Positions 1 through 64,000 of a stretch of 64,000 bases of DNA are shown here, piece by piece (position 1 is the first letter of the stretch; each line of letters starts with the position of its first letter). A program made the translations under genes and the position numbers. This stretch comes from Erythrobacter oryzae (GTDB lineage Bacteria; Pseudomonadota; Alphaproteobacteria; Sphingomonadales; Sphingomonadaceae). The notes under the pieces were generated by a model. That model did not search any database and had not been told where the DNA came from. It saw nothing but the letters and a program-made list of their open reading frames with translations. The stretch covers positions 124,001 to 188,000 of the forward strand of contig NZ_JASCXI010000004.1 in the NCBI RefSeq assembly GCF_030271515.1. Reading direction: 5' to 3'.

Positions 1-253
1 CGCCGACGGACTGCCGACGAGCGATACCGCCTCGCTCACCCCCGAAGCCGCCCGCGCCCGGCCCCATGCCGCACTCGTCGCCGGGAGCCGCGCCGCGCTG
101 CTGGCTGAAGGCACCGACGCCGAGGCGCTCGACCTGCTGCCCGATGCGGCCGCGGTCGGCCTGCTTGACCCGGCGCTCCTCACTCCCGCACTCGCGCCCA
201 TCTATGGCCGCGGCCCCGATGCGACGCCGATGAAGGTGCAGGCGCCCGCATGA
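1..253 (+). CDS. tsaB: TsaB C-terminal fragment (tRNA t6A biosynthesis)
   Basis: The window opens inside this gene; the reading frame starts at base 2 and stops at 251-253. The last 83 residues are rich in Ala, Leu and Pro and end in a segment reading APIYGRGPD, which matches the Y-x-R-x-P-D tail typical of TsaB. TsaB is the non-catalytic partner of TsaD in N6-threonylcarbamoyl-adenosine formation on ANN-decoding tRNAs. The following acetyltransferase gene overlaps it through ATGA, and tsaB-rimI is a common bacterial pair, which supports the call. The N-terminal, ASKHA-like part lies outside the window, so identity rests on the tail and on context. Confidence 0.75.
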   Translation, partial: ADGLPTSDTASLTPEAARARPHAALVAGSRAALLAEGTDAEALDLLPDAAAVGLLDPALLTPALAPIYGRGPDATPMKVQAPA

Positions 254-729
254 CGCCCTGCTCGCACCTCCTCGACCGGATCATGGCGGTGATGGAGGCG
301 GCCTTCGATCCGGCTTACGGCGAGGCCTGGAACCGCCGCCAGGTCGCCGATGCGCTCGGCCTGCCGAGCACCCACGCGCTGGTGGTCGATGCCGAGGGAG
401 CGCTGATCCCCGACGGCCCGGGTCCGGCAGCGGCGCCTGCCGGTTTCGTCCTCACCCGCCACGTGCTCGACGAGGAAGAACTGCTGCTGATCGCGGTCAC
501 TCCGGGCGCACGGCGGCGCGGCGTGGGGGCGGCGCTGATCGAGCATCTCTTCCATGTCGCCCGCACCCGCGGCACGGCGCGCGTATTTCTCGAAATGCGG
601 CGCGGCAATCCCGCTATCCATTTGTATCGCAAGTTCGGTTTCGAACCGATCGGCGAGCGGCGCAACTATTACCGCATGGCAAACGGCGAGAGAATCGACG
701 CGATTACTTTCGCGCGCACGCTCGACTGA
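250..729 (+). CDS. rimI: RimI-like ribosomal-protein N-alpha-acetyltransferase
   Basis: A 159-residue single-domain GNAT enzyme. The acetyl-CoA loop motif (VTPGARRRGVGAAL) lies at residues 83-96, and the RimI-type segment LEMRRGNPAIHLYRKFGF at 114-131 carries the E-x-R-x-x-N...LY-x-x-x-GF signature. RimI acetylates the N-terminus of ribosomal protein S18 with acetyl-CoA in the cytoplasm. The start codon overlaps the tsaB stop (ATGA), so the two are probably translationally coupled. Length is normal. A related GNAT of different substrate cannot be excluded, but the motif and the tsaB neighbour favour RimI. Confidence 0.85.
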   Translation: MTPCSHLLDRIMAVMEAAFDPAYGEAWNRRQVADALGLPSTHALVVDAEGALIPDGPGPAAAPAGFVLTRHVLDEEELLLIAVTPGARRRGVGAALIEHLFHVARTRGTARVFLEMRRGNPAIHLYRKFGFEPIGERRNYYRMANGERIDAITFARTLD

Positions 730-762
730 GCCTCGATTCACCGCGAAATCGTGAACAAGCAA

Positions 763-777
763 AGCAACCTAGTTGCT
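763..777. promoter_or_regulatory. Perfect palindrome AGCAAC-N3-GTTGCT upstream of mucR
   Basis: Six-base arms separated by CTA, in the most AT-rich part of the gap between rimI and mucR, about 65 bases before the mucR start. It could be an operator in the mucR promoter region. No binding protein can be named from the sequence. Confidence 0.35.
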
Positions 778-842
778 ATGAAAAATAACTTGCGCCATGG
801 CGCAATAACCGGCGCAGCGGAAAAGACGCCCGTGAGGAACTC

Positions 843-1295
843 ATGCAAGATCTGGAAATCGATATGAAAGAAACGCTTATCACACTGACCAGCGACATTG
901 TCGCGGCGCACCTCAGCAACAATGATGTCGCCGTCGCGGATGTCCCCGGTCTCATCACCAACGTCTATACGGCACTTGCCAATCTCGGCGAGACGCCGGT
1001 CGTCGAAGAAGCCAAGCCCCAGCCTGCCGTTGCAATCCGCAATTCGGTCAAGCCCGATTACATCGTGTGCCTTGAAGACGGCAAGAAGCTGAAGATGCTC
1101 AAGCGCTATCTTCGCACCAATTACAACATGAGCCCCGAAGAATACCGCGCGCGGTGGGGTCTGGCGGCAGACTATCCGATGGTCGCGCCCAACTATGCAG
1201 AAAAGCGCCGCGATCTCGCCAAGAAGATCGGGCTCGGCCGCAAGCCGGGCACGCCCGCGCCCAAGGGCCGCGGCCGCGCCAAGAAGATCGCGTAA
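843..1295 (+). CDS. mucR: MucR/Ros family transcriptional regulator
   Basis: 150 residues. The Ros/MucR core runs from about residue 11 (LITLTSDIVAAHLSNNDV) to about 132 (NYAEKRRDLAKKIGLG) and ends in a basic tail of Gly, Arg and Lys. MucR proteins bind AT-rich DNA and act as global regulators or H-NS-like organisers in alphaproteobacteria. The usual zinc-finger region is recognisable: Cys76 and Asp79 are in place, but the two His ligands of Ros are Tyr89 and Asn93 here, so classical zinc binding looks impaired. Translation could also start at Met8 (864). The gene stands alone between rimI and the fur-like gene and is followed by a good hairpin. Confidence 0.88.
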   Translation: MQDLEIDMKETLITLTSDIVAAHLSNNDVAVADVPGLITNVYTALANLGETPVVEEAKPQPAVAIRNSVKPDYIVCLEDGKKLKMLKRYLRTNYNMSPEEYRARWGLAADYPMVAPNYAEKRRDLAKKIGLGRKPGTPAPKGRGRAKKIA

Positions 1296-1385
1296 GTTCG
1301 AGGGGCCCTCGGGTCGCGTCCGGGCCAGAACGGATCGGCACCCCGCGCCGCCCCTGTTGAGAGGGCGGTGCGGGCGCTTGAGCAA

Positions 1386-1415
1386 GCAGCCCCGTCCCTG
1401 TAGGGATGGGGCTGC
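1386..1415 (+). terminator. Stem-loop between mucR and fur
   Basis: A 13-bp stem (1386-1398 with 1403-1415, one G-T pair) closed by a 4-base loop TGTA and followed by AATGCTTTT. It sits about 90 bases after the mucR stop and 46 bases before the chosen fur start. Stem length and the short T run fit a Rho-independent terminator for mucR. Confidence 0.6.
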
Positions 1416-1461
1416 AATGCTTTTGGGCGGTCGCAGCCGGAAGGGCTACCCGCGCACGGCG

Positions 1462-1896
1462 ATGGAGTTTTTCTTGACCCACAAGATCGACCTCGAACAA
1501 CTCTGCGCGGAAAAGGGCCTGCGCATCACCGAACAGCGCCGCGTGATCGCCCGGGTGCTTTCGGAGAGCGACGACCACCCGGACGTCGAACTGCTCCACT
1601 CCCGCGCCGCCGCGATCGATCCGCGCATCTCGATCGCCACGGTCTACCGCACCGTGCGCCTGTTCGAGGAAGCGGGCATCCTCGATCGCCACGACTTCGG
1701 CGACGGCCGCTCGCGCTACGAGCCGGTGCCCGAGGCGCATCACGATCACCTGATCGATGTCGAGACCGGCAAGGTCGTCGAATTCGTCGACCCCGAGGTC
1801 GAGGCGCTCCAGCGCCAGATCGCCGAGCGGCTGGGCTACCGCCTCGTCGATCACCGCATGGAGCTCTACGGCGTGCGGCTCTCGCGCAATGACTGA
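1462..1896 (+). CDS. fur: Fur family transcriptional regulator
   Basis: 144 residues from the ATG at 1462. The frame is open further upstream, but that extension runs through the terminator hairpin and resembles no Fur sequence. Winged helix: residues 9-85, including ISIATVYRTVRLFEEAGIL. Dimerisation and metal-binding half: residues 90-140, with the HHDHLIDVETGKVVEF region at 93-108. As in many alphaproteobacterial Fur proteins there is no CxxC pair after the His cluster. Likely an Fe(II)- or Mn(II)-responsive repressor; Fur, Mur and Zur cannot be told apart by eye. Its last eight bases overlap the start of plsC, so the two genes are probably co-translated. Confidence 0.85.
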   Translation: MEFFLTHKIDLEQLCAEKGLRITEQRRVIARVLSESDDHPDVELLHSRAAAIDPRISIATVYRTVRLFEEAGILDRHDFGDGRSRYEPVPEAHHDHLIDVETGKVVEFVDPEVEALQRQIAERLGYRLVDHRMELYGVRLSRND

Positions 1897-2749
1897 CTGG
1901 GAGCTGCGCCAGGCCGCAGCGCGGGGCGAGATCACGCCGGTCAGCCCCGGCGGCTGGCTGCGCATCGTGGCGCGCTCGCTCGCGCTGATCGCGCTGCTGC
2001 TGGTGTTCGTGCCGCTCCATTACCTCTATCGCGTCATCTCCTACGGCTCGCCCTTCCCGATGCTGTTCCTGCGCTTCGCCGCGCGGGTCTGCGGAGCGCG
2101 GGTGCAGATCGTGGGCACCCACCTGAAGCGCGACGTGTTCTTCGTTGCCAACCACATCTCATGGGTCGACATCCTTGCGCTGGCCGGGGCGAGCGGGACC
2201 GCCTTCGTCGCCAAGGCCGAGCTCGCCGAGGCCCCCGTGGTCGGCTGGCTCGCCAGCCTCAACCGCACGGTCTTCGTCAAACGCGAGCACCGCATGGGCG
2301 TCGCCGAGCAGATCAACGCCCTCAAGGAAGCCCTCGTCGACAACTGGTCGGTCACCGTCTTCCCCGAAGGCACCACCACCGACGGCCAGTCGCTCCTCCC
2401 GTTCAAGACCTCCATGCTCTCCGTCCTCGAGCCGCCCCCGCCGGGCGTGCTCGTCCAGCCGGTGATCCTCGACTACGGCCCCGTCGCCGAGTGGATCGGC
2501 TGGATCGGCGAGGAGGGCGGCCTCAACAACGCCAAGCGCGTCCTGTCACGCAAGGGCAGCTTCCCCGTGCGGCTCCATTACCTCGAGCCCTTCTCGCCTG
2601 AGGACTTCAAGGGCCGCAAGGCGATCAGCATCGAGGCCCGCCGCCGGATCGAGGAAGCGCTGGTCGAGATCCGCGGCCACCCCTTGCGCCCCTTCGCGCA
2701 CTCGGTCGCCCCGGTGCGCTACGAGCCCAAGCCCGAGACCGCCGACTGA
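1889..2749 (+). CDS. plsC: 1-acyl-sn-glycerol-3-phosphate acyltransferase (PlsC)
   Basis: 286 residues from the ATG at 1889, which overlaps the end of fur by 8 bases. One membrane segment (residues 28-47, rich in Leu, Ile and Val) precedes the acyltransferase domain. The catalytic HX4D motif is NHISWVD with His89 and Asp94, and the glycerol-phosphate-binding motif VFPEGTT lies at 157-163. It transfers an acyl chain to lysophosphatidic acid to give phosphatidic acid at the inner membrane. The fur-plsC order recurs in related bacteria. A lyso-ornithine-lipid acyltransferase (OlsA type) is an alternative that sequence alone does not exclude. Confidence 0.88.
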   Translation: MTDWELRQAAARGEITPVSPGGWLRIVARSLALIALLLVFVPLHYLYRVISYGSPFPMLFLRFAARVCGARVQIVGTHLKRDVFFVANHISWVDILALAGASGTAFVAKAELAEAPVVGWLASLNRTVFVKREHRMGVAEQINALKEALVDNWSVTVFPEGTTTDGQSLLPFKTSMLSVLEPPPPGVLVQPVILDYGPVAEWIGWIGEEGGLNNAKRVLSRKGSFPVRLHYLEPFSPEDFKGRKAISIEARRRIEEALVEIRGHPLRPFAHSVAPVRYEPKPETAD

Positions 2750-2780
2750 CACGCAGCAGCCACCGCTGTGGCTGCGTGTT
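2749..2780 (+). terminator. Stem-loop directly after plsC
   Basis: An inverted repeat (outer arms ACACGCAGC and GCTGCGTGT, continued by CAC/GTG after a small bulge) starts at the last base of the plsC stop codon. There is no clear T run. It probably ends the tsaB-plsC side before the convergent lysR gene. Confidence 0.5.
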
Positions 2781-2942
2781 GGAGACACATGAGACACTGT
2801 CCAGGGCCGAAAAACCCGCCCGCTGGCCACGCCGTGCGGCAGGGGCATCAATACGGGCGTCAGCGCAGGTCATGGGCGCGAGTGTGTCACTCAGCCGCCC
2901 TGTAGGAAAGCCCGCAATTTCGACGCCTTGGCGCGGCCGCGA

Positions 2943-3830
2943 TTACAACCCCGCGCGCACCAGCCAGTCGTGGAAAATCCGCACCGGACGGCTTTCCAGC
3001 GCGACCGGCTTGCACACGAACCAGTAGGAATAGGGGCTCTCCACCGGCGCGCCGGGGAGGTTGATCAGGCGGTTGTCGTTGGCGCGCCGCAGGTGGTCAT
3101 CGTGCATGATCGCGATGCCGAGGCCCTGCGCCGCCGCCTCGAGCATCAACGCGCCGGAATCGTAGTGGTCGATCGCCGCCGGATCCATCGTGTCGAGCGC
3201 GTTCGCCTTCTTCCACGCGACGAAGCTTTCGGGCAGTTCGTTGTGGATCAGGAAGGTCTGCTTGGCCATCACCTCGGGGGTGATCTCCGGGATACTGCGC
3301 GCGGTTTCCTTCGAGCAGATCGCGTGGACGAGATTGTGGTCGAGCCGCACGGCGTGAAGCCCGCTCGCGGGGCCGCGCGACAGGATGATCGCGGCATCGA
3401 GCGTGTCGCCCACCCGGTCTTCGAGATGCGGCGCGGTGTCGATGTCGATGTGGAGCAGCGGGTGGCGCTTGCGCAATTCGCCGAGGCGCGGGAACAGGCG
3501 CTGGCTGCCGAACATCGGCAGCACGCCCAGGCGCAGGCGCAGCAGCGCGATATTGTCCGACTGGCTCTCCACCGCGCGGGCGAGCGCTTCCATGTGCGGG
3601 TTCACCGCCTCGTAGAAGGCCTGGCCCTCGTCGGTGAGTTGCATCGACTGGCGCGCGCGGGTGAACAGCTTCTTGCCGACGAATTCCTCGAGATTGCTGA
3701 TCCGCCGCGACAGCGCCGAGGGGCTGAGGCCGATCTCCTCGGCCGCCGCGCGGGCCGAGCCCAGACGCACGGTGCGCATGAAGGCTTCGAGGGCGCGAAG
3801 CGGAGGCAGGCGGCGTGCGGGCATTGTCAT
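2943..3830 (-). CDS. LysR family transcriptional regulator
   Basis: 295 residues from the ATG at 3830, chosen because AAGGAG lies just upstream; an open extension of nine residues before it has no such site. The N-terminal winged HTH (about residues 8-65: LRALEAFMRTVRLGSARAAAEEIGLSPSALSRRISNLEE) is typical of the GcvA-like LysR branch, and the remainder is the periplasmic-binding-protein-like effector domain. Target and effector are unknown: no divergent partner lies next to it, and corC is upstream on the same strand. It could control its own promoter, which sits in an AT-rich 88-base gap. Confidence 0.85.
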   Translation of the reverse strand: MTMPARRLPPLRALEAFMRTVRLGSARAAAEEIGLSPSALSRRISNLEEFVGKKLFTRARQSMQLTDEGQAFYEAVNPHMEALARAVESQSDNIALLRLRLGVLPMFGSQRLFPRLGELRKRHPLLHIDIDTAPHLEDRVGDTLDAAIILSRGPASGLHAVRLDHNLVHAICSKETARSIPEITPEVMAKQTFLIHNELPESFVAWKKANALDTMDPAAIDHYDSGALMLEAAAQGLGIAIMHDDHLRRANDNRLINLPGAPVESPYSYWFVCKPVALESRPVRIFHDWLVRAGL

Positions 3831-3918
3831 ATCTCCTTGGTGCAGGGAGATACGCACGAGCGCTCTAATGGATGCAAAAAATCGAAGAAAAATTGTGTCG
3901 AAAGTTGAAAAGTTGCGC

Positions 3919-4842
3919 CTACTGCACCTCTTCCTCGCGCGCCGGGGGGTGGAGGCGCAGGCGCGTGACGTGGGTTTCGTCGCCCGCGGTCACCTCGATC
4001 CGCCAGCCGCTGCCATGTTCCAGCACGGTGCCGACCGGCGGCACCTGCTCCGCGAGCACGAAGGCGAGACCGCCCAGGGTGTCGACGCTTTCGGCAACCT
4101 CGGCGAGGCGCGGGTCGATCTTTTCGGCAATGTCGTCAAGCTCGGCGCGCGCGTCGACATCCCACATCCCCTCGCCGATCGGGGTGATGAGTTCGGGCGG
4201 GGCCTCGTCATGCTCGTCCTCGATATCGCCGACGATTTCCTCGACCAGATCCTCGATGGTGATGAGCCCGTCCGTCCCCGAGAATTCGTCGAGCACGATC
4301 GCGAGGTGCACGCGCTGGGTGCGCATGTCGGCGAGCACGTCCAATGCGCCGCGCGCCTGCGGCACATAGAGCGGCTGGCGCATCAGCGTCGTCCAGTCCT
4401 CGGGCGGCGGGGTGCCGTTGGCGAGGAAGGGGAAGATATCCTTGATGTGGATCATCCCGATCACGGAATCGAGCGTGTCGCGGTAGACCGGCATGCGCGA
4501 ATGGCCGTGCTCGGAGAAGGCCGCGACCATTTCCTCCCAGCTGATCGTTGCCTCGACCGCGATGATCTCGCCGCGCGGCACCGCGACATCGTCGGCATCG
4601 TGTTCGGAAAAGTGCAGGAGGTTGCGCAGCATCTGCCGCTCGACCCGCGACAGGTCGCCGCCGGTGGCCGCGCCCTCGCCCGGGCCGCCGTTCTCGTCCT
4701 CGTGCTCGTCGATCGCCTCTTCGAGCTGTTCGCGCAAGGAACGCGCGCCCTCGAGCCCGAGGAGTTTGCGAAGCGCGGCAATCAGCCCGCTGCTACTGTC
4801 CACTTCTCCCGACGGGGACGCGGACGAATGGGAATCGGCCAT
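3919..4842 (-). CDS. corC: CorC/HlyC-type CBS domain protein
   Basis: 307 residues, soluble. Two CBS repeats span roughly residues 85-205 (VPRGEIIAVE, then HSRMPVYRDTLDSVIGMIHIKDI) and a CorC/HlyC C-terminal domain spans 220-300, with DEFSGTDGLITIEDLVEEIVGDIEDEHD between them. Family members are linked to Mg/Co efflux or to regulating partner membrane proteins through nucleotide binding. It lies 23 bases downstream of ybeY on the same strand, part of the phoH-ybeY-corC order that is widespread in proteobacteria. The apolipoprotein N-acyltransferase gene (lnt) that often follows is replaced here by the LysR gene. Confidence 0.88.
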   Translation of the reverse strand: MADSHSSASPSGEVDSSSGLIAALRKLLGLEGARSLREQLEEAIDEHEDENGGPGEGAATGGDLSRVERQMLRNLLHFSEHDADDVAVPRGEIIAVEATISWEEMVAAFSEHGHSRMPVYRDTLDSVIGMIHIKDIFPFLANGTPPPEDWTTLMRQPLYVPQARGALDVLADMRTQRVHLAIVLDEFSGTDGLITIEDLVEEIVGDIEDEHDEAPPELITPIGEGMWDVDARAELDDIAEKIDPRLAEVAESVDTLGGLAFVLAEQVPPVGTVLEHGSGWRIEVTAGDETHVTRLRLHPPAREEEVQ

Positions 4843-4865
4843 GGCCTTGTAAGTGGCTCCTGTTG

Positions 4866-5372
4866 CTACCTGTCGCCATATGGGTCAGCGATGCCCAGTT
4901 TGGCAAGTATGCGGGTCTCCAGCTGCTCCATCGCCTCGGCCTGTTCGTCGCTGTCGAGATGGTCGTGGCCGGCGAGGTGGAGCAGGCCGTGGACGATGAG
5001 GTGGGCGGCGTGGGCTTCGAGGGTGATGCCCTTCTCCGCCGCCTCGCGCGCGCAGGTTTCGTAAGCCAGCGCAATGTCGCCGAGCATTTCGGGCGGGCCT
5101 TCCGGGCCGAGGTCTTCGAGCTCCGCGCGTTCGAGCATCGGGAAGGAGAGGACGTTGGTGGGCTTGTCGCGCTGCCGCCACTCGCGGTTGAGGGTGTGCA
5201 CCTCGGCATCGGAGGTGAACAGCAGGCTGGCGGTGAGGCGCGCGCTGGCCAGCAGCGGCTCGCCTTCGCCCGCGGCCTCAGCGGCGCGGGTTGCCAGCGC
5301 GTCCCAGTTGCCTTGGGGCCAATCCTCGATGTCGATATCCAGCTGCATGGGCAGGGGCTGTAGCGGCCTCAT
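4866..5372 (-). CDS. ybeY: Endoribonuclease YbeY (16S rRNA maturation)
   Basis: 168 residues. The zinc-binding signature HGLLHLAGHDH, the H-x3-H-x5-H pattern of UPF0054, lies near residue 130, followed by LDSDEQAEAME. YbeY is a metal-dependent RNase needed for 16S rRNA 3' end processing and ribosome quality control. The start at 5372 overlaps the stop of the upstream membrane-protein gene (ATGA); an internal Met at 5348 (MQLDIDIEDWP) is an alternative start that fits most homologues. It sits between phoH and corC in the conserved order. Confidence 0.92.
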   Translation of the reverse strand: MRPLQPLPMQLDIDIEDWPQGNWDALATRAAEAAGEGEPLLASARLTASLLFTSDAEVHTLNREWRQRDKPTNVLSFPMLERAELEDLGPEGPPEMLGDIALAYETCAREAAEKGITLEAHAAHLIVHGLLHLAGHDHLDSDEQAEAMEQLETRILAKLGIADPYGDR

Positions 5373-5752
5373 GCCGCCCAGATCAATCCGATCCCGCCCA
5401 GCACCGCCAAAGGCGCGACGGCGCGCACCCCTGCCAGCGGGATGCGCTCCGCCCAGAACACCGCATAACCATTATGCCAGCGCAGCGGGATGACGAGCAG
5501 CAGCACCGAACTGGCGACGATGAACAGCCCTGCGATGGTGAAGAACTGCGGGAAGCGCGAGACCTCGGCCCGCACCACCATCGCCGCGCCCGCGATCAGC
5601 CGGGGCACCTGTTCGATGGCGTTGATCAGATGGCTCGTCGCAGTGCGGCGCAGCAGGTCGAGCGCGCGGGAGGGGCGGAAGGCCATCAGCCAGCCGGTCC
5701 ACACCAGCCAGCCCGCAGCGGCGAGCAGCACGAACCACGCGGCGATCAGCAT
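5369..5752 (-). CDS. Small integral membrane protein, unknown function
   Basis: 127 residues with three or four hydrophobic segments: residues 1-25 (MLIAAWFVLLAAAGWLVW), about 68-88 (FFTIAGLFIVASSVLLLVIPL) and 105-126. A short amphipathic stretch with several Arg residues follows the first segment. No family recognised. It is inserted between phoH and ybeY, overlapping ybeY by 4 bases and lying 12 bases after phoH, so it is almost certainly co-transcribed with them. Confidence 0.7.
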   Translation of the reverse strand: MLIAAWFVLLAAAGWLVWTGWLMAFRPSRALDLLRRTATSHLINAIEQVPRLIAGAAMVVRAEVSRFPQFFTIAGLFIVASSVLLLVIPLRWHNGYAVFWAERIPLAGVRAVAPLAVLGGIGLIWAA

Positions 5753-5764
5753 GGCCGGAGCGCT

Positions 5765-6808
5765 CTAGGCCCCCTCGCCCTCGTCCTTGCCCTCATAGGC
5801 CTCGACGATGCGGCCCACGATCGGGTGGCGCACCACGTCGGCGGCGGTGAAGCGGATCGTGCCGAAGCCTTCGACTCCCTCAAGCCGCTCGACCGCGTCG
5901 TTGAGGCCGCTCATGCGCGGCCCGCCGGGAATGTCGACCTGCCGGGGGTCGCCGCAGATCACCATGCGGCTGTTCTGGCCGAAGCGGGTGAGGAACATCT
6001 TCATCTGCTCGCGGGTGGTGTTCTGCGCCTCGTCGAGGATGATGAAGCTGTCGGCGAGCGTGCGCCCGCGCATGAAGGCGATGGGCGCGATCTCGATCTC
6101 CCCGTTGGCGAGGCGGCGTTCGACCTGTTCGGGCGGCATGCAGTCGTTCAAGGCGTCGTATAGCGGCCGCAGATAGGGGTCGACCTTCTCCTTCATGTCG
6201 CCGGGCAGAAAGCCAAGCTTCTCCCCCGCCTCGACCGCCGGGCGCGAGAGGATCAGGCGCTGCACGGAGCCGGTGATGAGCTGGCTCACCGCCTGCGCGA
6301 CCGCGATATAGGTCTTGCCGGTGCCCGCCGGGCCTAGCGCGAAGATGATGTCGTCCTTCGCAAGGCTGCGCATATATTCGATCTGCGTCGCAGAGCGCGG
6401 GACGATGGTCTTCTTCCTCGTGCGGATCATGATCGGCGGCGCGCCGTCGTCGCCCGAGATGATGCCTTCGAGGGTGGGTTCGGCCGACATCGCGATCAGG
6501 CTCTCGACCGCGCCGCTGTCCAGCGCCTCGCCCCGCGCGAGACGGTCATACATGGTCTTGAGGGTCTCGCGGGCGCGGGCGACGTCGTCCTCCGGGCCTT
6601 CGATCACCACCTGATGCCCGCGCGCGTGGATGAACACCCCGAGCCGGTTCTCGACCTGCACCAGATTGGCATCGAACTGGCCGAACAGAGGCCCGAGCAG
6701 CGCCTGGTTCTCGAAGGTCAGATCGATGCGCGCGCGCCGCTGTGCCGGAATACCGCGCGGATCGGGCGAGAGCGCCGGATGCCCGGCACGGGAGGGTCGT
6801 CGGCCCAT
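5765..6808 (-). CDS. phoH: PhoH family ATPase
   Basis: 347 residues from the ATG at 6808, preceded by AAAGGA; the longer frame upstream has no family resemblance. An N-terminal KH-like RNA-binding region (about residues 20-95) precedes a PhoH P-loop domain with Walker A GPAGTGKTYIA and Walker B SFIILDEAQN, then FGQNSRMVICGDPRQVD. PhoH (PhoL/YbeZ type) is a cytoplasmic nucleoside triphosphatase, probably an RNA helicase, that works with YbeY in rRNA metabolism. It heads the phoH-membrane protein-ybeY-corC run. Confidence 0.9.
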   Translation of the reverse strand: MGRRPSRAGHPALSPDPRGIPAQRRARIDLTFENQALLGPLFGQFDANLVQVENRLGVFIHARGHQVVIEGPEDDVARARETLKTMYDRLARGEALDSGAVESLIAMSAEPTLEGIISGDDGAPPIMIRTRKKTIVPRSATQIEYMRSLAKDDIIFALGPAGTGKTYIAVAQAVSQLITGSVQRLILSRPAVEAGEKLGFLPGDMKEKVDPYLRPLYDALNDCMPPEQVERRLANGEIEIAPIAFMRGRTLADSFIILDEAQNTTREQMKMFLTRFGQNSRMVICGDPRQVDIPGGPRMSGLNDAVERLEGVEGFGTIRFTAADVVRHPIVGRIVEAYEGKDEGEGA

Positions 6809-6987
6809 AAGGTCCTTTGTCTGCGGCAGAAGGACGATCCCTCGGCCCTTGAGTCGCGAGCCTAAGCCGCCTGCGCGCCTTGGCAAGCCGGGTGCGGCGA
6901 GATGGTGGGGGAAAGTCACGGATGCTTCACATGCGCGGCCGACCTGTGCTATTCTTGCTGCATCAAGTCCTTGAAAGGGTGCAGGAT

Positions 6988-7893
6988 ATGCGCAGGTTTG
7001 CAGGTGTCCTCATGGCGCTGACGCTCGCCGCGCCCGTGGCCGCGCAGGAGGCACCCGCCCGCACCACGCCCGAGATCATCGTGCGCCCGCCCCCGACCGA
7101 GGCCGAGCGGCACCGCGAGCTGCGCGAATTCACCCGCGCCGTGATCCGCCCGCCGCGCCTGAACCAGCCCGTCGCGAAGTTCGCCTTCCCGGTGTGCGTC
7201 ACCGTACTCGGCCTCGCGCCCGACGATGCCGCGGTGATCGCCGAGCGCATTCGCGCCAATGCCGAGGCGCTGGGCGTCGGCGCGGATCGCTCGCCGACCT
7301 GCGTGCCGACGGTTCGGGTCGCCTTCATGAGCCCGGCGGCGGGCCCGCCCGAAAGCTGGCTGACTGCGGAGTCGCCCCAGCTCGCCCACCTTGTCAGCTA
7401 TCAGCGGGAGCGTGTGCTGGCCGAGGCGGGGCCGGTCAGGGCGTGGAACAGGATCGCGGTGCGGGATTTCGAAGGCCGGCCCTTGCACCATTCTGATCCA
7501 AGCGCATGGTTGTATGGGGGGCAACCGATACGCCCCGAGATCGAGCCCTTCAGCGCATCCGACCCGATCGTGACAACCGAGATTACCGGCGCGGCGGTGC
7601 TCATCTCGCGCGAGGCAGCGCACGGCTTCACTCTCGGCCAGTTGGCGGATTACGCGACGATGCGCGCGCTGCTCGGCACCGGCGCGGTCGAGGCTGGCGC
7701 GCCGGTGCGCACAATCCTCACCCTGTTCGACGACCCCGCCCCGCCCGCCGAACTGACCGTCTACGACCGCGCGCTGGTGCGCGAGCTCTACGACGCCTCG
7801 CGCAATGCCAAGCCGCGGCGGGTCTACAACGACATCGCCCGCGCGGCGGTGGCGGCGGAGCGGTCAGGCGTGCGCGCGAAGCAGGCCCCGTAG
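6988..7893 (+). CDS. Secreted protein of a three-member local family (copy 1)
   Basis: 301 residues from the ATG at 6988. A signal peptide ([20 protein letters not shown]) is cleaved probably after AQ. No known domain recognised. It shares an order of motifs with the proteins at 54417 and 55494: an early EIIVRP, a PVC...[11 protein letters not shown] block, a second Cys (PTCVP), a WNRIAVRDF block, then [29 protein letters not shown] and [12 protein letters not shown]. Two conserved Cys suggest a periplasmic disulfide. It lies on the opposite strand between phoH and miaB, genes that are adjacent in many relatives, and overlaps the end of miaB convergently by 30 bases. Confidence 0.75.
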
Positions 7894-9213
7894 CGAGTTC
7901 GGCCCCGCCTCGGCCAGCGTCACTTCGACCAGATCGCCGATGGCATGGTCGCCCTCGAAGTGGACGCTCTGGAGCCAGGGCGATTTGCCTAGCCACTGGC
8001 CGGGGTGCCGCCCCTTGCGCTCGACCAGCACTTGGCAGGTCTTGCCGACGCTGGCCTGGTTGAAGGCGTATTGGTGCGCGCCGATGCGCTGCTGGAGGCG
8101 CTGGAGCCGCTCGTCCATTACCTCTGGCGCGATCTGGCCCTCCATCGTCGCCGCCGGGGTGCCGGGGCGCGGGGAATATTTGAAGCTGAAGCAGGCGGCG
8201 TAGCGCACCGCGTCGACGATGCTGAGCGCCTCGGCAAATTCGGCCTCGGTCTCGCCCGGGAAGCCGACGATGAAATCGCCCGAGAGCGCGATATCGGGGC
8301 GCACTTCGCGGAAGCGCTCGATGAGGCGCAGGTAGCTTTCGGCGGTGTGCTGGCGGTTCATCGCCTTGAGGATACGGTCGCTCCCGGCCTGCACGGGCAA
8401 GTGCAGATAGGGCATCAGCTTGGCGACCTCGCCATGCGCGGCGATGAGGTCGTCGTCCATGTCGTTGGGATGGCTGGTGGTGTAGCGGATGCGCGCGAGG
8501 CCATCGATCCCCGCCAGCACCCGGATAAGCCCGCCGAGGCCCACGCGGCGCCCTTTGTCGTCCTCGCCCGCCCAGGCATTGACGTTCTGGCCGAGCAGCG
8601 TGATCTCCTTCGCGCCCTGCTCCACCAGTTTATGCGCCTCGGCGACCAGATGGCTGAAAGGCCGCGATATTTCCGCGCCGCGGGTATAGGGCACCACGCA
8701 ATAGGTGCAGAACTTGTCGCAGCCTTCCTGCACGGTGAGGAAAGCGCTCGGGCCGCGCTTGGCCCGCGCCGGGAGCGCGTCGAACTTCGCGATGGCCGGC
8801 ATATCGGTATCGGTCGCACGCTCGCCCTGCGCCGCTTTGTCGAGCATTTCGGGCAGGCGGTGATAGGCCTGCGGGCCGACCACGATGCTGACCGCAGGCG
8901 CGCGCGCCATGATCTCCTCGCCCTCGGCCTGCGCGACGCAGCCCGCGACCGCGATCAGCGGCTTCTTCCCCGCCTCCTCGCCCGCCTTCACGAGGCGGCC
9001 GATGTCCGAATAGACCTTCTCGGCCGCCTTCTCGCGGATGTGGCAGGTGTTGAGGATGACGAGATCGGCCTCCTCGCCCTCGGGCGCAGGCTGGATGCCG
9101 CGCTCCGCCAGCAGCTCGCCCATGCGCTCGCCGTCATAGACGTTCATCTGGCAGCCGAAGCTCTTGACCCGGTAGGTAGCCGGAGGACTTTGGGGGGCGG
9201 AGGTGGGTTTCAT
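7864..9213 (-). CDS. miaB: tRNA methylthiotransferase MiaB
   Basis: 449 residues from the ATG at 9213 (MKPTSAPQS), chosen because family similarity begins shortly after it ([18 protein letters not shown]). The N-terminal UPF0004 domain binds one [4Fe-4S] cluster, the radical-SAM domain carries CDKFCTYC (CxxxCxxC), and a TRAM domain lies at the C-terminus. MiaB adds a methylthio group to i6A37 of tRNAs reading UNN codons. Its 3' end overlaps the convergent secreted-protein gene by 30 bases. Confidence 0.95.
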
Positions 9214-9395
9214 GAGGGGTGCGCCTTTAGCGCCGATGAGGCCGCGGTTCAATCGTGCGGCCAGCGATGGGGGCGGCAGCCGCGGCAACCGAGCCCACCG
9301 CGCCGACGCCTTCCCACCCAAGCGGCGGTTTTCACACGATATTCACGCCTTGGTGCGACAAGGCGGCATGGTTTGCTGCATGAGGCCCGCGACCG

Positions 9396-9794
9396 ATGTA
9401 CGGCGATAAGCCCGAGAGCCCCTTGGCGGGCGCGCTCGCGCGCTGCTTCACCCTGCCCGTGATCCTCACCTGGGCAGCGGCGACCTTGGTCTGGATGATC
9501 CTCGTCACCCTGCCCAAGGAAGACAGCACCGGCTGGTGGCTGTTCGGGATGATCGCGCTGATCATCGGCATCGTCACCATCGCCCCGCTTTACGAAATGG
9601 GTTTCGGCCCGATCGAGGCATTCCTGATCGTCGGGGGGCTAGGCCTGGCGCTAGTCGCGTTGCTGTTTCTGGTGGGGCTATGGCGGCGCGAGCCGATCCT
9701 CGTCGGGATTGCCGGTCATGCGGCGATCGCGGGGATCGGCTTCGCGCTGTTCTGGCAGAGCCTGCAAGGCCATGCGGTCTCGCCGGGGATTTGA
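9396..9794 (+). CDS. Small membrane protein, unknown function
   Basis: 132 residues with about four predicted membrane helices (residues 15-38, 46-66, 72-95, 100-122). The first cytosolic stretch reads MYGDKPESPLAGALARCF. No family recognised. It is divergent from miaB, with 182 bases between starts, and convergent with the lipoprotein gene at 9818, leaving a 23-base gap. Composition matches its neighbours. Confidence 0.65.
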   Translation: MYGDKPESPLAGALARCFTLPVILTWAAATLVWMILVTLPKEDSTGWWLFGMIALIIGIVTIAPLYEMGFGPIEAFLIVGGLGLALVALLFLVGLWRREPILVGIAGHAAIAGIGFALFWQSLQGHAVSPGI

Positions 9795-9817
9795 GACAGG
9801 CTCGCCCGGCTATCGCA

Positions 9818-10234
9818 TCAAAGCGGAAAGTCCGGGTAGCGCGCGCAACGCGAAAGCTCGTCCTTCTCGGCCTGCGTCAGCGCCCGGTCCGCTCGCACGA
9901 AAACGCGGTCGATGTCGCGCGCAGCATAATCGAATTGGAGGATCATGCCGCGCGACAGGAAATAAGATCGCGAATCCGGAAAGGCGCCCTTGGTTTGCGA
10001 CGGGATGCGGCTGACGGTCTCGAAGACGTTGCGCCCGGCGAGGCAGGCGACGACCTTGTCCTCGCCTCTATCCGTCTGTCCGCTCCACACGACCTCTTCG
10101 CGCATGTCCTGACATGCCGAAAGGATCAGCAACGCCGCGAAGGCAAGTACGGTTCGCGGGCCTGCCGAAGGGCTGCCAGATTTCCTTTCCGCGGCGCGGG
10201 AAGCTGTCAGGCAATGCTTCGGCAGGCGCATCAC
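9818..10234 (-). CDS. Putative lipoprotein, unknown function
   Basis: 138 residues from the GTG at 10234, with an ATG at 10231 as alternative. A lipobox (LILSAC, Cys41) follows a hydrophobic stretch AFAALLILSA, but the leader before it is unusually long (about 29 residues), and no start codon was found nearer the hydrophobic core. The mature part is small and charged and has a second and third Cys (VACLAGRN and SRCARYP) that may pair. No family recognised. It lies 22 bases after the cyclophilin gene on the same strand. Confidence 0.6.
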   Translation of the reverse strand: MMRLPKHCLTASRAAERKSGSPSAGPRTVLAFAALLILSACQDMREEVVWSGQTDRGEDKVVACLAGRNVFETVSRIPSQTKGAFPDSRSYFLSRGMILQFDYAARDIDRVFVRADRALTQAEKDELSRCARYPDFPL

Positions 10235-10256
10235 GAACGCGCTCGGGTATGCTCGA

Positions 10257-10718
10257 TCAGGCGACAGTCGCCTTGACGATCTTGCCCGGCGCGCGCGGCG
10301 GTTCGCCCTTGGGGATGGCGTGGACGTGTTCCATGCCGCTGATCACCTTGCCCCACACGGTGTACTGCTTGTCGAGGAAACGCGCGTCGTCGAGGCAGAT
10401 GAAGAACTGCGAGTTGGCGCTGTTGGGGTTCTGTGCGCGGGCCATCGAGCACACGCCTTCGACGTGGGGCTCGGCGTTGAACTCTGCGGCGAGGTCGGGC
10501 TTGTCGCTGCCGCCCATGCCGGTGCCGGTCGGATCGCCGCCCTGCGCCATGAAGCCCGCGATCACGCGGTGGAAGATCACCCCGTCGTAGAAGCCTTCCT
10601 GCGCCAGCTCGGTGATGCGCGCGACGTGGCCGGGGGCAAGGTCGGGGCGCAGCTTGATGACCACATCGCCGGTCTCGCCGGTGCCGTTGTCGAGGGTGAA
10701 GGTGAGGGTTTCGGCCAT
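10257..10718 (-). CDS. ppiB: Peptidyl-prolyl cis-trans isomerase, cyclophilin type
   Basis: 153 residues with no signal peptide, so cytoplasmic. The cyclophilin core is clear: FHRVIAGFMAQGGDPTGTG (catalytic Arg in FHRV) near residues 49-67, SMARAQNPNSANSQFFI near 91-107, and a shortened bacterial loop. It catalyses cis-trans isomerisation of prolyl bonds. The gene is followed on the same strand by the lipoprotein gene and is divergent from mgtE, with about 100 bases between the starts. Confidence 0.93.
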   Translation of the reverse strand: MAETLTFTLDNGTGETGDVVIKLRPDLAPGHVARITELAQEGFYDGVIFHRVIAGFMAQGGDPTGTGMGGSDKPDLAAEFNAEPHVEGVCSMARAQNPNSANSQFFICLDDARFLDKQYTVWGKVISGMEHVHAIPKGEPPRAPGKIVKATVA

Positions 10719-10820
10719 TTTCGTGTCTCCTGCGGAAATTTGCCCGCGCTTTTAGCAGCCATCTCGCCCCTGTCACCCTCCCCGGCTTGCTTTTCATCGG
10801 CCCCTCCCTAAACCGCCCAC

Positions 10821-12269
10821 ATGGCCGACGAGCGCATCCTCGATGACGAGCTTCTGGCGGGCGATCCCGCAGAGGTGGAAGTGCGCCCGGACGACCGCGT
10901 CGACGACGAGCGCCACGACGAGGAAAACCGCCTCAAGCCCAGCTTCGTCAACGCGGTGCACGAGGCGCTGGAGGCCGGCGACAAGGGCGCGGTCTATGAT
11001 CTCGTCGAGCCGCTCCACGCCGCCGACATCGCCGACCTGATCGAGCTGCTCGAACGCTCCGAGCGCGCGGTGCTGGCGCGCACGATCACCGACCTGATGA
11101 CCAGCGACGTGATCGCGGAACTCAACGACTACGTGCGCGAGGACCTGATGGAGGCCTTGCCCGCGCAGGCGGTCGCCACCATCGCCGAACAGCTCGACAC
11201 CGACGATGCGGTGCAGCTGATCGAGGACCTGGATGAGGCCGATCAGCGCGCGGTGATGGCCGAGCTCGAGCCGGAAACGCGCGAGGCGGTGTCCAGCGCG
11301 CTCGCCTATCCCGAGGAGACCGCCGGGCGCCTGATGAGCCGCCATTTCGTGGCGGTGCCAGAGCATCTCACGGTGGGCGACCTCATCGATTACCTGCGCG
11401 AGGACGGCGATCTCGAGCATGACTTCTTCGAAGTCTTCGTGATCGACGAGCGGCACCATCCGGTCGGCACCTGCGCCTTGAGCTGGATCCTCACCACGCC
11501 GCGCGGTGTGAAGCTGACCGACGTGATGAAGCGCGACCAGACCCTGATCCCGGTGACGATGGATCAGGAAGAGGCCGCGCTGATGTTCCAGAAATACGCG
11601 CTGATCTCGGCCGCGGTGGTGGACGAGAGCGGGCGTCTGGTGGGGCAGATGACGGTCGACGACATCGTCCACATCATCTCCGAAGAGGCGGGCGAGGACG
11701 CGCTGCTGCTGAGCGGTGCGGGTGACGGCGACATCAACGAGCCGATCCGCGAGGCCTATGGCGCGCGCGTGCGCTGGCTGATCGCCAATCTGGGGACGGC
11801 GGTGGTCGCCTCCTCGATCATCGCCTTCTTCGGCGCGGCGATCGAGCAGCTGGTGGCGCTCGCGGTGCTCATGCCGATTGTCGCGAGCATCGGCGGCAAT
11901 GCGGGGACGCAGACCATGGCGGTGGCGGTGCGCGCGATCGCGACCAACCAGCTGACCCGCTCGAACACCCGCCGCATCCTGTGGCGCGAGTTCCGGGTGG
12001 CGCTCCTCAACGGCGGCACCATCGCGGTGCTGATTGGCCTCGCGGCGGCGGTGCTATTCACCCCGATGATGGGCGTGGTGATCGCGCTCGCCATGATCAT
12101 CAACATCGCGATTGCGGGTCTTGCGGGCGTGCTGGTGCCGGTGATCTTCGAGCGGCTCGACCAAGACCCGGCGGTCGCCTCCAGCGTCTTCGTGACGATG
12201 ATCACCGATTCGATGGGCTTCTTCGCCTTCTTAGGTTTGGCAGTGGCGATGGGTCTGGCCACGTTCTAG
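10821..12269 (+). CDS. mgtE: Magnesium transporter MgtE
   Basis: 482 residues. An acidic cytosolic N-domain of the superhelical MgtE type (about residues 30-155: LHAADIADLIELLERSERAVLARTI), two CBS domains (about 160-290, SRHFVAVPEHLTVGDLIDYLR and ALISAAVVDESGRLVGQMTVDDI), then five membrane helices (about 325-480) with PIVASIGGNAGTQTMAVAVRAI, the family signature. Homodimeric Mg2+ channel of the inner membrane, gated by Mg binding to the N and CBS domains. No Mg riboswitch is evident in the short upstream gap. Confidence 0.94.
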   Translation: MADERILDDELLAGDPAEVEVRPDDRVDDERHDEENRLKPSFVNAVHEALEAGDKGAVYDLVEPLHAADIADLIELLERSERAVLARTITDLMTSDVIAELNDYVREDLMEALPAQAVATIAEQLDTDDAVQLIEDLDEADQRAVMAELEPETREAVSSALAYPEETAGRLMSRHFVAVPEHLTVGDLIDYLREDGDLEHDFFEVFVIDERHHPVGTCALSWILTTPRGVKLTDVMKRDQTLIPVTMDQEEAALMFQKYALISAAVVDESGRLVGQMTVDDIVHIISEEAGEDALLLSGAGDGDINEPIREAYGARVRWLIANLGTAVVASSIIAFFGAAIEQLVALAVLMPIVASIGGNAGTQTMAVAVRAIATNQLTRSNTRRILWREFRVALLNGGTIAVLIGLAAAVLFTPMMGVVIALAMIINIAIAGLAGVLVPVIFERLDQDPAVASSVFVTMITDSMGFFAFLGLAVAMGLATF

Positions 12270-12297
12270 CCTTCTCCCAAACACAAGGGAGAGAGCG

Positions 12298-13056
12298 ATG
12301 GCAGGACGGGTAAGCGGCAAGATTGTGCTGCTGACGGGCGGCGCGATGGGTCTGGGCAAGGCTGCGGCGAAGGCCCTGCTGGCCGAGGGCGCAACCGTCA
12401 TCATAACCGATATCGACGAGGCCGCAGGCCGCGCGACGGCGGCGGAGCTGGGCTGCGGCTATATCCCGCAGGACGTCACCGACTGGTCGCGCTGGCAGGA
12501 AGTCATCGCCGAGGTCGAAGCGGCGCATGGGCGGCTCGACGTGCTGGTCAACAACGCCGCGATCACCGTCTTCGGGAGCATCGCCGACATCTCTCCTGAG
12601 GATTTCCGACGCTGCTACACGGTCGACGTCGATTCGATCTTCATGGGCTGCAAGGCGGCGATCCCCTTGATGGCGCGGGGCGGCGGGGGGTCGATCGTCA
12701 ACTTCTCCTCCGCGGCGGGCAACAAGCCCTCGCCCGATCTTGCCGCCTACAACAGCGCCAAGGCCGCGGTGGTGACGCTGACCAAGTCCATCGCGCTCTA
12801 CTGTGCGCGCGAGAAGAACGGGGTGCGGGTCAACTCTGTCCAGCCGGGCACGATCCTCACCCCCAATGTCGAGAGCGTCATCGCCGGCACGCCCGATCCC
12901 GACGCCACCCGCGCGGCTTTCAGCGTCGCCCAGCCCATCGGCCGCATGGGCGAGGTCGACGATATCGCGCACCTCGTCGTCTACCTCGCCAGTGACGAAA
13001 GCAAATTCGCGACCGGCGCGCCCTTCATCGTCGACGGGGGCCTCAGCATCGCATGA
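12298..13056 (+). CDS. Short-chain dehydrogenase/reductase
   Basis: 252 residues, classical SDR. NAD(P)-binding TGGAMGLG at residues 14-21, an acidic residue after beta-2 (TDID) suggesting NAD preference, NNAA at about 85-88, and catalytic Ser (NFSSAAG) and YxxxK (YNSAK, about 151-155). It probably oxidises a hydroxyl or dihydrodiol, or reduces a ketone. It is preceded by GGGAGAGAG and is the first gene of a tight operon with a SnoaL-like protein (ATGA overlap) and a Rieske oxygenase, which suggests a role in aromatic or polycyclic substrate catabolism. Confidence 0.85.
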   Translation: MAGRVSGKIVLLTGGAMGLGKAAAKALLAEGATVIITDIDEAAGRATAAELGCGYIPQDVTDWSRWQEVIAEVEAAHGRLDVLVNNAAITVFGSIADISPEDFRRCYTVDVDSIFMGCKAAIPLMARGGGGSIVNFSSAAGNKPSPDLAAYNSAKAAVVTLTKSIALYCAREKNGVRVNSVQPGTILTPNVESVIAGTPDPDATRAAFSVAQPIGRMGEVDDIAHLVVYLASDESKFATGAPFIVDGGLSIA

Positions 13057-13547
13057 GCGCGGACCGCTTCGCCATCATCGATCTCGCGGCGCTCTACATG
13101 CGCGGGCTCGACCGATTGGACGGCGCGCTGCTCGAGGCGCAATTCTGGCCCGATGCGCGGTGCGAATACGGCATCTTCAGCGGCTCGCCCGCCGATTTTG
13201 CCGCCTTCTGCATGGCCGCGCTCAAGGATCACGCGCGCAACCACCATATGCTCGGCCAGCACCTGATCGATTTCGTCACGCCCGATGAAGCCTTCGGCGA
13301 GGTCTACTATCAGGCCTACCACCGCGTCGCGGGCGAGGACGGAAGTCCGCGCGACCTGTTCATCGCGGGCCGCTATGTCGACCGCTACGAGCGGCGCGGC
13401 GGCGTCTGGAAGATCGCCTACCGCTCCGAGCTGGTCGACTGGGTGCGTGACGATCCGGCGACCGACGCCATGATCGCCGCCACCCCCTTCATCATGGGCG
13501 AGCGCAAGCCCGCCGACCCGCTCTATGACCGCGAGGCGATGCGGTGA
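13053..13547 (+). CDS. SnoaL/NTF2-like protein of the oxygenase operon
   Basis: 164 residues, with the NTF2-like (SnoaL_4) fold suggested by FAIIDLAALYMRGLDRLDG at the start, FWPDARCEYG, and a terminal RYVDRYERRGGVWKIAYR strand pair (about 109-126). Such proteins include isomerases, dehydratases and the small subunits of ring-hydroxylating dioxygenases. It sits between an SDR and a Rieske alpha subunit, with 4-base overlaps on both sides. It may serve as a beta-like subunit or act on the same substrate. The exact role cannot be set from sequence. Confidence 0.75.
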   Translation: MSADRFAIIDLAALYMRGLDRLDGALLEAQFWPDARCEYGIFSGSPADFAAFCMAALKDHARNHHMLGQHLIDFVTPDEAFGEVYYQAYHRVAGEDGSPRDLFIAGRYVDRYERRGGVWKIAYRSELVDWVRDDPATDAMIAATPFIMGERKPADPLYDREAMR

Positions 13548-14917
13548 GCCGCCCCGACCTCACCGCCCCCGCCGACCCCTCGCTCGCCCCCGGCGAGGCG
13601 CGCTGTCCCGGCCCCTCGATGCAGGACATCCTCGATGCCGACGGGGACAATCCCCCCGCCGCCATGCGCGAGCAGGCCTACACCTTCCTCGGCGACGAAG
13701 ACCTGCCTTTCGCCCGCTACACCGACCCCGCGTTTCACGACCTCGAATTGGAGCGCCTCTGGCCCAATGTTTGGCAATGGGCGTGCCGCGAGGAGCACAT
13801 CCCCGATCCGGGCGACCGCTATGTATATGACGTCGGCCACCACTCGGTGCTGGTGGTGCGCGGGGCCGACCGGCAAATCCGCGCCTTCGTCAACTCCTGC
13901 CCGCACCGGGGGATGAAGTTCGCCGCCGAAGGCTCGCGAGGCGTGCGGCGTGCGAACATCCGCTGCCCCTTTCACGGCATGAGCTGGAACCTCGACGGGA
14001 CTTTGCGCGAAGTCCCCTGCCGCTGGGACTTCCCCCACATCAGCGACGACAATTTCGGCCTCGATGAAGTCGCCTGCGACACCTGGGGCGGGTTCGTCTT
14101 CATCCACATGGGCGAAAACCCGCCGCCACTTGCCGATCAACTCGAAGTGATGCCGGAGCATTTCAAGCTCTGGCCGATGCACGACCGCTACGTCGCGCTG
14201 CGCACCGAGAAGGTGCTTCCCGCGAACTGGAAGATGGCGATGGAGGCCTTCCTCGAGGCCTTCCACGTGCTCGAGACCCACGCGCAGGCGGTCTACACCG
14301 CCGCCGATGCCAATGCGCAGTATGACATTTTCGGCAAGCACGTGTCGCGTTTCATCCATGCCGTGGGCGTGCCCTCGCCGCACCTCAGGCAGGAGGTCAG
14401 CGAGGCGACGCTCTTCGGCAAACTCGGGCGCGACCCCGCCGCCCTGCCGTCCGGAGCCAGCGCGCGCGCCGAACACGCGCGGCTGTTGCGCGAGGAACTG
14501 GGCGCAACCTTCGGCACCGATCTTTCCGGCGTCTCAACCACCGAGATGATGGATTCGATCGAATACTTCCTCTTCCCCAATGCCTTCTTTTTCCCCGGCA
14601 TCGGCATCCGCCTGTGCTACCGCTTCCGCCCGCTGGGGCCTGACGAGTGCCTGCACGAGATCCTTGTGCTGCAACCCCTCCCCGCCAGCGGCGAGCGCCC
14701 GCCGCCCGCAACCCCGATCCGCCTCGGCGTGGAGGACAGCTACACCACCGTCCCCGGCTTCGCGCTCGCCGAGATTCTCGATCAGGACACCGAAAACCTC
14801 AAACTCCAGCGCGACGGGGCCAAGGCCTCGCGCAAAGGGGCGCAGACGCTCGGCAACTACCAGGAAGCGCGCATCCGGCGGCTGCATCTGACGCTCGACG
14901 AATACCTCGCCGGTTGA
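13544..14917 (+). CDS. Rieske aromatic ring-hydroxylating oxygenase, alpha subunit
   Basis: 457 residues from a GTG overlapping the previous stop. Rieske [2Fe-2S] ligands are visible as CPH (Cys119, His121) and CPFH (Cys141, His144). The mononuclear iron site is in the C-terminal catalytic domain: AFLEAFHVLETH gives the H-x4-H pair about residue 240. It would insert dioxygen or hydroxylate an aromatic or terpenoid substrate using electrons from a ferredoxin and reductase encoded elsewhere. No electron-transfer genes are in the window. The substrate is unknown. Confidence 0.88.
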   Translation: MSRPDLTAPADPSLAPGEARCPGPSMQDILDADGDNPPAAMREQAYTFLGDEDLPFARYTDPAFHDLELERLWPNVWQWACREEHIPDPGDRYVYDVGHHSVLVVRGADRQIRAFVNSCPHRGMKFAAEGSRGVRRANIRCPFHGMSWNLDGTLREVPCRWDFPHISDDNFGLDEVACDTWGGFVFIHMGENPPPLADQLEVMPEHFKLWPMHDRYVALRTEKVLPANWKMAMEAFLEAFHVLETHAQAVYTAADANAQYDIFGKHVSRFIHAVGVPSPHLRQEVSEATLFGKLGRDPAALPSGASARAEHARLLREELGATFGTDLSGVSTTEMMDSIEYFLFPNAFFFPGIGIRLCYRFRPLGPDECLHEILVLQPLPASGERPPPATPIRLGVEDSYTTVPGFALAEILDQDTENLKLQRDGAKASRKGAQTLGNYQEARIRRLHLTLDEYLAG

Positions 14918-14948
14918 CTCCCGCCGCCGGGTGCCGAACAAGGCCTCC

Positions 14949-15341
14949 ATGCCGCTTCATCTGACCAAGATCGCCTTCGGGGCGAAGAGCTACGCGCATC
15001 TCGAAAGCTGGTATGAGGGACGCGAGGCCATCGCGCTCACCACCCGCAACCGCCCGACCCGGCATGAGGAATGCGTGGGTGGGTCGCTCTACTGGATCAT
15101 CAACCACGCGATCGTCGCCCGCTCCCCGATCCTCGGCTTCGAGAAGACCGAGGACGGGCGCTGGGACATCGTGCTCGAACCCAAGCTGATCCGCGTACAC
15201 ACCCAGCCCAAGCGCGCGCATCAGGGCTGGCGCTACCTCACCGAGGACAAGGCCCCGAAGGACGTCGCCGAGGGCGAGGACATCGGAGACGCGCTCCCCG
15301 GAAGGCTGGCTATGAAGCTGGAGCGGCTCGGGCTGGTCTAA
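14949..15341 (+). CDS. DUF1489 family protein
   Basis: 130 residues from the ATG at 14949 (MPLHLTKIAFGAKS). A GTG six codons earlier is also open, but MPLHL is the usual family start. The body reads ALTTRNRPTRHEEC, GGSLYWIINHAIVARSPILGF and a C-terminal RAHQGWRYLTEDKAPKD, matching the alphaproteobacterial DUF1489 family, whose function is unknown. It ends in a 4-base interlock with the convergent DsbA-like gene (CTAA at 15338-15341). Confidence 0.82.
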   Translation: MPLHLTKIAFGAKSYAHLESWYEGREAIALTTRNRPTRHEECVGGSLYWIINHAIVARSPILGFEKTEDGRWDIVLEPKLIRVHTQPKRAHQGWRYLTEDKAPKDVAEGEDIGDALPGRLAMKLERLGLV

Positions 15342-16024
15342 AGCGCCGTCGCCCGCGCCTTCTCCGCCACGCGCCGGAGTGCGTTGACATAGACCTCTGG
15401 GGCCTGCGCTCCGGGTATGAGAAACTTGTTCTCCACGATCATCGCGGGCACGCCCGAAATATTCATGTCCCACGCCTGCGCCTCTTCGGCCAGCACGCGG
15501 GCTTCGAGTTCGGGATCGTCGAGCGCCGCCTTGGCGGCCTCGCGGTGCAGGCCGACGCTGGCCGCAATATCGAGCAGCACGGCGCGGTCACCGAGGTTGC
15601 GGCGCTGGTTGAAATGGGCGCGGAACAGCGCGAGTTTCAGCGCGGTCTGCACTTCCGGCCCGGCCTGTTCGAGCGCGAAGGCCAGCAGCTTGTGGCAATC
15701 GCGGGTGTTCCACATCATCGCAGGGGGGGCCTCGCCCTCGCCTTCATAGGAGAGGGACACCCCCGCGCCTTCCGCGATCGCCTTCATCTGCCCGCGAATG
15801 CGCGCGCCCTCCTCGGCGGGGCGACCATATTTGCGGCGCAGGTGCGCTTCCTGCTCCTCGCCCTCGGGGGGCATCTGCGGGTTGAGCTCGAACGGCCGCC
15901 AGCGGATTTCCGCCGCGATCTCGCCTTCCAGCTCGCGCAGGGCCTTAGTCAGCTGGCCGTAGCCGATCAGGCACCACGGGCACATGACATCGGAATAGAT
16001 GTCGATGGTGAGCGTCTGGGTCAT
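15338..16024 (-). CDS. DsbA family oxidoreductase (FrnE-like)
   Basis: 228 residues from the ATG at 16024, whose ATGA overlaps the nudC stop. No signal peptide. The active site CPWC lies at residues 15-18 (YSDVMCPWC), followed by the helical insertion, and the cis-Pro region reads NISGVPAMIVENKFLIPGAQ near residues 180-200. This is the cytoplasmic FrnE/2-hydroxychromene-isomerase-like branch of DsbA, associated with thiol chemistry and stress tolerance. It is transcribed last in a serine hydrolase-nudC-dsbA run in which all three genes overlap. Confidence 0.85.
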   Translation of the reverse strand: MTQTLTIDIYSDVMCPWCLIGYGQLTKALRELEGEIAAEIRWRPFELNPQMPPEGEEQEAHLRRKYGRPAEEGARIRGQMKAIAEGAGVSLSYEGEGEAPPAMMWNTRDCHKLLAFALEQAGPEVQTALKLALFRAHFNQRRNLGDRAVLLDIAASVGLHREAAKAALDDPELEARVLAEEAQAWDMNISGVPAMIVENKFLIPGAQAPEVYVNALRRVAEKARATAL

Positions 16025-16914
16025 CGGTCGAGCCACCAGCACACGAGGTGATGGGCGATGGCGAAGGGGCGCGGGAAATAGAGGAGGTCGGTCCCCGCCT
16101 CGCCCGCCGCGCGCGCGGCTTGCAGTTCCTCGCGGGTGAACCAGCGCGCGTCTTCCAGTTCGGTGGTGTCGATGTTGAGCGTCGGATCGTCGGCCACGGA
16201 CGTGCAGCCGATCATCAGCTGGCTCGGGAAGGGCCAGGGCTGGCTGGCGATGTATGTCACATCGCGCACCCGCACCCCCGCCTCCTCGTGGATCTCGCGC
16301 GCGACCGCTTCCTCGATCGTCTCGCCCGGCTCGACGAAGCCCGCGAGCGCGGAATACATCTTGGGCGGAAAGCGCGGCTGGCGGCCGAGGAGGAGCTTGT
16401 CCTCATGCTCGACCAGCATGATCGTCACCGGGTCGGTGCGCGGAAAATGGTCTGCGCCGCAATTGTCGCAATGCCGCTGCCAGCCGCCTTTCACCAGCTT
16501 CGTCGCCGAGCCGCAGCGCGCGCAGAAGCGGTGGCGGGCGTGCCAGTCGACGAGGCTGCGCGCCCCGCCATAGATCGCAAGGTCGGGCGGCGCGAGCTGG
16601 GTCATCAGCGCCCACGCCCTCGGCATGGCATAGGCCGGGCCATCGGCGCCCTCGCCCGGCACGGGGGCGAAATGGGCCTTGCCGTCGAGCATTCCGAGGA
16701 ACACCAGCTCGGCATCCTCGGGCACATCGGCGAGGCTGCCCCACACGAGCCCGCCCTGCTCGTCCACCCCCGGCAGCAACCCGTCGAGCAGCAGCACCCT
16801 CGCGCGCCAGTTCATCAGGCCCGCGAGCGCTTCGTCATCCACACGGATGTGGTCGGCCCGGTCGAGCGGCGATCCGGCGAAGGCCATTCCCGGCGCTGCG
16901 GCAGGCGCGTGCAT
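16021..16914 (-). CDS. nudC: NAD(+) diphosphatase / NADH pyrophosphatase NudC
   Basis: 297 residues. A zinc ribbon with four Cys (FCARCGS ... HCDNCGA) precedes the Nudix box GFVEPGETIEEAVAREIHEEAGV, and the NudC-type SQPWPFPSQLM motif follows. The enzyme hydrolyses NAD(H) to NMN(H) and AMP and can remove NAD caps from RNA. The start overlaps the upstream serine hydrolase stop (TGATG) and its stop overlaps the downstream dsbA-like start (ATGA). Confidence 0.94.
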   Translation of the reverse strand: MHAPAAAPGMAFAGSPLDRADHIRVDDEALAGLMNWRARVLLLDGLLPGVDEQGGLVWGSLADVPEDAELVFLGMLDGKAHFAPVPGEGADGPAYAMPRAWALMTQLAPPDLAIYGGARSLVDWHARHRFCARCGSATKLVKGGWQRHCDNCGADHFPRTDPVTIMLVEHEDKLLLGRQPRFPPKMYSALAGFVEPGETIEEAVAREIHEEAGVRVRDVTYIASQPWPFPSQLMIGCTSVADDPTLNIDTTELEDARWFTREELQAARAAGEAGTDLLYFPRPFAIAHHLVCWWLDR

Positions 16915-18233
16915 CAGGCGGCCTTCTTCTTGGCGCGCATCGCCGCGAGGTCTTTCTCCATCGCGGCCATGAATTCATCGCGGATCGGATAGGCCTCGGA
17001 CGGCATATACTGGGTCCACAGGCACGAGCGCAGCTTCAGGTCGAAATCGACCGCGCCGAGCGTGCCCGCCGCCCCGCCCCAGCCGAAGCTCGACCCCTTG
17101 GAGCGCCCGCCCGCGCCGTGGCCCTCGCCCTCGAGCCAGCTGCCCTTGGTGTCGACGCTGGCCGGGATGAGGTTCGAGGTGCCGACGCGGACCGCCTCCT
17201 CGCTCATCACGAACTTGCCGTCGATCCGGCCATAGCCGAGCAGCATCCTGAGGAAGCGGTCATAGTCCTTCGGGCTCGAGACGAGGCCCCCGCCGCCCGC
17301 TGCCACTTCGGGCGGATCGAGGAAGACCGAGGCCGGGCCCGGATCGATCGGGAAGGGCGTGCCGCCGACGATGCCGTAATTGTCGGTGAGGCGATGCGCC
17401 TCGCTCGCGGGAACCTGCATCCAGGTGCTGGTCATGCCGCAGGGCTCGAAGATGCGTGACTTCAGGAAGGCTTCGAATTCCATCCCGCTCACCACCTCGA
17501 TCACGCGGCCGAGGAGGTCGATCGAGCAGGAGTAACTCCACTTGGTCGCGGGCTGATACATCAGCGGCAGTTCGGCCAGACGGTCGGCCCAGACGGCGAG
17601 GCCCGGCGCAGGCGTGACCGGCTCGATCCCCGGGATCGGCAAGCGGCTCACCCGGCCGCCGATCAGGCCCTGTTCGTTGAAGGCCTTCTGCAGCGGCCCC
17701 TTGCTGATGATCTGGTAGCCCAGACCCGCGGTGTGGGTCAGCAGCATGCGGATCGTGATCGGCTGGTTGGCGGGCACGGTGTTCTCGAGCGGGCCCTCGG
17801 GATCGACCAGCACCTGCATGTCGCGGAAGGCGGGGAGGATCTCGTGGACCGGCTGATCGAGGCCCAATTTGCCCTCGTCGATCAGGATCATCGTCGCCAT
17901 GCCGGTGATGGGCTTGGACATCGAATAGATCCGGTAGAGCGAGTTCTCGTCCACCATCGCCGGCTTGCCGAGCGCGAGCGTGCCGCCGCCGACGGTGTGG
18001 GCGTGGGGCTGCTGGTCCCAGCCGAACGTCAGGAACAGGTTGGCGAGCTTGCGCTGCGAGACATACTTGTCGGCGAGCGCTGCGACATTGGGCCAGTCCT
18101 CGGCGACATCATGGGCAAAGGCAGCGCGGCCGAAGGGCAGGCCCGAGAGCGCCGCGCCGCCAGCGAACAACGCGCTCGCCCGCAGCAGCGAACGGCGGGA
18201 GAAACGGGGGTCGGCCAAGGTGTCGAGGGGCAT
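16914..18233 (-). CDS. Serine hydrolase, beta-lactamase/class C family, Tat-exported
   Basis: 439 residues. A twin-arginine leader (SRRSLLRASALFAGGAALSG, near residues 12-31) predicts Tat export. The catalytic SxxK is SMSK (IYRIYSMSKPITGM), a Tyr-x-Asn-type segment follows (YSCS region), and the C-terminal GWGGAAG fits the third box. The family includes esterases and penicillin-binding-protein-like hydrolases more often than true beta-lactamases. It is the first gene of a run with nudC and the FrnE-like oxidoreductase, which seem unrelated in chemistry. Confidence 0.85.
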   Translation of the reverse strand: MPLDTLADPRFSRRSLLRASALFAGGAALSGLPFGRAAFAHDVAEDWPNVAALADKYVSQRKLANLFLTFGWDQQPHAHTVGGGTLALGKPAMVDENSLYRIYSMSKPITGMATMILIDEGKLGLDQPVHEILPAFRDMQVLVDPEGPLENTVPANQPITIRMLLTHTAGLGYQIISKGPLQKAFNEQGLIGGRVSRLPIPGIEPVTPAPGLAVWADRLAELPLMYQPATKWSYSCSIDLLGRVIEVVSGMEFEAFLKSRIFEPCGMTSTWMQVPASEAHRLTDNYGIVGGTPFPIDPGPASVFLDPPEVAAGGGGLVSSPKDYDRFLRMLLGYGRIDGKFVMSEEAVRVGTSNLIPASVDTKGSWLEGEGHGAGGRSKGSSFGWGGAAGTLGAVDFDLKLRSCLWTQYMPSEAYPIRDEFMAAMEKDLAAMRAKKKAA

Positions 18234-18320
18234 AGTGCAGAATCTCCCAAGGGATTTTGCGCGCCTGTCTGCGGCAGGGCGCGGGCCCCGTCAATCCGCG
18301 AGGAGGCTTGCAGGCGCGCG

Positions 18321-18342
18321 GTGTCTTATCTATATAAGACAC
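18321..18342. promoter_or_regulatory. Palindrome GTGTCTTAT-N4-ATAAGACAC abutting a start codon
   Basis: Perfect 9-base arms around CTAT. It is AT-rich in a very GC-rich region, lies in the divergent gap between the serine hydrolase (start 18233) and the small membrane protein, and ends at the base before the ATG at 18343. It looks like an operator that would cover the ribosome-binding or transcription-start region of the small gene. No regulator is adjacent. Confidence 0.5.
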
Positions 18343-18564
18343 ATGCTCAACGCCCTTGCCTATCTCGTCGGCCTTCTCAGCCTCGTCATCGTCATCCCCT
18401 CGCAGATTCCGCTGCTCGGCTGGGGCAACTGGCTTGCCCTGCCGGTGATCGTGGTCGGGATCGTGCTGGGGGCGCTGTCGTCGAAGGACGGGGGGCGCAA
18501 CTTTTGCCTGGTGGTGCTGCTGATCGCGGGCGTGCGGCTGAGCCTCGGAGGCGGCGTCATCTAG
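18343..18564 (+). CDS. Small membrane protein, unknown function
   Basis: 73 residues, almost entirely hydrophobic, with two or three membrane segments (MLNALAYLVGLLSLVIVI at the start, then LALPVIVVGIVLGAL and FCLVVLLIAGVRL) separated by short loops; SSKDGGRNF is the main polar stretch. The frame is open far upstream, but the ATG at 18343 is where the membrane-protein pattern begins. No Shine-Dalgarno is visible because the palindrome at 18321-18342 occupies that place, so the message may be leaderless or tightly regulated. It ends in a CTAG interlock with mutY. Confidence 0.6.
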   Translation: MLNALAYLVGLLSLVIVIPSQIPLLGWGNWLALPVIVVGIVLGALSSKDGGRNFCLVVLLIAGVRLSLGGGVI

Positions 18565-19604
18565 CCCGAGGCAATCGCGAGCCGCGCGGCCTTGGCGAAC
18601 AGGGTCGCGAGCCCCGCCTCGCCGATTGTCTCCACCGGCCACCACTGCCCCGCCCCGCGCGGCTGTGACAGGGTCTCGAGCGCCTGCACCTCGAGTGTCA
18701 GATGGGCATGGGTGAAGCCGTGCCGCACCGCGCCCAGCCGCCGCCATTCGCCCGCAAGCGGCACCTTGCCCGAACCGTCGGCTTGCGCGCTCCAGCCGTC
18801 ATCGGGCAGCGCGCGCATCCCGCCGAGCATTCCTTGCGCCGGGCGGGTGACGAGCCAGACCTGCGTGCCGCGCGCGCGGGTGATCCAGAAGGCGGTGCCG
18901 CGCCGCTCGGGCACCTGTTTTTTCGGCGGCTTCACCGGCAGGCGCTCGGGCTCGCCCGCCTTGCGCCCTTCGCAGGCCTCGCCGAGCGGGCAGATGAGGC
19001 AGCGCGGCGTGCGGGTGGTGCAGACGTGGCTGCCGAGATCCATCATCGCCTGCGCAAAATCGCCCGCGCGCGCCTCGGGCGTAATCGTGGCAGCGGCGGC
19101 GCGGATCGCTTTCCGCGCCCCCGGCAGCGGCGCGTCGATGGCGAAGAGCCGCGCGACCACCCGCTCGACATTGGCATCGACCACCACCGCGCGCTGACCA
19201 AAGGCGATCGCAGCGATCGCGGCGGCGGTGTAGTCGCCGAGGCCGGGGAGCGCGCGCAATTCGGCCTCGGTCGAGGGAAACCCGCCCCGCTCCGCCACCG
19301 CCCGCGCGCATTTGAGCAGATTGCGGGCGCGCGAATAGTAGCCGAGCCCTGCCCATGCCGCCATAACGTCATCGTCGCTGGCCGCCGCGAGCGCCTCGAC
19401 CGTCGGCCAGATGCCCGTAAACTTCGCGAAATAGGGCTTCACCGCCGCAACCGTGGTCTGCTGGAGCATCACCTCCGACAGCCACACGCGGTAGGACCAT
19501 GCCTGATCGTCCGGCAGCGGCGCGCCCGGCGGCAGGCGCCACGGCAAATCGCGCGCGTTGCGGTCATACCATTCGAGCAGATTTTCCGAGATGCTGGCAG
19601 TCAC
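18561..19604 (-). CDS. mutY: A/G-specific adenine DNA glycosylase MutY
   Basis: 347 residues from the GTG at 19604 (VTASISENLLEWYDRNARDLPWR); a TTG at 19631 would add nine residues without family similarity. Glycosylase domain with the HhH motif (LRALPGLGDYTAAAIAAIAFG) and catalytic Asp in VDANVERV. The [4Fe-4S] cluster is bound by C-x6-C-x2-C-x5-C (Cys before TTRTPRCLICPLGEAC). The C-terminal Nudix-like domain recognises 8-oxoG. It removes A mispaired with 8-oxoG. The gene is divergent from the DUF721 gene. Confidence 0.93.
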   Translation of the reverse strand: MTASISENLLEWYDRNARDLPWRLPPGAPLPDDQAWSYRVWLSEVMLQQTTVAAVKPYFAKFTGIWPTVEALAAASDDDVMAAWAGLGYYSRARNLLKCARAVAERGGFPSTEAELRALPGLGDYTAAAIAAIAFGQRAVVVDANVERVVARLFAIDAPLPGARKAIRAAAATITPEARAGDFAQAMMDLGSHVCTTRTPRCLICPLGEACEGRKAGEPERLPVKPPKKQVPERRGTAFWITRARGTQVWLVTRPAQGMLGGMRALPDDGWSAQADGSGKVPLAGEWRRLGAVRHGFTHAHLTLEVQALETLSQPRGAGQWWPVETIGEAGLATLFAKAARLAIASG

Positions 19605-19618
19605 GCGCGGCCTATGGC

Positions 19619-20179
19619 ATGGCAGACGCAATCATGGGAAGCGACAAGAAACCTCCGGCCAAGGACGGCAAGATTAAGCCCTACACCCGCCCCCGCGGCC
19701 AGGGCGCGAAGGCGATCGGCGATCTCATGCCCGAGATCGGCCGCACCGCCTTCCGCCGCTTCGGCTTCGTGCAGAGCTCGGTCGTCACCCGCTGGCCCGA
19801 GATCGTCGGGCCCAAACATGCCCGCGTGTGCAGCCCCGAGGCGATCCGCTTCCCCCTGGGCGAGAAGGCCGAGGGCATCCTCGATCTGGTGGTGATCCCG
19901 GCCCACGCGCCGCTCATCACCCAGGTGATCCCCGAGATCATCGAGCGGGTGAACCGCTTCTTCGGCTACCGCGCCGTCGCCCGGGTCAAGCTGCGCCACG
20001 GCGCGGTCACGCCCCCTGCAGACGGCCGCCCCGCCAAGCCGCCGCCCTCGCTCAAGCCGATCCCGCTGGAATTGGGCGACAGCTTGCGCGATATCGGTGA
20101 TCCGGAACTGCGCACCGTGCTCGAATCGCTCGCCCGCAGCCTCACCAACAGCGAAACACCGACCCCACCGGAAGAATAG
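19619..20179 (+). CDS. DUF721 protein (DciA-like)
   Basis: 186 residues from the ATG at 19619 (MADAIMGSDKK); a second ATG at 19634 is equally possible. A basic, disordered N-terminus (KKPPAKDGKIKPYTRPRGQGAK) leads into the DUF721 core from about residue 35 (IGDLMPEIGRTAFRRFGFVQSSVVTRWPEIVG) to about 130 (RVKLRHG). DciA proteins load the DnaB helicase in bacteria lacking DnaC. The alphaproteobacterial branch is diverged, so this role is likely but not certain. It sits between mutY and two DsbA-like genes upstream of smc. Confidence 0.8.
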   Translation: MADAIMGSDKKPPAKDGKIKPYTRPRGQGAKAIGDLMPEIGRTAFRRFGFVQSSVVTRWPEIVGPKHARVCSPEAIRFPLGEKAEGILDLVVIPAHAPLITQVIPEIIERVNRFFGYRAVARVKLRHGAVTPPADGRPAKPPPSLKPIPLELGDSLRDIGDPELRTVLESLARSLTNSETPTPPEE

Positions 20180-20184
20180 CCCCC

Positions 20185-20916
20185 ATGATGAAGCCCCTCC
20201 TCTTCACCGCCGCCGCCCTGGCGCTGGCCGCCGGGGTCGCCTCGGCGCAGGACCTCTCGCGCCCCGACAGCAGCTTCGCGCCCAAGCCCAAGGCGGGCAA
20301 CTGGCAGAACACCGTCGAGCGGACCGAGCGCGGCCACCTGATCGGCAATCCCGAGGCCAAGACCACGCTGGTCGAGTTCATCAGCTACACCTGCCCGCAC
20401 TGTGCCGATTTTGCCGCGCGCGGCGAACCGGCGCTCGATGTGGTGCTGCTGGGGCCGGGCAAGATCAGGACCGAGGTGCGCCCGGTGATCCGCAACGGGC
20501 TCGACCTTGCGGTGACGCTGCTCGCCAATTGCGGCGATCCGGCGCAGTTCAAGGTGCGCCACCGCACGCTGATCCTCGCCCAGGCCGACTGGCTCGACAA
20601 GGCGCGCCTCGCGCCGCAGAGCCAGCAGGCGATCTGGCAGCGCGGCGACCGCGCCGGGCGGCAGAATGCCGCGAGCGCGCTGGGGCTCACCGCGATGCTC
20701 GCCGCCAAGGGCCAGTCCAAGGCCGAGCTCGACGCCTGCATCGCCAATGATGCCGCCGCGCAGAAGCTGCTGCGCAACGACGAGGCCGATGCCGCTGAAT
20801 TCGGCGTCACCAGCACCCCCAGCTTCGCGATGGACGGCAAGCTGCTCGCCGAGGTCCACAGCTGGGAGGCTCTCTACCCGCTGCTGCGCGACCGCTTCAC
20901 CGCCAAGGCCGACTGA
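20185..20916 (+). CDS. Periplasmic DsbA family thiol oxidoreductase (first of a tandem pair)
   Basis: 243 residues. A signal peptide (residues 1-22, ending ASAQ) is followed by a thioredoxin fold with CPHC at residues 70-73 (ISYTCPHC) and cis-Pro in TSTPSFAMDG near 211-220. An additional Cys pair (NCGD and DACI) is shared in position with its neighbour. It starts six bases after the DUF721 stop, so it is probably co-transcribed. It belongs with DsbA/thioredoxin_4 disulfide proteins of the cell envelope; whether it acts as oxidase or isomerase is not known. Confidence 0.82.
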   Translation: MMKPLLFTAAALALAAGVASAQDLSRPDSSFAPKPKAGNWQNTVERTERGHLIGNPEAKTTLVEFISYTCPHCADFAARGEPALDVVLLGPGKIRTEVRPVIRNGLDLAVTLLANCGDPAQFKVRHRTLILAQADWLDKARLAPQSQQAIWQRGDRAGRQNAASALGLTAMLAAKGQSKAELDACIANDAAAQKLLRNDEADAAEFGVTSTPSFAMDGKLLAEVHSWEALYPLLRDRFTAKAD

Positions 20917-21018
20917 CGCGCCCACAGATTGTTCCACATCCCCCGCATGCCGGTGCTTGCTGGCATGGCGCGTGCGGGGCTATCCTTCTCCCCTAAGCGA
21001 AGTCCCGAGGATTACACG

Positions 21019-21765
21019 ATGACCCTGACCCGCCTGTTCTCGCTCTGCCTTGCCGCACTCGCGCCGCTGCTGCTCGCGGCCTGCGGCGGGGACGCCACCG
21101 CCGATGGCGCCAGCAGCGAGCCGCTGCCGGTCGTCGCGCCGCCGGCGGGCACGACCTGGGCGCAGACGGTCGCCACCACCGAGAAGGGCGGCTACCTCGT
21201 CGGCAATCCCGATGCGCCCCTGAAGCTCATCGAATACGGCTCGCTCACCTGCCCGGCCTGCGCACGCTTTGCCGAGGAGGGGATGAAGCCGCTGATGGAG
21301 ACCTACGTCAATTCGGGCCGCGTCAGCTTCGAATTCCGCAGCTTCGTGATCCACGGACCCGTAGACCTCGCCCTGACCCGACTGATCGGCTGCTCGACCC
21401 CGGGCGCCGCACTGCCGCTGGCCGACCAGATCTGGGCCAACCTCGGCGAGATCCAGATGCGCCAGCAGGCCGCAGCCCCGGCGCTCGCCAACATCAACAC
21501 CCTGCCCGAAAACCAGCGTTTCGTGACTTTCGCCGAGGCGCTCGGCCTCTACGAATTCTTCGCCGCGCGCGGGATCAGCGCCGATCAGGCGCGCACCTGC
21601 ATGGCCGACTTCGCCAGCCTCGAGAAGATCTCCAAGACCTCGGAAGCCTATGGCACCGAGGACAATATCAGCCAGACCCCGACTTTCGTGCTCAACGGCA
21701 ACAAGGTCGATGCCTCGAGCTGGGCCGATCTCGAACCCAAGCTCCAGCGCGCCGGCGCGCGCTGA
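21019..21765 (+). CDS. DsbA family lipoprotein (second of a tandem pair)
   Basis: 248 residues from the ATG at 21019, with GAGG eight bases before it. A lipobox (LLLAAC, Cys18) replaces the simple signal peptide of its neighbour, so this copy should be membrane-anchored. The thioredoxin fold has CPAC (GSLTCPAC) and cis-Pro in SQTPTFVLNG. The region before the active site (TVATTEKGGYLVGNPDAPLK) matches the same region of the preceding protein (TVERTERGHLIGNPEAKT), showing tandem duplication. It is followed 27 bases later by smc. Confidence 0.83.
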   Translation: MTLTRLFSLCLAALAPLLLAACGGDATADGASSEPLPVVAPPAGTTWAQTVATTEKGGYLVGNPDAPLKLIEYGSLTCPACARFAEEGMKPLMETYVNSGRVSFEFRSFVIHGPVDLALTRLIGCSTPGAALPLADQIWANLGEIQMRQQAAAPALANINTLPENQRFVTFAEALGLYEFFAARGISADQARTCMADFASLEKISKTSEAYGTEDNISQTPTFVLNGNKVDASSWADLEPKLQRAGAR

Positions 21766-21792
21766 GGCGGGCACGCGGGGGCGCCGACATAG

Positions 21793-24700
21793 ATGCAGAT
21801 CCACCGGCTCAAGCTCAGCGGGTTCAAGAGCTTCGTCGAGCCGGCGGAACTGCGCATCGAGCCCGGGCTAACCGGCGTCGTCGGCCCCAACGGCTGCGGC
21901 AAGTCGAACCTCCTCGAAGCGATCCGCTGGGTCATGGGGGAAACCTCGGCCAAGTCGATGCGGTCTGGGGGCATGGAGGACGTGATCTTCGCAGGCACCT
22001 CCACGAGGCCGCCCCGCGACTTTGCCGAGGTGGTGCTCCACGCCAGCGATGATGCGGGCGACGAGTTGGTCGTCACCCGCCGGATCGAGCGCGGCGCTGG
22101 GTCAGCCTACCGCGTCAACGGCCGCGACGTGCGCGCCAAGGATGTCGCGCTGACCTTCGCCGATGCGGCGACCGGCGCGCATTCCCCCGCGCTCGTCAGC
22201 CAGGGCAAAATCGCGCAGGTGATCGCCGCCAAGCCGGCCGAGCGCCGTGCGATGCTCGAAGAAGCGGCCGGGATCGCGGGCCTCCACGTCCGCCGCAAGG
22301 ATGCCGAGAGCAAGCTGCGCGCCGCCGAAACCAACCTCGCGCGTCTGGAAGACCTCATGGCGGGGCTCGACGCGCAGATCGCCTCGCTGAAGCGTCAGGC
22401 ACGGCAGGCCGAGCGCTACACCGAACTCACCAAGCAGATCCAGGCCGCCGAGGCGCGACTGCTCTTCGCCCGCTGGCGCGAGGCGGCGGAAGCCGCGAAA
22501 GCGGCGCGCGCCGCCGCCGAGGGGGCCGAGGCGCGCGTGGCAGAAGCGCAGAAGGCGGTCGAGGTCGTCCAGAAGGAACAGGCCGAGGCTGCCGCAGCCC
22601 TCGCCGAAGCGCGCGACGAACTCGCCGACCGGCGCGACGATGCCTCGGCGCACGGACACCGCATGGCGGCTCTGGCGGAGAAGCTCGACGCTGCCGAAAC
22701 GCGGCTGCGCGATCTCGAACGCCAGCGCGTGCGGCTCGAGGAAGACCGAACGGATGCCGACCGGCTGACCTCGGCTGCGGTCGAGGCGCTGGCGCGGCTG
22801 ACGCAGGAACTTGAAGTGAGCCGCGCCGGCGTGAAGACGGCAGAGGCCGCGCGCCCGCTGCTCGCCGAAAAGGCCGAGGACAAGGAACGCGCCAGCCGCA
22901 CCGCCGAACTCGCGCTCGCCAAGGCCACCGCCGATCAGGCCGGGGTCGAGGCCGAATGGCGCGTGGCCGAAGCGGCAGTCGATCAGGCGCAGGCGCGGCT
23001 TGCCCGGATCGAGGCCGAAGCCGCCCGGCTCGCCCGCACCCGCGAAGAACTCGCGGCAAGCGGCGATCCTGAGGCCGACGTGATTGCCGCGCGCGATGCA
23101 TCCGAGGAGGCGGCGGCGGAACTGGCAGACCTGCGCGCCCGCCTCGCCGAGGATCAGGCGCGCAAGGCAGACCTGCAAGCGCGCCGTGATGAAGTCGCCA
23201 GCGCTCTCGCCGCAGCGCGGGCAGAACTCGCCGGGGTGGAACGTGAGCACACCGCCCTCGCCCGTGACCGCGAAGCCCGCGCCAAGCGCGAGGCCGGGCG
23301 GCAGGGCATGGCAACCCCGCTCGACCGGGTCACCGTCACCCCCGGTTACGAACGCGCGCTTGCGGCAGTGCTGGGGCGCGACGGCAAATCGCCGCTGGGC
23401 GCGCCTGCGGGGACACCCGATGGCCGGTTCTGGACGGGTGCCACCCCGCCCAAGCCGGTCGCCGACAGCCTTGCCCACCGGCTTTCGCAATGGCCCGATG
23501 AACTCGCCGCGCGCCTCGCGCTGGTGCATTGCGTCGATGAAGACGATGGCCGCGCGCTCGCGCCCGGCGAATGGCTCGTCACCCGCGCCGGGCACCTGCG
23601 GCGCTGGGACGGCTTCGTCGCGCGGGGCGAAGGTGCTGCCGAAGCCGCGCAGCTCGAAGCCGCCAACCGCTTCGCCGAACTCGACGCCGCCCTCCCCCCC
23701 TTGCGCGATGCCGCCGCCGCCGCCGAGGCCGAGGACAAGGCAGCCCGCGAGGAACTCGCCAGCCTGCAGACTAGCCTCGTCGCGCAGGAACGTGCCATCG
23801 CCGGGGCCATCGAGGCCGAGCGGCAGGCGCTGCGCCGGCTCGACCAGGCCGAGGCCGCCAAGGAACGCCTCGCCGCGCGCCTCGCCGAACTCGCCGCCAG
23901 CGCCTCGGACATCGAGGCCCAGATCGCCGCGGCGAAGGACGAGGTCGAGACTGCTCGCGAAGCCTGCGCGCGCCTCCCTGAAAAGGATGCCGGACGCGCC
24001 GCGCTCGAGGCGGCGCAAGCGAAGAACGCCGCCGCCCGCGCCGCCGTGCAGGCCGCGATGGCCGACCTCGCGGCGCAGGATCAGGCCCTCGCCGTCGCGC
24101 GCGAGCGGCTCGCGGGGCAGCAGGCCGACCACGCCGGGTGGCAGGCGCGCGCCTCCGATGCCGAGCGGCGCATGGCCGAAACCGGCCGCCGCCTCGCCGA
24201 AATCGCCGAGGAGCACGCCGTCATCGCCGCCAAGCCCGCCGCGCTCGCCGCCGAGATCGAGGCGGGCGAGGCCACCCGCACGCGGCTTGCCGCCGAACTC
24301 GCCGAAGCCGACGCCGCGATGCGCGAGGCCGACGGGCGCGCCCGCGCCGCCGACACCGCGCTCGCGCAATGCACCGAGGTTCTCGCCCAGGCCCGCGAGA
24401 CCCGCGCCAGCCTCGCCGCGCGCGCCGAGAACGAGGAGCTCCGCCGCGCCGAAATGGCCCGCATCTCGGGCGAGCGCTTCCAGTGCCCCCCGCCGCTGCT
24501 GCTGTCGCGCTTCGGTTTCGACGAAAACGACCTCGCCCAAGCCCAGCAGGAATCCGAGGAACTCGAAAAACTCACCGCCGCGCGCGAGCGGATCGGGCCG
24601 GTCAATCTGGTGGCAGCGGACGAACTCGCCCGGATCGAGGCCGAGCATGGCTCCAGCGCCGAGGAGCAGGCCGAACTGGTCGAGGCCATCGCGCGGCTGA

Positions 24701-25215
24701 GGGGATCGATCGGTAACCTCAATCGCGAGGGCCGCGAGCGGCTGCGGGCCGCTTTCGAGGCCGTCGACGGGCATTTCCGCGTGCTGTTCACCCGCCTGTT
24801 CGAAGGCGGGCAGGCGCACCTCGCGCTGGTCGATTCGGACGATCCCTTGGAGGCGGGCCTCGAAATCTATGCCCAGCCACCGGGCAAGCGGTTGCAGTCG
24901 CTGTCGCTGCTGTCGGGCGGCGAGCAGGCGCTAACCGCGACCGCGCTGATCTTCGCGCTGTTCCTCACCAACCCCGCCCCGATCTGCGTGCTCGACGAAG
25001 TCGACGCGCCCTTGGACGATGCGAACGTCGAACGCTTCTGCGACCTCCTCGAATCGATGGTGAGCACCACCACCACCCGCTACCTGATCGTCACCCACAA
25101 CGCGGTCACGATGAGCCGGATGCACCGGTTGTTCGGGGTGACGATGGCGGAAAAGGGCGTCTCGCGCCTCGTCAGCGTCGATCTGGGCGAGGCTGCGCTG
25201 CTGGCGGCGGAATAG
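21793..25215 (+). CDS. smc: Chromosome segregation protein SMC
   Basis: 1140 residues. The N-terminal ATPase half carries Walker A (GVVGPNGCGKSNLLEA, about residues 29-44). Two very long Ala/Glu/Arg-rich coiled coils (about 165-480 and 640-900) flank a hinge (about 500-620: LDRVTVTPGYERALAAVLG). The C-terminal half carries the signature LSLLSGGEQALTATAL and Walker B ICVLDEVDAPLDD. Condensin core that works with ScpA and ScpB, neither in the window. Its coiled-coil codons create a long open frame on the opposite strand that is not a gene. Confidence 0.96.
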   Translation: MQIHRLKLSGFKSFVEPAELRIEPGLTGVVGPNGCGKSNLLEAIRWVMGETSAKSMRSGGMEDVIFAGTSTRPPRDFAEVVLHASDDAGDELVVTRRIERGAGSAYRVNGRDVRAKDVALTFADAATGAHSPALVSQGKIAQVIAAKPAERRAMLEEAAGIAGLHVRRKDAESKLRAAETNLARLEDLMAGLDAQIASLKRQARQAERYTELTKQIQAAEARLLFARWREAAEAAKAARAAAEGAEARVAEAQKAVEVVQKEQAEAAAALAEARDELADRRDDASAHGHRMAALAEKLDAAETRLRDLERQRVRLEEDRTDADRLTSAAVEALARLTQELEVSRAGVKTAEAARPLLAEKAEDKERASRTAELALAKATADQAGVEAEWRVAEAAVDQAQARLARIEAEAARLARTREELAASGDPEADVIAARDASEEAAAELADLRARLAEDQARKADLQARRDEVASALAAARAELAGVEREHTALARDREARAKREAGRQGMATPLDRVTVTPGYERALAAVLGRDGKSPLGAPAGTPDGRFWTGATPPKPVADSLAHRLSQWPDELAARLALVHCVDEDDGRALAPGEWLVTRAGHLRRWDGFVARGEGAAEAAQLEAANRFAELDAALPPLRDAAAAAEAEDKAAREELASLQTSLVAQERAIAGAIEAERQALRRLDQAEAAKERLAARLAELAASASDIEAQIAAAKDEVETAREACARLPEKDAGRAALEAAQAKNAAARAAVQAAMADLAAQDQALAVARERLAGQQADHAGWQARASDAERRMAETGRRLAEIAEEHAVIAAKPAALAAEIEAGEATRTRLAAELAEADAAMREADGRARAADTALAQCTEVLAQARETRASLAARAENEELRRAEMARISGERFQCPPPLLLSRFGFDENDLAQAQQESEELEKLTAARERIGPVNLVAADELARIEAEHGSSAEEQAELVEAIARLRGSIGNLNREGRERLRAAFEAVDGHFRVLFTRLFEGGQAHLALVDSDDPLEAGLEIYAQPPGKRLQSLSLLSGGEQALTATALIFALFLTNPAPICVLDEVDAPLDDANVERFCDLLESMVSTTTTRYLIVTHNAVTMSRMHRLFGVTMAEKGVSRLVSVDLGEAALLAAE

Positions 25216-25216
25216 C

Positions 25217-25648
25217 TTACGCCTCCAGCGCCGCAGCCAGCTTGGCGCGCACCGCTTTCAGTCCTGCGATCACTTCGGCCATGTCCGGCCCCTCGGCGAC
25301 CGCGATGCGCACGCCCGGGGTCGCATCGGGATCGGCCTCGGCGCGGCGGTCGCCCGCGCGGCGGTCGGCGTGGCGGCGGTCGAGCGGGGACTTGGCGGCC
25401 GCGCGCAGCACCGCCTCGGCGCCCTTCAGGGTATAGCCCTCGCGGTTGACCAGCCGGTCGATGGTCCGGACCAGCTCGACGTCGGCTGGGCGATAGTAGC
25501 GCCGCCCGCCGCTGCGCTTCAGCGGCTTCAGCAGCGGGAACTGCGCCTCCCAATAACGTAGCACGTGAGGCCGGATGTCCAGCGCCTCGCTGACTTCGCC
25601 GATGGTGCGCAGCGCGCCCTCGTCCTTGCCGTCATCGAATGCTGTCAT
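25217..25648 (-). CDS. MerR family transcriptional regulator
   Basis: 143 residues. The MerR-type HTH occupies about residues 12-80 (ALRTIGEVSEALDIRPHVLRYWEAQFPLLKPLKRSGGRRYYRPADVELV), followed by an Arg-rich linker and a short C-terminal helix (MAEVIAGLKAVRAKLAAALEA). No metal-binding Cys. This small MerR-like protein is commonly encoded next to ihfA in alphaproteobacteria; its target is unknown. It lies 19 bases after ihfA on the same strand and its stop is one base away from the convergent smc stop. Confidence 0.85.
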   Translation of the reverse strand: MTAFDDGKDEGALRTIGEVSEALDIRPHVLRYWEAQFPLLKPLKRSGGRRYYRPADVELVRTIDRLVNREGYTLKGAEAVLRAAAKSPLDRRHADRRAGDRRAEADPDATPGVRIAVAEGPDMAEVIAGLKAVRAKLAAALEA

Positions 25649-25667
25649 CTGGCCTCACCTTGCAAAA

Positions 25668-25967
25668 TCACCCCTTGGCGATGCGTTCCTTGAGCAGCTG
25701 GCTGGCGCGGAAGGTCATCACCCGGCGCGGGGTGATCGGCACTTCGATCCCGGTCTTGGGATTGCGGCCGATCCGCTCGTTCTTGTCGCGCAGCACGAAG
25801 CTGCCGAAACCGGAAATCTTGACGTTCTCGCCCCGGGCAAGCGCGTCGCTCATCTTGGCGAGGATTGCCTCGACCAGATCGAGCGACTCCGCGCGGCTGA
25901 AACCCATCTTGCGATTGATGGTTTCCGCCAGATCGGCGCGGGTCAAAGTGCCAACCGAACGCATCAT
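25668..25967 (-). CDS. ihfA: Integration host factor subunit alpha
   Basis: 99 residues, a HU/IHF fold. The DNA-binding beta-arm carries the family signature near residues 50-75 ([26 protein letters not shown], with the Pro that intercalates into DNA in the NPKTG turn). Alpha type is judged from [20 protein letters not shown] at the N-terminus and [10 protein letters not shown] at the end. IHF bends DNA in recombination, replication and transcription. It is encoded after fabH, with 142 bases between that probably contain its own promoter. Confidence 0.93.
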
Positions 25968-26068
25968 GCGAATTCTCCTTCGCGGCGCGACCCGAACAAA
26001 GGTGGCAGGTGCTTACGATTTTTGGACGCGATTGCAAAGCGATGGAGTGCGGATTGTTGAGTTTTCCT

Positions 26069-26095
26069 CACCTGTCTTACCAAAAGTGACAGGTG
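26069..26095 (-). terminator. Stem-loop between fabH and ihfA
   Basis: Perfect 8-base arms CACCTGTC and GACAGGTG around an 11-base loop, just after the fabH stop on the minus strand. No T run, so it could be an attenuator, an RNA stability element, or a protein-binding palindrome before ihfA. Confidence 0.4.
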
Positions 26096-26109
26096 TAGTC
26101 GTGGGGGCC

Positions 26110-27075
26110 TCACATGCGGATGAGGCTTGCCCCCCAGGTGAAGCCGCCGCCCATCGCCTCGAGCATCACCAGATCGCCCTGCTTGATCCGCCCGTCCTTG
26201 CGCGCAACGTCGAGCGCGAGCGGCACCGAGGCGGCCGAGGTGTTGGCGTGGTCCTGCACCGTCACCACCACCTTTTCGGGCGCCAGGCCGAGCTTCTTCG
26301 CGGTCGCATCGAGGATCCGGGCATTGGCCTGATGCGGCACGACCCAGTCGATGTCGGCTGGCTTAAAGCCTGTTTCCTCAAGCACTTCCTTGAGGACGTC
26401 CGACAGGTTCACCACCGCGTGACGGAACACTTCGGGCCCGCGCATGCGGACATGGCCGACGGTCCGGGTGCTGGAAGGCCCGCCGTCGACATAGAGCAGA
26501 TCGTGCTGGTCGCCGTCCGCGTGCAGCCTAGTGCCGAGGATGCCGACCCCGTCATTCGCGCCCGAGGGCGCCTCGAGCACCACCGCGCCCGCACCGTCGC
26601 CGAACAGCACGCAGGTGGTGCGGTCCTCCCAGTCGAGGATGCGGCTGAAGGTCTCCGCGCCGATCACCAGCGCGCGCTTGGCCATTCCCGTGCGCAGCAG
26701 CGAATCGGCGGTGGCGAGCGCGTAGAGGAAGCCCGAGCAAACCGCCGCGACGTCGAAGGCGATCCCGCCCTGGCAGCCGAGCGCGGCCTGCACCTTGGTG
26801 GCGGTGGCGGGGAAAGTGTTGTCGGGGGTGGCGGTGGCGAGGACGATCAGGCCGATCGAGGACGCCTCCACGCCCGCATCGGCCAGCGCCGCGCGCGCGG
26901 CGGCGATGGCGAGGGTGGAGGTGGTCTCGTCGTCCGAGGCAATGTGGCGCTGGCGGATGCCGGTGCGCGCGACGATCCATTCGTCCGAGGTATCGACGGT
27001 CTCGGCCAGTTCGGCATTGGTCACCACCCGCTTAGGCAGCGCCGAACCGGTGCCGAGCACGCGCGAACCGCTCAC
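26110..27075 (-). CDS. fabH: Beta-ketoacyl-ACP synthase III
   Basis: 321 residues. Catalytic triad: Cys113 in [11 protein letters not shown], His in VPHQANARI, and Asn in [15 protein letters not shown]. It condenses acetyl-CoA with malonyl-ACP to start type II fatty acid synthesis. Its start overlaps the plsX stop by 4 bases, so plsX and fabH are translationally coupled. Length is standard. Upstream genes rpmF and plsX and downstream ihfA complete the usual alphaproteobacterial block. Confidence 0.95.
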
Positions 27076-28166
27076 GCAGTCGCCTCGCTGTCCTTGGAGG
27101 TGCCAGCCGGGGCCGCCGGTGCGCTCTGGCGCAGCGTGCCCTCGCCCAGCCGCGAGAGATCCTGCGCGATCCGTTCGGTGAGCTTGTTCTCGAGCAGCCG
27201 CGCGGTCACGGCCACGGCATGGGCGACGCCCTTGGCGGTGGCGCTGCCGTGGCTCTTCACCACCACGCCGTTCAAACCGAGGAAGACCGCGCCATTGTGG
27301 TTGTTGGGATCGAGATGGTGCTTGAGCAACTCGGTCGCCGGCCGCGAGACCAGAAAGCCGATCTTGGAACGCAGCGAGGAGGTGAAGGCCTGACGCAGCA
27401 GATCGGTCACGAAGCGCGCCGAGCCCTCGATCGCCTTCAAAGCGATATTGCCCGAAAAGCCGTCGGTCACGACCACATGAGTCTCGCCGCGGTTGATCTT
27501 GTCGCTCTCGACGAAGCCGTCGAAAGTCAGCGCGAGCCCGTCATTGGCCGAGGCCGCGGTCAGCATTGCGGCGGCATCGCGCAGTTCCTCGGTGCCCTTG
27601 ATTTCTTCGGTGCCGATGTTGAGCAGGCGGACGACCGGCTTGTCGAAGCCGTTGACGATCCGCGAATAGGCCGCGCCCATCACCGCATATTGCACGAGGT
27701 TTCTCGCATCGGCCTCGGTATTGGCGCCGAGGTCGAGCATCACCACGTCGTGCGATTGCAGGGTCGGCATGATCGCCGCGAGCGCGGGGCGGTCGATCCC
27801 GGGCATGGTTCTGAGGGCGAGCTTGCTCATCGCCATCAGCGCGCCGGTATTGCCCGCGCTGACCGCGGCGCCGGCCTCGCCGGTCTTCACCGCGTTGACG
27901 GCGAGCCCCATCGAGGTGGTCTTGGCCCGGCGGATAGCCTTGCTCGGCAACTCGTCACCGCCCACCACATCGTCGCAATGGAGGATTTCGGAGGCGGCGC
28001 GCAGATTGGGGTGGTTGTCGAGCGCGGCTTCGATCCGCGCCTGATCGCCGACCAGCAGGAACTTGAACTTCTCGTGCTGGCGACGGGCGAGCGCCGCGCC
28101 CTCGACCATGACGCGCACGCCTTCATCGCCGCCCATCGCGTCAACGGCGATACGCGGGAGGCTCAT
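27072..28166 (-). CDS. plsX: Phosphate acyltransferase PlsX
   Basis: 364 residues. Family markers are the N-terminal [30 protein letters not shown] near residues 92-110, and [17 protein letters not shown] near 230-246. PlsX converts acyl-ACP to acyl-phosphate for PlsY in phosphatidic acid synthesis and is a peripheral membrane protein. It is followed by fabH with a 4-base overlap and preceded by rpmF with a 38-base gap, the standard order. Confidence 0.95.
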
Positions 28167-28204
28167 GCTGCGTTACTCCGGTTCAAGATGTGAGCCACCG
28201 GCGC

Positions 28205-28381
28205 TTAGCCGACGGCGACGACCTGACGCCCGTTATAGTGGCCGCAATGGCCGCAGATGTTGTGCGGGCGCTTGAGTTCGCCACAGTTCGGGCACTCGTG
28301 GAATGCCTCGACCTTCAGGGCATCGTGCGAGCGACGCATGCCGCGACGGGAAGGCGATACTTTTCTCTTGGGGACAGCCAT
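28205..28381 (-). CDS. rpmF: 50S ribosomal protein L32
   Basis: 58 residues, beginning [20 protein letters not shown] with the conserved L32 N-terminus, then a zinc-ribbon with four Cys (Cys30 and Cys33 in ECPNCGE, Cys43 and Cys46 in ICGHCGH), and ending GRQVVAVG. It is a structural protein of the large ribosomal subunit. The gene precedes plsX as in most alphaproteobacteria. A leader of about 230 bases separates it from the divergent MAPEG gene; I see no clear regulatory element in it. Confidence 0.95.
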
Positions 28382-28613
28382 GGTCGCACCATTTCCTCAA
28401 ATAACTGACGTGGCAACGCCTGTTGGAAGTGGCGGCGCCCTGATTCTCGAAGGCCGCCCTTACGGCAAGGAGCCCAAGCACACAAGCACGAGACTTGCGC
28501 GCTTTCCTTGGCCAGCAGCGGCGGGAAGCGGCGCGCTATAGCGAAAAATTCGCGCGTTGCAAGCAGCCTCGGCGCGGCCTAGCACGGCGTGGCAATAGTG
28601 AAGGGATCGCTAC

Positions 28614-29009
28614 ATGATTATGTTGCCCGTAACCCTCGCCTCCGCCGCTGCGGCAGGCATCCTCTCGATCTGGCTGGCGCTCAGGATCAACGCCGCGCGC
28701 AGCGCCGCCGGGGTCTATCTCGGCGACGGCGGCAACGAGGCGATCCAGCGGCGGATGCGGGCGCAGGCGAATTTCGTCGAATACACCCCCTTCGTGCTCG
28801 CGCTGATCGGGGCGATCGAGCTGTCGGGCAAGGGCAGCTGGTGGCTGGGGGTGGTTGCGGCGGTCTATTTCGCGGGGCGCATCGGCCATGGCTTCGGGAT
28901 GGACGGCGGAGCGCTGCTGAAGGGGCGGTTCATCGGCACCATGACCACGCTGCTGACGCTGCTCGGCCTGTCGGTGGCCGCCGCGCTGATCATGGCCGGC
29001 ATCATCTAG
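28614..29009 (+). CDS. MAPEG family membrane protein
   Basis: 131 residues, four membrane helices. The MAPEG signature is visible in RMRAQANFVEYTPFVLALI (residues 45-63), with conserved Arg, Asn and Glu of the glutathione-binding region, and in AGRIGHGFGMDGG. Eukaryotic members are membrane glutathione transferases and eicosanoid enzymes; bacterial functions are mostly undefined. It ends in a CTAG interlock with the convergent desaturase. No operon partner. Confidence 0.85.
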   Translation: MIMLPVTLASAAAAGILSIWLALRINAARSAAGVYLGDGGNEAIQRRMRAQANFVEYTPFVLALIGAIELSGKGSWWLGVVAAVYFAGRIGHGFGMDGGALLKGRFIGTMTTLLTLLGLSVAAALIMAGII

Positions 29010-29908
29010 ACCCGCATCAGCTTGCCCGCGCGCTCGGGCAGGTCGGCAGGCAGGCATATGTCCCAGGCGAGCCCCGTCTGCTCGAGTAGGCGGATGAAGG
29101 CATAGCCCCAGTCGCTCTGGCCCTTGTGCAAGCCGATGCGCGCGCTGCCGGGATAGGCGTGATGGTTGTTGTGCCACGCCTCGCCCATGGTGAGGAGCCC
29201 GGCCCAGGGCACGTCATGCGCCTGCACGCCCGCATCCGCGACCTGCCAGTGCTGGGGGCCGCGCCGGTGGGCGAGGTGGCCGACCAGCCAGTGCCCGTGC
29301 ACCGTCAGCGCGACCCGCACGAAGACGCCCCACACCACGAAGGCCCAGCCGCCCGCGAGGTAGAGCACGCCCGCGACGGGCAGCTGCTGGAGCATCCACG
29401 TCCGCTCCAGCCAGCGCAGGAAAGGCGAGGCCTCGAGCGCGGCGATGTCGAAGCGCGGGGGGCTTTCGAGATCGAGACGGCAATGGAGCTGCCACCATGC
29501 GTCGATCAGCATCGGGCGGCGGTGGGCGAGGTAATCGTGGCAGCGCGGCTGGCGCTGCGCCCAGTCGCGCAGGTCGTGGGTGCGCACGATCCACAAGGGC
29601 CCGCTCATCCCCGCCACGGTGCCGCACCAGATCAGGAAGGCCCGCAAGGCCGGAGTCGTGCGGAAGCTGCCGTGGATCAGCAGGCGGTGGAAGCCGACAG
29701 AGTGGCCCAGCAACAGCATCGCACCGGTCAGCGTGATGCCCGTGACGACCGCCGCCGGCGTGGTGAAAAACGGCGCGAAGCCGAGCGCTCCGAGCAGCAT
29801 CCCGCCGTTCCACAGGCTGTGCCCCGCATCCCAGCGCACCGTGCCGTGGACCGCGTCGGCGCCGGGGGTATGGGCGATCCAGTTCACCTCGCATCGGTCA
29901 CGCGTCAT
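29006..29908 (-). CDS. Fatty acid desaturase-like membrane protein
   Basis: 300 residues from the ATG at 29908, preceded by GGAG; an ATG at 29920 is open but overlaps that site. Integral membrane di-iron desaturase fold: first His box HRLLIH (GHSVGFHRLLIH, about residues 73-84) and third box HNNHH (EAWHNNHHAYPGS). The second box, normally HRxHH, reads HDLRDWAQRQPRCHD here. It would introduce a double bond into an acyl chain in the inner membrane. Divergent from an ArsR regulator over a palindrome, which suggests regulation by it. Confidence 0.82.
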   Translation of the reverse strand: MTRDRCEVNWIAHTPGADAVHGTVRWDAGHSLWNGGMLLGALGFAPFFTTPAAVVTGITLTGAMLLLGHSVGFHRLLIHGSFRTTPALRAFLIWCGTVAGMSGPLWIVRTHDLRDWAQRQPRCHDYLAHRRPMLIDAWWQLHCRLDLESPPRFDIAALEASPFLRWLERTWMLQQLPVAGVLYLAGGWAFVVWGVFVRVALTVHGHWLVGHLAHRRGPQHWQVADAGVQAHDVPWAGLLTMGEAWHNNHHAYPGSARIGLHKGQSDWGYAFIRLLEQTGLAWDICLPADLPERAGKLMRV

Positions 29909-29928
29909 CGGGCTCTCCATTGTGTAGA

Positions 29929-29950
29929 TAATTAATGCATCGCTTAATTA
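29929..29950. promoter_or_regulatory. Palindrome TAATTAA-N8-TTAATTA between desaturase and arsR
   Basis: Perfect 7-base AT-only arms separated by 8 bases, in the 90-base gap between the divergent starts at 29908 and 29999. Arm composition and spacing resemble ArsR-family operators. It lies 20 bases before the desaturase start and about 50 before arsR, so one bound dimer could affect both promoters. Confidence 0.6.
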
Positions 29951-29998
29951 CTCGATAGCACTGGAAAGTATTTAAGCAAGCCCTTACATGATGGGCCC

Positions 29999-30325
29999 AT
30001 GCAGAAAGTCTTCGAAGCCCTCGCCTCCTCGGTGCGCCGCAAGATCCTGGCCTACCTGTCGGAATCCGAACTGACCGCCGGGCAGATCGCGGAGCGATTC
30101 GCCATCTCCAAGCCGGCGGTCTCGCAGCACCTTAGCGTACTGGAGAATGCGGGACTCGTGGAGAGCGAGAAGCGCGGGCAGTTCGTGCATTACCGGCTGG
30201 TGCGCGAGAACCTCGCGAACACATTGAACGGCTATGTGCAGGAAGTCTGCCCGGTCTCACGCCCGCTCAAGAAGGAGAGCAAGGCGCTGAGCGAAGCGGC
30301 GAAGGGCGGCCGCGAAGACGACTGA
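29999..30325 (+). CDS. ArsR family transcriptional regulator
   Basis: 108 residues. Winged HTH at about residues 3-80: KVFEALASSVRRKILAYLSESELTAGQIAERFAISKPAVSQHLSVLENAGLVESEKRGQFVHYRL. No CxC in helix 3, so not an As/Cd-type metal sensor; the one Cys (EVCPV, about residue 82) lies in the C-terminal helix. Probably a repressor of the divergent desaturase and itself through the AT-rich palindrome upstream. Two other ATGs just upstream (29988 and 29991) are out of frame. It is followed by a GC-rich repeat at the convergent junction. Confidence 0.85.
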   Translation: MQKVFEALASSVRRKILAYLSESELTAGQIAERFAISKPAVSQHLSVLENAGLVESEKRGQFVHYRLVRENLANTLNGYVQEVCPVSRPLKKESKALSEAAKGGREDD

Positions 30326-30338
30326 GGATCAACCCGTC

Positions 30339-30470
30339 CCTCCCCGTTCGCTTGCGAATGGGGAGGTGGCAGCCCGCAGGGCTGACGGAGGGGTAGGGCG
30401 TCGCAGCAAAACCCCTCCACCACCCGCTCACGCGGGCGGTCCCCCTCCCCATCCCTGCGGGACGGGGAGG
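30339..30470. repeat. GC-rich intergenic hairpin repeat (copy 1)
   Basis: Fills the convergent gap between arsR and the metallo-hydrolase. It has a hairpin at 30339-30366 (CCTCCCC...GGGGAGG arms) and another at 30444-30470 (CCTCCCC-A-TCCC with GGGA-C-GGGGAGG), with smaller GC palindromes between. Related in style to the repeats at 33090, 34772, 50294 and 61121. May serve as a bidirectional terminator. Confidence 0.65.
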
Positions 30471-30481
30471 CACCTTGGCGA

Positions 30482-31147
30482 TCAGCTCAAGATATAATCG
30501 CTCACGAACGCATTGGTTTTGCGCTCGCGGCCGAAGGTGCTCGTCGGGCCGTGGCCGGGAATGAACATTACGTCCTCACCCAGCGGCCAGAGGCGCTGGG
30601 TGATCGAGTCGATCAGGTCCTGGTGATTGCCGCGCGGGAAGTCCGTCCGCCCGATCGAGCCCTGGAACAGCACGTCGCCGACGATCGCGAAGCGGCTGGG
30701 TTCGTGGAAGAACACCACATGGCCCGGGGTGTGGCCGGGGCAGTGGATCACGTCCAAGGTGAGTTCGCCCACCGTCACCGTGTCGCCGTGCTTGAGCCAG
30801 CGGGTCGGGGTGAAGCTCTTCGCGACCATCCCCCAGCGCGGGCCGTCGTCGTCGAGCTGGTCGATCCAGAAGCGGTCATCCTCGTGCGGGCCTTCGATGG
30901 GCAGGCCGAGTTCGTCGGCCAGCATCCCGGTCTGCCCGCAATGGTCCAAGTGCCCGTGGGTGACGAACAGCTTCTCGAGGGTAACGCCCGCCTTGGCGAC
31001 GCCCTCCTTGAGCTTGTCCAAGTCCCCGCCGGGATCGACCAGCGCACCCTTCATGGTCTTGGTGCACCAGATCAGCGAACAGTTCTGCTGGAGCGGCGTC
31101 ACGGGGATGATCGCGGCGCGCATGGGGAGTTGGGGCTGTTCGGTCAT
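30482..31147 (-). CDS. MBL fold metallo-hydrolase (glyoxalase II-like)
   Basis: 221 residues from the ATG at 31147 (MTEQPQLPM); the longer frame adds residues with no resemblance. Zinc motif THGHLDHCG near residues 60-68, a further His in CPGHTPGHVVF, Asp in VGDVLF, and C-terminal FIPGHGPTSTFGRERKTN. This is the YcbL-type branch of the glyoxalase II superfamily (hydroxyacylglutathione-hydrolase-like). The substrate may be S-lactoylglutathione or another thioester. It stands with the small unknown gene upstream on the same strand. Confidence 0.85.
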   Translation of the reverse strand: MTEQPQLPMRAAIIPVTPLQQNCSLIWCTKTMKGALVDPGGDLDKLKEGVAKAGVTLEKLFVTHGHLDHCGQTGMLADELGLPIEGPHEDDRFWIDQLDDDGPRWGMVAKSFTPTRWLKHGDTVTVGELTLDVIHCPGHTPGHVVFFHEPSRFAIVGDVLFQGSIGRTDFPRGNHQDLIDSITQRLWPLGEDVMFIPGHGPTSTFGRERKTNAFVSDYILS

Positions 31148-31182
31148 GCCATGCAAATGCCGCTCGCGACTGCCAAATGCAA

Positions 31183-31626
31183 TCACCCAAAGTGCGCGGT
31201 GGGGAGCGGCGCGCGGTCGGGCGCTACCCAGTTGCGCCGCGCTGCGGGCGTGAACAGCACCTCGCGCGACCAGTGCTCGAGGATCCAGTCCGAACGCCCG
31301 AAACGCCCCGCCATCAGCGCCGCAAGGACGTCGCCAAGCGGCGCGCCGGGATGCGCCTCGAGCACCGCCTGTGCAGCATGAAGCGAGGCGATGGTGATGG
31401 TGTGATGATAGCCCGCGCTGTCGGTGTTGGGCGTTCCATGCGCATCGTTGAGCGCCATGATGGTCTCGCGCATCGCCTCCGGCGTCGCGCTTTCAGGCGC
31501 ATGGCGCAGGCACCAGAGGGCGTAGGCGAAGTGGCCGGCATGGGTCCATTCGGTCTTGGGCAAACACGCCGCCTGCACCTTTGCGGCGTGAGCGGCGATG
31601 GCGTGGTCGCTGGCGAGATCGGTCAT
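31183..31626 (-). CDS. Conserved protein of unknown function
   Basis: 147 residues from the ATG at 31626. Soluble and His/Trp-rich, with TEWTHAGHFAYALWCLRH near residues 25-42, AHGTPNTDSAGYHHTITIASL near 62-82, and WSREVLFTPAARRNWVAPD near the end. The W-T-H-x-x-H and GYHHT pattern recurs in unnamed proteins and might bind a metal, but I cannot assign a family. It lies between the S24 repressor (12 bases) and the metallo-hydrolase (35 bases), all on the minus strand. Confidence 0.65.
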   Translation of the reverse strand: MTDLASDHAIAAHAAKVQAACLPKTEWTHAGHFAYALWCLRHAPESATPEAMRETIMALNDAHGTPNTDSAGYHHTITIASLHAAQAVLEAHPGAPLGDVLAALMAGRFGRSDWILEHWSREVLFTPAARRNWVAPDRAPLPTAHFG

Positions 31627-31637
31627 GGCCGGCGCGC

Positions 31638-32318
31638 CTAGACCCGCCCCCCCTTCCACACAACCCGCCCGATGATCTCGACCTCCTCGGCCGCTACCTC
31701 GACCGGCGGGTAGGCGAAGTTCTGCGAAAGCAGCGCCACCCGCCCCGGCCCCGCGCTCGCGACGCGCTTCACCATCAGTGTCTCGCCCACGCGCACCACG
31801 TGGATGCCGTCGCGGAAGGCGCGCGGCGCGCGGTCGACGAGGATTTCGTCGCCGTCGTTGAGCAGCGGCTCCATCGAATCCCCCTCCACCCGGATCGCGG
31901 AGAGCTCGGCGCGGGCGAGGCCCTGTTCCTCGAGCCAGCGGCGCGAGAAGCGGAAGGTGTCGAAAGCGGCCTCGGTGCCCGGCACCCGCCCTGCCCCGGC
32001 AGCCGCGCCAAGATCGAGGCGGGGGACCTCCACCCACTCGGCCTCGCCCCGCCGCTTAGGGGGGACTACATAGGAATTTTCCTGCGCCTCGCGCAATTCC
32101 TCCTCGCCCACGCCAAGGAAGCGGGCGAGCGTCGCGCGGTCCTGTTCCTCCAGCTTACGCGGACTACCCTTGCGAATGAATTGCTGGAGATAGCTCGGAT
32201 TACGCCCGAGCAACTCGGATAACGCGGCAAGGCTCACCCCCCTCGCCTGAGACAATTCGAGCAGCCGCGCGCGGGGGCCATCGGGGATTCCACGGGGTTT
32301 TTGAGCGGTGTCTGACAT
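31638..32318 (-). CDS. XRE-type repressor with S24 (LexA/CI) peptidase domain
   Basis: 226 residues. HTH at about residues 14-75 (GVSLAALSELLGRNPSYLQQFIRKG) and an S24 domain at about 95-225, with catalytic Ser148 in EGDSMEP and Lys184 in LMVKRV. Ala-Gly pairs at 107-110 (GAAAGAG) lie 38-41 residues before Ser148, close to the spacing of the lambda CI cleavage site, so RecA-stimulated self-cleavage is possible. The ribosome-binding site AGGA overlaps one of two palindromes upstream, implying autorepression. Divergent from a 71-residue HTH-like protein. Confidence 0.85.
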   Translation of the reverse strand: MSDTAQKPRGIPDGPRARLLELSQARGVSLAALSELLGRNPSYLQQFIRKGSPRKLEEQDRATLARFLGVGEEELREAQENSYVVPPKRRGEAEWVEVPRLDLGAAAGAGRVPGTEAAFDTFRFSRRWLEEQGLARAELSAIRVEGDSMEPLLNDGDEILVDRAPRAFRDGIHVVRVGETLMVKRVASAGPGRVALLSQNFAYPPVEVAAEEVEIIGRVVWKGGRV

Positions 32319-32324
32319 GAATTC

Positions 32325-32361
32325 ATCCTACGCGAAGGATTTTTCCTAGACAAGTAGGAAA
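32325..32361. promoter_or_regulatory. Tandem palindromic operators between the S24 repressor and a divergent small gene
   Basis: Two inverted repeats of the same form. O1: ATCCT-N6-AGGAT at 32325-32340, overlapping the repressor ribosome-binding site. O2: TTTCCTA-N6-TAGGAAA at 32342-32361. Shared half-site TCCT/AGGA, equal 6-base spacer, centres 19 bases apart, so on nearly the same helix face. The surrounding region is AT-rich. Confidence 0.65.
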
Positions 32362-32441
32362 TGTAGTGAAACAAATCAGGAACATCGGGCGAGTCGCCCG
32401 GTGCGAATCGCCCAGATCAGCTATTTGAGGGACGCAAAACC

Positions 32442-32657
32442 ATGCTGCTAAGGACCGTCGAAACCTTCCTGAGGACCCACAACCTGCCCGCCACCAAGTT
32501 CGGGCGGCTTGCCCACCACGATCCGCGCTTCGTGCTCGACCTGCGCATGGGCCGCACCCCGCGCCGTGACACCGAGATGCGCACCCGCGCCTGGATGCAG
32601 GGCTATGCCGCGCGCGCGGCGGAGACGGAGTTTTCCAAGCAGGGGGAGATGGCCTGA
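32442..32657 (+). CDS. Small HTH-like protein divergent from the S24 repressor
   Basis: 71 residues, preceded by GAGGGA. The core (FLRTHNLPATKFGRLAHHDPRFVLDLRMGRTP, residues 9-40) has the spacing of an XRE/Cro-type helix-turn-helix: a short helix, the T-K-F-G-x-L-A turn, then a recognition-like helix, followed by a basic stretch. Function unknown. Size and position are Cro-like relative to the CI-like gene across the tandem operators. The stop overlaps the start of the next gene (TGATG). Confidence 0.65.
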   Translation: MLLRTVETFLRTHNLPATKFGRLAHHDPRFVLDLRMGRTPRRDTEMRTRAWMQGYAARAAETEFSKQGEMA

Positions 32658-33082
32658 TGCTTACCGAAAGCCTGCGCGATCCCTTCGCCGATCTCGCCGC
32701 CGACTTCGCGCCTGTCGAGGTCAAATCTGCCCCGCTGCCGGTTAGCGCTCCCCCCGCGCTGCGCCCCCGCCGCACGCTCGCCGACCGGGTCCGCGCCGGG
32801 CTGATGGACATCACCGGCGGCGCGGGCACGGTGCTCGCCCACGAGGAAAAGGCCTGGGCCTCGATCACCTTCGCCGGCACGCGCCACGAGGTGACGCTCG
32901 AATTCTGCGGTGCCGATGCGGTGGTGGCGGGCGAGGAGCTGATCGAGCGCCTGCCCGACCACGAATTCACCATCCCCCGCCAGCTGGTCGCCGATGCGAC
33001 CATCACCAAGGTCGACCACCGCTTCGGCGCGATGGAGCGGCTGGAGGTGACGGCGGTGCTTTTGCTGCTGGAGGAGGGTTAG
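32657..33082 (+). CDS. Conserved protein of unknown function
   Basis: 141 residues, soluble. A Pro/Ala-rich N-terminus (to about 45) is followed by a beta-rich part: AWASITFAGTRHEVTLEFCGADAVVAGEELIERLPDHEFTIPRQLVADATITKVDHRF and a final hydrophobic strand LEVTAVLLLLEEG. No family recognised. Translationally coupled to the 71-residue HTH-like protein (1-base overlap) and probably under the same promoter and operators. It ends at a convergent junction filled by a repeat. Confidence 0.6.
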   Translation: MLTESLRDPFADLAADFAPVEVKSAPLPVSAPPALRPRRTLADRVRAGLMDITGGAGTVLAHEEKAWASITFAGTRHEVTLEFCGADAVVAGEELIERLPDHEFTIPRQLVADATITKVDHRFGAMERLEVTAVLLLLEEG

Positions 33083-33089
33083 GAAGGAG

Positions 33090-33230
33090 CCCCCTCCTTT
33101 TCAAAGGAGGGGGTTGGGGGTGGTTGCGCGGCGCGAAGCGTCGCGCCCGGATATAGGCACCACCCCGCTGCGACTATGGCCCGGCAAGTGCCGGGCCAAG
33201 TCTCGCTGCCCCTCCTCTGAAGAGGAGGGG
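33090..33230. repeat. GC-rich composite hairpin repeat (copy 2)
   Basis: Three perfect hairpins: 33090-33113 (11-base arms CCCCCTCCTTT/AAAGGAGGGGG), 33177-33198 (10-base arms TGGCCCGGCA/TGCCGGGCCA) and 33209-33230 (10-base arms CCCCTCCTCT/AGAGGAGGGG). The middle hairpin and its flanks (CACCCCGCTGCGACTA and CAAGTCTCGCT) match the copy at 61121-61240 in reverse orientation. It fills a convergent junction. Confidence 0.8.
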
Positions 33231-33233
33231 TGA

Positions 33234-34673
<1,440 letters not shown>

Positions 34674-34703
34674 TTCCTTCGCACCTCCTGACTGCGGGAG
34701 GGG

Positions 34704-34731
34704 GTGATCGGAGGCGCGTGACTCCGATCAC
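34704..34731. promoter_or_regulatory. Perfect 10-base inverted repeat upstream of the aldehyde dehydrogenase
   Basis: Arms GTGATCGGAG and CTCCGATCAC around an 8-base spacer, starting 31 bases before the ALDH start codon on the minus strand. It is distinct from the CCCCTCCCGC hairpin next to it and could be an operator or an RNA hairpin controlling the second gene of the pair. Confidence 0.4.
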
Positions 34732-34771
34732 GGGTGGGAAAGCAGGGGCGGCGTTTCGGGCCCACCCCTAA

Positions 34772-34793
34772 CCCCTCCCGCGAGCGGGAGGGG
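34772..34793. repeat. GC-rich intergenic hairpin repeat (copy 3)
   Basis: A perfect hairpin with arms CCCCTCCCGC and GCGGGAGGGG around GA, preceded by GGCCCACCCCTAA. The same preceding string occurs in the copy at 50294. It lies between the ThDP enzyme gene and the aldehyde dehydrogenase gene, both transcribed on the minus strand. Confidence 0.75.
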
Positions 34794-34802
34794 GACATGG
34801 GA

Positions 34803-36461
34803 TTACAACGCCTTCGACAGCGCCTTGATATCCTTGTTCAGGATCTGGTCGTTCTCGGTGTAGTCCACCGGGCAATCGATCAGATGCACCCCCGGCGTGT
34901 CGCGGCAGTGGACGAGCAGTTCGCGCAGATGCTCGGACGAGGTCACCCGGTGCCCGGTCGCGCCGTAGCTTTCGGCGTATTTGACGTAGTCCGGGTTGCC
35001 ATAGGTCAGGCCGAAATCGACGAAGCCCATATTGGCCTGCTTCCAGCGGATCATCCCGTAGGCATCGTCGCGCAGGATCAGCACGGTGAGATTGAGGCCG
35101 AGGCGCACCGCGGTCTCCATCTCCTGGCTGTTCATCATGAACCCGCCGTCGCCGCAGATCGCCATGACCTTGCGTTCGGGATAGAGCATCGCGCTCATCA
35201 TCGCGGAGGGCAGCCCTGCGCCCATCGTCGCCAGCGCGTTGTCGAGCAGCACGGTGTTGGGCAGGTAAGCGGTATAGCCCCTCGCGAACCAGATCTTGTA
35301 GACCCCGTTGTCGAGGCAGATGATCCCGTCATGCGGCATCGCGTCGCGCACCTGCTGCACCAGATGCGGCGGGAAGATCGGGAAGCGGGTGTCAGCCGCA
35401 AGCTTGCCGGTGTGTTCCATCTCGGCCTGATGATAGGCGAGCATGTGGGCGAAATCCCAGCTGCGGTTGGGGCTGATGTCTTCCTTGATCTGCCAGATCG
35501 CGTTGGCGATGTCGCCGATCACCTCGATCTGCGGGAAGTAGACCGGATCGACCTCCGCGGTGCGGGTCGAGACGTGGATCACGGTGACGCCGTTATCCTT
35601 CATGAAGAAGGGCGGCTTTTCGATCACGTCATGGCCGACATTGATGATGCAGTCCGCTGCTTCCACCGCACGGTGGACGAAGTCCCCGGCCGACAGCGCC
35701 GCGCAGCCGAGGAACTTGGGGTGCCGCTCATCGATCACGCCCTTGCCCATCTGGGTGGTGAGGAAGGGGATCCCGGTCTTCTCGACCAGCTGTTCGAGCA
35801 TCCGCCCGCACAGCTTGCGGTTGGCACCCGCGCCGATCACCAGCACCGGGTTCTTCGCCTTCTCGATCGCCTGCACCGCGGCGCGCACCGCCTTGGGCTC
35901 GGCGCTGGGGCGGCGCGCGATGCTCTTGGGCAGCGGCTTCCAGTCGGTGGTGGGTTCCTCGGCGATATCCTCGGGCAGCTCGATCAGCGTGGCGCCGGGC
36001 TTTTCCTCCTCGGCGAGGCGATAGGCCTCGCGCACGCGGCTGGGGATGTTGTCGCCCGCCGCGATCTGGATCGCATACTTCGTGATCGGCTTCATCAGCG
36101 AGACGATGTCGACGATCTGGAAGCGGCCCTGCTTCGATTTCTTGATCGGCTTCTGCCCGGTGATCATCAGCACCGGCATCCCGCCCAATTGCGCATAGGC
36201 CGCCGAGGTCACGAAGTTGGTCGCGCCCGGGCCGAGCGTGGCAACGCACACGCCGGTCTTCCCGGTGTGACGGCCATAGGTCGCGGCCATGAAACCCGCG
36301 CCCTGTTCGTGGCGGGTGAGGATCAGCTTGATCTTGGTCGACCGGCTGAGCGAATCGAGGAAATCGAGGTTCTCTTCCCCCGGCACGCCGAAGATATACT
36401 CGCAGCCTTCCGCTTCGAGACACTCGACAAATACGTCCGAGGCTTTTTTGGTATCGCTCAT
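34803..36461 (-). CDS. Acetolactate synthase-like ThDP-dependent enzyme
   Basis: 552 residues from the ATG at 36461, with GGGGGAAC before it. Three ThDP-enzyme domains: N-terminal PYR domain with catalytic Glu in LTRHEQGAGFMA, a central domain, and the PP domain with GDGGFMMNSQEMETAVRLGL (GDG motif) followed by LRDDAYGM. It resembles large subunits of acetolactate synthase and the catabolic AlsS type; there is no small subunit (ilvN) next to it. Probably joins pyruvate-derived hydroxyethyl to an acceptor or decarboxylates a 2-oxo acid. Paired with an ALDH gene downstream. Confidence 0.8.
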   Translation of the reverse strand: MSDTKKASDVFVECLEAEGCEYIFGVPGEENLDFLDSLSRSTKIKLILTRHEQGAGFMAATYGRHTGKTGVCVATLGPGATNFVTSAAYAQLGGMPVLMITGQKPIKKSKQGRFQIVDIVSLMKPITKYAIQIAAGDNIPSRVREAYRLAEEEKPGATLIELPEDIAEEPTTDWKPLPKSIARRPSAEPKAVRAAVQAIEKAKNPVLVIGAGANRKLCGRMLEQLVEKTGIPFLTTQMGKGVIDERHPKFLGCAALSAGDFVHRAVEAADCIINVGHDVIEKPPFFMKDNGVTVIHVSTRTAEVDPVYFPQIEVIGDIANAIWQIKEDISPNRSWDFAHMLAYHQAEMEHTGKLAADTRFPIFPPHLVQQVRDAMPHDGIICLDNGVYKIWFARGYTAYLPNTVLLDNALATMGAGLPSAMMSAMLYPERKVMAICGDGGFMMNSQEMETAVRLGLNLTVLILRDDAYGMIRWKQANMGFVDFGLTYGNPDYVKYAESYGATGHRVTSSEHLRELLVHCRDTPGVHLIDCPVDYTENDQILNKDIKALSKAL

Positions 36462-36630
36462 CTGTTCCCCCCTTCGCATAACGCAGCCCCCCGGCTGGCA
36501 AGAGCCGCGCGCCATCCCATCCCCATGAGATAGCGCGCGCGTATTACCGCCCGGTGATGGGCGATTTGCAGGGCGGAGTATTGCAGAAAAGCGCCAGATC
36601 GCCAGTGCGATTCTGCCGCGCGCGCTGCCT

Positions 36631-37569
36631 TCAGTACCCCAGCTTCGGGTCGAACACCGGCGCGACCGGCTCTCCGCGCAGGTAACGCTCTAGATTGTCG
36701 AGGAAACGCTCGCCCGAGCGGACGAACATCTTGTCCTGCGCCCGGCCCGACAGGTGCATCGAGATATGCGCGTTGGGCAGGGTCCAGAGCACGTCGTCGG
36801 CCGGGAGCGGCTCGGGCGTGGTGACATCGAGGAAGGCGCCCCCGATCTGCTTCGCCTGAAGCGCCGCCACCAGCGCCGGCTGGTCGATCACCGCGCCGCG
36901 CGCGATGTTGACGATGATGCAGTCGGGTTTCATCGCCGCGAGCTCTTCGGCGCCGATCATCGCGTCGGTCTCGGGCGTGGCGGGGACGGCGAGGATCACC
37001 CAGTCGAATTGGCCGAGCGCGGCGCGCCACTGGTCGGGGCCGAGCGTGCCCTCTCCGCCAGAGCGGCGCACCACGGTGACATCGATGTCGAAGGCCTCGA
37101 GCCGTGGCTTGATCAGCTTGCCGATCGCCCCGTAGCCGAGCAGCAGCGCCTTCGATCCGGCGAGTTCGCGCTTGCCCGGGCTGTCGAACAGCCACTCGTA
37201 CCGGTCCTGCGCCCGCACCACCTCGCGATAGCCCTTGGCGATGGTGAGCATTCCCATCACCACATATTCGGCAATGGTGACAGCGTTGATCCCCGCCCCG
37301 TTGGTGACGGTGATATTGCGCTCGATCAGCACGTCCATCGGCAGGAAATCGAGGCCGGCGTAGATCGAATTGAGCCACTTGAGCTTCTTCGCCGCAATCA
37401 GCGTCGCTGCCATCGCCTCCTTGTCGTTCATGTCGAACCAGCCGATCTCGGCGTCGGCGACGGCGGTCGCGGCTTCCTCGGCGGACATGAACCAGCGCAC
37501 GTCGAGGCCTTGCGGAAGGCGGTGTTCGAGCATCGGGCGGATCAGCCCGGAGATGGCGAGAATGGTCAT
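36631..37569 (-). CDS. D-2-hydroxyacid dehydrogenase
   Basis: 312 residues. NAD(P)-binding GYGAIGKLIKPRLEAF near residues 155-170, catalytic Arg in VNIARGAVIDQPALV near 233, Glu in VTTPEPLPADD and His in NAHISMHLSG. Catalyses reversible oxidation of a D-2-hydroxy acid such as glyoxylate, hydroxypyruvate or a similar substrate. It lies 170 bases upstream of the ThDP enzyme gene on the same strand and 10 bases downstream of a small membrane-protein gene. The exact substrate cannot be told. Confidence 0.85.
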   Translation of the reverse strand: MTILAISGLIRPMLEHRLPQGLDVRWFMSAEEAATAVADAEIGWFDMNDKEAMAATLIAAKKLKWLNSIYAGLDFLPMDVLIERNITVTNGAGINAVTIAEYVVMGMLTIAKGYREVVRAQDRYEWLFDSPGKRELAGSKALLLGYGAIGKLIKPRLEAFDIDVTVVRRSGGEGTLGPDQWRAALGQFDWVILAVPATPETDAMIGAEELAAMKPDCIIVNIARGAVIDQPALVAALQAKQIGGAFLDVTTPEPLPADDVLWTLPNAHISMHLSGRAQDKMFVRSGERFLDNLERYLRGEPVAPVFDPKLGY

Positions 37570-37579
37570 GGCGCCAGCG

Positions 37580-37936
37580 TTACTGCCGGAACGCGAGCCA
37601 CGCCACCCCTGCCAGAACAGGCAGGCCGGCCAGGTCGACGTTGGCGATTTTGCGCAGGGCCGGCGGCGATCCGGCCTGCCAGTAGAGCGCGAGGAAGCTC
37701 ACCATGCTGATGCCGACCACCAGCACGGCGAGCTTGCGGCCTTCGGGGATGAAAGCGGCCCAGATGCAGGCCGCGAAGACCGCCACGAACAGCCCCGCGC
37801 GGTGGTGCATCAGCAGGAACAGCGGATTGTCCGGCTGCAAGCGGTAGAGGCTCGTCAGCGTCGCAGGCCGGAAGAAGGCGAGCGCGGGCATGGCGTGGAT
37901 CGCGGCAAGGATCAGCCAGAGGATAGGTTGCATCAT
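37580..37936 (-). CDS. Small membrane protein, unknown function
   Basis: 118 residues with about four membrane helices (residues 4-22, 45-65, 68-85, 98-115). The first loop (FRPATLTSLYRLQPDNPLFLLMHHRAG) carries a His pair just before helix 2, a pattern I cannot place in a family. It probably shares a promoter with the D-2-hydroxyacid dehydrogenase gene 10 bases downstream. Confidence 0.65.
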   Translation of the reverse strand: MMQPILWLILAAIHAMPALAFFRPATLTSLYRLQPDNPLFLLMHHRAGLFVAVFAACIWAAFIPEGRKLAVLVVGISMVSFLALYWQAGSPPALRKIANVDLAGLPVLAGVAWLAFRQ

Positions 37937-38047
37937 GCAACTGGTCTAACCCCACTGCGCACCGCGCGCAAGCCTCCCTACCGGCTGGCCGGGTCGGGCA
38001 CGGCGCGCCCTTGACACCGGCAAGGCCGCACTCCGATACTCCCGTCC

Positions 38048-38662
38048 ATGCTGCTGCCCGCCGTGATCATCGACGATTTCCTCGGAGCCGACGCGGCGGG
38101 AGACCTGCTCGCCTTCGCGCTGGCGCATGAGGCGGATTTTGTGCCGTCGGAAGTCGGGTCGGAGGGCGATCAGGTGGTCAAGCCAGAGACCCGCAACTCG
38201 CTGTCCTTCGAGGGCGATCTCGGCGAGGTCATCGCCCCCTTCGCCGCCGCGGTCGCGCGCGAGGCGGCCAAGCTCAAGGCGGCGACCGGCTGCGGCGATT
38301 TCGGCCCCGATCTCACCGATCTGGAACTGGTCGCGCATTGCGACGGGCACCGCTTTCGCCGCCATGTCGACACGGCGACCGGGGCCAGCCGGATGCTCGG
38401 TCCGGCGGACCGGGTGTTGAGCCTCGTCTATTACCTCCACGCCAAGCCCAAGGTGTTTTCGGGCGGCGATCTGGTAATGCACGCGCTGGTCGGAGAGGAA
38501 CGCCGGGTTATCGCGCCGCGCCACGACCGGCTGGTGGCCTTCCCCTCGATCGCCCCGCACCAGGTCGCGCCGATCAGCCTGCCGGGCAACCGCTTTGCCG
38601 ACGCGCGCTTTTCGCTGGTGTGCTGGCTTGGGCGCGAACGGGCCGGCGCACCGGCGGCTTAG
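38048..38662 (+). CDS. 2OG-Fe(II) oxygenase (prolyl-4-hydroxylase-like)
   Basis: 204 residues. Double-stranded beta-helix enzyme with iron ligands visible as HVD (HRFRRHVDTATG, about residues 104-106) and a distal His in APHQVAPI near 178; the 2-oxoglutarate-binding basic residue follows in RFADARFSL. It would hydroxylate a protein or small molecule using O2 and 2-oxoglutarate. The N-terminus VIIDDFL is typical of the group. Its stop interlocks with the convergent cysS stop (TTAG). Confidence 0.82.
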   Translation: MLLPAVIIDDFLGADAAGDLLAFALAHEADFVPSEVGSEGDQVVKPETRNSLSFEGDLGEVIAPFAAAVAREAAKLKAATGCGDFGPDLTDLELVAHCDGHRFRRHVDTATGASRMLGPADRVLSLVYYLHAKPKVFSGGDLVMHALVGEERRVIAPRHDRLVAFPSIAPHQVAPISLPGNRFADARFSLVCWLGRERAGAPAA

Positions 38663-40176
38663 CCGAGCTTCCACTCCCACCCGAGCGGATCGCCGTCCAT
38701 CACCTCGACGCCCTGCGCGGCGAGTTCGTCGCGGATCGCGTCGGAGGCGGCAAAGTCCTTGGCAGCGCGGGCTTCCTTGCGGCGGGCGAGAGCGGCTTCG
38801 ATTTCGTCCTCGGTAATGGTCGCGCCCTTGGGGCGGATGCGCAGGTCGGCGCGGGTGAGGCTGAACAGGTTCGTGCCGAGAACGGAGTCCATTGCCGTCG
38901 CCAGTCGCCCTTTCTTTTCAACGTCGACCTTTTTGGCCGCCAGCACGTCGTCGAACGCCGTCAGCGCAACCGCCGTATTGAGGTCGTCCCCCATCGCCGC
39001 ATCGAACTTGTCGAGCATCGGCTGCAACTTACCCCAATCGTCACCCTGAACTTGTTTCAGGGTCCATCCGTCCGCAAGCGCCGGCGTTTGAGGCGTGATG
39101 GATGCTGAACCAAGTTCAGCATGACGAGCCCTGATAGCCTCGACCGCCATCACCATTCGCTTCAACCGCGTCAGCGCCGCGCCCAATCCCTCCCACGAGA
39201 ACTCCAGCTCGGAGCGATAATGCGCCTGCAAGCACATCAGCCGGTACGCCAGCGGGTGGTAGCCCCGGTCGATCAGCAATTGCAGCCGCAGGAACTCGCC
39301 CGAGGACTTCGACATCTTGCCCGAGCGTTCCACGAGGAAGTTGTTGTGCATCCAGATCTTGGCGCCCGAATTCCTCGGGTCGTCCAGCCCATTGGTGCAG
39401 CAATGCGCCTGGTTCTGCGCGATTTCGTTCGGATGATGGATCTCGCGGTGGTCGATCCCGCCGGTGTGGATGTCGAAGGGAAAGCCCAGCACTTCTCCGC
39501 TCATCACCGAGCATTCGAGATGCCAGCCCGGAGCGCCCCGCCCCCACGGCGAATCCCATTCCATCTGCCGCGTCTCACCGGGAGGCGTCTTGCGCCAGAT
39601 CGCAAAGTCGGCGGCGTTGCGCTTGCCCTCGACCGCCTCGATCCGGCCCTCGCCTTCCTCGGTCTGCGCGCGCGCCAGCCGGCCGTAGTCCGCGACGGTC
39701 GAGACGTCGAAATAGAGCCCGCTCTCCAGCTCGTAGCAGTGCTTGTCCGCGATGCCCTTGGCGAATTCGATCATCTGCGGGACGTAGTCGGTCGCGACCG
39801 TCCACTGCGCCGGCTGGCGGATGTTAAGGCTGCGCACATCGGCCCAATAGGCCTGCTTGTAGTGCTCGGCGATGTCCCAGATGGATTGCGCCTGCGCCGC
39901 CGCCATCTTCTCCATCTTGTCCTCGCCGTCATCTGCATCGTCGGTCAGGTGGCCGACATCGGTGATGTTGATGACGTGGGTGAGCTTAAGCCCCTTCCAG
40001 CTCAGCGTGCGGCCCAGCACATCGGCAAACACATAGGCGCGCATGTTGCCGATATGCGGGTAGTTGTAGACCGTCGGCCCGCAAGTATAGACGCGCGCCT
40101 CGCCCGGGTGGACGGGCTCGAACACCTCGAGCGAGCGGGTGAGCGAGTTGAACAGCTTCAAAGGCGCGTCGGTCAT
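38659..40176 (-). CDS. cysS: Cysteine--tRNA ligase with in-frame repeat insertion
   Basis: 505 residues. Zinc Cys32 in YTCGPTVYNYP, HIGH-type HIGN at 41-44, zinc-site Cys/His further on (WHLECSVMS, GGIDHREIHHPNE), and KMSKS in RSGKMSKSSGEF. Attaches Cys to tRNA(Cys). Residues 351-379, between the helices LKRMVMAVEAIRA and DKFDAAMGDDLNTA, are encoded by an 87-base palindromic repeat and have no counterpart in typical CysS; in E. coli the equivalent place is a variable surface loop. The reading frame remains intact, so the enzyme is probably functional. Confidence 0.93.
   Translation of the reverse strand: MTDAPLKLFNSLTRSLEVFEPVHPGEARVYTCGPTVYNYPHIGNMRAYVFADVLGRTLSWKGLKLTHVINITDVGHLTDDADDGEDKMEKMAAAQAQSIWDIAEHYKQAYWADVRSLNIRQPAQWTVATDYVPQMIEFAKGIADKHCYELESGLYFDVSTVADYGRLARAQTEEGEGRIEAVEGKRNAADFAIWRKTPPGETRQMEWDSPWGRGAPGWHLECSVMSGEVLGFPFDIHTGGIDHREIHHPNEIAQNQAHCCTNGLDDPRNSGAKIWMHNNFLVERSGKMSKSSGEFLRLQLLIDRGYHPLAYRLMCLQAHYRSELEFSWEGLGAALTRLKRMVMAVEAIRARHAELGSASITPQTPALADGWTLKQVQGDDWGKLQPMLDKFDAAMGDDLNTAVALTAFDDVLAAKKVDVEKKGRLATAMDSVLGTNLFSLTRADLRIRPKGATITEDEIEAALARRKEARAAKDFAASDAIRDELAAQGVEVMDGDPLGWEWKLG
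39040..39126. repeat. 87-bp palindromic repeat inside cysS
   Basis: The element has terminal inverted sequences GTCA-CC-CTGAACTTG and CAAGTTCAG-CA-TGAC. Inner hairpins are ACCCTGAA/TTCAGGGT (39043-39063) and the perfect ATGCTGAAC/GTTCAGCAT (39102-39122); CCATC and GATGG pair between them. Its 87 bases are 29 codons in the cysS frame with no stop. Style recalls the Rickettsia palindromic elements known inside genes. Confidence 0.85.
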
Positions 40177-40216
40177 GGGCGCGCTTTGGCCAGAGGCGGT
40201 GCGTCCGTCAATTCTC

Positions 40217-40879
40217 TCAGTCGAACCCGATAAACTTCACATGCTCTTCCAGCGGCACGCGCTCGCGGGCGAAATTGTTCACCGGCGCCTCGGGGTCGCG
40301 GTAGCCGATCGCCATGCCGCAAAAGAACATGTAGCGCTCGTGATCGAGGCCGAGGAACTCGCGGATCGTGTGCGCGAAGATCGCCATGTATTCCTGGAAG
40401 CAGCTGTCGAGCCCCTCCTCGCGCAGCAGCAGCGCGACGGTCTGGAGCCACATCCCCACATCCGACCACTGCGGCTCCTTCATCAGGCGCGGGAAATAGA
40501 CGAACAGCACCGCGGGCGCATCGAAGCTGGTGGTATTGCGGCCCATCGCCGCCATGCGCCCCGCGCCGTCATCGCGGGCGATCCCCATCGCGCCGAACAT
40601 CCCGGCCGAGACCGCGTCGAGCCGCTTCTTGTAGGCTTCCTCGGTGCCCGGAGCAGCCCAGTCATACTCGGCCGCCTTGGGCCCCTCGGCCATCATCTTG
40701 GCCTGCAGGTCCTTCAATGGCTGGCCGGTGACGATGCTCGCTTCCCACGGCTGGTAATTGCATCCCGAGGCCGCCCAGCGCGCCTTGTCCATCACGCGGG
40801 TAAGCGTTGCGAGATCGACCGGCTTGTCGAGAAAAGCACGGATCGAGCGGCGGGTGGTGACGGCTTCGGTGACGTTCAT
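40217..40879 (-). CDS. Nitroreductase family protein
   Basis: 220 residues. FMN-binding N-terminus [15 protein letters not shown] (residues 8-22), [20 protein letters not shown] near 33-52, and C-terminal [33 protein letters not shown], all typical of NAD(P)H-dependent flavin nitroreductases. The physiological substrate is unknown. It is downstream of cobT with a 4-base overlap. The BluB form (dimethylbenzimidazole synthase) was considered and does not fit. Confidence 0.88.
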
Positions 40880-42714
40880 TTTCTTTTGGGCCCCTTCTCA
40901 TCCTCGAACAGTTCGGCGAGCTGCTCCATGATCGTGCCGCCGAGCTGCTCCACGTCCATGATCGTCACCGCGCGGCGATAATAGCGCGTGACATCGTGGC
41001 CGATGCCGATGGCGACCAGCTGGACGGGCGAAACCTTCTCGATCCACTCGATCACGCCGCGCAGGTGTGCTTCCAGATAGCCCGCCGAGTTCACCGACAG
41101 GGTCGAATCGTCCACCGGCGCGCCGTCGGAGATCACCATCAGGATGCGGCGTTCCTCGGGGCGGTAGAGCAGGCGGCTGTGCGCCCAGATCAGCGCCTCG
41201 CCGTCGATGTTTTCCTTGAGCAGCCCCTCGCGCATCATCAGCCCGAGATTGCGGCGCGCGCGGCGCCAGGGCTCGTCGGCCTGCTTGTAGATGATGTGCC
41301 TGAGGTCGTTGAGGCGCCCGGGGTTCTGCGGCTTGCCATCGGCGAGCCACGCCTCGCGGCTCTGGCCGCCCTTCCACGCGCGGGTGGTGAAGCCGAGGAT
41401 CTCGGTCTTGACCCCGCAGCGCTCGAGCGTGCGCGCCAGAATGTCGGCGCTGATCGCGGCGATGGAGATCGGACGGCCCCTCATCGAGCCCGAATTGTCG
41501 ATCAAGAGCGTGACGATCGTGTCCTTAAACTCGACGTCGCGCTCGACCTTGTAGGACAGCGCGGTGCCGGGCGAGATAATCACCCGTGCGAGACGCGCAG
41601 CGTCGAGCACGCCCTCTTCCTGATCGAAGTCCCAGCTGCGGTTCTGCTGCGCCATCAGGCGGCGCTGCAAGCGGTTGGCGAGGCGCGTCACCACGCCCTG
41701 CAGGCCGGTTAGCTGGCTATCGAGATAGGCGCGCAGGCGATCCAGTTCCTCGGAATCGCACAGGTCGGGGGCGGCGACTTCCTCGTCGAAGCGGGTGGTG
41801 AAGGCCTTGTAGTCGACGCTGGCGGGCACCTCGGCCTGCGGGCGGTTGGGGCGCACCGGAGCATTGGCGGCGTCGCTGTCGTCGCTAGGCTCGCCCTCGG
41901 CCATGTCGCTGTCGGTTTCGGTGTCGGTGGATTCCTCCCCCTCGCCCTCGCCTTCGGCCATGTCGCCGGCCATTTCGGCGGACTGCGGGTCGCCCTCACC
42001 CTGATTGTCGTCGTCGCCCTGATCGTCGTCGCTCGGGGCGTCGTCGTCATCCGCGTCGTCGGAGTCGCTTTCGTCGGGGGCTTCGGTCGGGCGGGTCAGA
42101 TCGAGCTCGCGCAGCATGTCGAGCGCGAGCTTCTGGAAGGCCTCCTGATCGCCGATCTTCTCGGCCAGCCCGGCAAAATCGCCGCCGACCTTCTCCTCGA
42201 GGAAGTCGCGCACCAGCTCGATCCCGCCCTGCGCCTTTTGCGGCACGGCCTCGCCGGTCAGCGCCTCGCGCACCAGCAGCGCGAGTGCGGTCTGCAAGGG
42301 GACTTCGGAGGAATTCTGCGCGCGCACAATCTTGTCGCCCGCGGTGCGCAGCTCGGTCGCGGCGTCGAGATTGGCGCGGATACCGCCGAAACGGTTCGCG
42401 CCCAGCGCCTCGTAACGCACCTGCTCGATCGCGTCGTAGCAGGCGCGCGCGATGGGCTCGGGCGGCGCGGATCTTGCGTGGAGCGCGGCGTCGTGGTGGC
42501 GCAGCTTGAGCGCGAAGCTATCGGCAAAGCCGCGCGCCTCGCGCACCTGATCGGCGGGCAGGTCGCGGCCCGGCAGGGGCACTCGGAAGCGGTTGCCCGC
42601 GCTGCCGGGCACATCCGCGCTCCACGCGACCTCGACCTCCGCATCGCGCGCAATCGCCCGCGACGCGCCGGTGAGCGCCTGCTTGAACAGATCGAGCGGG
42701 GACTGGTCAGCCAT
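40876..42714 (-). CDS. cobT: Cobaltochelatase CobT-like protein with VWA domain
   Basis: 612 residues. N-terminal CobT region (about 1-200), an extended acidic segment (about 215-285) consisting largely of Asp, Glu, Gly and Ser, and a C-terminal VWA domain with the MIDAS motif DNSGS ([14 protein letters not shown], about residue 410). CobT and the AAA+ protein CobS form the chaperone part of aerobic cobaltochelatase with CobN. Neither cobS nor cobN is in the window. It overlaps the nitroreductase gene by 4 bases. Confidence 0.87.
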
Positions 42715-42771
42715 TATCCGTTTTCTTTAGCAACTAATCTGGCGCGCGGAAGTGGCAAAAAGGCGAGGCCT

Positions 42772-43425
42772 TCAGAGGATCGACTGCCCGGTCTTGGCCC
42801 AGTCGGCCATGAAGCCCTCGATCCCCTTGTCGGTCAGCACGTGCTTGAAGAGGGCGTGGATCACCGCCGGCGGCGCGGTCATCACATCCGCACCTATCTT
42901 GGCGGCCTGAAGCACGTGGGTGGTGTGGCGCACGCTCGCGACCAGAATCTCGGTGGCGAAGTTGTAGTTGTCGTAGATCAGGCGAATGTCCTCGATCAGG
43001 TCCATGCCGTCAAAGCCGTTGTCGTCATGCCGCCCCACGAAGGGCGAGATGAAGCTCGCCCCCGCCTTGGCCGCCAGCAGCGCCTGGTTGGCCGAGAAGC
43101 ACAGCGTGACATTGACCATCGTGCCCTCGGACGAGAGCGCCTTGCAGGTCTTGAGGCCGTCAACCGTCAGCGGCACCTTGATGCAGACATTGTCGGCGAT
43201 CTTCCGGAGAACCTCGGCCTCCTTCATCATCGTCGCATGGTCGAGCGCGACCACCTCGGCGCTCACCGGCCCGTCGACGATGCCGCAGATCTCCTTGGTG
43301 ACTTCCTTGAAATCGCGGCCCGACTTGGCGATCAGCGAGGGGTTGGTGGTCACCCCGTCGAGCAGGCCGGTGGCGGCAAGCTCGCGGATCGCCTCGATCT
43401 CGGCGGTGTCGACGAAGAATTTCAT
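42772..43425 (-). CDS. tal: Transaldolase, fructose-6-phosphate-aldolase-like subfamily
   Basis: 217 residues from the ATG at 43425 with GGAG eight bases before it. Short (TalC/FSA-type) transaldolase: [17 protein letters not shown] at the start, [14 protein letters not shown] near residues 24-37, Schiff-base Lys in VCIKVPLT near 84, and [11 protein letters not shown] near 127. It transfers dihydroxyacetone units in the pentose-phosphate pathway, or acts as an F6P aldolase. It stands alone between priA-side genes and cobT. Confidence 0.93.
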
Positions 43426-43485
43426 GGGGTCACTCCAAGGTTTTTTGCGATAGGCAGCGGGCCGCCGCCGCCCTAGGGCAGGCGC

Positions 43486-44142
43486 ATGAAACGCGCGCCC
43501 ACACGGATTGCGATGCTGCTTGCCGCCCTCGCGTGCGCTTGGCAACCGTCGAGTGCGTCGGCGGCGGATGAAGATACGCAATTCTGGCTGGTGGGCTTCG
43601 TGCGCAGCGACCTTGGCGACGATTTCTTCCTGACGGTCGATGCCTCGCTGCGCATCCGCGAGCCGCAGATCGGGCCCGACCAGCAGACGATCCGCGTCAC
43701 GGTCGAAAAGGAAGTGGCGGACGGCATCCGCATCGGCGGCGGGGCGGCGGTGTTCGAGACCGATGGCCAGACCGAGTTCCGTCCGCACCAGCAACTGCGC
43801 ATCGTGAGCGGCGGCTGGGATTTCCGCACCCGTTTCGAACAGCGCATGTTCCCGGGCGCAGACCGGACCGAGCTGCGCTTTCGCCAGCGCGTGCAATACA
43901 CCGAGCGCCTGAGCAAGACAGTCGACCTGATCGGATCGGCCGAATGGTTCACGGTCTTTCAGGCCCGCAGCGCCGCGCGGCAGGACGGGACCGAGCAGGT
44001 GCGCTTCGTCGCCGCCGTGGCGGTCGATGTCGCCAAGGGACTGGAAGTCCAGCCCGGCTACGTCCTGTGGTATTCGCGGCGCGAGGGACGCACCGACGGG
44101 ATCAGCCACATCCCGCAGCTGACCCTCAACTACCGCTTCTAG
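43486..44142 (+). CDS. DUF2490 family outer-membrane-like protein
   Basis: 218 residues with a signal peptide (about residues 1-27, ending ASAA). The mature part is a run of amphipathic beta strands ([35 protein letters not shown]) and ends in the aromatic C-terminus LTLNYRF, typical of outer-membrane beta-barrels. It matches the DUF2490 pattern; function unknown. The stop interlocks with the convergent DUF4197 gene as CTAG. Confidence 0.82.
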
Positions 44143-44840
44143 ATCCGGCTGCCGAGCCCGAACACGCCAATCAGCACCGGATCGCGGGTGCTTTCGGGGT
44201 TGGCGCGGATCGCGGCTTCTTCGCGGCCGATTTCGCCCCAGATGGCATCGTCGATCCGGCGGCCGAAGCGGTCGGCGACCCCGGCGACATCCACCCCGGT
44301 GAGCGCGCCGAGCGCCTGGCCGAGCAGCGGGTCGCGGCTGATGCGCAGCGCCTCGCCCAGCTCCGGCACCACCGCATCGAGCAGCGCGGTGCCGACTTCC
44401 TGCCGCAGATAGAGGCTCGCCGCATCGGGCCCGCCCCGCACCAGCGCGAGGGCGTTCTCGAAGCCGATCACCTCGATCGCATGGGTCACCACCGGCGCGG
44501 CGCGGAAGCTCGCATCGATCGCGAAGGTGGCGAAACGCTCCTCGAGCCGGTCCTTGAAGGCCTGCGAGGTGAGAATCCGCCCCAGCACGTCCCCGCGCGT
44601 GCCCATGAGGTCGGTGAGCCCGATCCGCGCGACCTGCTCGTCCCAGAAGCCGCCCGGAGCGGTGAGGCGAGCGAAGGCGTTCTCGGAGGCGAGCAGCAGC
44701 AGGCGGCGCACCGCTTCCACGAGGCTGAACCCGCCCCCGGTGCTAGCGCAGCCCGGAAGCAGCAGCAGCGCGCCTGCCCCTGCGGCTCCGGCGAGCAGGC
44801 TGCGGCGGGTGGTGGCACGGTTCGCGACAATTGCGGTCAT
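44139..44840 (-). CDS. DUF4197 family lipoprotein
   Basis: 233 residues from the ATG at 44840 ([16 protein letters not shown]); an ATG five codons earlier is also open. The leader combines a twin-arginine-like [12 protein letters not shown] with a lipobox (LLLLPGCAS), so it may be a Tat-exported lipoprotein. The mature part is helical ([54 protein letters not shown]), characteristic of DUF4197, whose function is unknown. Confidence 0.82.
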
Positions 44841-44895
44841 TGGTCCAGTCTCCAAGCTTGCCCTTGGCCTATGCCGATCTCCATATAACTGCGCG

Positions 44896-47061
44896 ATGAA
44901 CCGAATTCGCCTGCTTGTTTTGAACGCCGCGCTCGGCCCGCTGGACTACCGGCTGCCCGAGGGCGTCGCCGCGCCTGCGGGGAGCGTGGTGGTCGCGCCC
45001 TTGGGGCCGCGCAAGGTGATGGGGATCGTGTGGGACGAGGGGCGGTTGCCGGGCGAGGAAATCGCCTTCGAGCGGCTGCGTCCGATTCTCGAGGTGCTGC
45101 CCGTCCCGCCCTTGCCGCAGGCGCTCAGGCGGCTGATCGAGTGGACCGCCGATTACTACTGCGCCCCGCTCGCGAGCACCGCGCGCATGGCGCTGGCGAG
45201 CGGCGGCGCGCTGGGCGGCCCGGCGACGATGACCGAATACCGGCTGTCGGGCGGCCTCCCCGAACGCATGACCGCGCAGCGCCTCGCCGCGATCGAGGCG
45301 CTGGAGGGCGAACAGGGCACGATGCGCGAGCTGGCGGGGATCGCGGGGGTTTCGGAAGGCGTGCTGCGGGGCCTCGTCAATCAGGGGGTGATCGAGCCGG
45401 TGGTGGTCAATATCGACCGCCCCTACCCGCCCGCCGATCCCGATTTCCACCAGCCCGCGCTGTCGGAGGCGCAGGCTGCGGTCGCGGGCACACTGGTCGC
45501 TGCGGTGCGTGCGCAGAAATTCGCTCCCTTCCTCATCGACGGGGTGACGGGATCGGGGAAGACCGAGACCTATTTCGAGCCCGTCGCCGAGGCGATCCGG
45601 CAGGGGCGTCAGGTGCTGGTGCTGCTGCCCGAGATTGCGCTCACCGAGAACTTCCTCGCGCGGTTCGAGGCGCGGTTCGGGGCCAAGCCGGTGCTGTGGC
45701 ATTCCTCGCTCAAGTCCACCGAACGGCGGCGGGCATGGCGCGCGATTGCGGACGGCACGGCGCAAGTGGTGGTCGGCGCGCGGTCGGCGCTGTTCCTGCC
45801 CTATGCGAACCTCGGCCTCATCGTCGTCGACGAGGCGCACGAGATCAGCTTCAAGCAGGATGACGGGGTGCGCTACAACGCCCGCGACGTGGCGGTGATG
45901 CGCGCGCGGTTCGAGGGCCTGCCGGTGATCCTCGCCAGCGCCACCCCGGCGCTCGAGAGCCTGCACATGGCCGCGCAGGGCATCTACACCAAGCTCGACC
46001 TCCCCGCGCGCTTCGGCGGCGCGAGCCTGCCGAAAGTGCGCCTCGTCAACCTCACCGAAGAAAAACCCGGCAGCCAGCGCTGGCTCGCGGGGCCGCTGAT
46101 CGAGGCGCTGCGCGATCGGCTGGCCAAGGGCGAGCAGTCGCTCCTGTTCCTCAACCGCCGCGGCTATGCGCCGTTGACGCTATGCCGCAATTGCGGACAC
46201 CGGTTCAAATGCCCCTCGTGCAGCGCGTGGCTGGTCGAGCACCGCCTCTCGTCGCGCCTCGCCTGCCACCATTGCGGGTTCGAGACGCGCGTGCCCGAGG
46301 CCTGCCCCGAATGCGGCGAGAGCGACTGCCTTGTCGCCTGCGGGCCGGGGGTGGAGCGGATCGCAGCCGAGGTCGCCGACCTGTTCCCCGAGGCGCGCCT
46401 CGCGGTGGCGACCTCCGACACGCTCAATACGCCTGACAAGGCAGCCGAGTTCATCGCGCAGGCCGAGGGCAAGGCGATCGACATCATCATCGGCACACAG
46501 CTCGTCACCAAGGGCTTCCACTTCCCCGACCTGACGCTGGTGGGGGTGGTCGACGCCGACCTCGGCCTCGAAGGCGGCGACCTGCGCGCGGGCGAGCGCA
46601 CTTTCTCGCAGATCGCACAGGTCGCCGGGCGCGCGGGACGCGGGGCCAAGCCGGGCGAGGTGCTGATCCAGACCCGCCACCCGGACGCGCCCGTGATCGC
46701 GGCCCTCGCGAACGGCGACCGCGACGCCTTTTACGAAGCCGAAACCCAAGGCCGCCGCGACGCAGGCGCTCCGCCCTTCGGCAGGTGGGCAGCGATCATT
46801 CTGTCGAGCGAAGACGAAAAGGAAGCCCGCGAGGCCGCCCAGCGCCTCGGCGATGTCCGCCCGCGCCATGCCGACGTCCAGATCCTCGGCCCCGCGCCTG
46901 CCCCCCTGTCGCTGCTGCGCGGGCGCTACCGTTACCGTTTTCTCGTGAACGCGCGGCGCAGCGCCAATCTGCAAGCGATGCTGCGGGACTGGATCGGGGG
47001 GGTGCAATTCGCGCCCGGGGTGCGCGTGGGGATCGATATCGACCCCTACTCCTTCGTCTGA
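44896..47061 (+). CDS. priA: Primosomal protein N' (PriA replication restart helicase)
   Basis: 721 residues from the ATG at 44896; the frame is open upstream, but that part is the reverse strand of the DUF4197 gene. N-terminal 3'-DNA-binding domain, Walker A GVTGSGKTETYF near residues 215-226, DEAH box (VDEAHEISFKQ), a zinc-binding region with paired Cys (LCRNCGHRFKCPSC, ACHHCG, ACPECGESDC), and the helicase C half with VAGRAGRG. PriA restarts stalled replication forks. The DUF4197 gene is divergent. Confidence 0.95.
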   Translation: MNRIRLLVLNAALGPLDYRLPEGVAAPAGSVVVAPLGPRKVMGIVWDEGRLPGEEIAFERLRPILEVLPVPPLPQALRRLIEWTADYYCAPLASTARMALASGGALGGPATMTEYRLSGGLPERMTAQRLAAIEALEGEQGTMRELAGIAGVSEGVLRGLVNQGVIEPVVVNIDRPYPPADPDFHQPALSEAQAAVAGTLVAAVRAQKFAPFLIDGVTGSGKTETYFEPVAEAIRQGRQVLVLLPEIALTENFLARFEARFGAKPVLWHSSLKSTERRRAWRAIADGTAQVVVGARSALFLPYANLGLIVVDEAHEISFKQDDGVRYNARDVAVMRARFEGLPVILASATPALESLHMAAQGIYTKLDLPARFGGASLPKVRLVNLTEEKPGSQRWLAGPLIEALRDRLAKGEQSLLFLNRRGYAPLTLCRNCGHRFKCPSCSAWLVEHRLSSRLACHHCGFETRVPEACPECGESDCLVACGPGVERIAAEVADLFPEARLAVATSDTLNTPDKAAEFIAQAEGKAIDIIIGTQLVTKGFHFPDLTLVGVVDADLGLEGGDLRAGERTFSQIAQVAGRAGRGAKPGEVLIQTRHPDAPVIAALANGDRDAFYEAETQGRRDAGAPPFGRWAAIILSSEDEKEAREAAQRLGDVRPRHADVQILGPAPAPLSLLRGRYRYRFLVNARRSANLQAMLRDWIGGVQFAPGVRVGIDIDPYSFV

Positions 47062-47097
47062 CGAAACCAAAAGCGCATCCGGGGCGTATCCCCACCC

Positions 47098-48653
<1,556 letters not shown>

Positions 48654-48657
<4 letters not shown>

Positions 48658-49547
48658 GCTTCGGCAGCGAGGCGGCGGCGCGCCCACCAGGGGGCCATAA
48701 CCTCGCCCTGCCGCGCCGCGCGCCAGATCAGCCACACCCCGAACCCGCCCGCCACCACCAGCGCGATCACCGAAGCCTCGAGCCCGAAGGCCCCGCCCGA
48801 GATCAGCGGATCGCCTGCCAGCCGCGCGTCGACCAGCCCGTCGACGTCGTTGCCCGAGACCGGCACGTCCCAGATCAGCCCCTGCGTCATGTTCCAGCCG
48901 AAATGCAGGCCGATCGGCACCCACAAGCTGCGCGTGAGCATATAGGCTCCGCCCAGCATCAGCCCCGCCTCGACCGCGATGGTGAAAGAGGAAAACCATG
49001 TCGCATTGTCGTTGCCTATATGCGCCAGGCCGAACAGCGCCGAGGTGATGAACAGCGCGGCATAGCTCCCGGCGAATTCCTCGATCCAGCGCAGCAAGAT
49101 GCCGCGGAAGATGAACTCCTCGACGAAGCCTGCGCTGATTCCGGCGGTGAACAGCAGCATCAGCCAGTTGCTCATCCCGCCCCAGCCGACGATGAAATAG
49201 GCCCCCGCGAGCGCCGCGATCCCCACGATGACGCTGAACAGCACGAAGGCCCCGAAGGTGCCCAGCGCCAGCCCTTGCACCGCTCCGGCCAGCGGTAGGT
49301 CGTCGTGCTTCCTCTCCCCCAGCCGCCGCAGCACCAGCTTCTGCGCCGCGATCAGCGCCGCAATCGTCGCCAGCACCATCAGCGCGCCGCGGACATCGCG
49401 GTCGAGCACGCCGCGCAGCATCCCGCCGACGAGGTTCATCACCGCCAGAACGGCAGCCGTAACCGCAATCGCGGCAAGCATCGCCACCAGCGGGAAGTTC
49501 CAGATGCGCTTCCACAGCGGCGGCTGAGCGGCAGTTACAGTGTCCAT
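48654..49547 (-). CDS. CPBP family intramembrane glutamic endopeptidase
   Basis: 297 residues with about eight membrane segments. The Abi/CPBP motif EEFIFRG (GFVEEFIFRGILLRWIEE, about residue 160) and the downstream His motifs (FGLAHIGND and GLHFGWNM) that complete the active site are present. These are Rce1-like membrane proteases of unknown bacterial substrate. It is alone on its strand and divergent from the GST gene. No sign of a bacteriocin cluster nearby. Confidence 0.88.
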
Positions 49548-49647
49548 GATCGGAGTTGCCCCGTTGTTTTGTGTGTCTCAAGGGATGGCGCGAGCGCGCA
49601 GGCTTGGCTAGGTCTCGTCGCACAATAATCGACGGAGAGCCGATGCC

Positions 49648-50283
49648 ATGCTGACCATCCACCACCTGCGCCTGTCGCAATCCGAACGCATCGTCTGGCT
49701 CGCCGAGGAGCTGGGGATCGAATACGACCTCAAGCTCTACAACCGCCGCACCGACAACCGCCTCGCGCCCGACGAATACAAGGCGCTCCACCCGATGGGC
49801 ATTGCCCCGGTCATCACCGACGGCGACTTCGTGCTGGGCGAGAGCGGGGCGATCATGGACTACATCGTCGCGAAGTATGCGCCCGATACGCCGCTGGTGC
49901 CGGGCGCGGATCACCCCGATTTCGCCGACCACCTGTTCTACTACCACTGGGCCAACGCGACCTTCATGACCAACGGCATGATGGCGCTGGTGGCACAGTT
50001 CATGGGCGCGACCGAACTGCCCGCCTTCGTCGCCGACCGCGTGGCGAAAGGCTGGAAGATCGTCGAGCAGCGTCTCGGCGAGGCGGACTATTTCGGGGGC
50101 GCGCAGCTGACCACCGCGGACATCATGATGGGCTTCCAGCTCACCACCAGCCGCGCGATGAGCGGGATGGCGATCGACCACCTGCCCAACCTCAAGGCCT
50201 ACCTCGCGCGCATCGGCGAGCGCCCGGCCTACCAGCGCGCGATGGCCAAGTGCGAACCGGGGATGCCGCCGAAGCTGGATTGA
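49648..50283 (+). CDS. Glutathione S-transferase family protein
   Basis: 211 residues. Thioredoxin-like N-domain (LTIHHLRLSQSERIVWLAEELGIEYDLKLY) with the ESGAI glutathione-binding motif (VLGESGAIMDYIV, about residues 64-76), followed by an all-helical C-domain (ADIMMGFQL). Ser11 or Ser13 in the RLSQSER loop is a candidate for thiolate activation. The substrate is unknown. It is preceded by CGGAGAG. Its 3' end faces ada across a hairpin repeat. Confidence 0.88.
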   Translation: MLTIHHLRLSQSERIVWLAEELGIEYDLKLYNRRTDNRLAPDEYKALHPMGIAPVITDGDFVLGESGAIMDYIVAKYAPDTPLVPGADHPDFADHLFYYHWANATFMTNGMMALVAQFMGATELPAFVADRVAKGWKIVEQRLGEADYFGGAQLTTADIMMGFQLTTSRAMSGMAIDHLPNLKAYLARIGERPAYQRAMAKCEPGMPPKLD

Positions 50284-50293
50284 GGTTGGCGCA

Positions 50294-50382
50294 GGCCCAC
50301 CCCTAACCCCTCCCGCAAGCGGGAGGGGGACGGGAAGCGCTGACGCTCCCCTCCCGCTCGCGGGAGGGGCCGGGGGTGGGCC
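50294..50382. repeat. GC-rich intergenic hairpin repeat (copy 4)
   Basis: Outer inverted arms GGCCCACCCC (50294-50303) and GGGGTGGGCC (50373-50382) enclose two perfect hairpins with CCCCTCCCGC/GCGGGAGGGG arms, 50307-50328 (loop AA) and 50348-50369 (loop TC). The outer arm touches the last base of the ada stop codon. It fills the convergent junction between the GST and ada genes. Confidence 0.8.
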
Positions 50383-51437
50383 TACCGGCCCTCCCTCCTT
50401 AGCAACTCCGCCTTGATCTCCAGCCCATAGGCATAGCCGCCCAGCGTCCCGTCGCTGGCGATCACGCGGTGGCAGGGGATCAGCACCGCGATATTGTTCG
50501 CCCCGTTCGCGCCGCCGACCGCGCGGCTGGCTTTCGGGTTGCCGAGGGCGGCGGCCAGCTCGCCATAGGAGCGCGTCTCGCCGTGGGGGATGCGGCGCAG
50601 TTCTTCCCAGACCCTCTGCTGGAAGGCGGTGCCGTGGACGTCGAGCGGAATCGCGGCGCTGCCGGGGCCGGGTTGCTCGACTGCCGCCACGACCTTCGCG
50701 AAGAGCTCGCGGAAGGCCTCGCCGGCGGGCAGCAGTTCGGCCCGCGGGAAGCGCGCGCGCAACTCCGCCTCGCCCTCCCCGAAGGCAAGGCAGCACACCC
50801 CCACCTCGGTCGCGGCGACCAGCATGGGGCCGAGCGAGGTCGGCAGCACCGCCCAGTGGATCACGCGGCCCGCGCCGCCTCTTGTCCAGTCGCTCGGGCG
50901 CATCCCCAGTCTGCCTTTCGTTTCGGTGTAGAATTGCTCCGGCCCGCTGAAGCCTGCCTCGGCCAGCGCCTCGGTGACGCCAAGGCCGCGCCCCAGCGCC
51001 TCTCTCACCCGCTCCTCGCGCAAGGCGCGCGCGAAGGCGGCGGGGGAGAGGCCGACGGTGCGCTTGAACAGGCGCTGGAAGTGGGTGGGGGTGTAGCCGG
51101 TGAGGTCGGCGAGCTGGTCGAGCGTCAGCGCCCCCTGCTCGCGGATCGCGGCGATGGCGGCGAGGACGCAGGCCTCCTCGGCGCTCTGCGTGTTCGGCGA
51201 GCAGCGCTTGCACGCCCTGAGGCCCGCTGCCTCGGCGTCGGCGGGGCTAGCGTAGAAGCGCACGTTCTTTCTATGCGGGGCGCGCGCGGGGCAGCTCGGG
51301 CGGCAATAGATGCCGGTCGAATGGACGCCGGTGACGAAGGCCCCGTCGAACCGCCGGTCCTTGGCGAGCATCGCCTGCCAGCGGTCGTCGTCCGTGATGT
51401 TCCCCAAATGTTTCACGTGAAACACTCCCGCGATCAA
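50382..51437 (-). CDS. ada: Ada: methylphosphotriester/O6-methylguanine methyltransferase and regulator
   Basis: 351 residues. Zinc domain with Cys acceptor for methylphosphotriesters (HSTGIYCRPSCPARAPHRKNVRF ... CKRCSPN, residues 40-85), an AraC-type HTH (about 90-170, GYTPTHFQRLFKRTVGLSP), and the O6-methylguanine transferase with PCHRVI (AVLIPCHRVIASDG). It repairs alkylated DNA and activates its own regulon. The start overlaps the DUF1203 stop (ATGA). Residues 5-10 (VFHVKH) are encoded by a perfect parS site. Confidence 0.94.
   Translation of the reverse strand: MIAGVFHVKHLGNITDDDRWQAMLAKDRRFDGAFVTGVHSTGIYCRPSCPARAPHRKNVRFYASPADAEAAGLRACKRCSPNTQSAEEACVLAAIAAIREQGALTLDQLADLTGYTPTHFQRLFKRTVGLSPAAFARALREERVREALGRGLGVTEALAEAGFSGPEQFYTETKGRLGMRPSDWTRGGAGRVIHWAVLPTSLGPMLVAATEVGVCCLAFGEGEAELRARFPRAELLPAGEAFRELFAKVVAAVEQPGPGSAAIPLDVHGTAFQQRVWEELRRIPHGETRSYGELAAALGNPKASRAVGGANGANNIAVLIPCHRVIASDGTLGGYAYGLEIKAELLRREGR
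51409..51424. other. parS site (ParB-binding palindrome)
   Basis: TGTTTCACGTGAAACA, a perfect 16-base palindrome identical to the parS consensus bound by ParB in many bacteria. It lies inside the first codons of ada. Only one copy was found in the window. parA, parB and gidAB are not in the window. Confidence 0.88.
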
Positions 51438-51898
51438 TGCCGCTCGATCCGCGCGGCAAAGCAGCCATGCATGGCATTGTGCGCATCGATATAGGCGACC
51501 GCCGGATCATCGAGCAACGCCCGCAGCTGCGCGTCGACATCATCGGCAAGCGCCAGTGCGGCGCTGTGGAGGTCGCCCTCGCCCGTATAGCCCCGCAGCG
51601 CGATGGGCCTGCCGCGCAGCACCGGAGGGAGGCTGTCGAGATAGTCGGCTGCCTCGCGTGCGGCGGCGCGGACATAGATCGCGAAAGCGTTCCGGTAAGG
51701 GCTTTCGACCGCGTGGTTGGCGTAGTGGGTCAGCAGCAGCGCCTCGCCGGGCTGCGCGTCCTCGAGGCTCACGCGGCAGGGGAAGCGTCCCTCGCCCGCA
51801 ACCTCGCGCCGCGCCCGGCGGCGGGCGAGGCTGGCGTCATCGAGCGCGAAGTGTTCGGCGAAAAGTGCGGGGTCCAAACCCCTGATCCGGTAGGTCAT
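51434..51898 (-). CDS. DUF1203 family protein
   Basis: 154 residues, soluble. The family pattern is visible in FPCRVSLEDAQPGEALLLTHYANHAVESPYRNAFAIYVR near residues 38-76 and in the terminal AYIDAHNAMHGCFAARIERH. Function unknown. It is just upstream of ada with a 4-base overlap, so it is probably co-expressed with the alkylation response gene. Confidence 0.82.
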   Translation of the reverse strand: MTYRIRGLDPALFAEHFALDDASLARRRARREVAGEGRFPCRVSLEDAQPGEALLLTHYANHAVESPYRNAFAIYVRAAAREAADYLDSLPPVLRGRPIALRGYTGEGDLHSAALALADDVDAQLRALLDDPAVAYIDAHNAMHGCFAARIERH

Positions 51899-51993
51899 CG
51901 TGCGGCTCCCTTGCCATGTCTGTCAGGGGAGCTTGTGCACCATCCACCGGCGCGCCGCAGCCGGCAGGCTTGCGCTCAATGTCGCAGCCGCGC

Positions 51994-52671
51994 TCAGCCT
52001 GCGGCGATCGAGGCGGCGATGGTGCGCGCGCGCGCCTTGAGCTGGGCGTCGGTGATGCCCTTGCCCTCGAGCGCGTAGACGTTGACGTTCATGAACTCGC
52101 TGTTGACCAGCGTCATGCAGATCACGCCGCGGATCTTGGCTGTGCCCCCTGCGGTCACCACGTCGCCGGTCATCGCCATATAGGCGCACACGTCGTCCTG
52201 CCCGAAGAAGCGCGGCACGGTGTTGTCGAGCTGGATTTCGTTGTCGGTGCCTGCCGCCACGTCGCGCCCGGCCTTCTCGATCGCGTCCTCGACCAGCTGC
52301 TGGCCGCTCGCGGTCTGCACTTCGCGGGCGATCAGCGCGATGAAATCCGCGCGCGGGATCGGCACGGATTGCGACTGGCGCGGCGACTTGATGTGGACGT
52401 AATCCTCGCCGAAGGTGCCGCAGCGGTCGAGATTGGCGTGGGTGAAGTTCATCGTATCGAGCGCGGCGACACCCTGGGCAAGCTCGACCGTGGGGCCCGA
52501 TGGCAGGCAGTAGCCATTGGGCACCGGCACGGTGAAGGCCTTGCCGCCGACGGTGAAGCGGTGCACCTCCCTGGTCTGGGCCGCCGCCCCGCCGGGCGCC
52601 GCCGCAAGCGCCAGGGCCGCCAAGGCCAGTGTCACATAACGCATGCCGATCATTGCTGCCCCCGTATCCAT
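51994..52671 (-). CDS. Secreted protein of unknown function
   Basis: 225 residues from 52671 (MDTGAAMIGMRYVTL); Met7 or Met10 are more natural starts for the signal peptide, which ends about GGAAAQ. The mature part has four Cys (YCLPS, DRCGTFG, DVCAYM, GVICMTL) that could form two disulfides, and no recognised domain. It is divergent from the membrane protease gene at 52735, with about 60 bases between. Confidence 0.65.
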   Translation of the reverse strand: MDTGAAMIGMRYVTLALAALALAAAPGGAAAQTREVHRFTVGGKAFTVPVPNGYCLPSGPTVELAQGVAALDTMNFTHANLDRCGTFGEDYVHIKSPRQSQSVPIPRADFIALIAREVQTASGQQLVEDAIEKAGRDVAAGTDNEIQLDNTVPRFFGQDDVCAYMAMTGDVVTAGGTAKIRGVICMTLVNSEFMNVNVYALEGKGITDAQLKARARTIAASIAAG

Positions 52672-52734
52672 TGGCTAGATCATGTCTCTCACGAGCGTCA
52701 TTGCAGCTATTCCTGCCAGTTCAAGGATTTTCTG

Positions 52735-54336
52735 GTGATTGACCCTGCCCGCCTGCGGACCCTCCCCCGCCTCCGGCTGATCGCGGTGCTGCTGTGCGCG
52801 CTTGCGGCGCTGTTCGGCGTGCTGCGTGCGGGGCCGCTTGCCGCCGATCCGGGCGATGTCGATGCGGCCTCGCGCGGCGTGGTGCGGGTGGTGATCATCG
52901 GCGAGGAGGGGGACGAGCCCGTCCCCGTCAGCCACGGCACCGGCTTCGCCGTCTCGCCGACGCGGATCGTCACCAATGCCCATGTGGTGGCCGAGGCGGT
53001 GCAGGACGATACGCTCAGGATCGGGATTGTCCCTTCCGAAGGCACGGGCGGCGCCTTTGCGCGGGTGGTGGCGGTCTCGCCGAAGAACGACCTCGCCCTG
53101 CTCGAGATCGCGAAGGGCTCCCTGCGCCTGCCGCCGCTGGCGCTGGCGGGGGGTGACACCGGCAATCTCGGCGAGGTTTCGGCGGTGGGCTATCCGATGA
53201 ATGTCGATCTGGCCCAAGGGCTTGATATGGCGGACATCTTCCGCGCCCAGCCGCCGGTCAAGTCGCGCGGCTTCCTTTCGGGCGAGCGGCCGAGCCGCCA
53301 GTTCGACACGATCCTCCACACCGCCCCCATCGCGCGCGGCAATTCGGGCGGGCCGCTGCTCGATCCGTGCGGGCGCGTGATCGGGGTCAACTCCTTCAGC
53401 GCCGATGCCGAGAGCGGTGACGCCGAGTTCTACTTCGCCGTCTCCTTGCGCGAATTGCTGCCCTTCCTGCGCAGCAACAAGGTCGAGCCGGTGGTCAATG
53501 CCCTGCCCTGCCGCTCGATCGAGGAATTGAACGCCGAGGAACGCCAGCGGCTCGAGGCCGAGCAGAGCCAGGCGCGTGCGGCGCTCGAGCAGCGCAGCGA
53601 ATCCCTGCGCGAGGTGCGCGAGAGCGCCCGCCTCACCGCGCAGATGGAGGTGCTCGAAGCGCGCGAGAACCGCATGGCGCTGGCGCTGATCGCTCTGCTG
53701 GCCTGCATCGGCGCGGGCTATGCCGCTTTCGTGTGGCGCGGCGAGGAAGAGCGGCGCTCGCAGATGCGGATCGCGGGCGCGGTGTCGGCGGCGGGGCTGG
53801 CGGTGGCCTTGCTGCTGTGGTTCACCCGTCCGGGTCTCTCGGAGATCGAGGACCGGGTCGCCGCGGCGGTCGAGAAGGCGCAGGGCGGCGATGGCAAGCC
53901 CGACACCCCGGCCAAGACCTCGGATGCCGCCGAGGGCGCGCTGATCTGCACCCTCGTTCCCGAGCGCAGCCGCGTCACCGCCGCGCGCACCGATGACGTC
54001 GCCTTCGAATGGTCGGCAGACGGCTGCGTCAACCGGCGCACCCAATATGGCCTTGCGCAAGGGGGCGAATGGCAACGCGTCTTCGCCGCCGAGGATGACG
54101 CGGCGGTCGCGGTCAACACCTATGACCCGGCGACCCGCACCTTGCGCACCGACCGCTATCTGCTCGGGCAAGAGGCTCTCGCCGCCGCCCGCGCCGCGCG
54201 CGCGGCCTACACCCCGCCCGCCTGCGGGGTGAGCGATGCGGCGCGGACTCTGGGCGAGCAGCAATCGACGCTGATCGCCGGCCTGCCCGAGCGCCCCAAT
54301 GAGCGGCTTGTCTATTCCTGCTCGCAAAAGCCCTAG
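52735..54336 (+). CDS. Membrane-anchored trypsin-like serine protease
   Basis: 533 residues from the GTG at 52735 (AAGGA eight bases before it). N-terminal hydrophobic anchor (LRLIAVLLCALAALFGVL), then an S1C protease domain with His in TNAHVV, Asp in KNDLALL and Ser in GNSGGPLL. A coiled region (EELNAEERQRLEAEQSQARAAL) leads into two membrane helices (about residues 315-335 and 346-363), and the last 170 residues form a separate Cys-containing domain. No PDZ domain, unlike DegP or DegS. The protease domain should face the periplasm. Confidence 0.82.
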   Translation: MIDPARLRTLPRLRLIAVLLCALAALFGVLRAGPLAADPGDVDAASRGVVRVVIIGEEGDEPVPVSHGTGFAVSPTRIVTNAHVVAEAVQDDTLRIGIVPSEGTGGAFARVVAVSPKNDLALLEIAKGSLRLPPLALAGGDTGNLGEVSAVGYPMNVDLAQGLDMADIFRAQPPVKSRGFLSGERPSRQFDTILHTAPIARGNSGGPLLDPCGRVIGVNSFSADAESGDAEFYFAVSLRELLPFLRSNKVEPVVNALPCRSIEELNAEERQRLEAEQSQARAALEQRSESLREVRESARLTAQMEVLEARENRMALALIALLACIGAGYAAFVWRGEEERRSQMRIAGAVSAAGLAVALLLWFTRPGLSEIEDRVAAAVEKAQGGDGKPDTPAKTSDAAEGALICTLVPERSRVTAARTDDVAFEWSADGCVNRRTQYGLAQGGEWQRVFAAEDDAAVAVNTYDPATRTLRTDRYLLGQEALAAARAARAAYTPPACGVSDAARTLGEQQSTLIAGLPERPNERLVYSCSQKP

Positions 54337-54416
54337 GTGCCCCGACAATTCATCGGGCGTTCATCCAGAAAAGGCGTTATTGCAGGGAGTTAGACTCGAT
54401 CAGGGATGGTGGACCC

Positions 54417-55406
54417 ATGCGGAGAGGCTTGCTTCGTTTCGTTCTTGCAGCATCGCTGACAGCCACGTGGCCGGGCGTCTCCTCGGCACAGGAAACCGCG
54501 CAGGCACCCGCCGCCGAGCCCCTCGCCGCGCAGGCCGCCGCCGTTGACGAATTCTGGGAGATCCCGGGGATCGAAGTGCGCGGGGAGCGCTGGCTGGAGC
54601 CGGACGAGATTCTCTACAGCCTGCGCAAGCTGACCGCGCCCGACCGCGGCTCGCGCATCCTGCCGCGCTTCTATTCGCCCTTCTGCCCGCGCGTTGCCGG
54701 GGTCGATCGCAAGACCGCCGCGGTGCTGGAAGACCGCATCCGCGCCAACGCCAAGGCCGCCGGGCTCTTCACCGAGCCGGAACACTGCCGCCTCAACGCC
54801 TTTGTCATCGTGCTCGAAGAGCCGCTGGAAATGTTCGATCGCCTGCGCAACCGGCGCCCGGGCCTGTTCGGGAACCTGCTGTGGAATGACCGGACGATCC
54901 GCTCGGTCCGCGACGATATCAAGGCGGGCAAGCCGCTCGTGTCGTGGAACCAGATCGGCATCGGCTGGCCCGGGATCGACTCCGCCACGCCCGACTTCTC
55001 GATCAGCGCCGCTCCCGGCTTCAACTTCCGCGGGGAGACCGCCGGGCGCGCGCTCTACACGCCCTGGATCATGAAGAACATCGCGGTGGTGGTGCTGGAC
55101 AAGAACCAGCTCGGCGGTTTCGACCTCGACCAGATCGCCGATGTCTCCTCGCTCTATCTGATCGGGCTGCCGCGCCGGAACCTCGACTTCACCGGGGTCA
55201 CCGCGCCGACGATGCTGCGCATGTTCGAGGCCGGCCCGGAAAATGCGCCGGAAGGGCTCACCGAGTTCGACCGCGCCTATCTCAGGGGCATTCTGGTGCA
55301 AGGCCGCAACACCATGAGCGACCGGATCGGCGACCGGGTGGTGGAGGTCTATCGCGAGGAATGCGCTCTGCCCGACGGGCAGTGCGACCTCGACAAGGGC
55401 GGGTAA
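54417..55406 (+). CDS. Secreted protein of a three-member local family (copy 2)
   Basis: 329 residues with a signal peptide (MRRGLLRFVLAASLTATWPGVSSAQ). Domain order is as in its neighbour at 55494 and the gene at 6988: EVRGERW, PFCPRVAGVDRKTAAVLEDRIRANAKAAG, a second Cys (EHCRLNAFVIVLEE), PLVSWNQIGIG, MKNIAVVVLDKNQLGGFDLDQIADVSSLYLIGLPRRNLD and LTEFDRAYLRGI. A further Cys pair is at the C-terminus. No known family recognised. It follows the membrane protease by about 80 bases on the same strand. Confidence 0.75.
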   Translation: MRRGLLRFVLAASLTATWPGVSSAQETAQAPAAEPLAAQAAAVDEFWEIPGIEVRGERWLEPDEILYSLRKLTAPDRGSRILPRFYSPFCPRVAGVDRKTAAVLEDRIRANAKAAGLFTEPEHCRLNAFVIVLEEPLEMFDRLRNRRPGLFGNLLWNDRTIRSVRDDIKAGKPLVSWNQIGIGWPGIDSATPDFSISAAPGFNFRGETAGRALYTPWIMKNIAVVVLDKNQLGGFDLDQIADVSSLYLIGLPRRNLDFTGVTAPTMLRMFEAGPENAPEGLTEFDRAYLRGILVQGRNTMSDRIGDRVVEVYREECALPDGQCDLDKGG

Positions 55407-55493
55407 ACGCGGCGGTATTGGTGATGCGGTTCATGCCGCGTTCACCGCGATGATACGACGTAACCTGCCTCTTCGGGCAATGATAACAGGTGG

Positions 55494-56474
55494 ATGATGC
55501 GACGCTCCGTAACGCGGGCCTGCTTGGCAGGATTGGTGCTGGCCTCGACGGGCGCCCTTGCCGCGCAGGAAGCCGGATCGCCCCCGCCGCCCCCGCCGCC
55601 CCCGAACGAGATCGAGGTGCGCGCCGACCGCCGGGTCGAGACCGAGGAACTGCGCGAAACGGCCCGCACCGTCGGCACGCCGCTGCGCTTCCAGGAGGTT
55701 GTGCCGCGCTTTCACGATGCCGTCTGTCCCAAGGTCGTCGGGGTCGACGCCAAGATTGCCCGGCTGATCGAGGCCCGCATCAGCGCCGTGGCCGACTATG
55801 TCGAACTGCCCAAGCCCAAGGAAAACTGCTCGCCCAACGCCATCGTCCTGATCCTCGAACAGCCGCCCGAGATGTTCGAGAAGGTGATGAACAAGCGCTT
55901 CGGCCTGCTCGGCCCGCGCGATATCCGCGACCAGACCCTCAACACGATCCGCGCCGATCTGAAGGCGGGCAAGCCGGTGGTCGCCTGGAACCAGATCACG
56001 GTGCGCAACAATGACGGCCCGACCGTGCTCGACGGCAGCGCGATTCCCGTGGCGGGCAACGGGTTCGGGGAAGGCCTGCCGGTTATCCAGACCCCCTTCG
56101 CCTCGCGCCTGCGCTCGAACATCTTCCGCGCCAAGGACGTATCGGTGGTGGTGCTCGACATGAAGCAGCTGGTCGATGTCGAAGCCATCCAGCTGGCCGA
56201 TTTCGCTTCGCTCTACCTGCTCGGCTGGCCGCGCCGGAACATCGATTACGATGCGATGGCAACGTCCTCGCTGCTGACCCTGTTCCGCGACGGGCCGAAG
56301 CAGTCGCCGGCCGAAATGACCGATTTCGACCGCGCCTATCTGAAAGGCATCTATTCGCTGCGCCGCAACGAGTGGTCGAACCGCCTCAACCGCTCGATCC
56401 TCGCAGCCTACGAAGCGCAATGCTCGGAAGAGGGTGTCCCCTGCCCGCCAGACCCCGAGCCTGCGGACAAGTGA
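55494..56474 (+). CDS. Secreted protein of a three-member local family (copy 3)
   Basis: 326 residues with a signal peptide (about residues 1-25, ending LAAQ), then a run of eight Pro. Shares with copy 2: [84 protein letters not shown] and [15 protein letters not shown]. The closer similarity to copy 2 and the tandem position suggest a recent duplication. Function unknown. It ends about 185 bases before the ATP synthase operon. Confidence 0.75.
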
Positions 56475-56658
56475 GCCTCTGACGGGCGCCGCAACTGACG
56501 CACCGCTTCGCACTTGCACAATTCCTCCCCCAGCCCGCTTGCAGGAACCGGAATCAATTGCTAGGCGCGCGCCAACCTTGCGGGGCGCCCTTGTGCGTGC
56601 CCCACCATCAGGGCCCAAGCATACTTCCTTTGAAGCTTCGCAAGAGGATTGCACGCGC

Positions 56659-58754
<2,096 letters not shown>

Positions 58755-58766
58755 GGACGCCCTGAC

Positions 58767-59636
58767 GTGCCATCGCTCAAGGAACTCAAGGGCCGGATCA
58801 ACTCGGTCAAGTCGACCCAGAAGATCACCAAGGCCAAGCAGATGGTCGCGGCGGCCAAGCTGCGCCGTGCCCAGGCTGCGGCCGAGGCCGGGCGGCCCTA
58901 TGCCACGCGGCTTTCCGCTGTGATGGCCAGCCTCGCGAGCAAGGTCTCGGGCTCTGCCGCGCCCAAGCTGCTGGCGGGCACCGGGAGCGATCAGCGCAAC
59001 CTCCTCGTGGTGGTCAACACCGACAAAGGACTGTGCGGCGGTCTCAACTCGAACCTCGTCAAGGCCGCCAAGGCCAAGGCGCGCGAATTGCTGGCAGAGG
59101 GCAAGCAGGTCGAATTCTACCTCGTCGGCAAGAAGGGCCGCGCGCCGCTCAAGCGCGACTTCCCCTCGCTGATCGGCGGCGGGTTTGACACCAGCACGGT
59201 CAAGACCCCGGGCTTCACCGAGGCCGAGGCTATCGCCAACGAGCTGATCGCGCTGTTCGACGCGGGCAAGTTCGATGTCGCGCACCTGATCTACCCGACC
59301 TTCAAGTCGGCGCTGGCGCAGGACCCGACCGTCACCCAGCTGATCCCCGTCCCCGCCCCCGCCGAAGCCCCCGTGGCCGACGCCGTGGTGCAGTATGAGC
59401 CGGGCGAGGAAGAAATCCTCGAGGAACTGCTGCCGCGCTACGTGCGTACCCAGCTGTTCGGCGCGCTGCTCGAGCGCGAGGCCTCGGAACAGGGCGCCTC
59501 GATGACCGCGATGGACAACGCCACGCGCAACGCGGGCGAGCTGATCCAGAAGCTGACCATCCAGTACAACCGCAGCCGCCAGGCCGCGATCACCACCGAA
59601 CTGATCGAAATTATCGCCGGCGCCGAAGCGCTGTAA
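58767..59636 (+). CDS. atpG: F1 ATP synthase subunit gamma
   Basis: 289 residues from a GTG at 58767 with AAGGA upstream. N-terminal helix [32 protein letters not shown] and C-terminal helix with [34 protein letters not shown], the gamma signature. Rotating shaft of F1. Followed 21 bases later by atpD. Confidence 0.97.
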
Positions 59637-61112
<1,476 letters not shown>

Positions 61113-61120
61113 TCCGCTTC

Positions 61121-61240
61121 CCCCTCCCGCCTGCGGGAGGGGAGCGAGACTTGGCCCGGACCTGTTCCGGGCCTAGTCGCAGCGGGGTGGGCCTCCGCCG
61201 GCCCATTCCCACCCCCAGCCCCTCCCGCAAGCGGGAGGGG
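61121..61240. repeat. GC-rich composite hairpin repeat (copy 5) between atpD and atpC
   Basis: Three perfect hairpins: 61121-61142 (CCCCTCCCGC/GCGGGAGGGG, loop CT), 61153-61173 (GGCCCGGA/TCCGGGCC, loop CCTGT) and 61219-61240 (CCCCTCCCGC/GCGGGAGGGG, loop AA). Same order and flanks as the copy at 33090-33230 when read in reverse. It lies inside an otherwise compact operon. Confidence 0.85.
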
Positions 61241-61255
61241 GGTTAGGAAGAGACA

Positions 61256-61513
61256 ATGCCCCTCCACTTCGAACTCGTCACCCCTGCCAAGCTTGTCCGC
61301 TCGGAAGAGGTCTACATGGTGGTCGTCCCCGGCACCGAGGGCGAATTCGGCGTGCTCGAGGGCCACGCGCCCTTCATGAGCACGATCCGCGACGGCGCGG
61401 TGCAGGTCTTCGCCAAGGAAGGCGCGGCCCCCGAGATCATCCAGGTGCGCGGCGGCTTTGCCGAAGTGGGCGAGAAGGGCCTGACGGTCCTCGCCGAACA
61501 CGTCGAAGCGTAA
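61256..61513 (+). CDS. atpC: F1 ATP synthase subunit epsilon
   Basis: 85 residues, preceded by AGGAAGAG. The N-terminal beta-sandwich is present ([49 protein letters not shown]), ending at ADG-region equivalents ([21 protein letters not shown]). The C-terminal helical hairpin of longer epsilon subunits is missing, as in many alphaproteobacteria, so classical epsilon inhibition is unlikely; inhibition by a zeta subunit encoded elsewhere would be expected by family knowledge. Confidence 0.93.
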
Positions 61514-61522
61514 GCGGGAGGC

Positions 61523-62020
61523 GTGACCGGGCTGCGGCTCGACCGCGCGGCGCTCGATAGCGACCCTGCCCTGCGCAAGGGCTTGGTGGCGCTGAACAAC
61601 CGCAGCGCGGTCGAAACCTCCTTACTGGAGCCGGAGCGGTTCGAACATATGGTGGCAGGCGCCTTCGCGGCGCTCCACGTGCCGGACGTCAGGGCGCTCC
61701 TCATCACCTTCGACCAGAGCGCCGATTACGACAGCCCCAACTTCCTGTGGTTCCGGGACCGCTTCGCGCGGTTCGTCTATATCGACCGGATCGTGGTCGA
61801 CGAGGCAGCGCGCGGCCTCGGGCTGGCGCGCAAGCTCTATGAGCAGCTGTTCGATCTCGCCCACGCGGCGGGGCATGATCTGATCGCCTGCGAGGTCAAT
61901 TCGCAGCCGCCCAACCCGGGTTCCGACGCCTTCCACGCAGCGATGGGCTTCGCCGAGGCCGGCTCGGCAAGCCCCGCGCCCGGCAAGACCGTGCGCTACC
62001 TCACCCGCACGCTCGGCTGA
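61523..62020 (+). CDS. GNAT family N-acetyltransferase
   Basis: 165 residues from a GTG at 61523, with GGGAGG upstream, nine bases after atpC. GNAT motif A: YIDRIVVDEAARGLGLARKLYEQLFDLAH (about residues 86-114), then CEVNSQPPNPGSDAFHAAMGF. Unknown acceptor. The N-terminal part (LNNRSAVETSLLEPERFEHMVAGAFAALH) fits a group of small-molecule or protein acetyltransferases. Probably co-transcribed with the ATP synthase genes. Confidence 0.85.
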   Translation: MTGLRLDRAALDSDPALRKGLVALNNRSAVETSLLEPERFEHMVAGAFAALHVPDVRALLITFDQSADYDSPNFLWFRDRFARFVYIDRIVVDEAARGLGLARKLYEQLFDLAHAAGHDLIACEVNSQPPNPGSDAFHAAMGFAEAGSASPAPGKTVRYLTRTLG

Positions 62021-62084
62021 CCGCCGACGGAAATTGCCGCGACCCTCGCGGAAAATTAACCATGTCCGTGGCAAGGCGGCGGTC

Positions 62085-63569
62085 ATGTTCATGTCTTCGG
62101 ATATCCGCCCTGCCGCTGCCCCTTCGCTGCTGGCGCGCAGCGACCTCGGAATCGTGCTGGCGCTCGCGCTGCTCACCTTTTTCGTGCGCGGCGCTTGGAT
62201 CGGCGATCCCAATGCGGATGTGGACGAGCAGCTCTATTCGCTGATCGGCAACCAGATGCTCCACGGCGCGGTGCCCTTCGTCGACCTGTGGGACCGCAAG
62301 CCCTGGGGGCTGTTCGCGCTGTTCGCCGCCTTCCACGCCGTCGGGGGCCCGAGCTCCGCAGCCTATCAGGTCGCGGGCGTATTGTTCACGCTGGTGGGCG
62401 CGGTGATGATCTTCCACCTCGCCCGCGCGCAGGCCGACCGGATGACAGCCGCCGCGGGGGCCGCGCTCTACGTGGTGCTGTGCACGATCAACGACGCGCA
62501 TTCGGGCAATTCGGAGGTGTTCTTCATCCCGCTGATGATCGCGATGGCGGTGCTGGTGCGCGAGACCGAGCATCCGCGCGCCGTGGGCCGTGCGCTTGTC
62601 GCCATGTTGCTCGGCGGCATCGCGCTCCAGATCAAATACACCGTGATCCCGCTGTGCCTGTTCTTCGGCCTCTGGGCGCTGTGGGGCCAGTGGCAGCGGG
62701 GCATGAAGCTGTGGCAGCTGACGGCGCTTGCGGCGGTATTCGGCGTGCTCGGCGTGCTGCCGACCGCGCTCGTCAGCGCGGGCTATTGGGCGGCGGGGCA
62801 TTGGGACGAATATGTGTTCGCCAATTTCGTCTCCTTCTTCGACCGCCTGCCCGCGAGTACCGGCCGAGTCCACCCGCTGATGCTCGCCTATCTCGGCCTG
62901 CAATTGTCGCTGAGCTGGCTCGGCATCCGCGCCGCGCGGCGCATCTGGCCCGAGGGGCTGCCGCGCCACTACGTCTTCGTCATCCTGTGGCTGGTCGCGG
63001 CGGTGGCGACCGCCTACCTCCCCGCCACGGTCTACCGCCACTACCTCGCCGCGCTGATCCCGGCGACCGCGCTGCTCGCTCTCCCGCTGTTCCACCGCGA
63101 GCCCAGCGAGAAGATCAACCGCGCCGCGCTGCTGCCGGTCGCGGTGTTCCTGCTGATCGTGCCCTACCAGTACTGGGTGAGCCACGAGAACCGGTCGGCG
63201 ACCTTCCGGCTGGCCGAGGCGATCGCCCCGCACCTCGACGCAAAGGCGGGCCAGTGCCTGCTGGTCTTCGACGGGCCGACCTCGCTCTACGGTCTCACCG
63301 ACAGCTGCCTGCCGACCAAGCTGATCTACCCCGATCACCTCAACAACGCGCTCGAGATGAATGCTCTGGAGATGCGGCAGGAGGACGAGGTGCGGCGCAT
63401 TCTTGCGACCCGCCCGCCGGTGATTGTCACCGCCGACCTGCCGCTGACCCCGCAGAATTTCGCGGCCAAGGACCAGATCGATGCGGCGATAGCGCGCGAC
63501 TATCGCCTGCTGGCGAAGGAAGAGCTGCACCATCGCTACATCTTCGCTTGGGAGCGCAAGCAACCCTGA
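62085..63569 (+). CDS. Multi-pass membrane protein, GT-C (ArnT/GT39-like) glycosyltransferase candidate
   Basis: 494 residues from the ATG at 62085. About ten hydrophobic helices. The first periplasmic loop carries acidic NADVDEQLYSLIGNQML and VPFVDLWDRKPWGLFALFAAFH, the DxDE-like arrangement and D-x-x-DRKP of ArnT/PMT-like glycosyltransferases that use polyprenyl-phosphate sugars. A soluble C-terminal domain (about 380-494) follows. The sugar and acceptor are unknown. Follows the GNAT gene by 64 bases. Confidence 0.7.
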   Translation: MFMSSDIRPAAAPSLLARSDLGIVLALALLTFFVRGAWIGDPNADVDEQLYSLIGNQMLHGAVPFVDLWDRKPWGLFALFAAFHAVGGPSSAAYQVAGVLFTLVGAVMIFHLARAQADRMTAAAGAALYVVLCTINDAHSGNSEVFFIPLMIAMAVLVRETEHPRAVGRALVAMLLGGIALQIKYTVIPLCLFFGLWALWGQWQRGMKLWQLTALAAVFGVLGVLPTALVSAGYWAAGHWDEYVFANFVSFFDRLPASTGRVHPLMLAYLGLQLSLSWLGIRAARRIWPEGLPRHYVFVILWLVAAVATAYLPATVYRHYLAALIPATALLALPLFHREPSEKINRAALLPVAVFLLIVPYQYWVSHENRSATFRLAEAIAPHLDAKAGQCLLVFDGPTSLYGLTDSCLPTKLIYPDHLNNALEMNALEMRQEDEVRRILATRPPVIVTADLPLTPQNFAAKDQIDAAIARDYRLLAKEELHHRYIFAWERKQP

Positions 63570-63669
63570 CCACGCGCGCGCTTGCATGCGCGCCAACTCC
63601 CTGCAATTCTGGTGCTTCGCGCGGCCGCCAAAAGCGCCGCCGCAGCATCCGTTACAGGGAGAGACCCAC

Positions 63670-64000
63670 TTGAAACTCGCTTCATCGCTGGCCATGGCAC
63701 TTGCCATGAGCACATCGACCATTGCCCTTGCCGATGACGGCATCCCCGGGCCCGAGCAGGATCCCTACATCTTCCTCGAGGAGGCGCGCAGCCCCGAGGC
63801 GCTGGACTGGGTCGCCAAGGAAAACGCCCGCACGCTGGCCGCCTTCGAGGCCGATCCGCGCTATGCGCAGCTGAAGGCCGAAGCGCTGGCGATCTTCGAC
63901 AGCACCGACCGCATCCCCTTCGTGTCTTTCCGCCCCGATGGCCTCTACAATTTCTGGCAGGACAAGGCGAACCCCAAGGGCGTGCTGCGCCGCACGACGC
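63670..64000 (+). CDS. S9 family peptidase (prolyl oligopeptidase-like), N-terminal part
   Basis: Runs off the window end; 110 residues visible. It starts with TTG at 63670 (AGGGAGAG upstream), giving a signal peptide LKLASSLAMALAMSTSTIALA. The mature N-terminus PEQDPYIFLEEARSPEALDWVAKENARTLAAFEADPRYAQLKAEALAIFDSTDRIPF matches the beginning of prolyl-oligopeptidase-type S9 peptidases (DPYxxLE...ALxWVxxxN). The catalytic domain lies beyond the window. An ATG eight codons downstream is an alternative that would break the signal peptide. Confidence 0.82.
   Translation, partial: MKLASSLAMALAMSTSTIALADDGIPGPEQDPYIFLEEARSPEALDWVAKENARTLAAFEADPRYAQLKAEALAIFDSTDRIPFVSFRPDGLYNFWQDKANPKGVLRRTT

Follow-up and report, generated by a model that had tools for sequence, protein, structure and literature searches.

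A CGTC-REP dimer in frame in cysS of Erythrobacter oryzae, its conserved arms, and GIY-YIG nucleases as candidate partners of its repeat family

The cysS gene and its in-frame REP dimer

The window analyzed here, a 64,000-nucleotide stretch of the Erythrobacter oryzae genome (3.56 Mb, 7 contigs), carries on its reverse strand a cysS gene (38659..40176) coding for a cysteinyl-tRNA synthetase of 505 residues (TIGR00435, 363.3 bits against a cut-off of 340; PF01406). Within this gene, at 39040..39126 of the same strand, lies an in-frame inverted CGTC-REP dimer with its tags outward, corresponding to CysS residues 351-379. Read in the sense of cysS, from 39126 to 39040, the insert consists of 87 bases or 29 whole codons (RHAELGSAS...KQVQGD) and is free of stops; the remaining two sense frames contain stops, and the cysS frame is the only one open through both arms. 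The left arm in the cysS sense (39097..39126, reverse strand) is the REP unit CGTCATGCTGAACTTGGTTCAGCATCCATC, here termed GC type, the right arm (39040..39069, reverse strand) is the unit GGATGGACCCTGAAACAAGTTCAGGGTGAC, termed CC type, and between them is a variable spacer of 27 bases (39070..39096, reverse strand). The arms, 30 bases each, are inverted and imperfect copies of one another, and each is itself a hairpin with a CGTC tag, a stem (AYSCTGAA/TTCAGSRT), a 5-base loop, and a CCA tail; the GACG tag of the right arm ends at 39039, and the unit from CGTC to GACG spans 88 bases (39126-39039). The strand of the insert folds at -50.9 kcal/mol (z = -7.7), a value matched by none of 200 shuffles. 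An earlier note on this DNA had claimed an exact, stop-free palindromic element of 29 codons at these residues, and coordinates, frame, and fold all agree with it. A known RNA family was considered for this region and set aside, with no Rfam match at E<=1 across 38000-41000.

The catalytic domain (PF01406) covers CysS residues 18-332 by Pfam profile, and DALR_2 starts at residue 389, with a match just under the Pfam cut-off, so that the insert falls between them. An AlphaFold2 model of CysS built from 63 sequences (mean pLDDT 78.0, middling confidence) agrees with solved CysRS structures, and places the insert between two helices (328-357 and 382-396); pLDDT falls under 50 at residues 359-370. 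On a plain reading of the model, the insert would be a loosely ordered loop, and its predicted position between two helices is the one that had been proposed for it.

Inserts of this kind, CGTC REPs inside genes, are already known. The CGTC superfamily as defined in PMC3733652 (Di Nocera, De Gregorio, Rocco 2013) has a CGTC (or TGTC, CCTC) tag outside the stem at one end of the unit, an 8- to 9-bp stem that starts with A-T pairs, a loop of 4 to 5 bases, and a CCA tail, with an 8-bp stem and 5-base loop as the lengths of family 2. The cysS dimer has CGTC at both outer ends, outside the stem, together with an 8-bp stem, a 5-base loop, and a CCA tail; the second pair of the CC-type arm is C-G, not A-T. 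It further resembles the repeats of PMC3733652 in occurring as an inverted dimer in an alphaproteobacterial host and in its intragenic location; the same paper already reports that E. litoralis and S. alaskensis have REPs within genes for tRNA synthetases. The placement rests on tag and on stem and loop lengths, not on a published family consensus. We take the tag-outward dimer described here to be the predominant 'HH' form of PMC3733652.

Further copies of the element are present in the genome, as expected of a dispersed palindrome. A BLAST search with the 87-mer (E<=1) returned 19 rows, which correspond to cysS plus eight other places that hold complete or partial copies (rows of one place merged, and a 19-base match at E 0.5 excluded). 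The core, SCTGAACTYGTTTCAGS, has 14 exact occurrences, one of them in cysS, against none for a reversed control pattern. Two 90-base copies outside cysS (L002 and L003) would encode a peptide closely resembling the cysS segment, such as RHAELVSASILPQAQTARAEKWTLKQVQGD in L002, so that the peptide comes with the element itself. Matches to the insert query outside cysS were also seen in other Sphingomonadales (L211, L221, and L226).

The genomic repetition takes mainly the form of inverted dimers. Among 189 cores of 16 genomes (G281 and one lone core of G015 excluded), neighbor pairs within 600 bases include 74 with tags outward and none with tags inward, with a spacing of 62 in 32 of the 74 (corresponding to the 90-base element, counted as for the 87) and of 374 in six. 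In Croceibacterium soli (G281), 29 tag-outward and 27 tag-inward pairs occur among 100 listed of 216 cores, and the tag-outward dimer is thus not the sole arrangement. As a separate observation, this genome, from which L165 comes, has with 216 the most REP-A cores of the genomes counted, in alternating rows of tag-outward and tag-inward pairs. Counts of REP-A and REP-B cores come from search patterns of unequal strictness, and are not comparable as rates.

The earlier note also drew a parallel with the palindromic elements that sit within Rickettsia genes. The likeness holds, in that both are palindromes in frame within genes, and cysS is intact in relatives lacking the insert (68 of 86 same-genus genes; see below), but the parallel was understated: PMC3733652 assigns RPE-4 and RPE-6 of R. 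conorii to this very CGTC superfamily, a kinship that stands by that classification and not by sequence comparison. Unlike the Rickettsia elements, the repeats of the E. oryzae genome include only one copy seen inside a recognizable gene, that of cysS, as read by stop-to-stop frames without formal annotation.

GIY-YIG nuclease genes between inverted repeats

CGTC repeats are described in PMC3733652 as seemingly without a dedicated transposase and not associated with transposase genes; they are found mostly in Alphaproteobacteria, and that they are going extinct is offered as one possibility. REPINs and REPtrons, built from GTAG REPs, are likewise short inverted REP dimers with a REP-flanked nuclease or transposase gene. 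Their tag is GTAG and their enzyme a Y1/HUH (RAYT) transposase, whereas the tag here is CGTC and the REP-flanked enzyme is GIY-YIG. A RAYT was considered as the mobilizer and rejected, since the E. oryzae genome has no Y1_Tnp (PF01797) match at E<=1, and hence no REP-flanked RAYT gene of the REPtron kind at that threshold; PF01797 was found in 10 of 14 control genomes.

The same genome has three GIY-YIG (PF01541) matches above the Pfam cut-off, one in a 680-codon frame and two in stand-alone genes. Both stand-alone genes, L050:1390-1792 on contig 2 and L051:1424-1829 on contig 6, are enclosed by inverted palindromes with CGTC tags, the family differing between the two loci, and the nuclease gene of L050 is bounded by two copies of the cysS REP family. 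We sampled 119 stand-alone GIY-YIG loci, including these two, from places listed in 61 genus genomes (a contig-end fragment excluded), and scored inverted repeats within 200 bases on each side, with shifted windows as controls. Inverted repeats flank 104 of the 119 loci at a score of at least 14, and 97 of the 119 at a score of 16, compared with 0 of 467 controls; class-wide, with 30 loci from 30 genomes, they flank 16 at score 14 and 15 at score 16 (controls, 0/162). The remaining 15 genus loci and 14 class loci have no flanking repeats at score 14. Because 26 of the 104 positive genus loci have no [CT]GTC[ACG] near the outer end of the arm, the partnership is broader than the CGTC REPs. At one locus of the class-wide sample (L251, from a 1.4-Mb genome) the GIY-YIG gene lies between long palindromes starting TGTCATCC, with a resemblance to rickettsial palindromic elements.

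The nucleases also track the repeats by sequence. With a match defined as the closest nuclease belonging to the same REP family, 33 of the 35 distinct sites show agreement of nuclease clade and REP family, compared with a mean of 7.2 and a maximum of 20 in 10,000 shuffles. This comparison derives from 92 genus loci first read, of which 84 were positive at score 14; the match segment was readable in 77 of these, and a REP family could be given to 76. The 76 reduce to 38 distinct surroundings, with one locus taken from each, and 35 of the 38 belong to families represented at two or more sites. REP family patterns were drawn up from arm sequences after some of the proteins had been seen, and three of the 38 clusters are of mixed family. 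The 35-site test supersedes an earlier one that gave 24/24 but had just 13 distinct surroundings.

Two settings show repeats with and without the nuclease gene. The gap between ruvA and ruvB is empty in G016, holds a REP dimer in G017, and holds a REP-GIY-REP arrangement in G000, G029, G034, and G064; two others (G061 and G003) have REP-GIY-REP upstream of ruvB, with the ruvA end not located, and others among the loci read upstream of ruvB (30 in all) have REP remnants or unrelated sequence. Genome G079 has a dispersed repeat in eleven copies (L354-L364), ten of which have a REP-C left arm and then a GIY-YIG gene at one fixed point (three of these ten run off contig ends); the eleventh is a bare 28-base palindrome.

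The flanking of GIY-YIG genes by these repeats, and the match of nuclease clade to REP family, are new here. Among the literature matches listed, none connects GIY-YIG genes of bacteria with REP repeats, judging by titles, the opening of abstracts, and term counts; GIY-YIG combined with 'repetitive extragenic palindromic' gave no match, nor did GIY-YIG with 'REP sequences' and 'transposase.' The term 'giy-yig' occurs 0 times in the sections of PMC3733652 consulted, and these hold no account of family exchange at one codon or of arm freezing within a gene; one table of clade-specific genes in PMC9465073 includes both a GIY-YIG gene and a RAYT gene.

Stand-alone GIY-YIG homing endonucleases are known as a class. 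The genes described here share with them the PF01541 domain and an embedding in a putative mobile unit, and differ in being intergenic and bounded by inverted REP palindromes. From the association, the clade matching, and the one shared insertion site, we propose the GIY-YIG nuclease as a candidate mobilizer of CGTC REPs; its small gene is a likely partner in their spread, one that had been missing until now. A nuclease of the matching clade would cut DNA at or for its REP family, and repair of the break would copy the element into it, in the manner of homing. However, very similar traces would be expected of a nuclease that does no more than invade REP dimers, and the clade matching weighs equally for both, as it fits a nuclease invading the dimers as well as one spreading them.

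The GIY-YIG gene could be a parasite of REP dimers, a family-specific homing nuclease that inserts into the spacer, with the REPs themselves spread by other means or now immobile. This is compatible with a nuclease situated between the arms and specific to the family, and with the copies in G079 that have the left arm and then the gene at one point alongside one that is palindrome only. Dimers also outnumber nuclease-bearing units, with 60 tag-outward pairs in the 16 genomes less than 100 bases apart against the six at spacing 374. Nonetheless, it offers no enzyme to move the REPs in a genome that has no Y1 transposase match, and the preference of short dimers for one length, spacing 62, is what would be expected of a mobilized unit. 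We consider this parasitism rather unlikely.

Presence and conservation of the insert among relatives

A segment of CysS was matched in 107 of 114 same-genus genomes, and the gene was read in 87 of the 107, mostly the best-scoring, to give 86 usable reading frames. The insert is patchily distributed among these genes: 13 have an insert of this REP family (type A; spacer 27 or 30 bases), one is eroded (G133), four have an insert of another kind (type B), and 68 have neither. The insert types of G106 and G133 were assigned by reading their sequences. The earlier note's inference of an in-frame insertion of a dispersed palindrome is thus borne out, since many close relatives have no counterpart of residues 351-379 and the genome has further copies. 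Type B is another CGTC-REP family (LPGAGRDP...GPGLRRGD), in frame in the same cysS gap (L030, L097, L098, and L099, of G028, G107, G115, and G102, respectively), and two different REP families thus occupy one gap in different species. With type B, the gap is bounded by GAx TGG GGx AAx, as it is in most type A genes of the genus. Genes of types A and B are intermixed on the cysS tree, which serves to show this intermixing only, as branch support was not assessed; the cysS gene of G000, for example, is 94.3 percent identical to the type B gene of G107 outside the insert. Given this scatter, loss, exchange, gene transfer, and repeated insertion are poorly told apart.

A scan of named genomes, some of which overlap the genus set, extends this distribution, with Erythrobacter colymbi, E. 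sanguineus, Alteriqipengyuania abyssalis, Croceibacterium soli, Novosphingobium lentum, and a Sphingorhabdus MAG among the genomes concerned. In the best 80 of 127 relatives, 77 of which are cysS genes, 25 cysS genes have both type A arms, four have type B, one has the right arm only (L185), and one looks eroded (L182). Spacers appear alike by descent across genera, for example ISDPDPWVRDDG in G072 and MSDPEPWVRDEG in L171.

At the DNA level the two arms have stayed almost unchanged across several Sphingomonadales genera, which is also new here. Among the 13 type A species of the genus, the difference at fourfold sites is 0.072 in the arms (58/801 pairwise) and 0.367 in the rest of cysS; among the four type B species it is 0/87 versus 0.322. 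For 29 non-identical species of the genus set and the named genomes together, taken from 32 with recognizable arms after dropping L161, L183, and L185 (odd length or a lost arm), the arms differ at 0.124 and the rest of the gene at 0.418, a value for the arms that no window of equal size elsewhere in cysS reaches at fourfold sites (0 of 425). The nucleotide difference of the arms in these 29 species (0.063) is under that of every cysS window (minimum, 0.089), compared with 0.520 for the spacer, and the flanks diverge too. All 29 have a GC-type left arm and a CC-type right arm; together with the shared-looking spacers, this constancy means that replacement of whole dimers does not account for the sameness of the arms. 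The earlier note regarded the insert as a selfish repeat tolerated as peptide. A dispersed repeat in frame it is, but arms near-frozen at synonymous sites are unlike ordinary coding sequence.

Conversion from other copies was considered as the means of arm upkeep and rejected. It predicted that eroded arms go with an absence of other copies; G133, with eroded arms, has one REP-A core, but G079 and G026, with three each (cysS included), keep arms that are intact or nearly so. In three of 19 aligned species the left stem has a double, synonymous change that keeps a pair, and few cores of the three genomes have the changed left arm (1 of 10 in G282, 1 of 18 in G279, and 2 of the 100 listed of 216 in G281), although three CC-type cores of G279 share the pair change. 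Because genomes with few cores keep their arms and the changed left arm is rare outside cysS, conversion from other copies is not relied on here.

With moderate confidence, we favor a joint explanation in which cysS carries an old CGTC-REP dimer, a short, nuclease-less form of a REP/GIY-YIG nuclease/REP element, whose arms are kept via DNA or RNA. The dimer would have entered cysS in frame, at the loop between two helices, before the split of the genera compared, and would since have been inherited by descent, with loss, erosion, or a swap for another family in some lineages. Its arms would be maintained by a DNA or RNA process and not through the peptide, either by hairpin-templated correction or by selection on the hairpins.

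Alternatively, the insert may have a host function, with hairpins in the message (acting in stability, pausing, or processing) or in the DNA under selection and keeping the arms. The near-frozen synonymous sites would fit, as would arm hairpins with 98.4 percent of stem cells paired (19 species) and the pair changed on both sides in three of the 19, in genomes where the variant left arm is rare elsewhere. But changes on both sides are not above chance in the covariation test of the arm hairpins (one pair, reached by 247 of 500 shuffles), the arm sequence is a REP core found elsewhere in the genomes, type B arms have different sequences at the same place, and 68 of 86 relatives lack both inserts, if not necessarily every hairpin, at that place. 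We think such a function improbable. Pairing across the two arms was also considered as a conserved structure and dropped, with 97.1 percent paired and covariation not above shuffles.

The cysS gap could instead be a hot spot that has received many independent recent REP insertions, the arms being alike because they are young. The two REP families in one gap, the interleaving of types A and B, and right flanks that differ strongly between genera are what it would predict. It is hard to reconcile with spacers and a genus flank (WGKL) that look shared by descent in species whose cysS genes differ by at least 23 percent at fourfold sites, or with the GC-left, CC-right order in 29 of 29 species, though flipped dimers can be open in frame (L002 and L003); the E. 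oryzae cysS element, if flipped, has one stop, in the spacer. Recent insertion at a hot spot thus seems rather doubtful to us. That the segment is an ordinary variable loop, repeat-like by chance, has a negligible probability: the cysS loop is variable in the genus generally, but the hairpin at z = -7.7, the 14 exact cores against 0 for the control, and the frozen synonymous sites refute it.

The interest of these observations goes beyond the insert alone, to the frozen arms and to a nuclease that tracks the repeats. A nuclease situated inside the repeats and following their sequence is a direct and testable candidate enzyme for CGTC REPs, and would also bear on the in-frame insertion of palindromes in Rickettsia genes. 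Tentatively, and at a little under an even chance in our estimate, the alphaproteobacterial CGTC REPs, perhaps including RPE-4 and RPE-6, may be short forms of mobile elements driven by stand-alone GIY-YIG nucleases, each REP family having a nuclease clade of its own. If so, this would be a second system of REP mobilization, unrelated to the RAYT transposases, and the cysS insert would be a long-lived in-gene copy with arms kept at the DNA level. The arms, a stretch of the gene for an essential enzyme that differs less at fourfold sites than any of 425 other windows, offer a clean system for separating hairpin-templated correction from selection. We note, finally, that the cysS inserts of L182, L185, L183, L167, and L161 are eroded-looking, one-armed, or lengthened, and may represent stages of decay.
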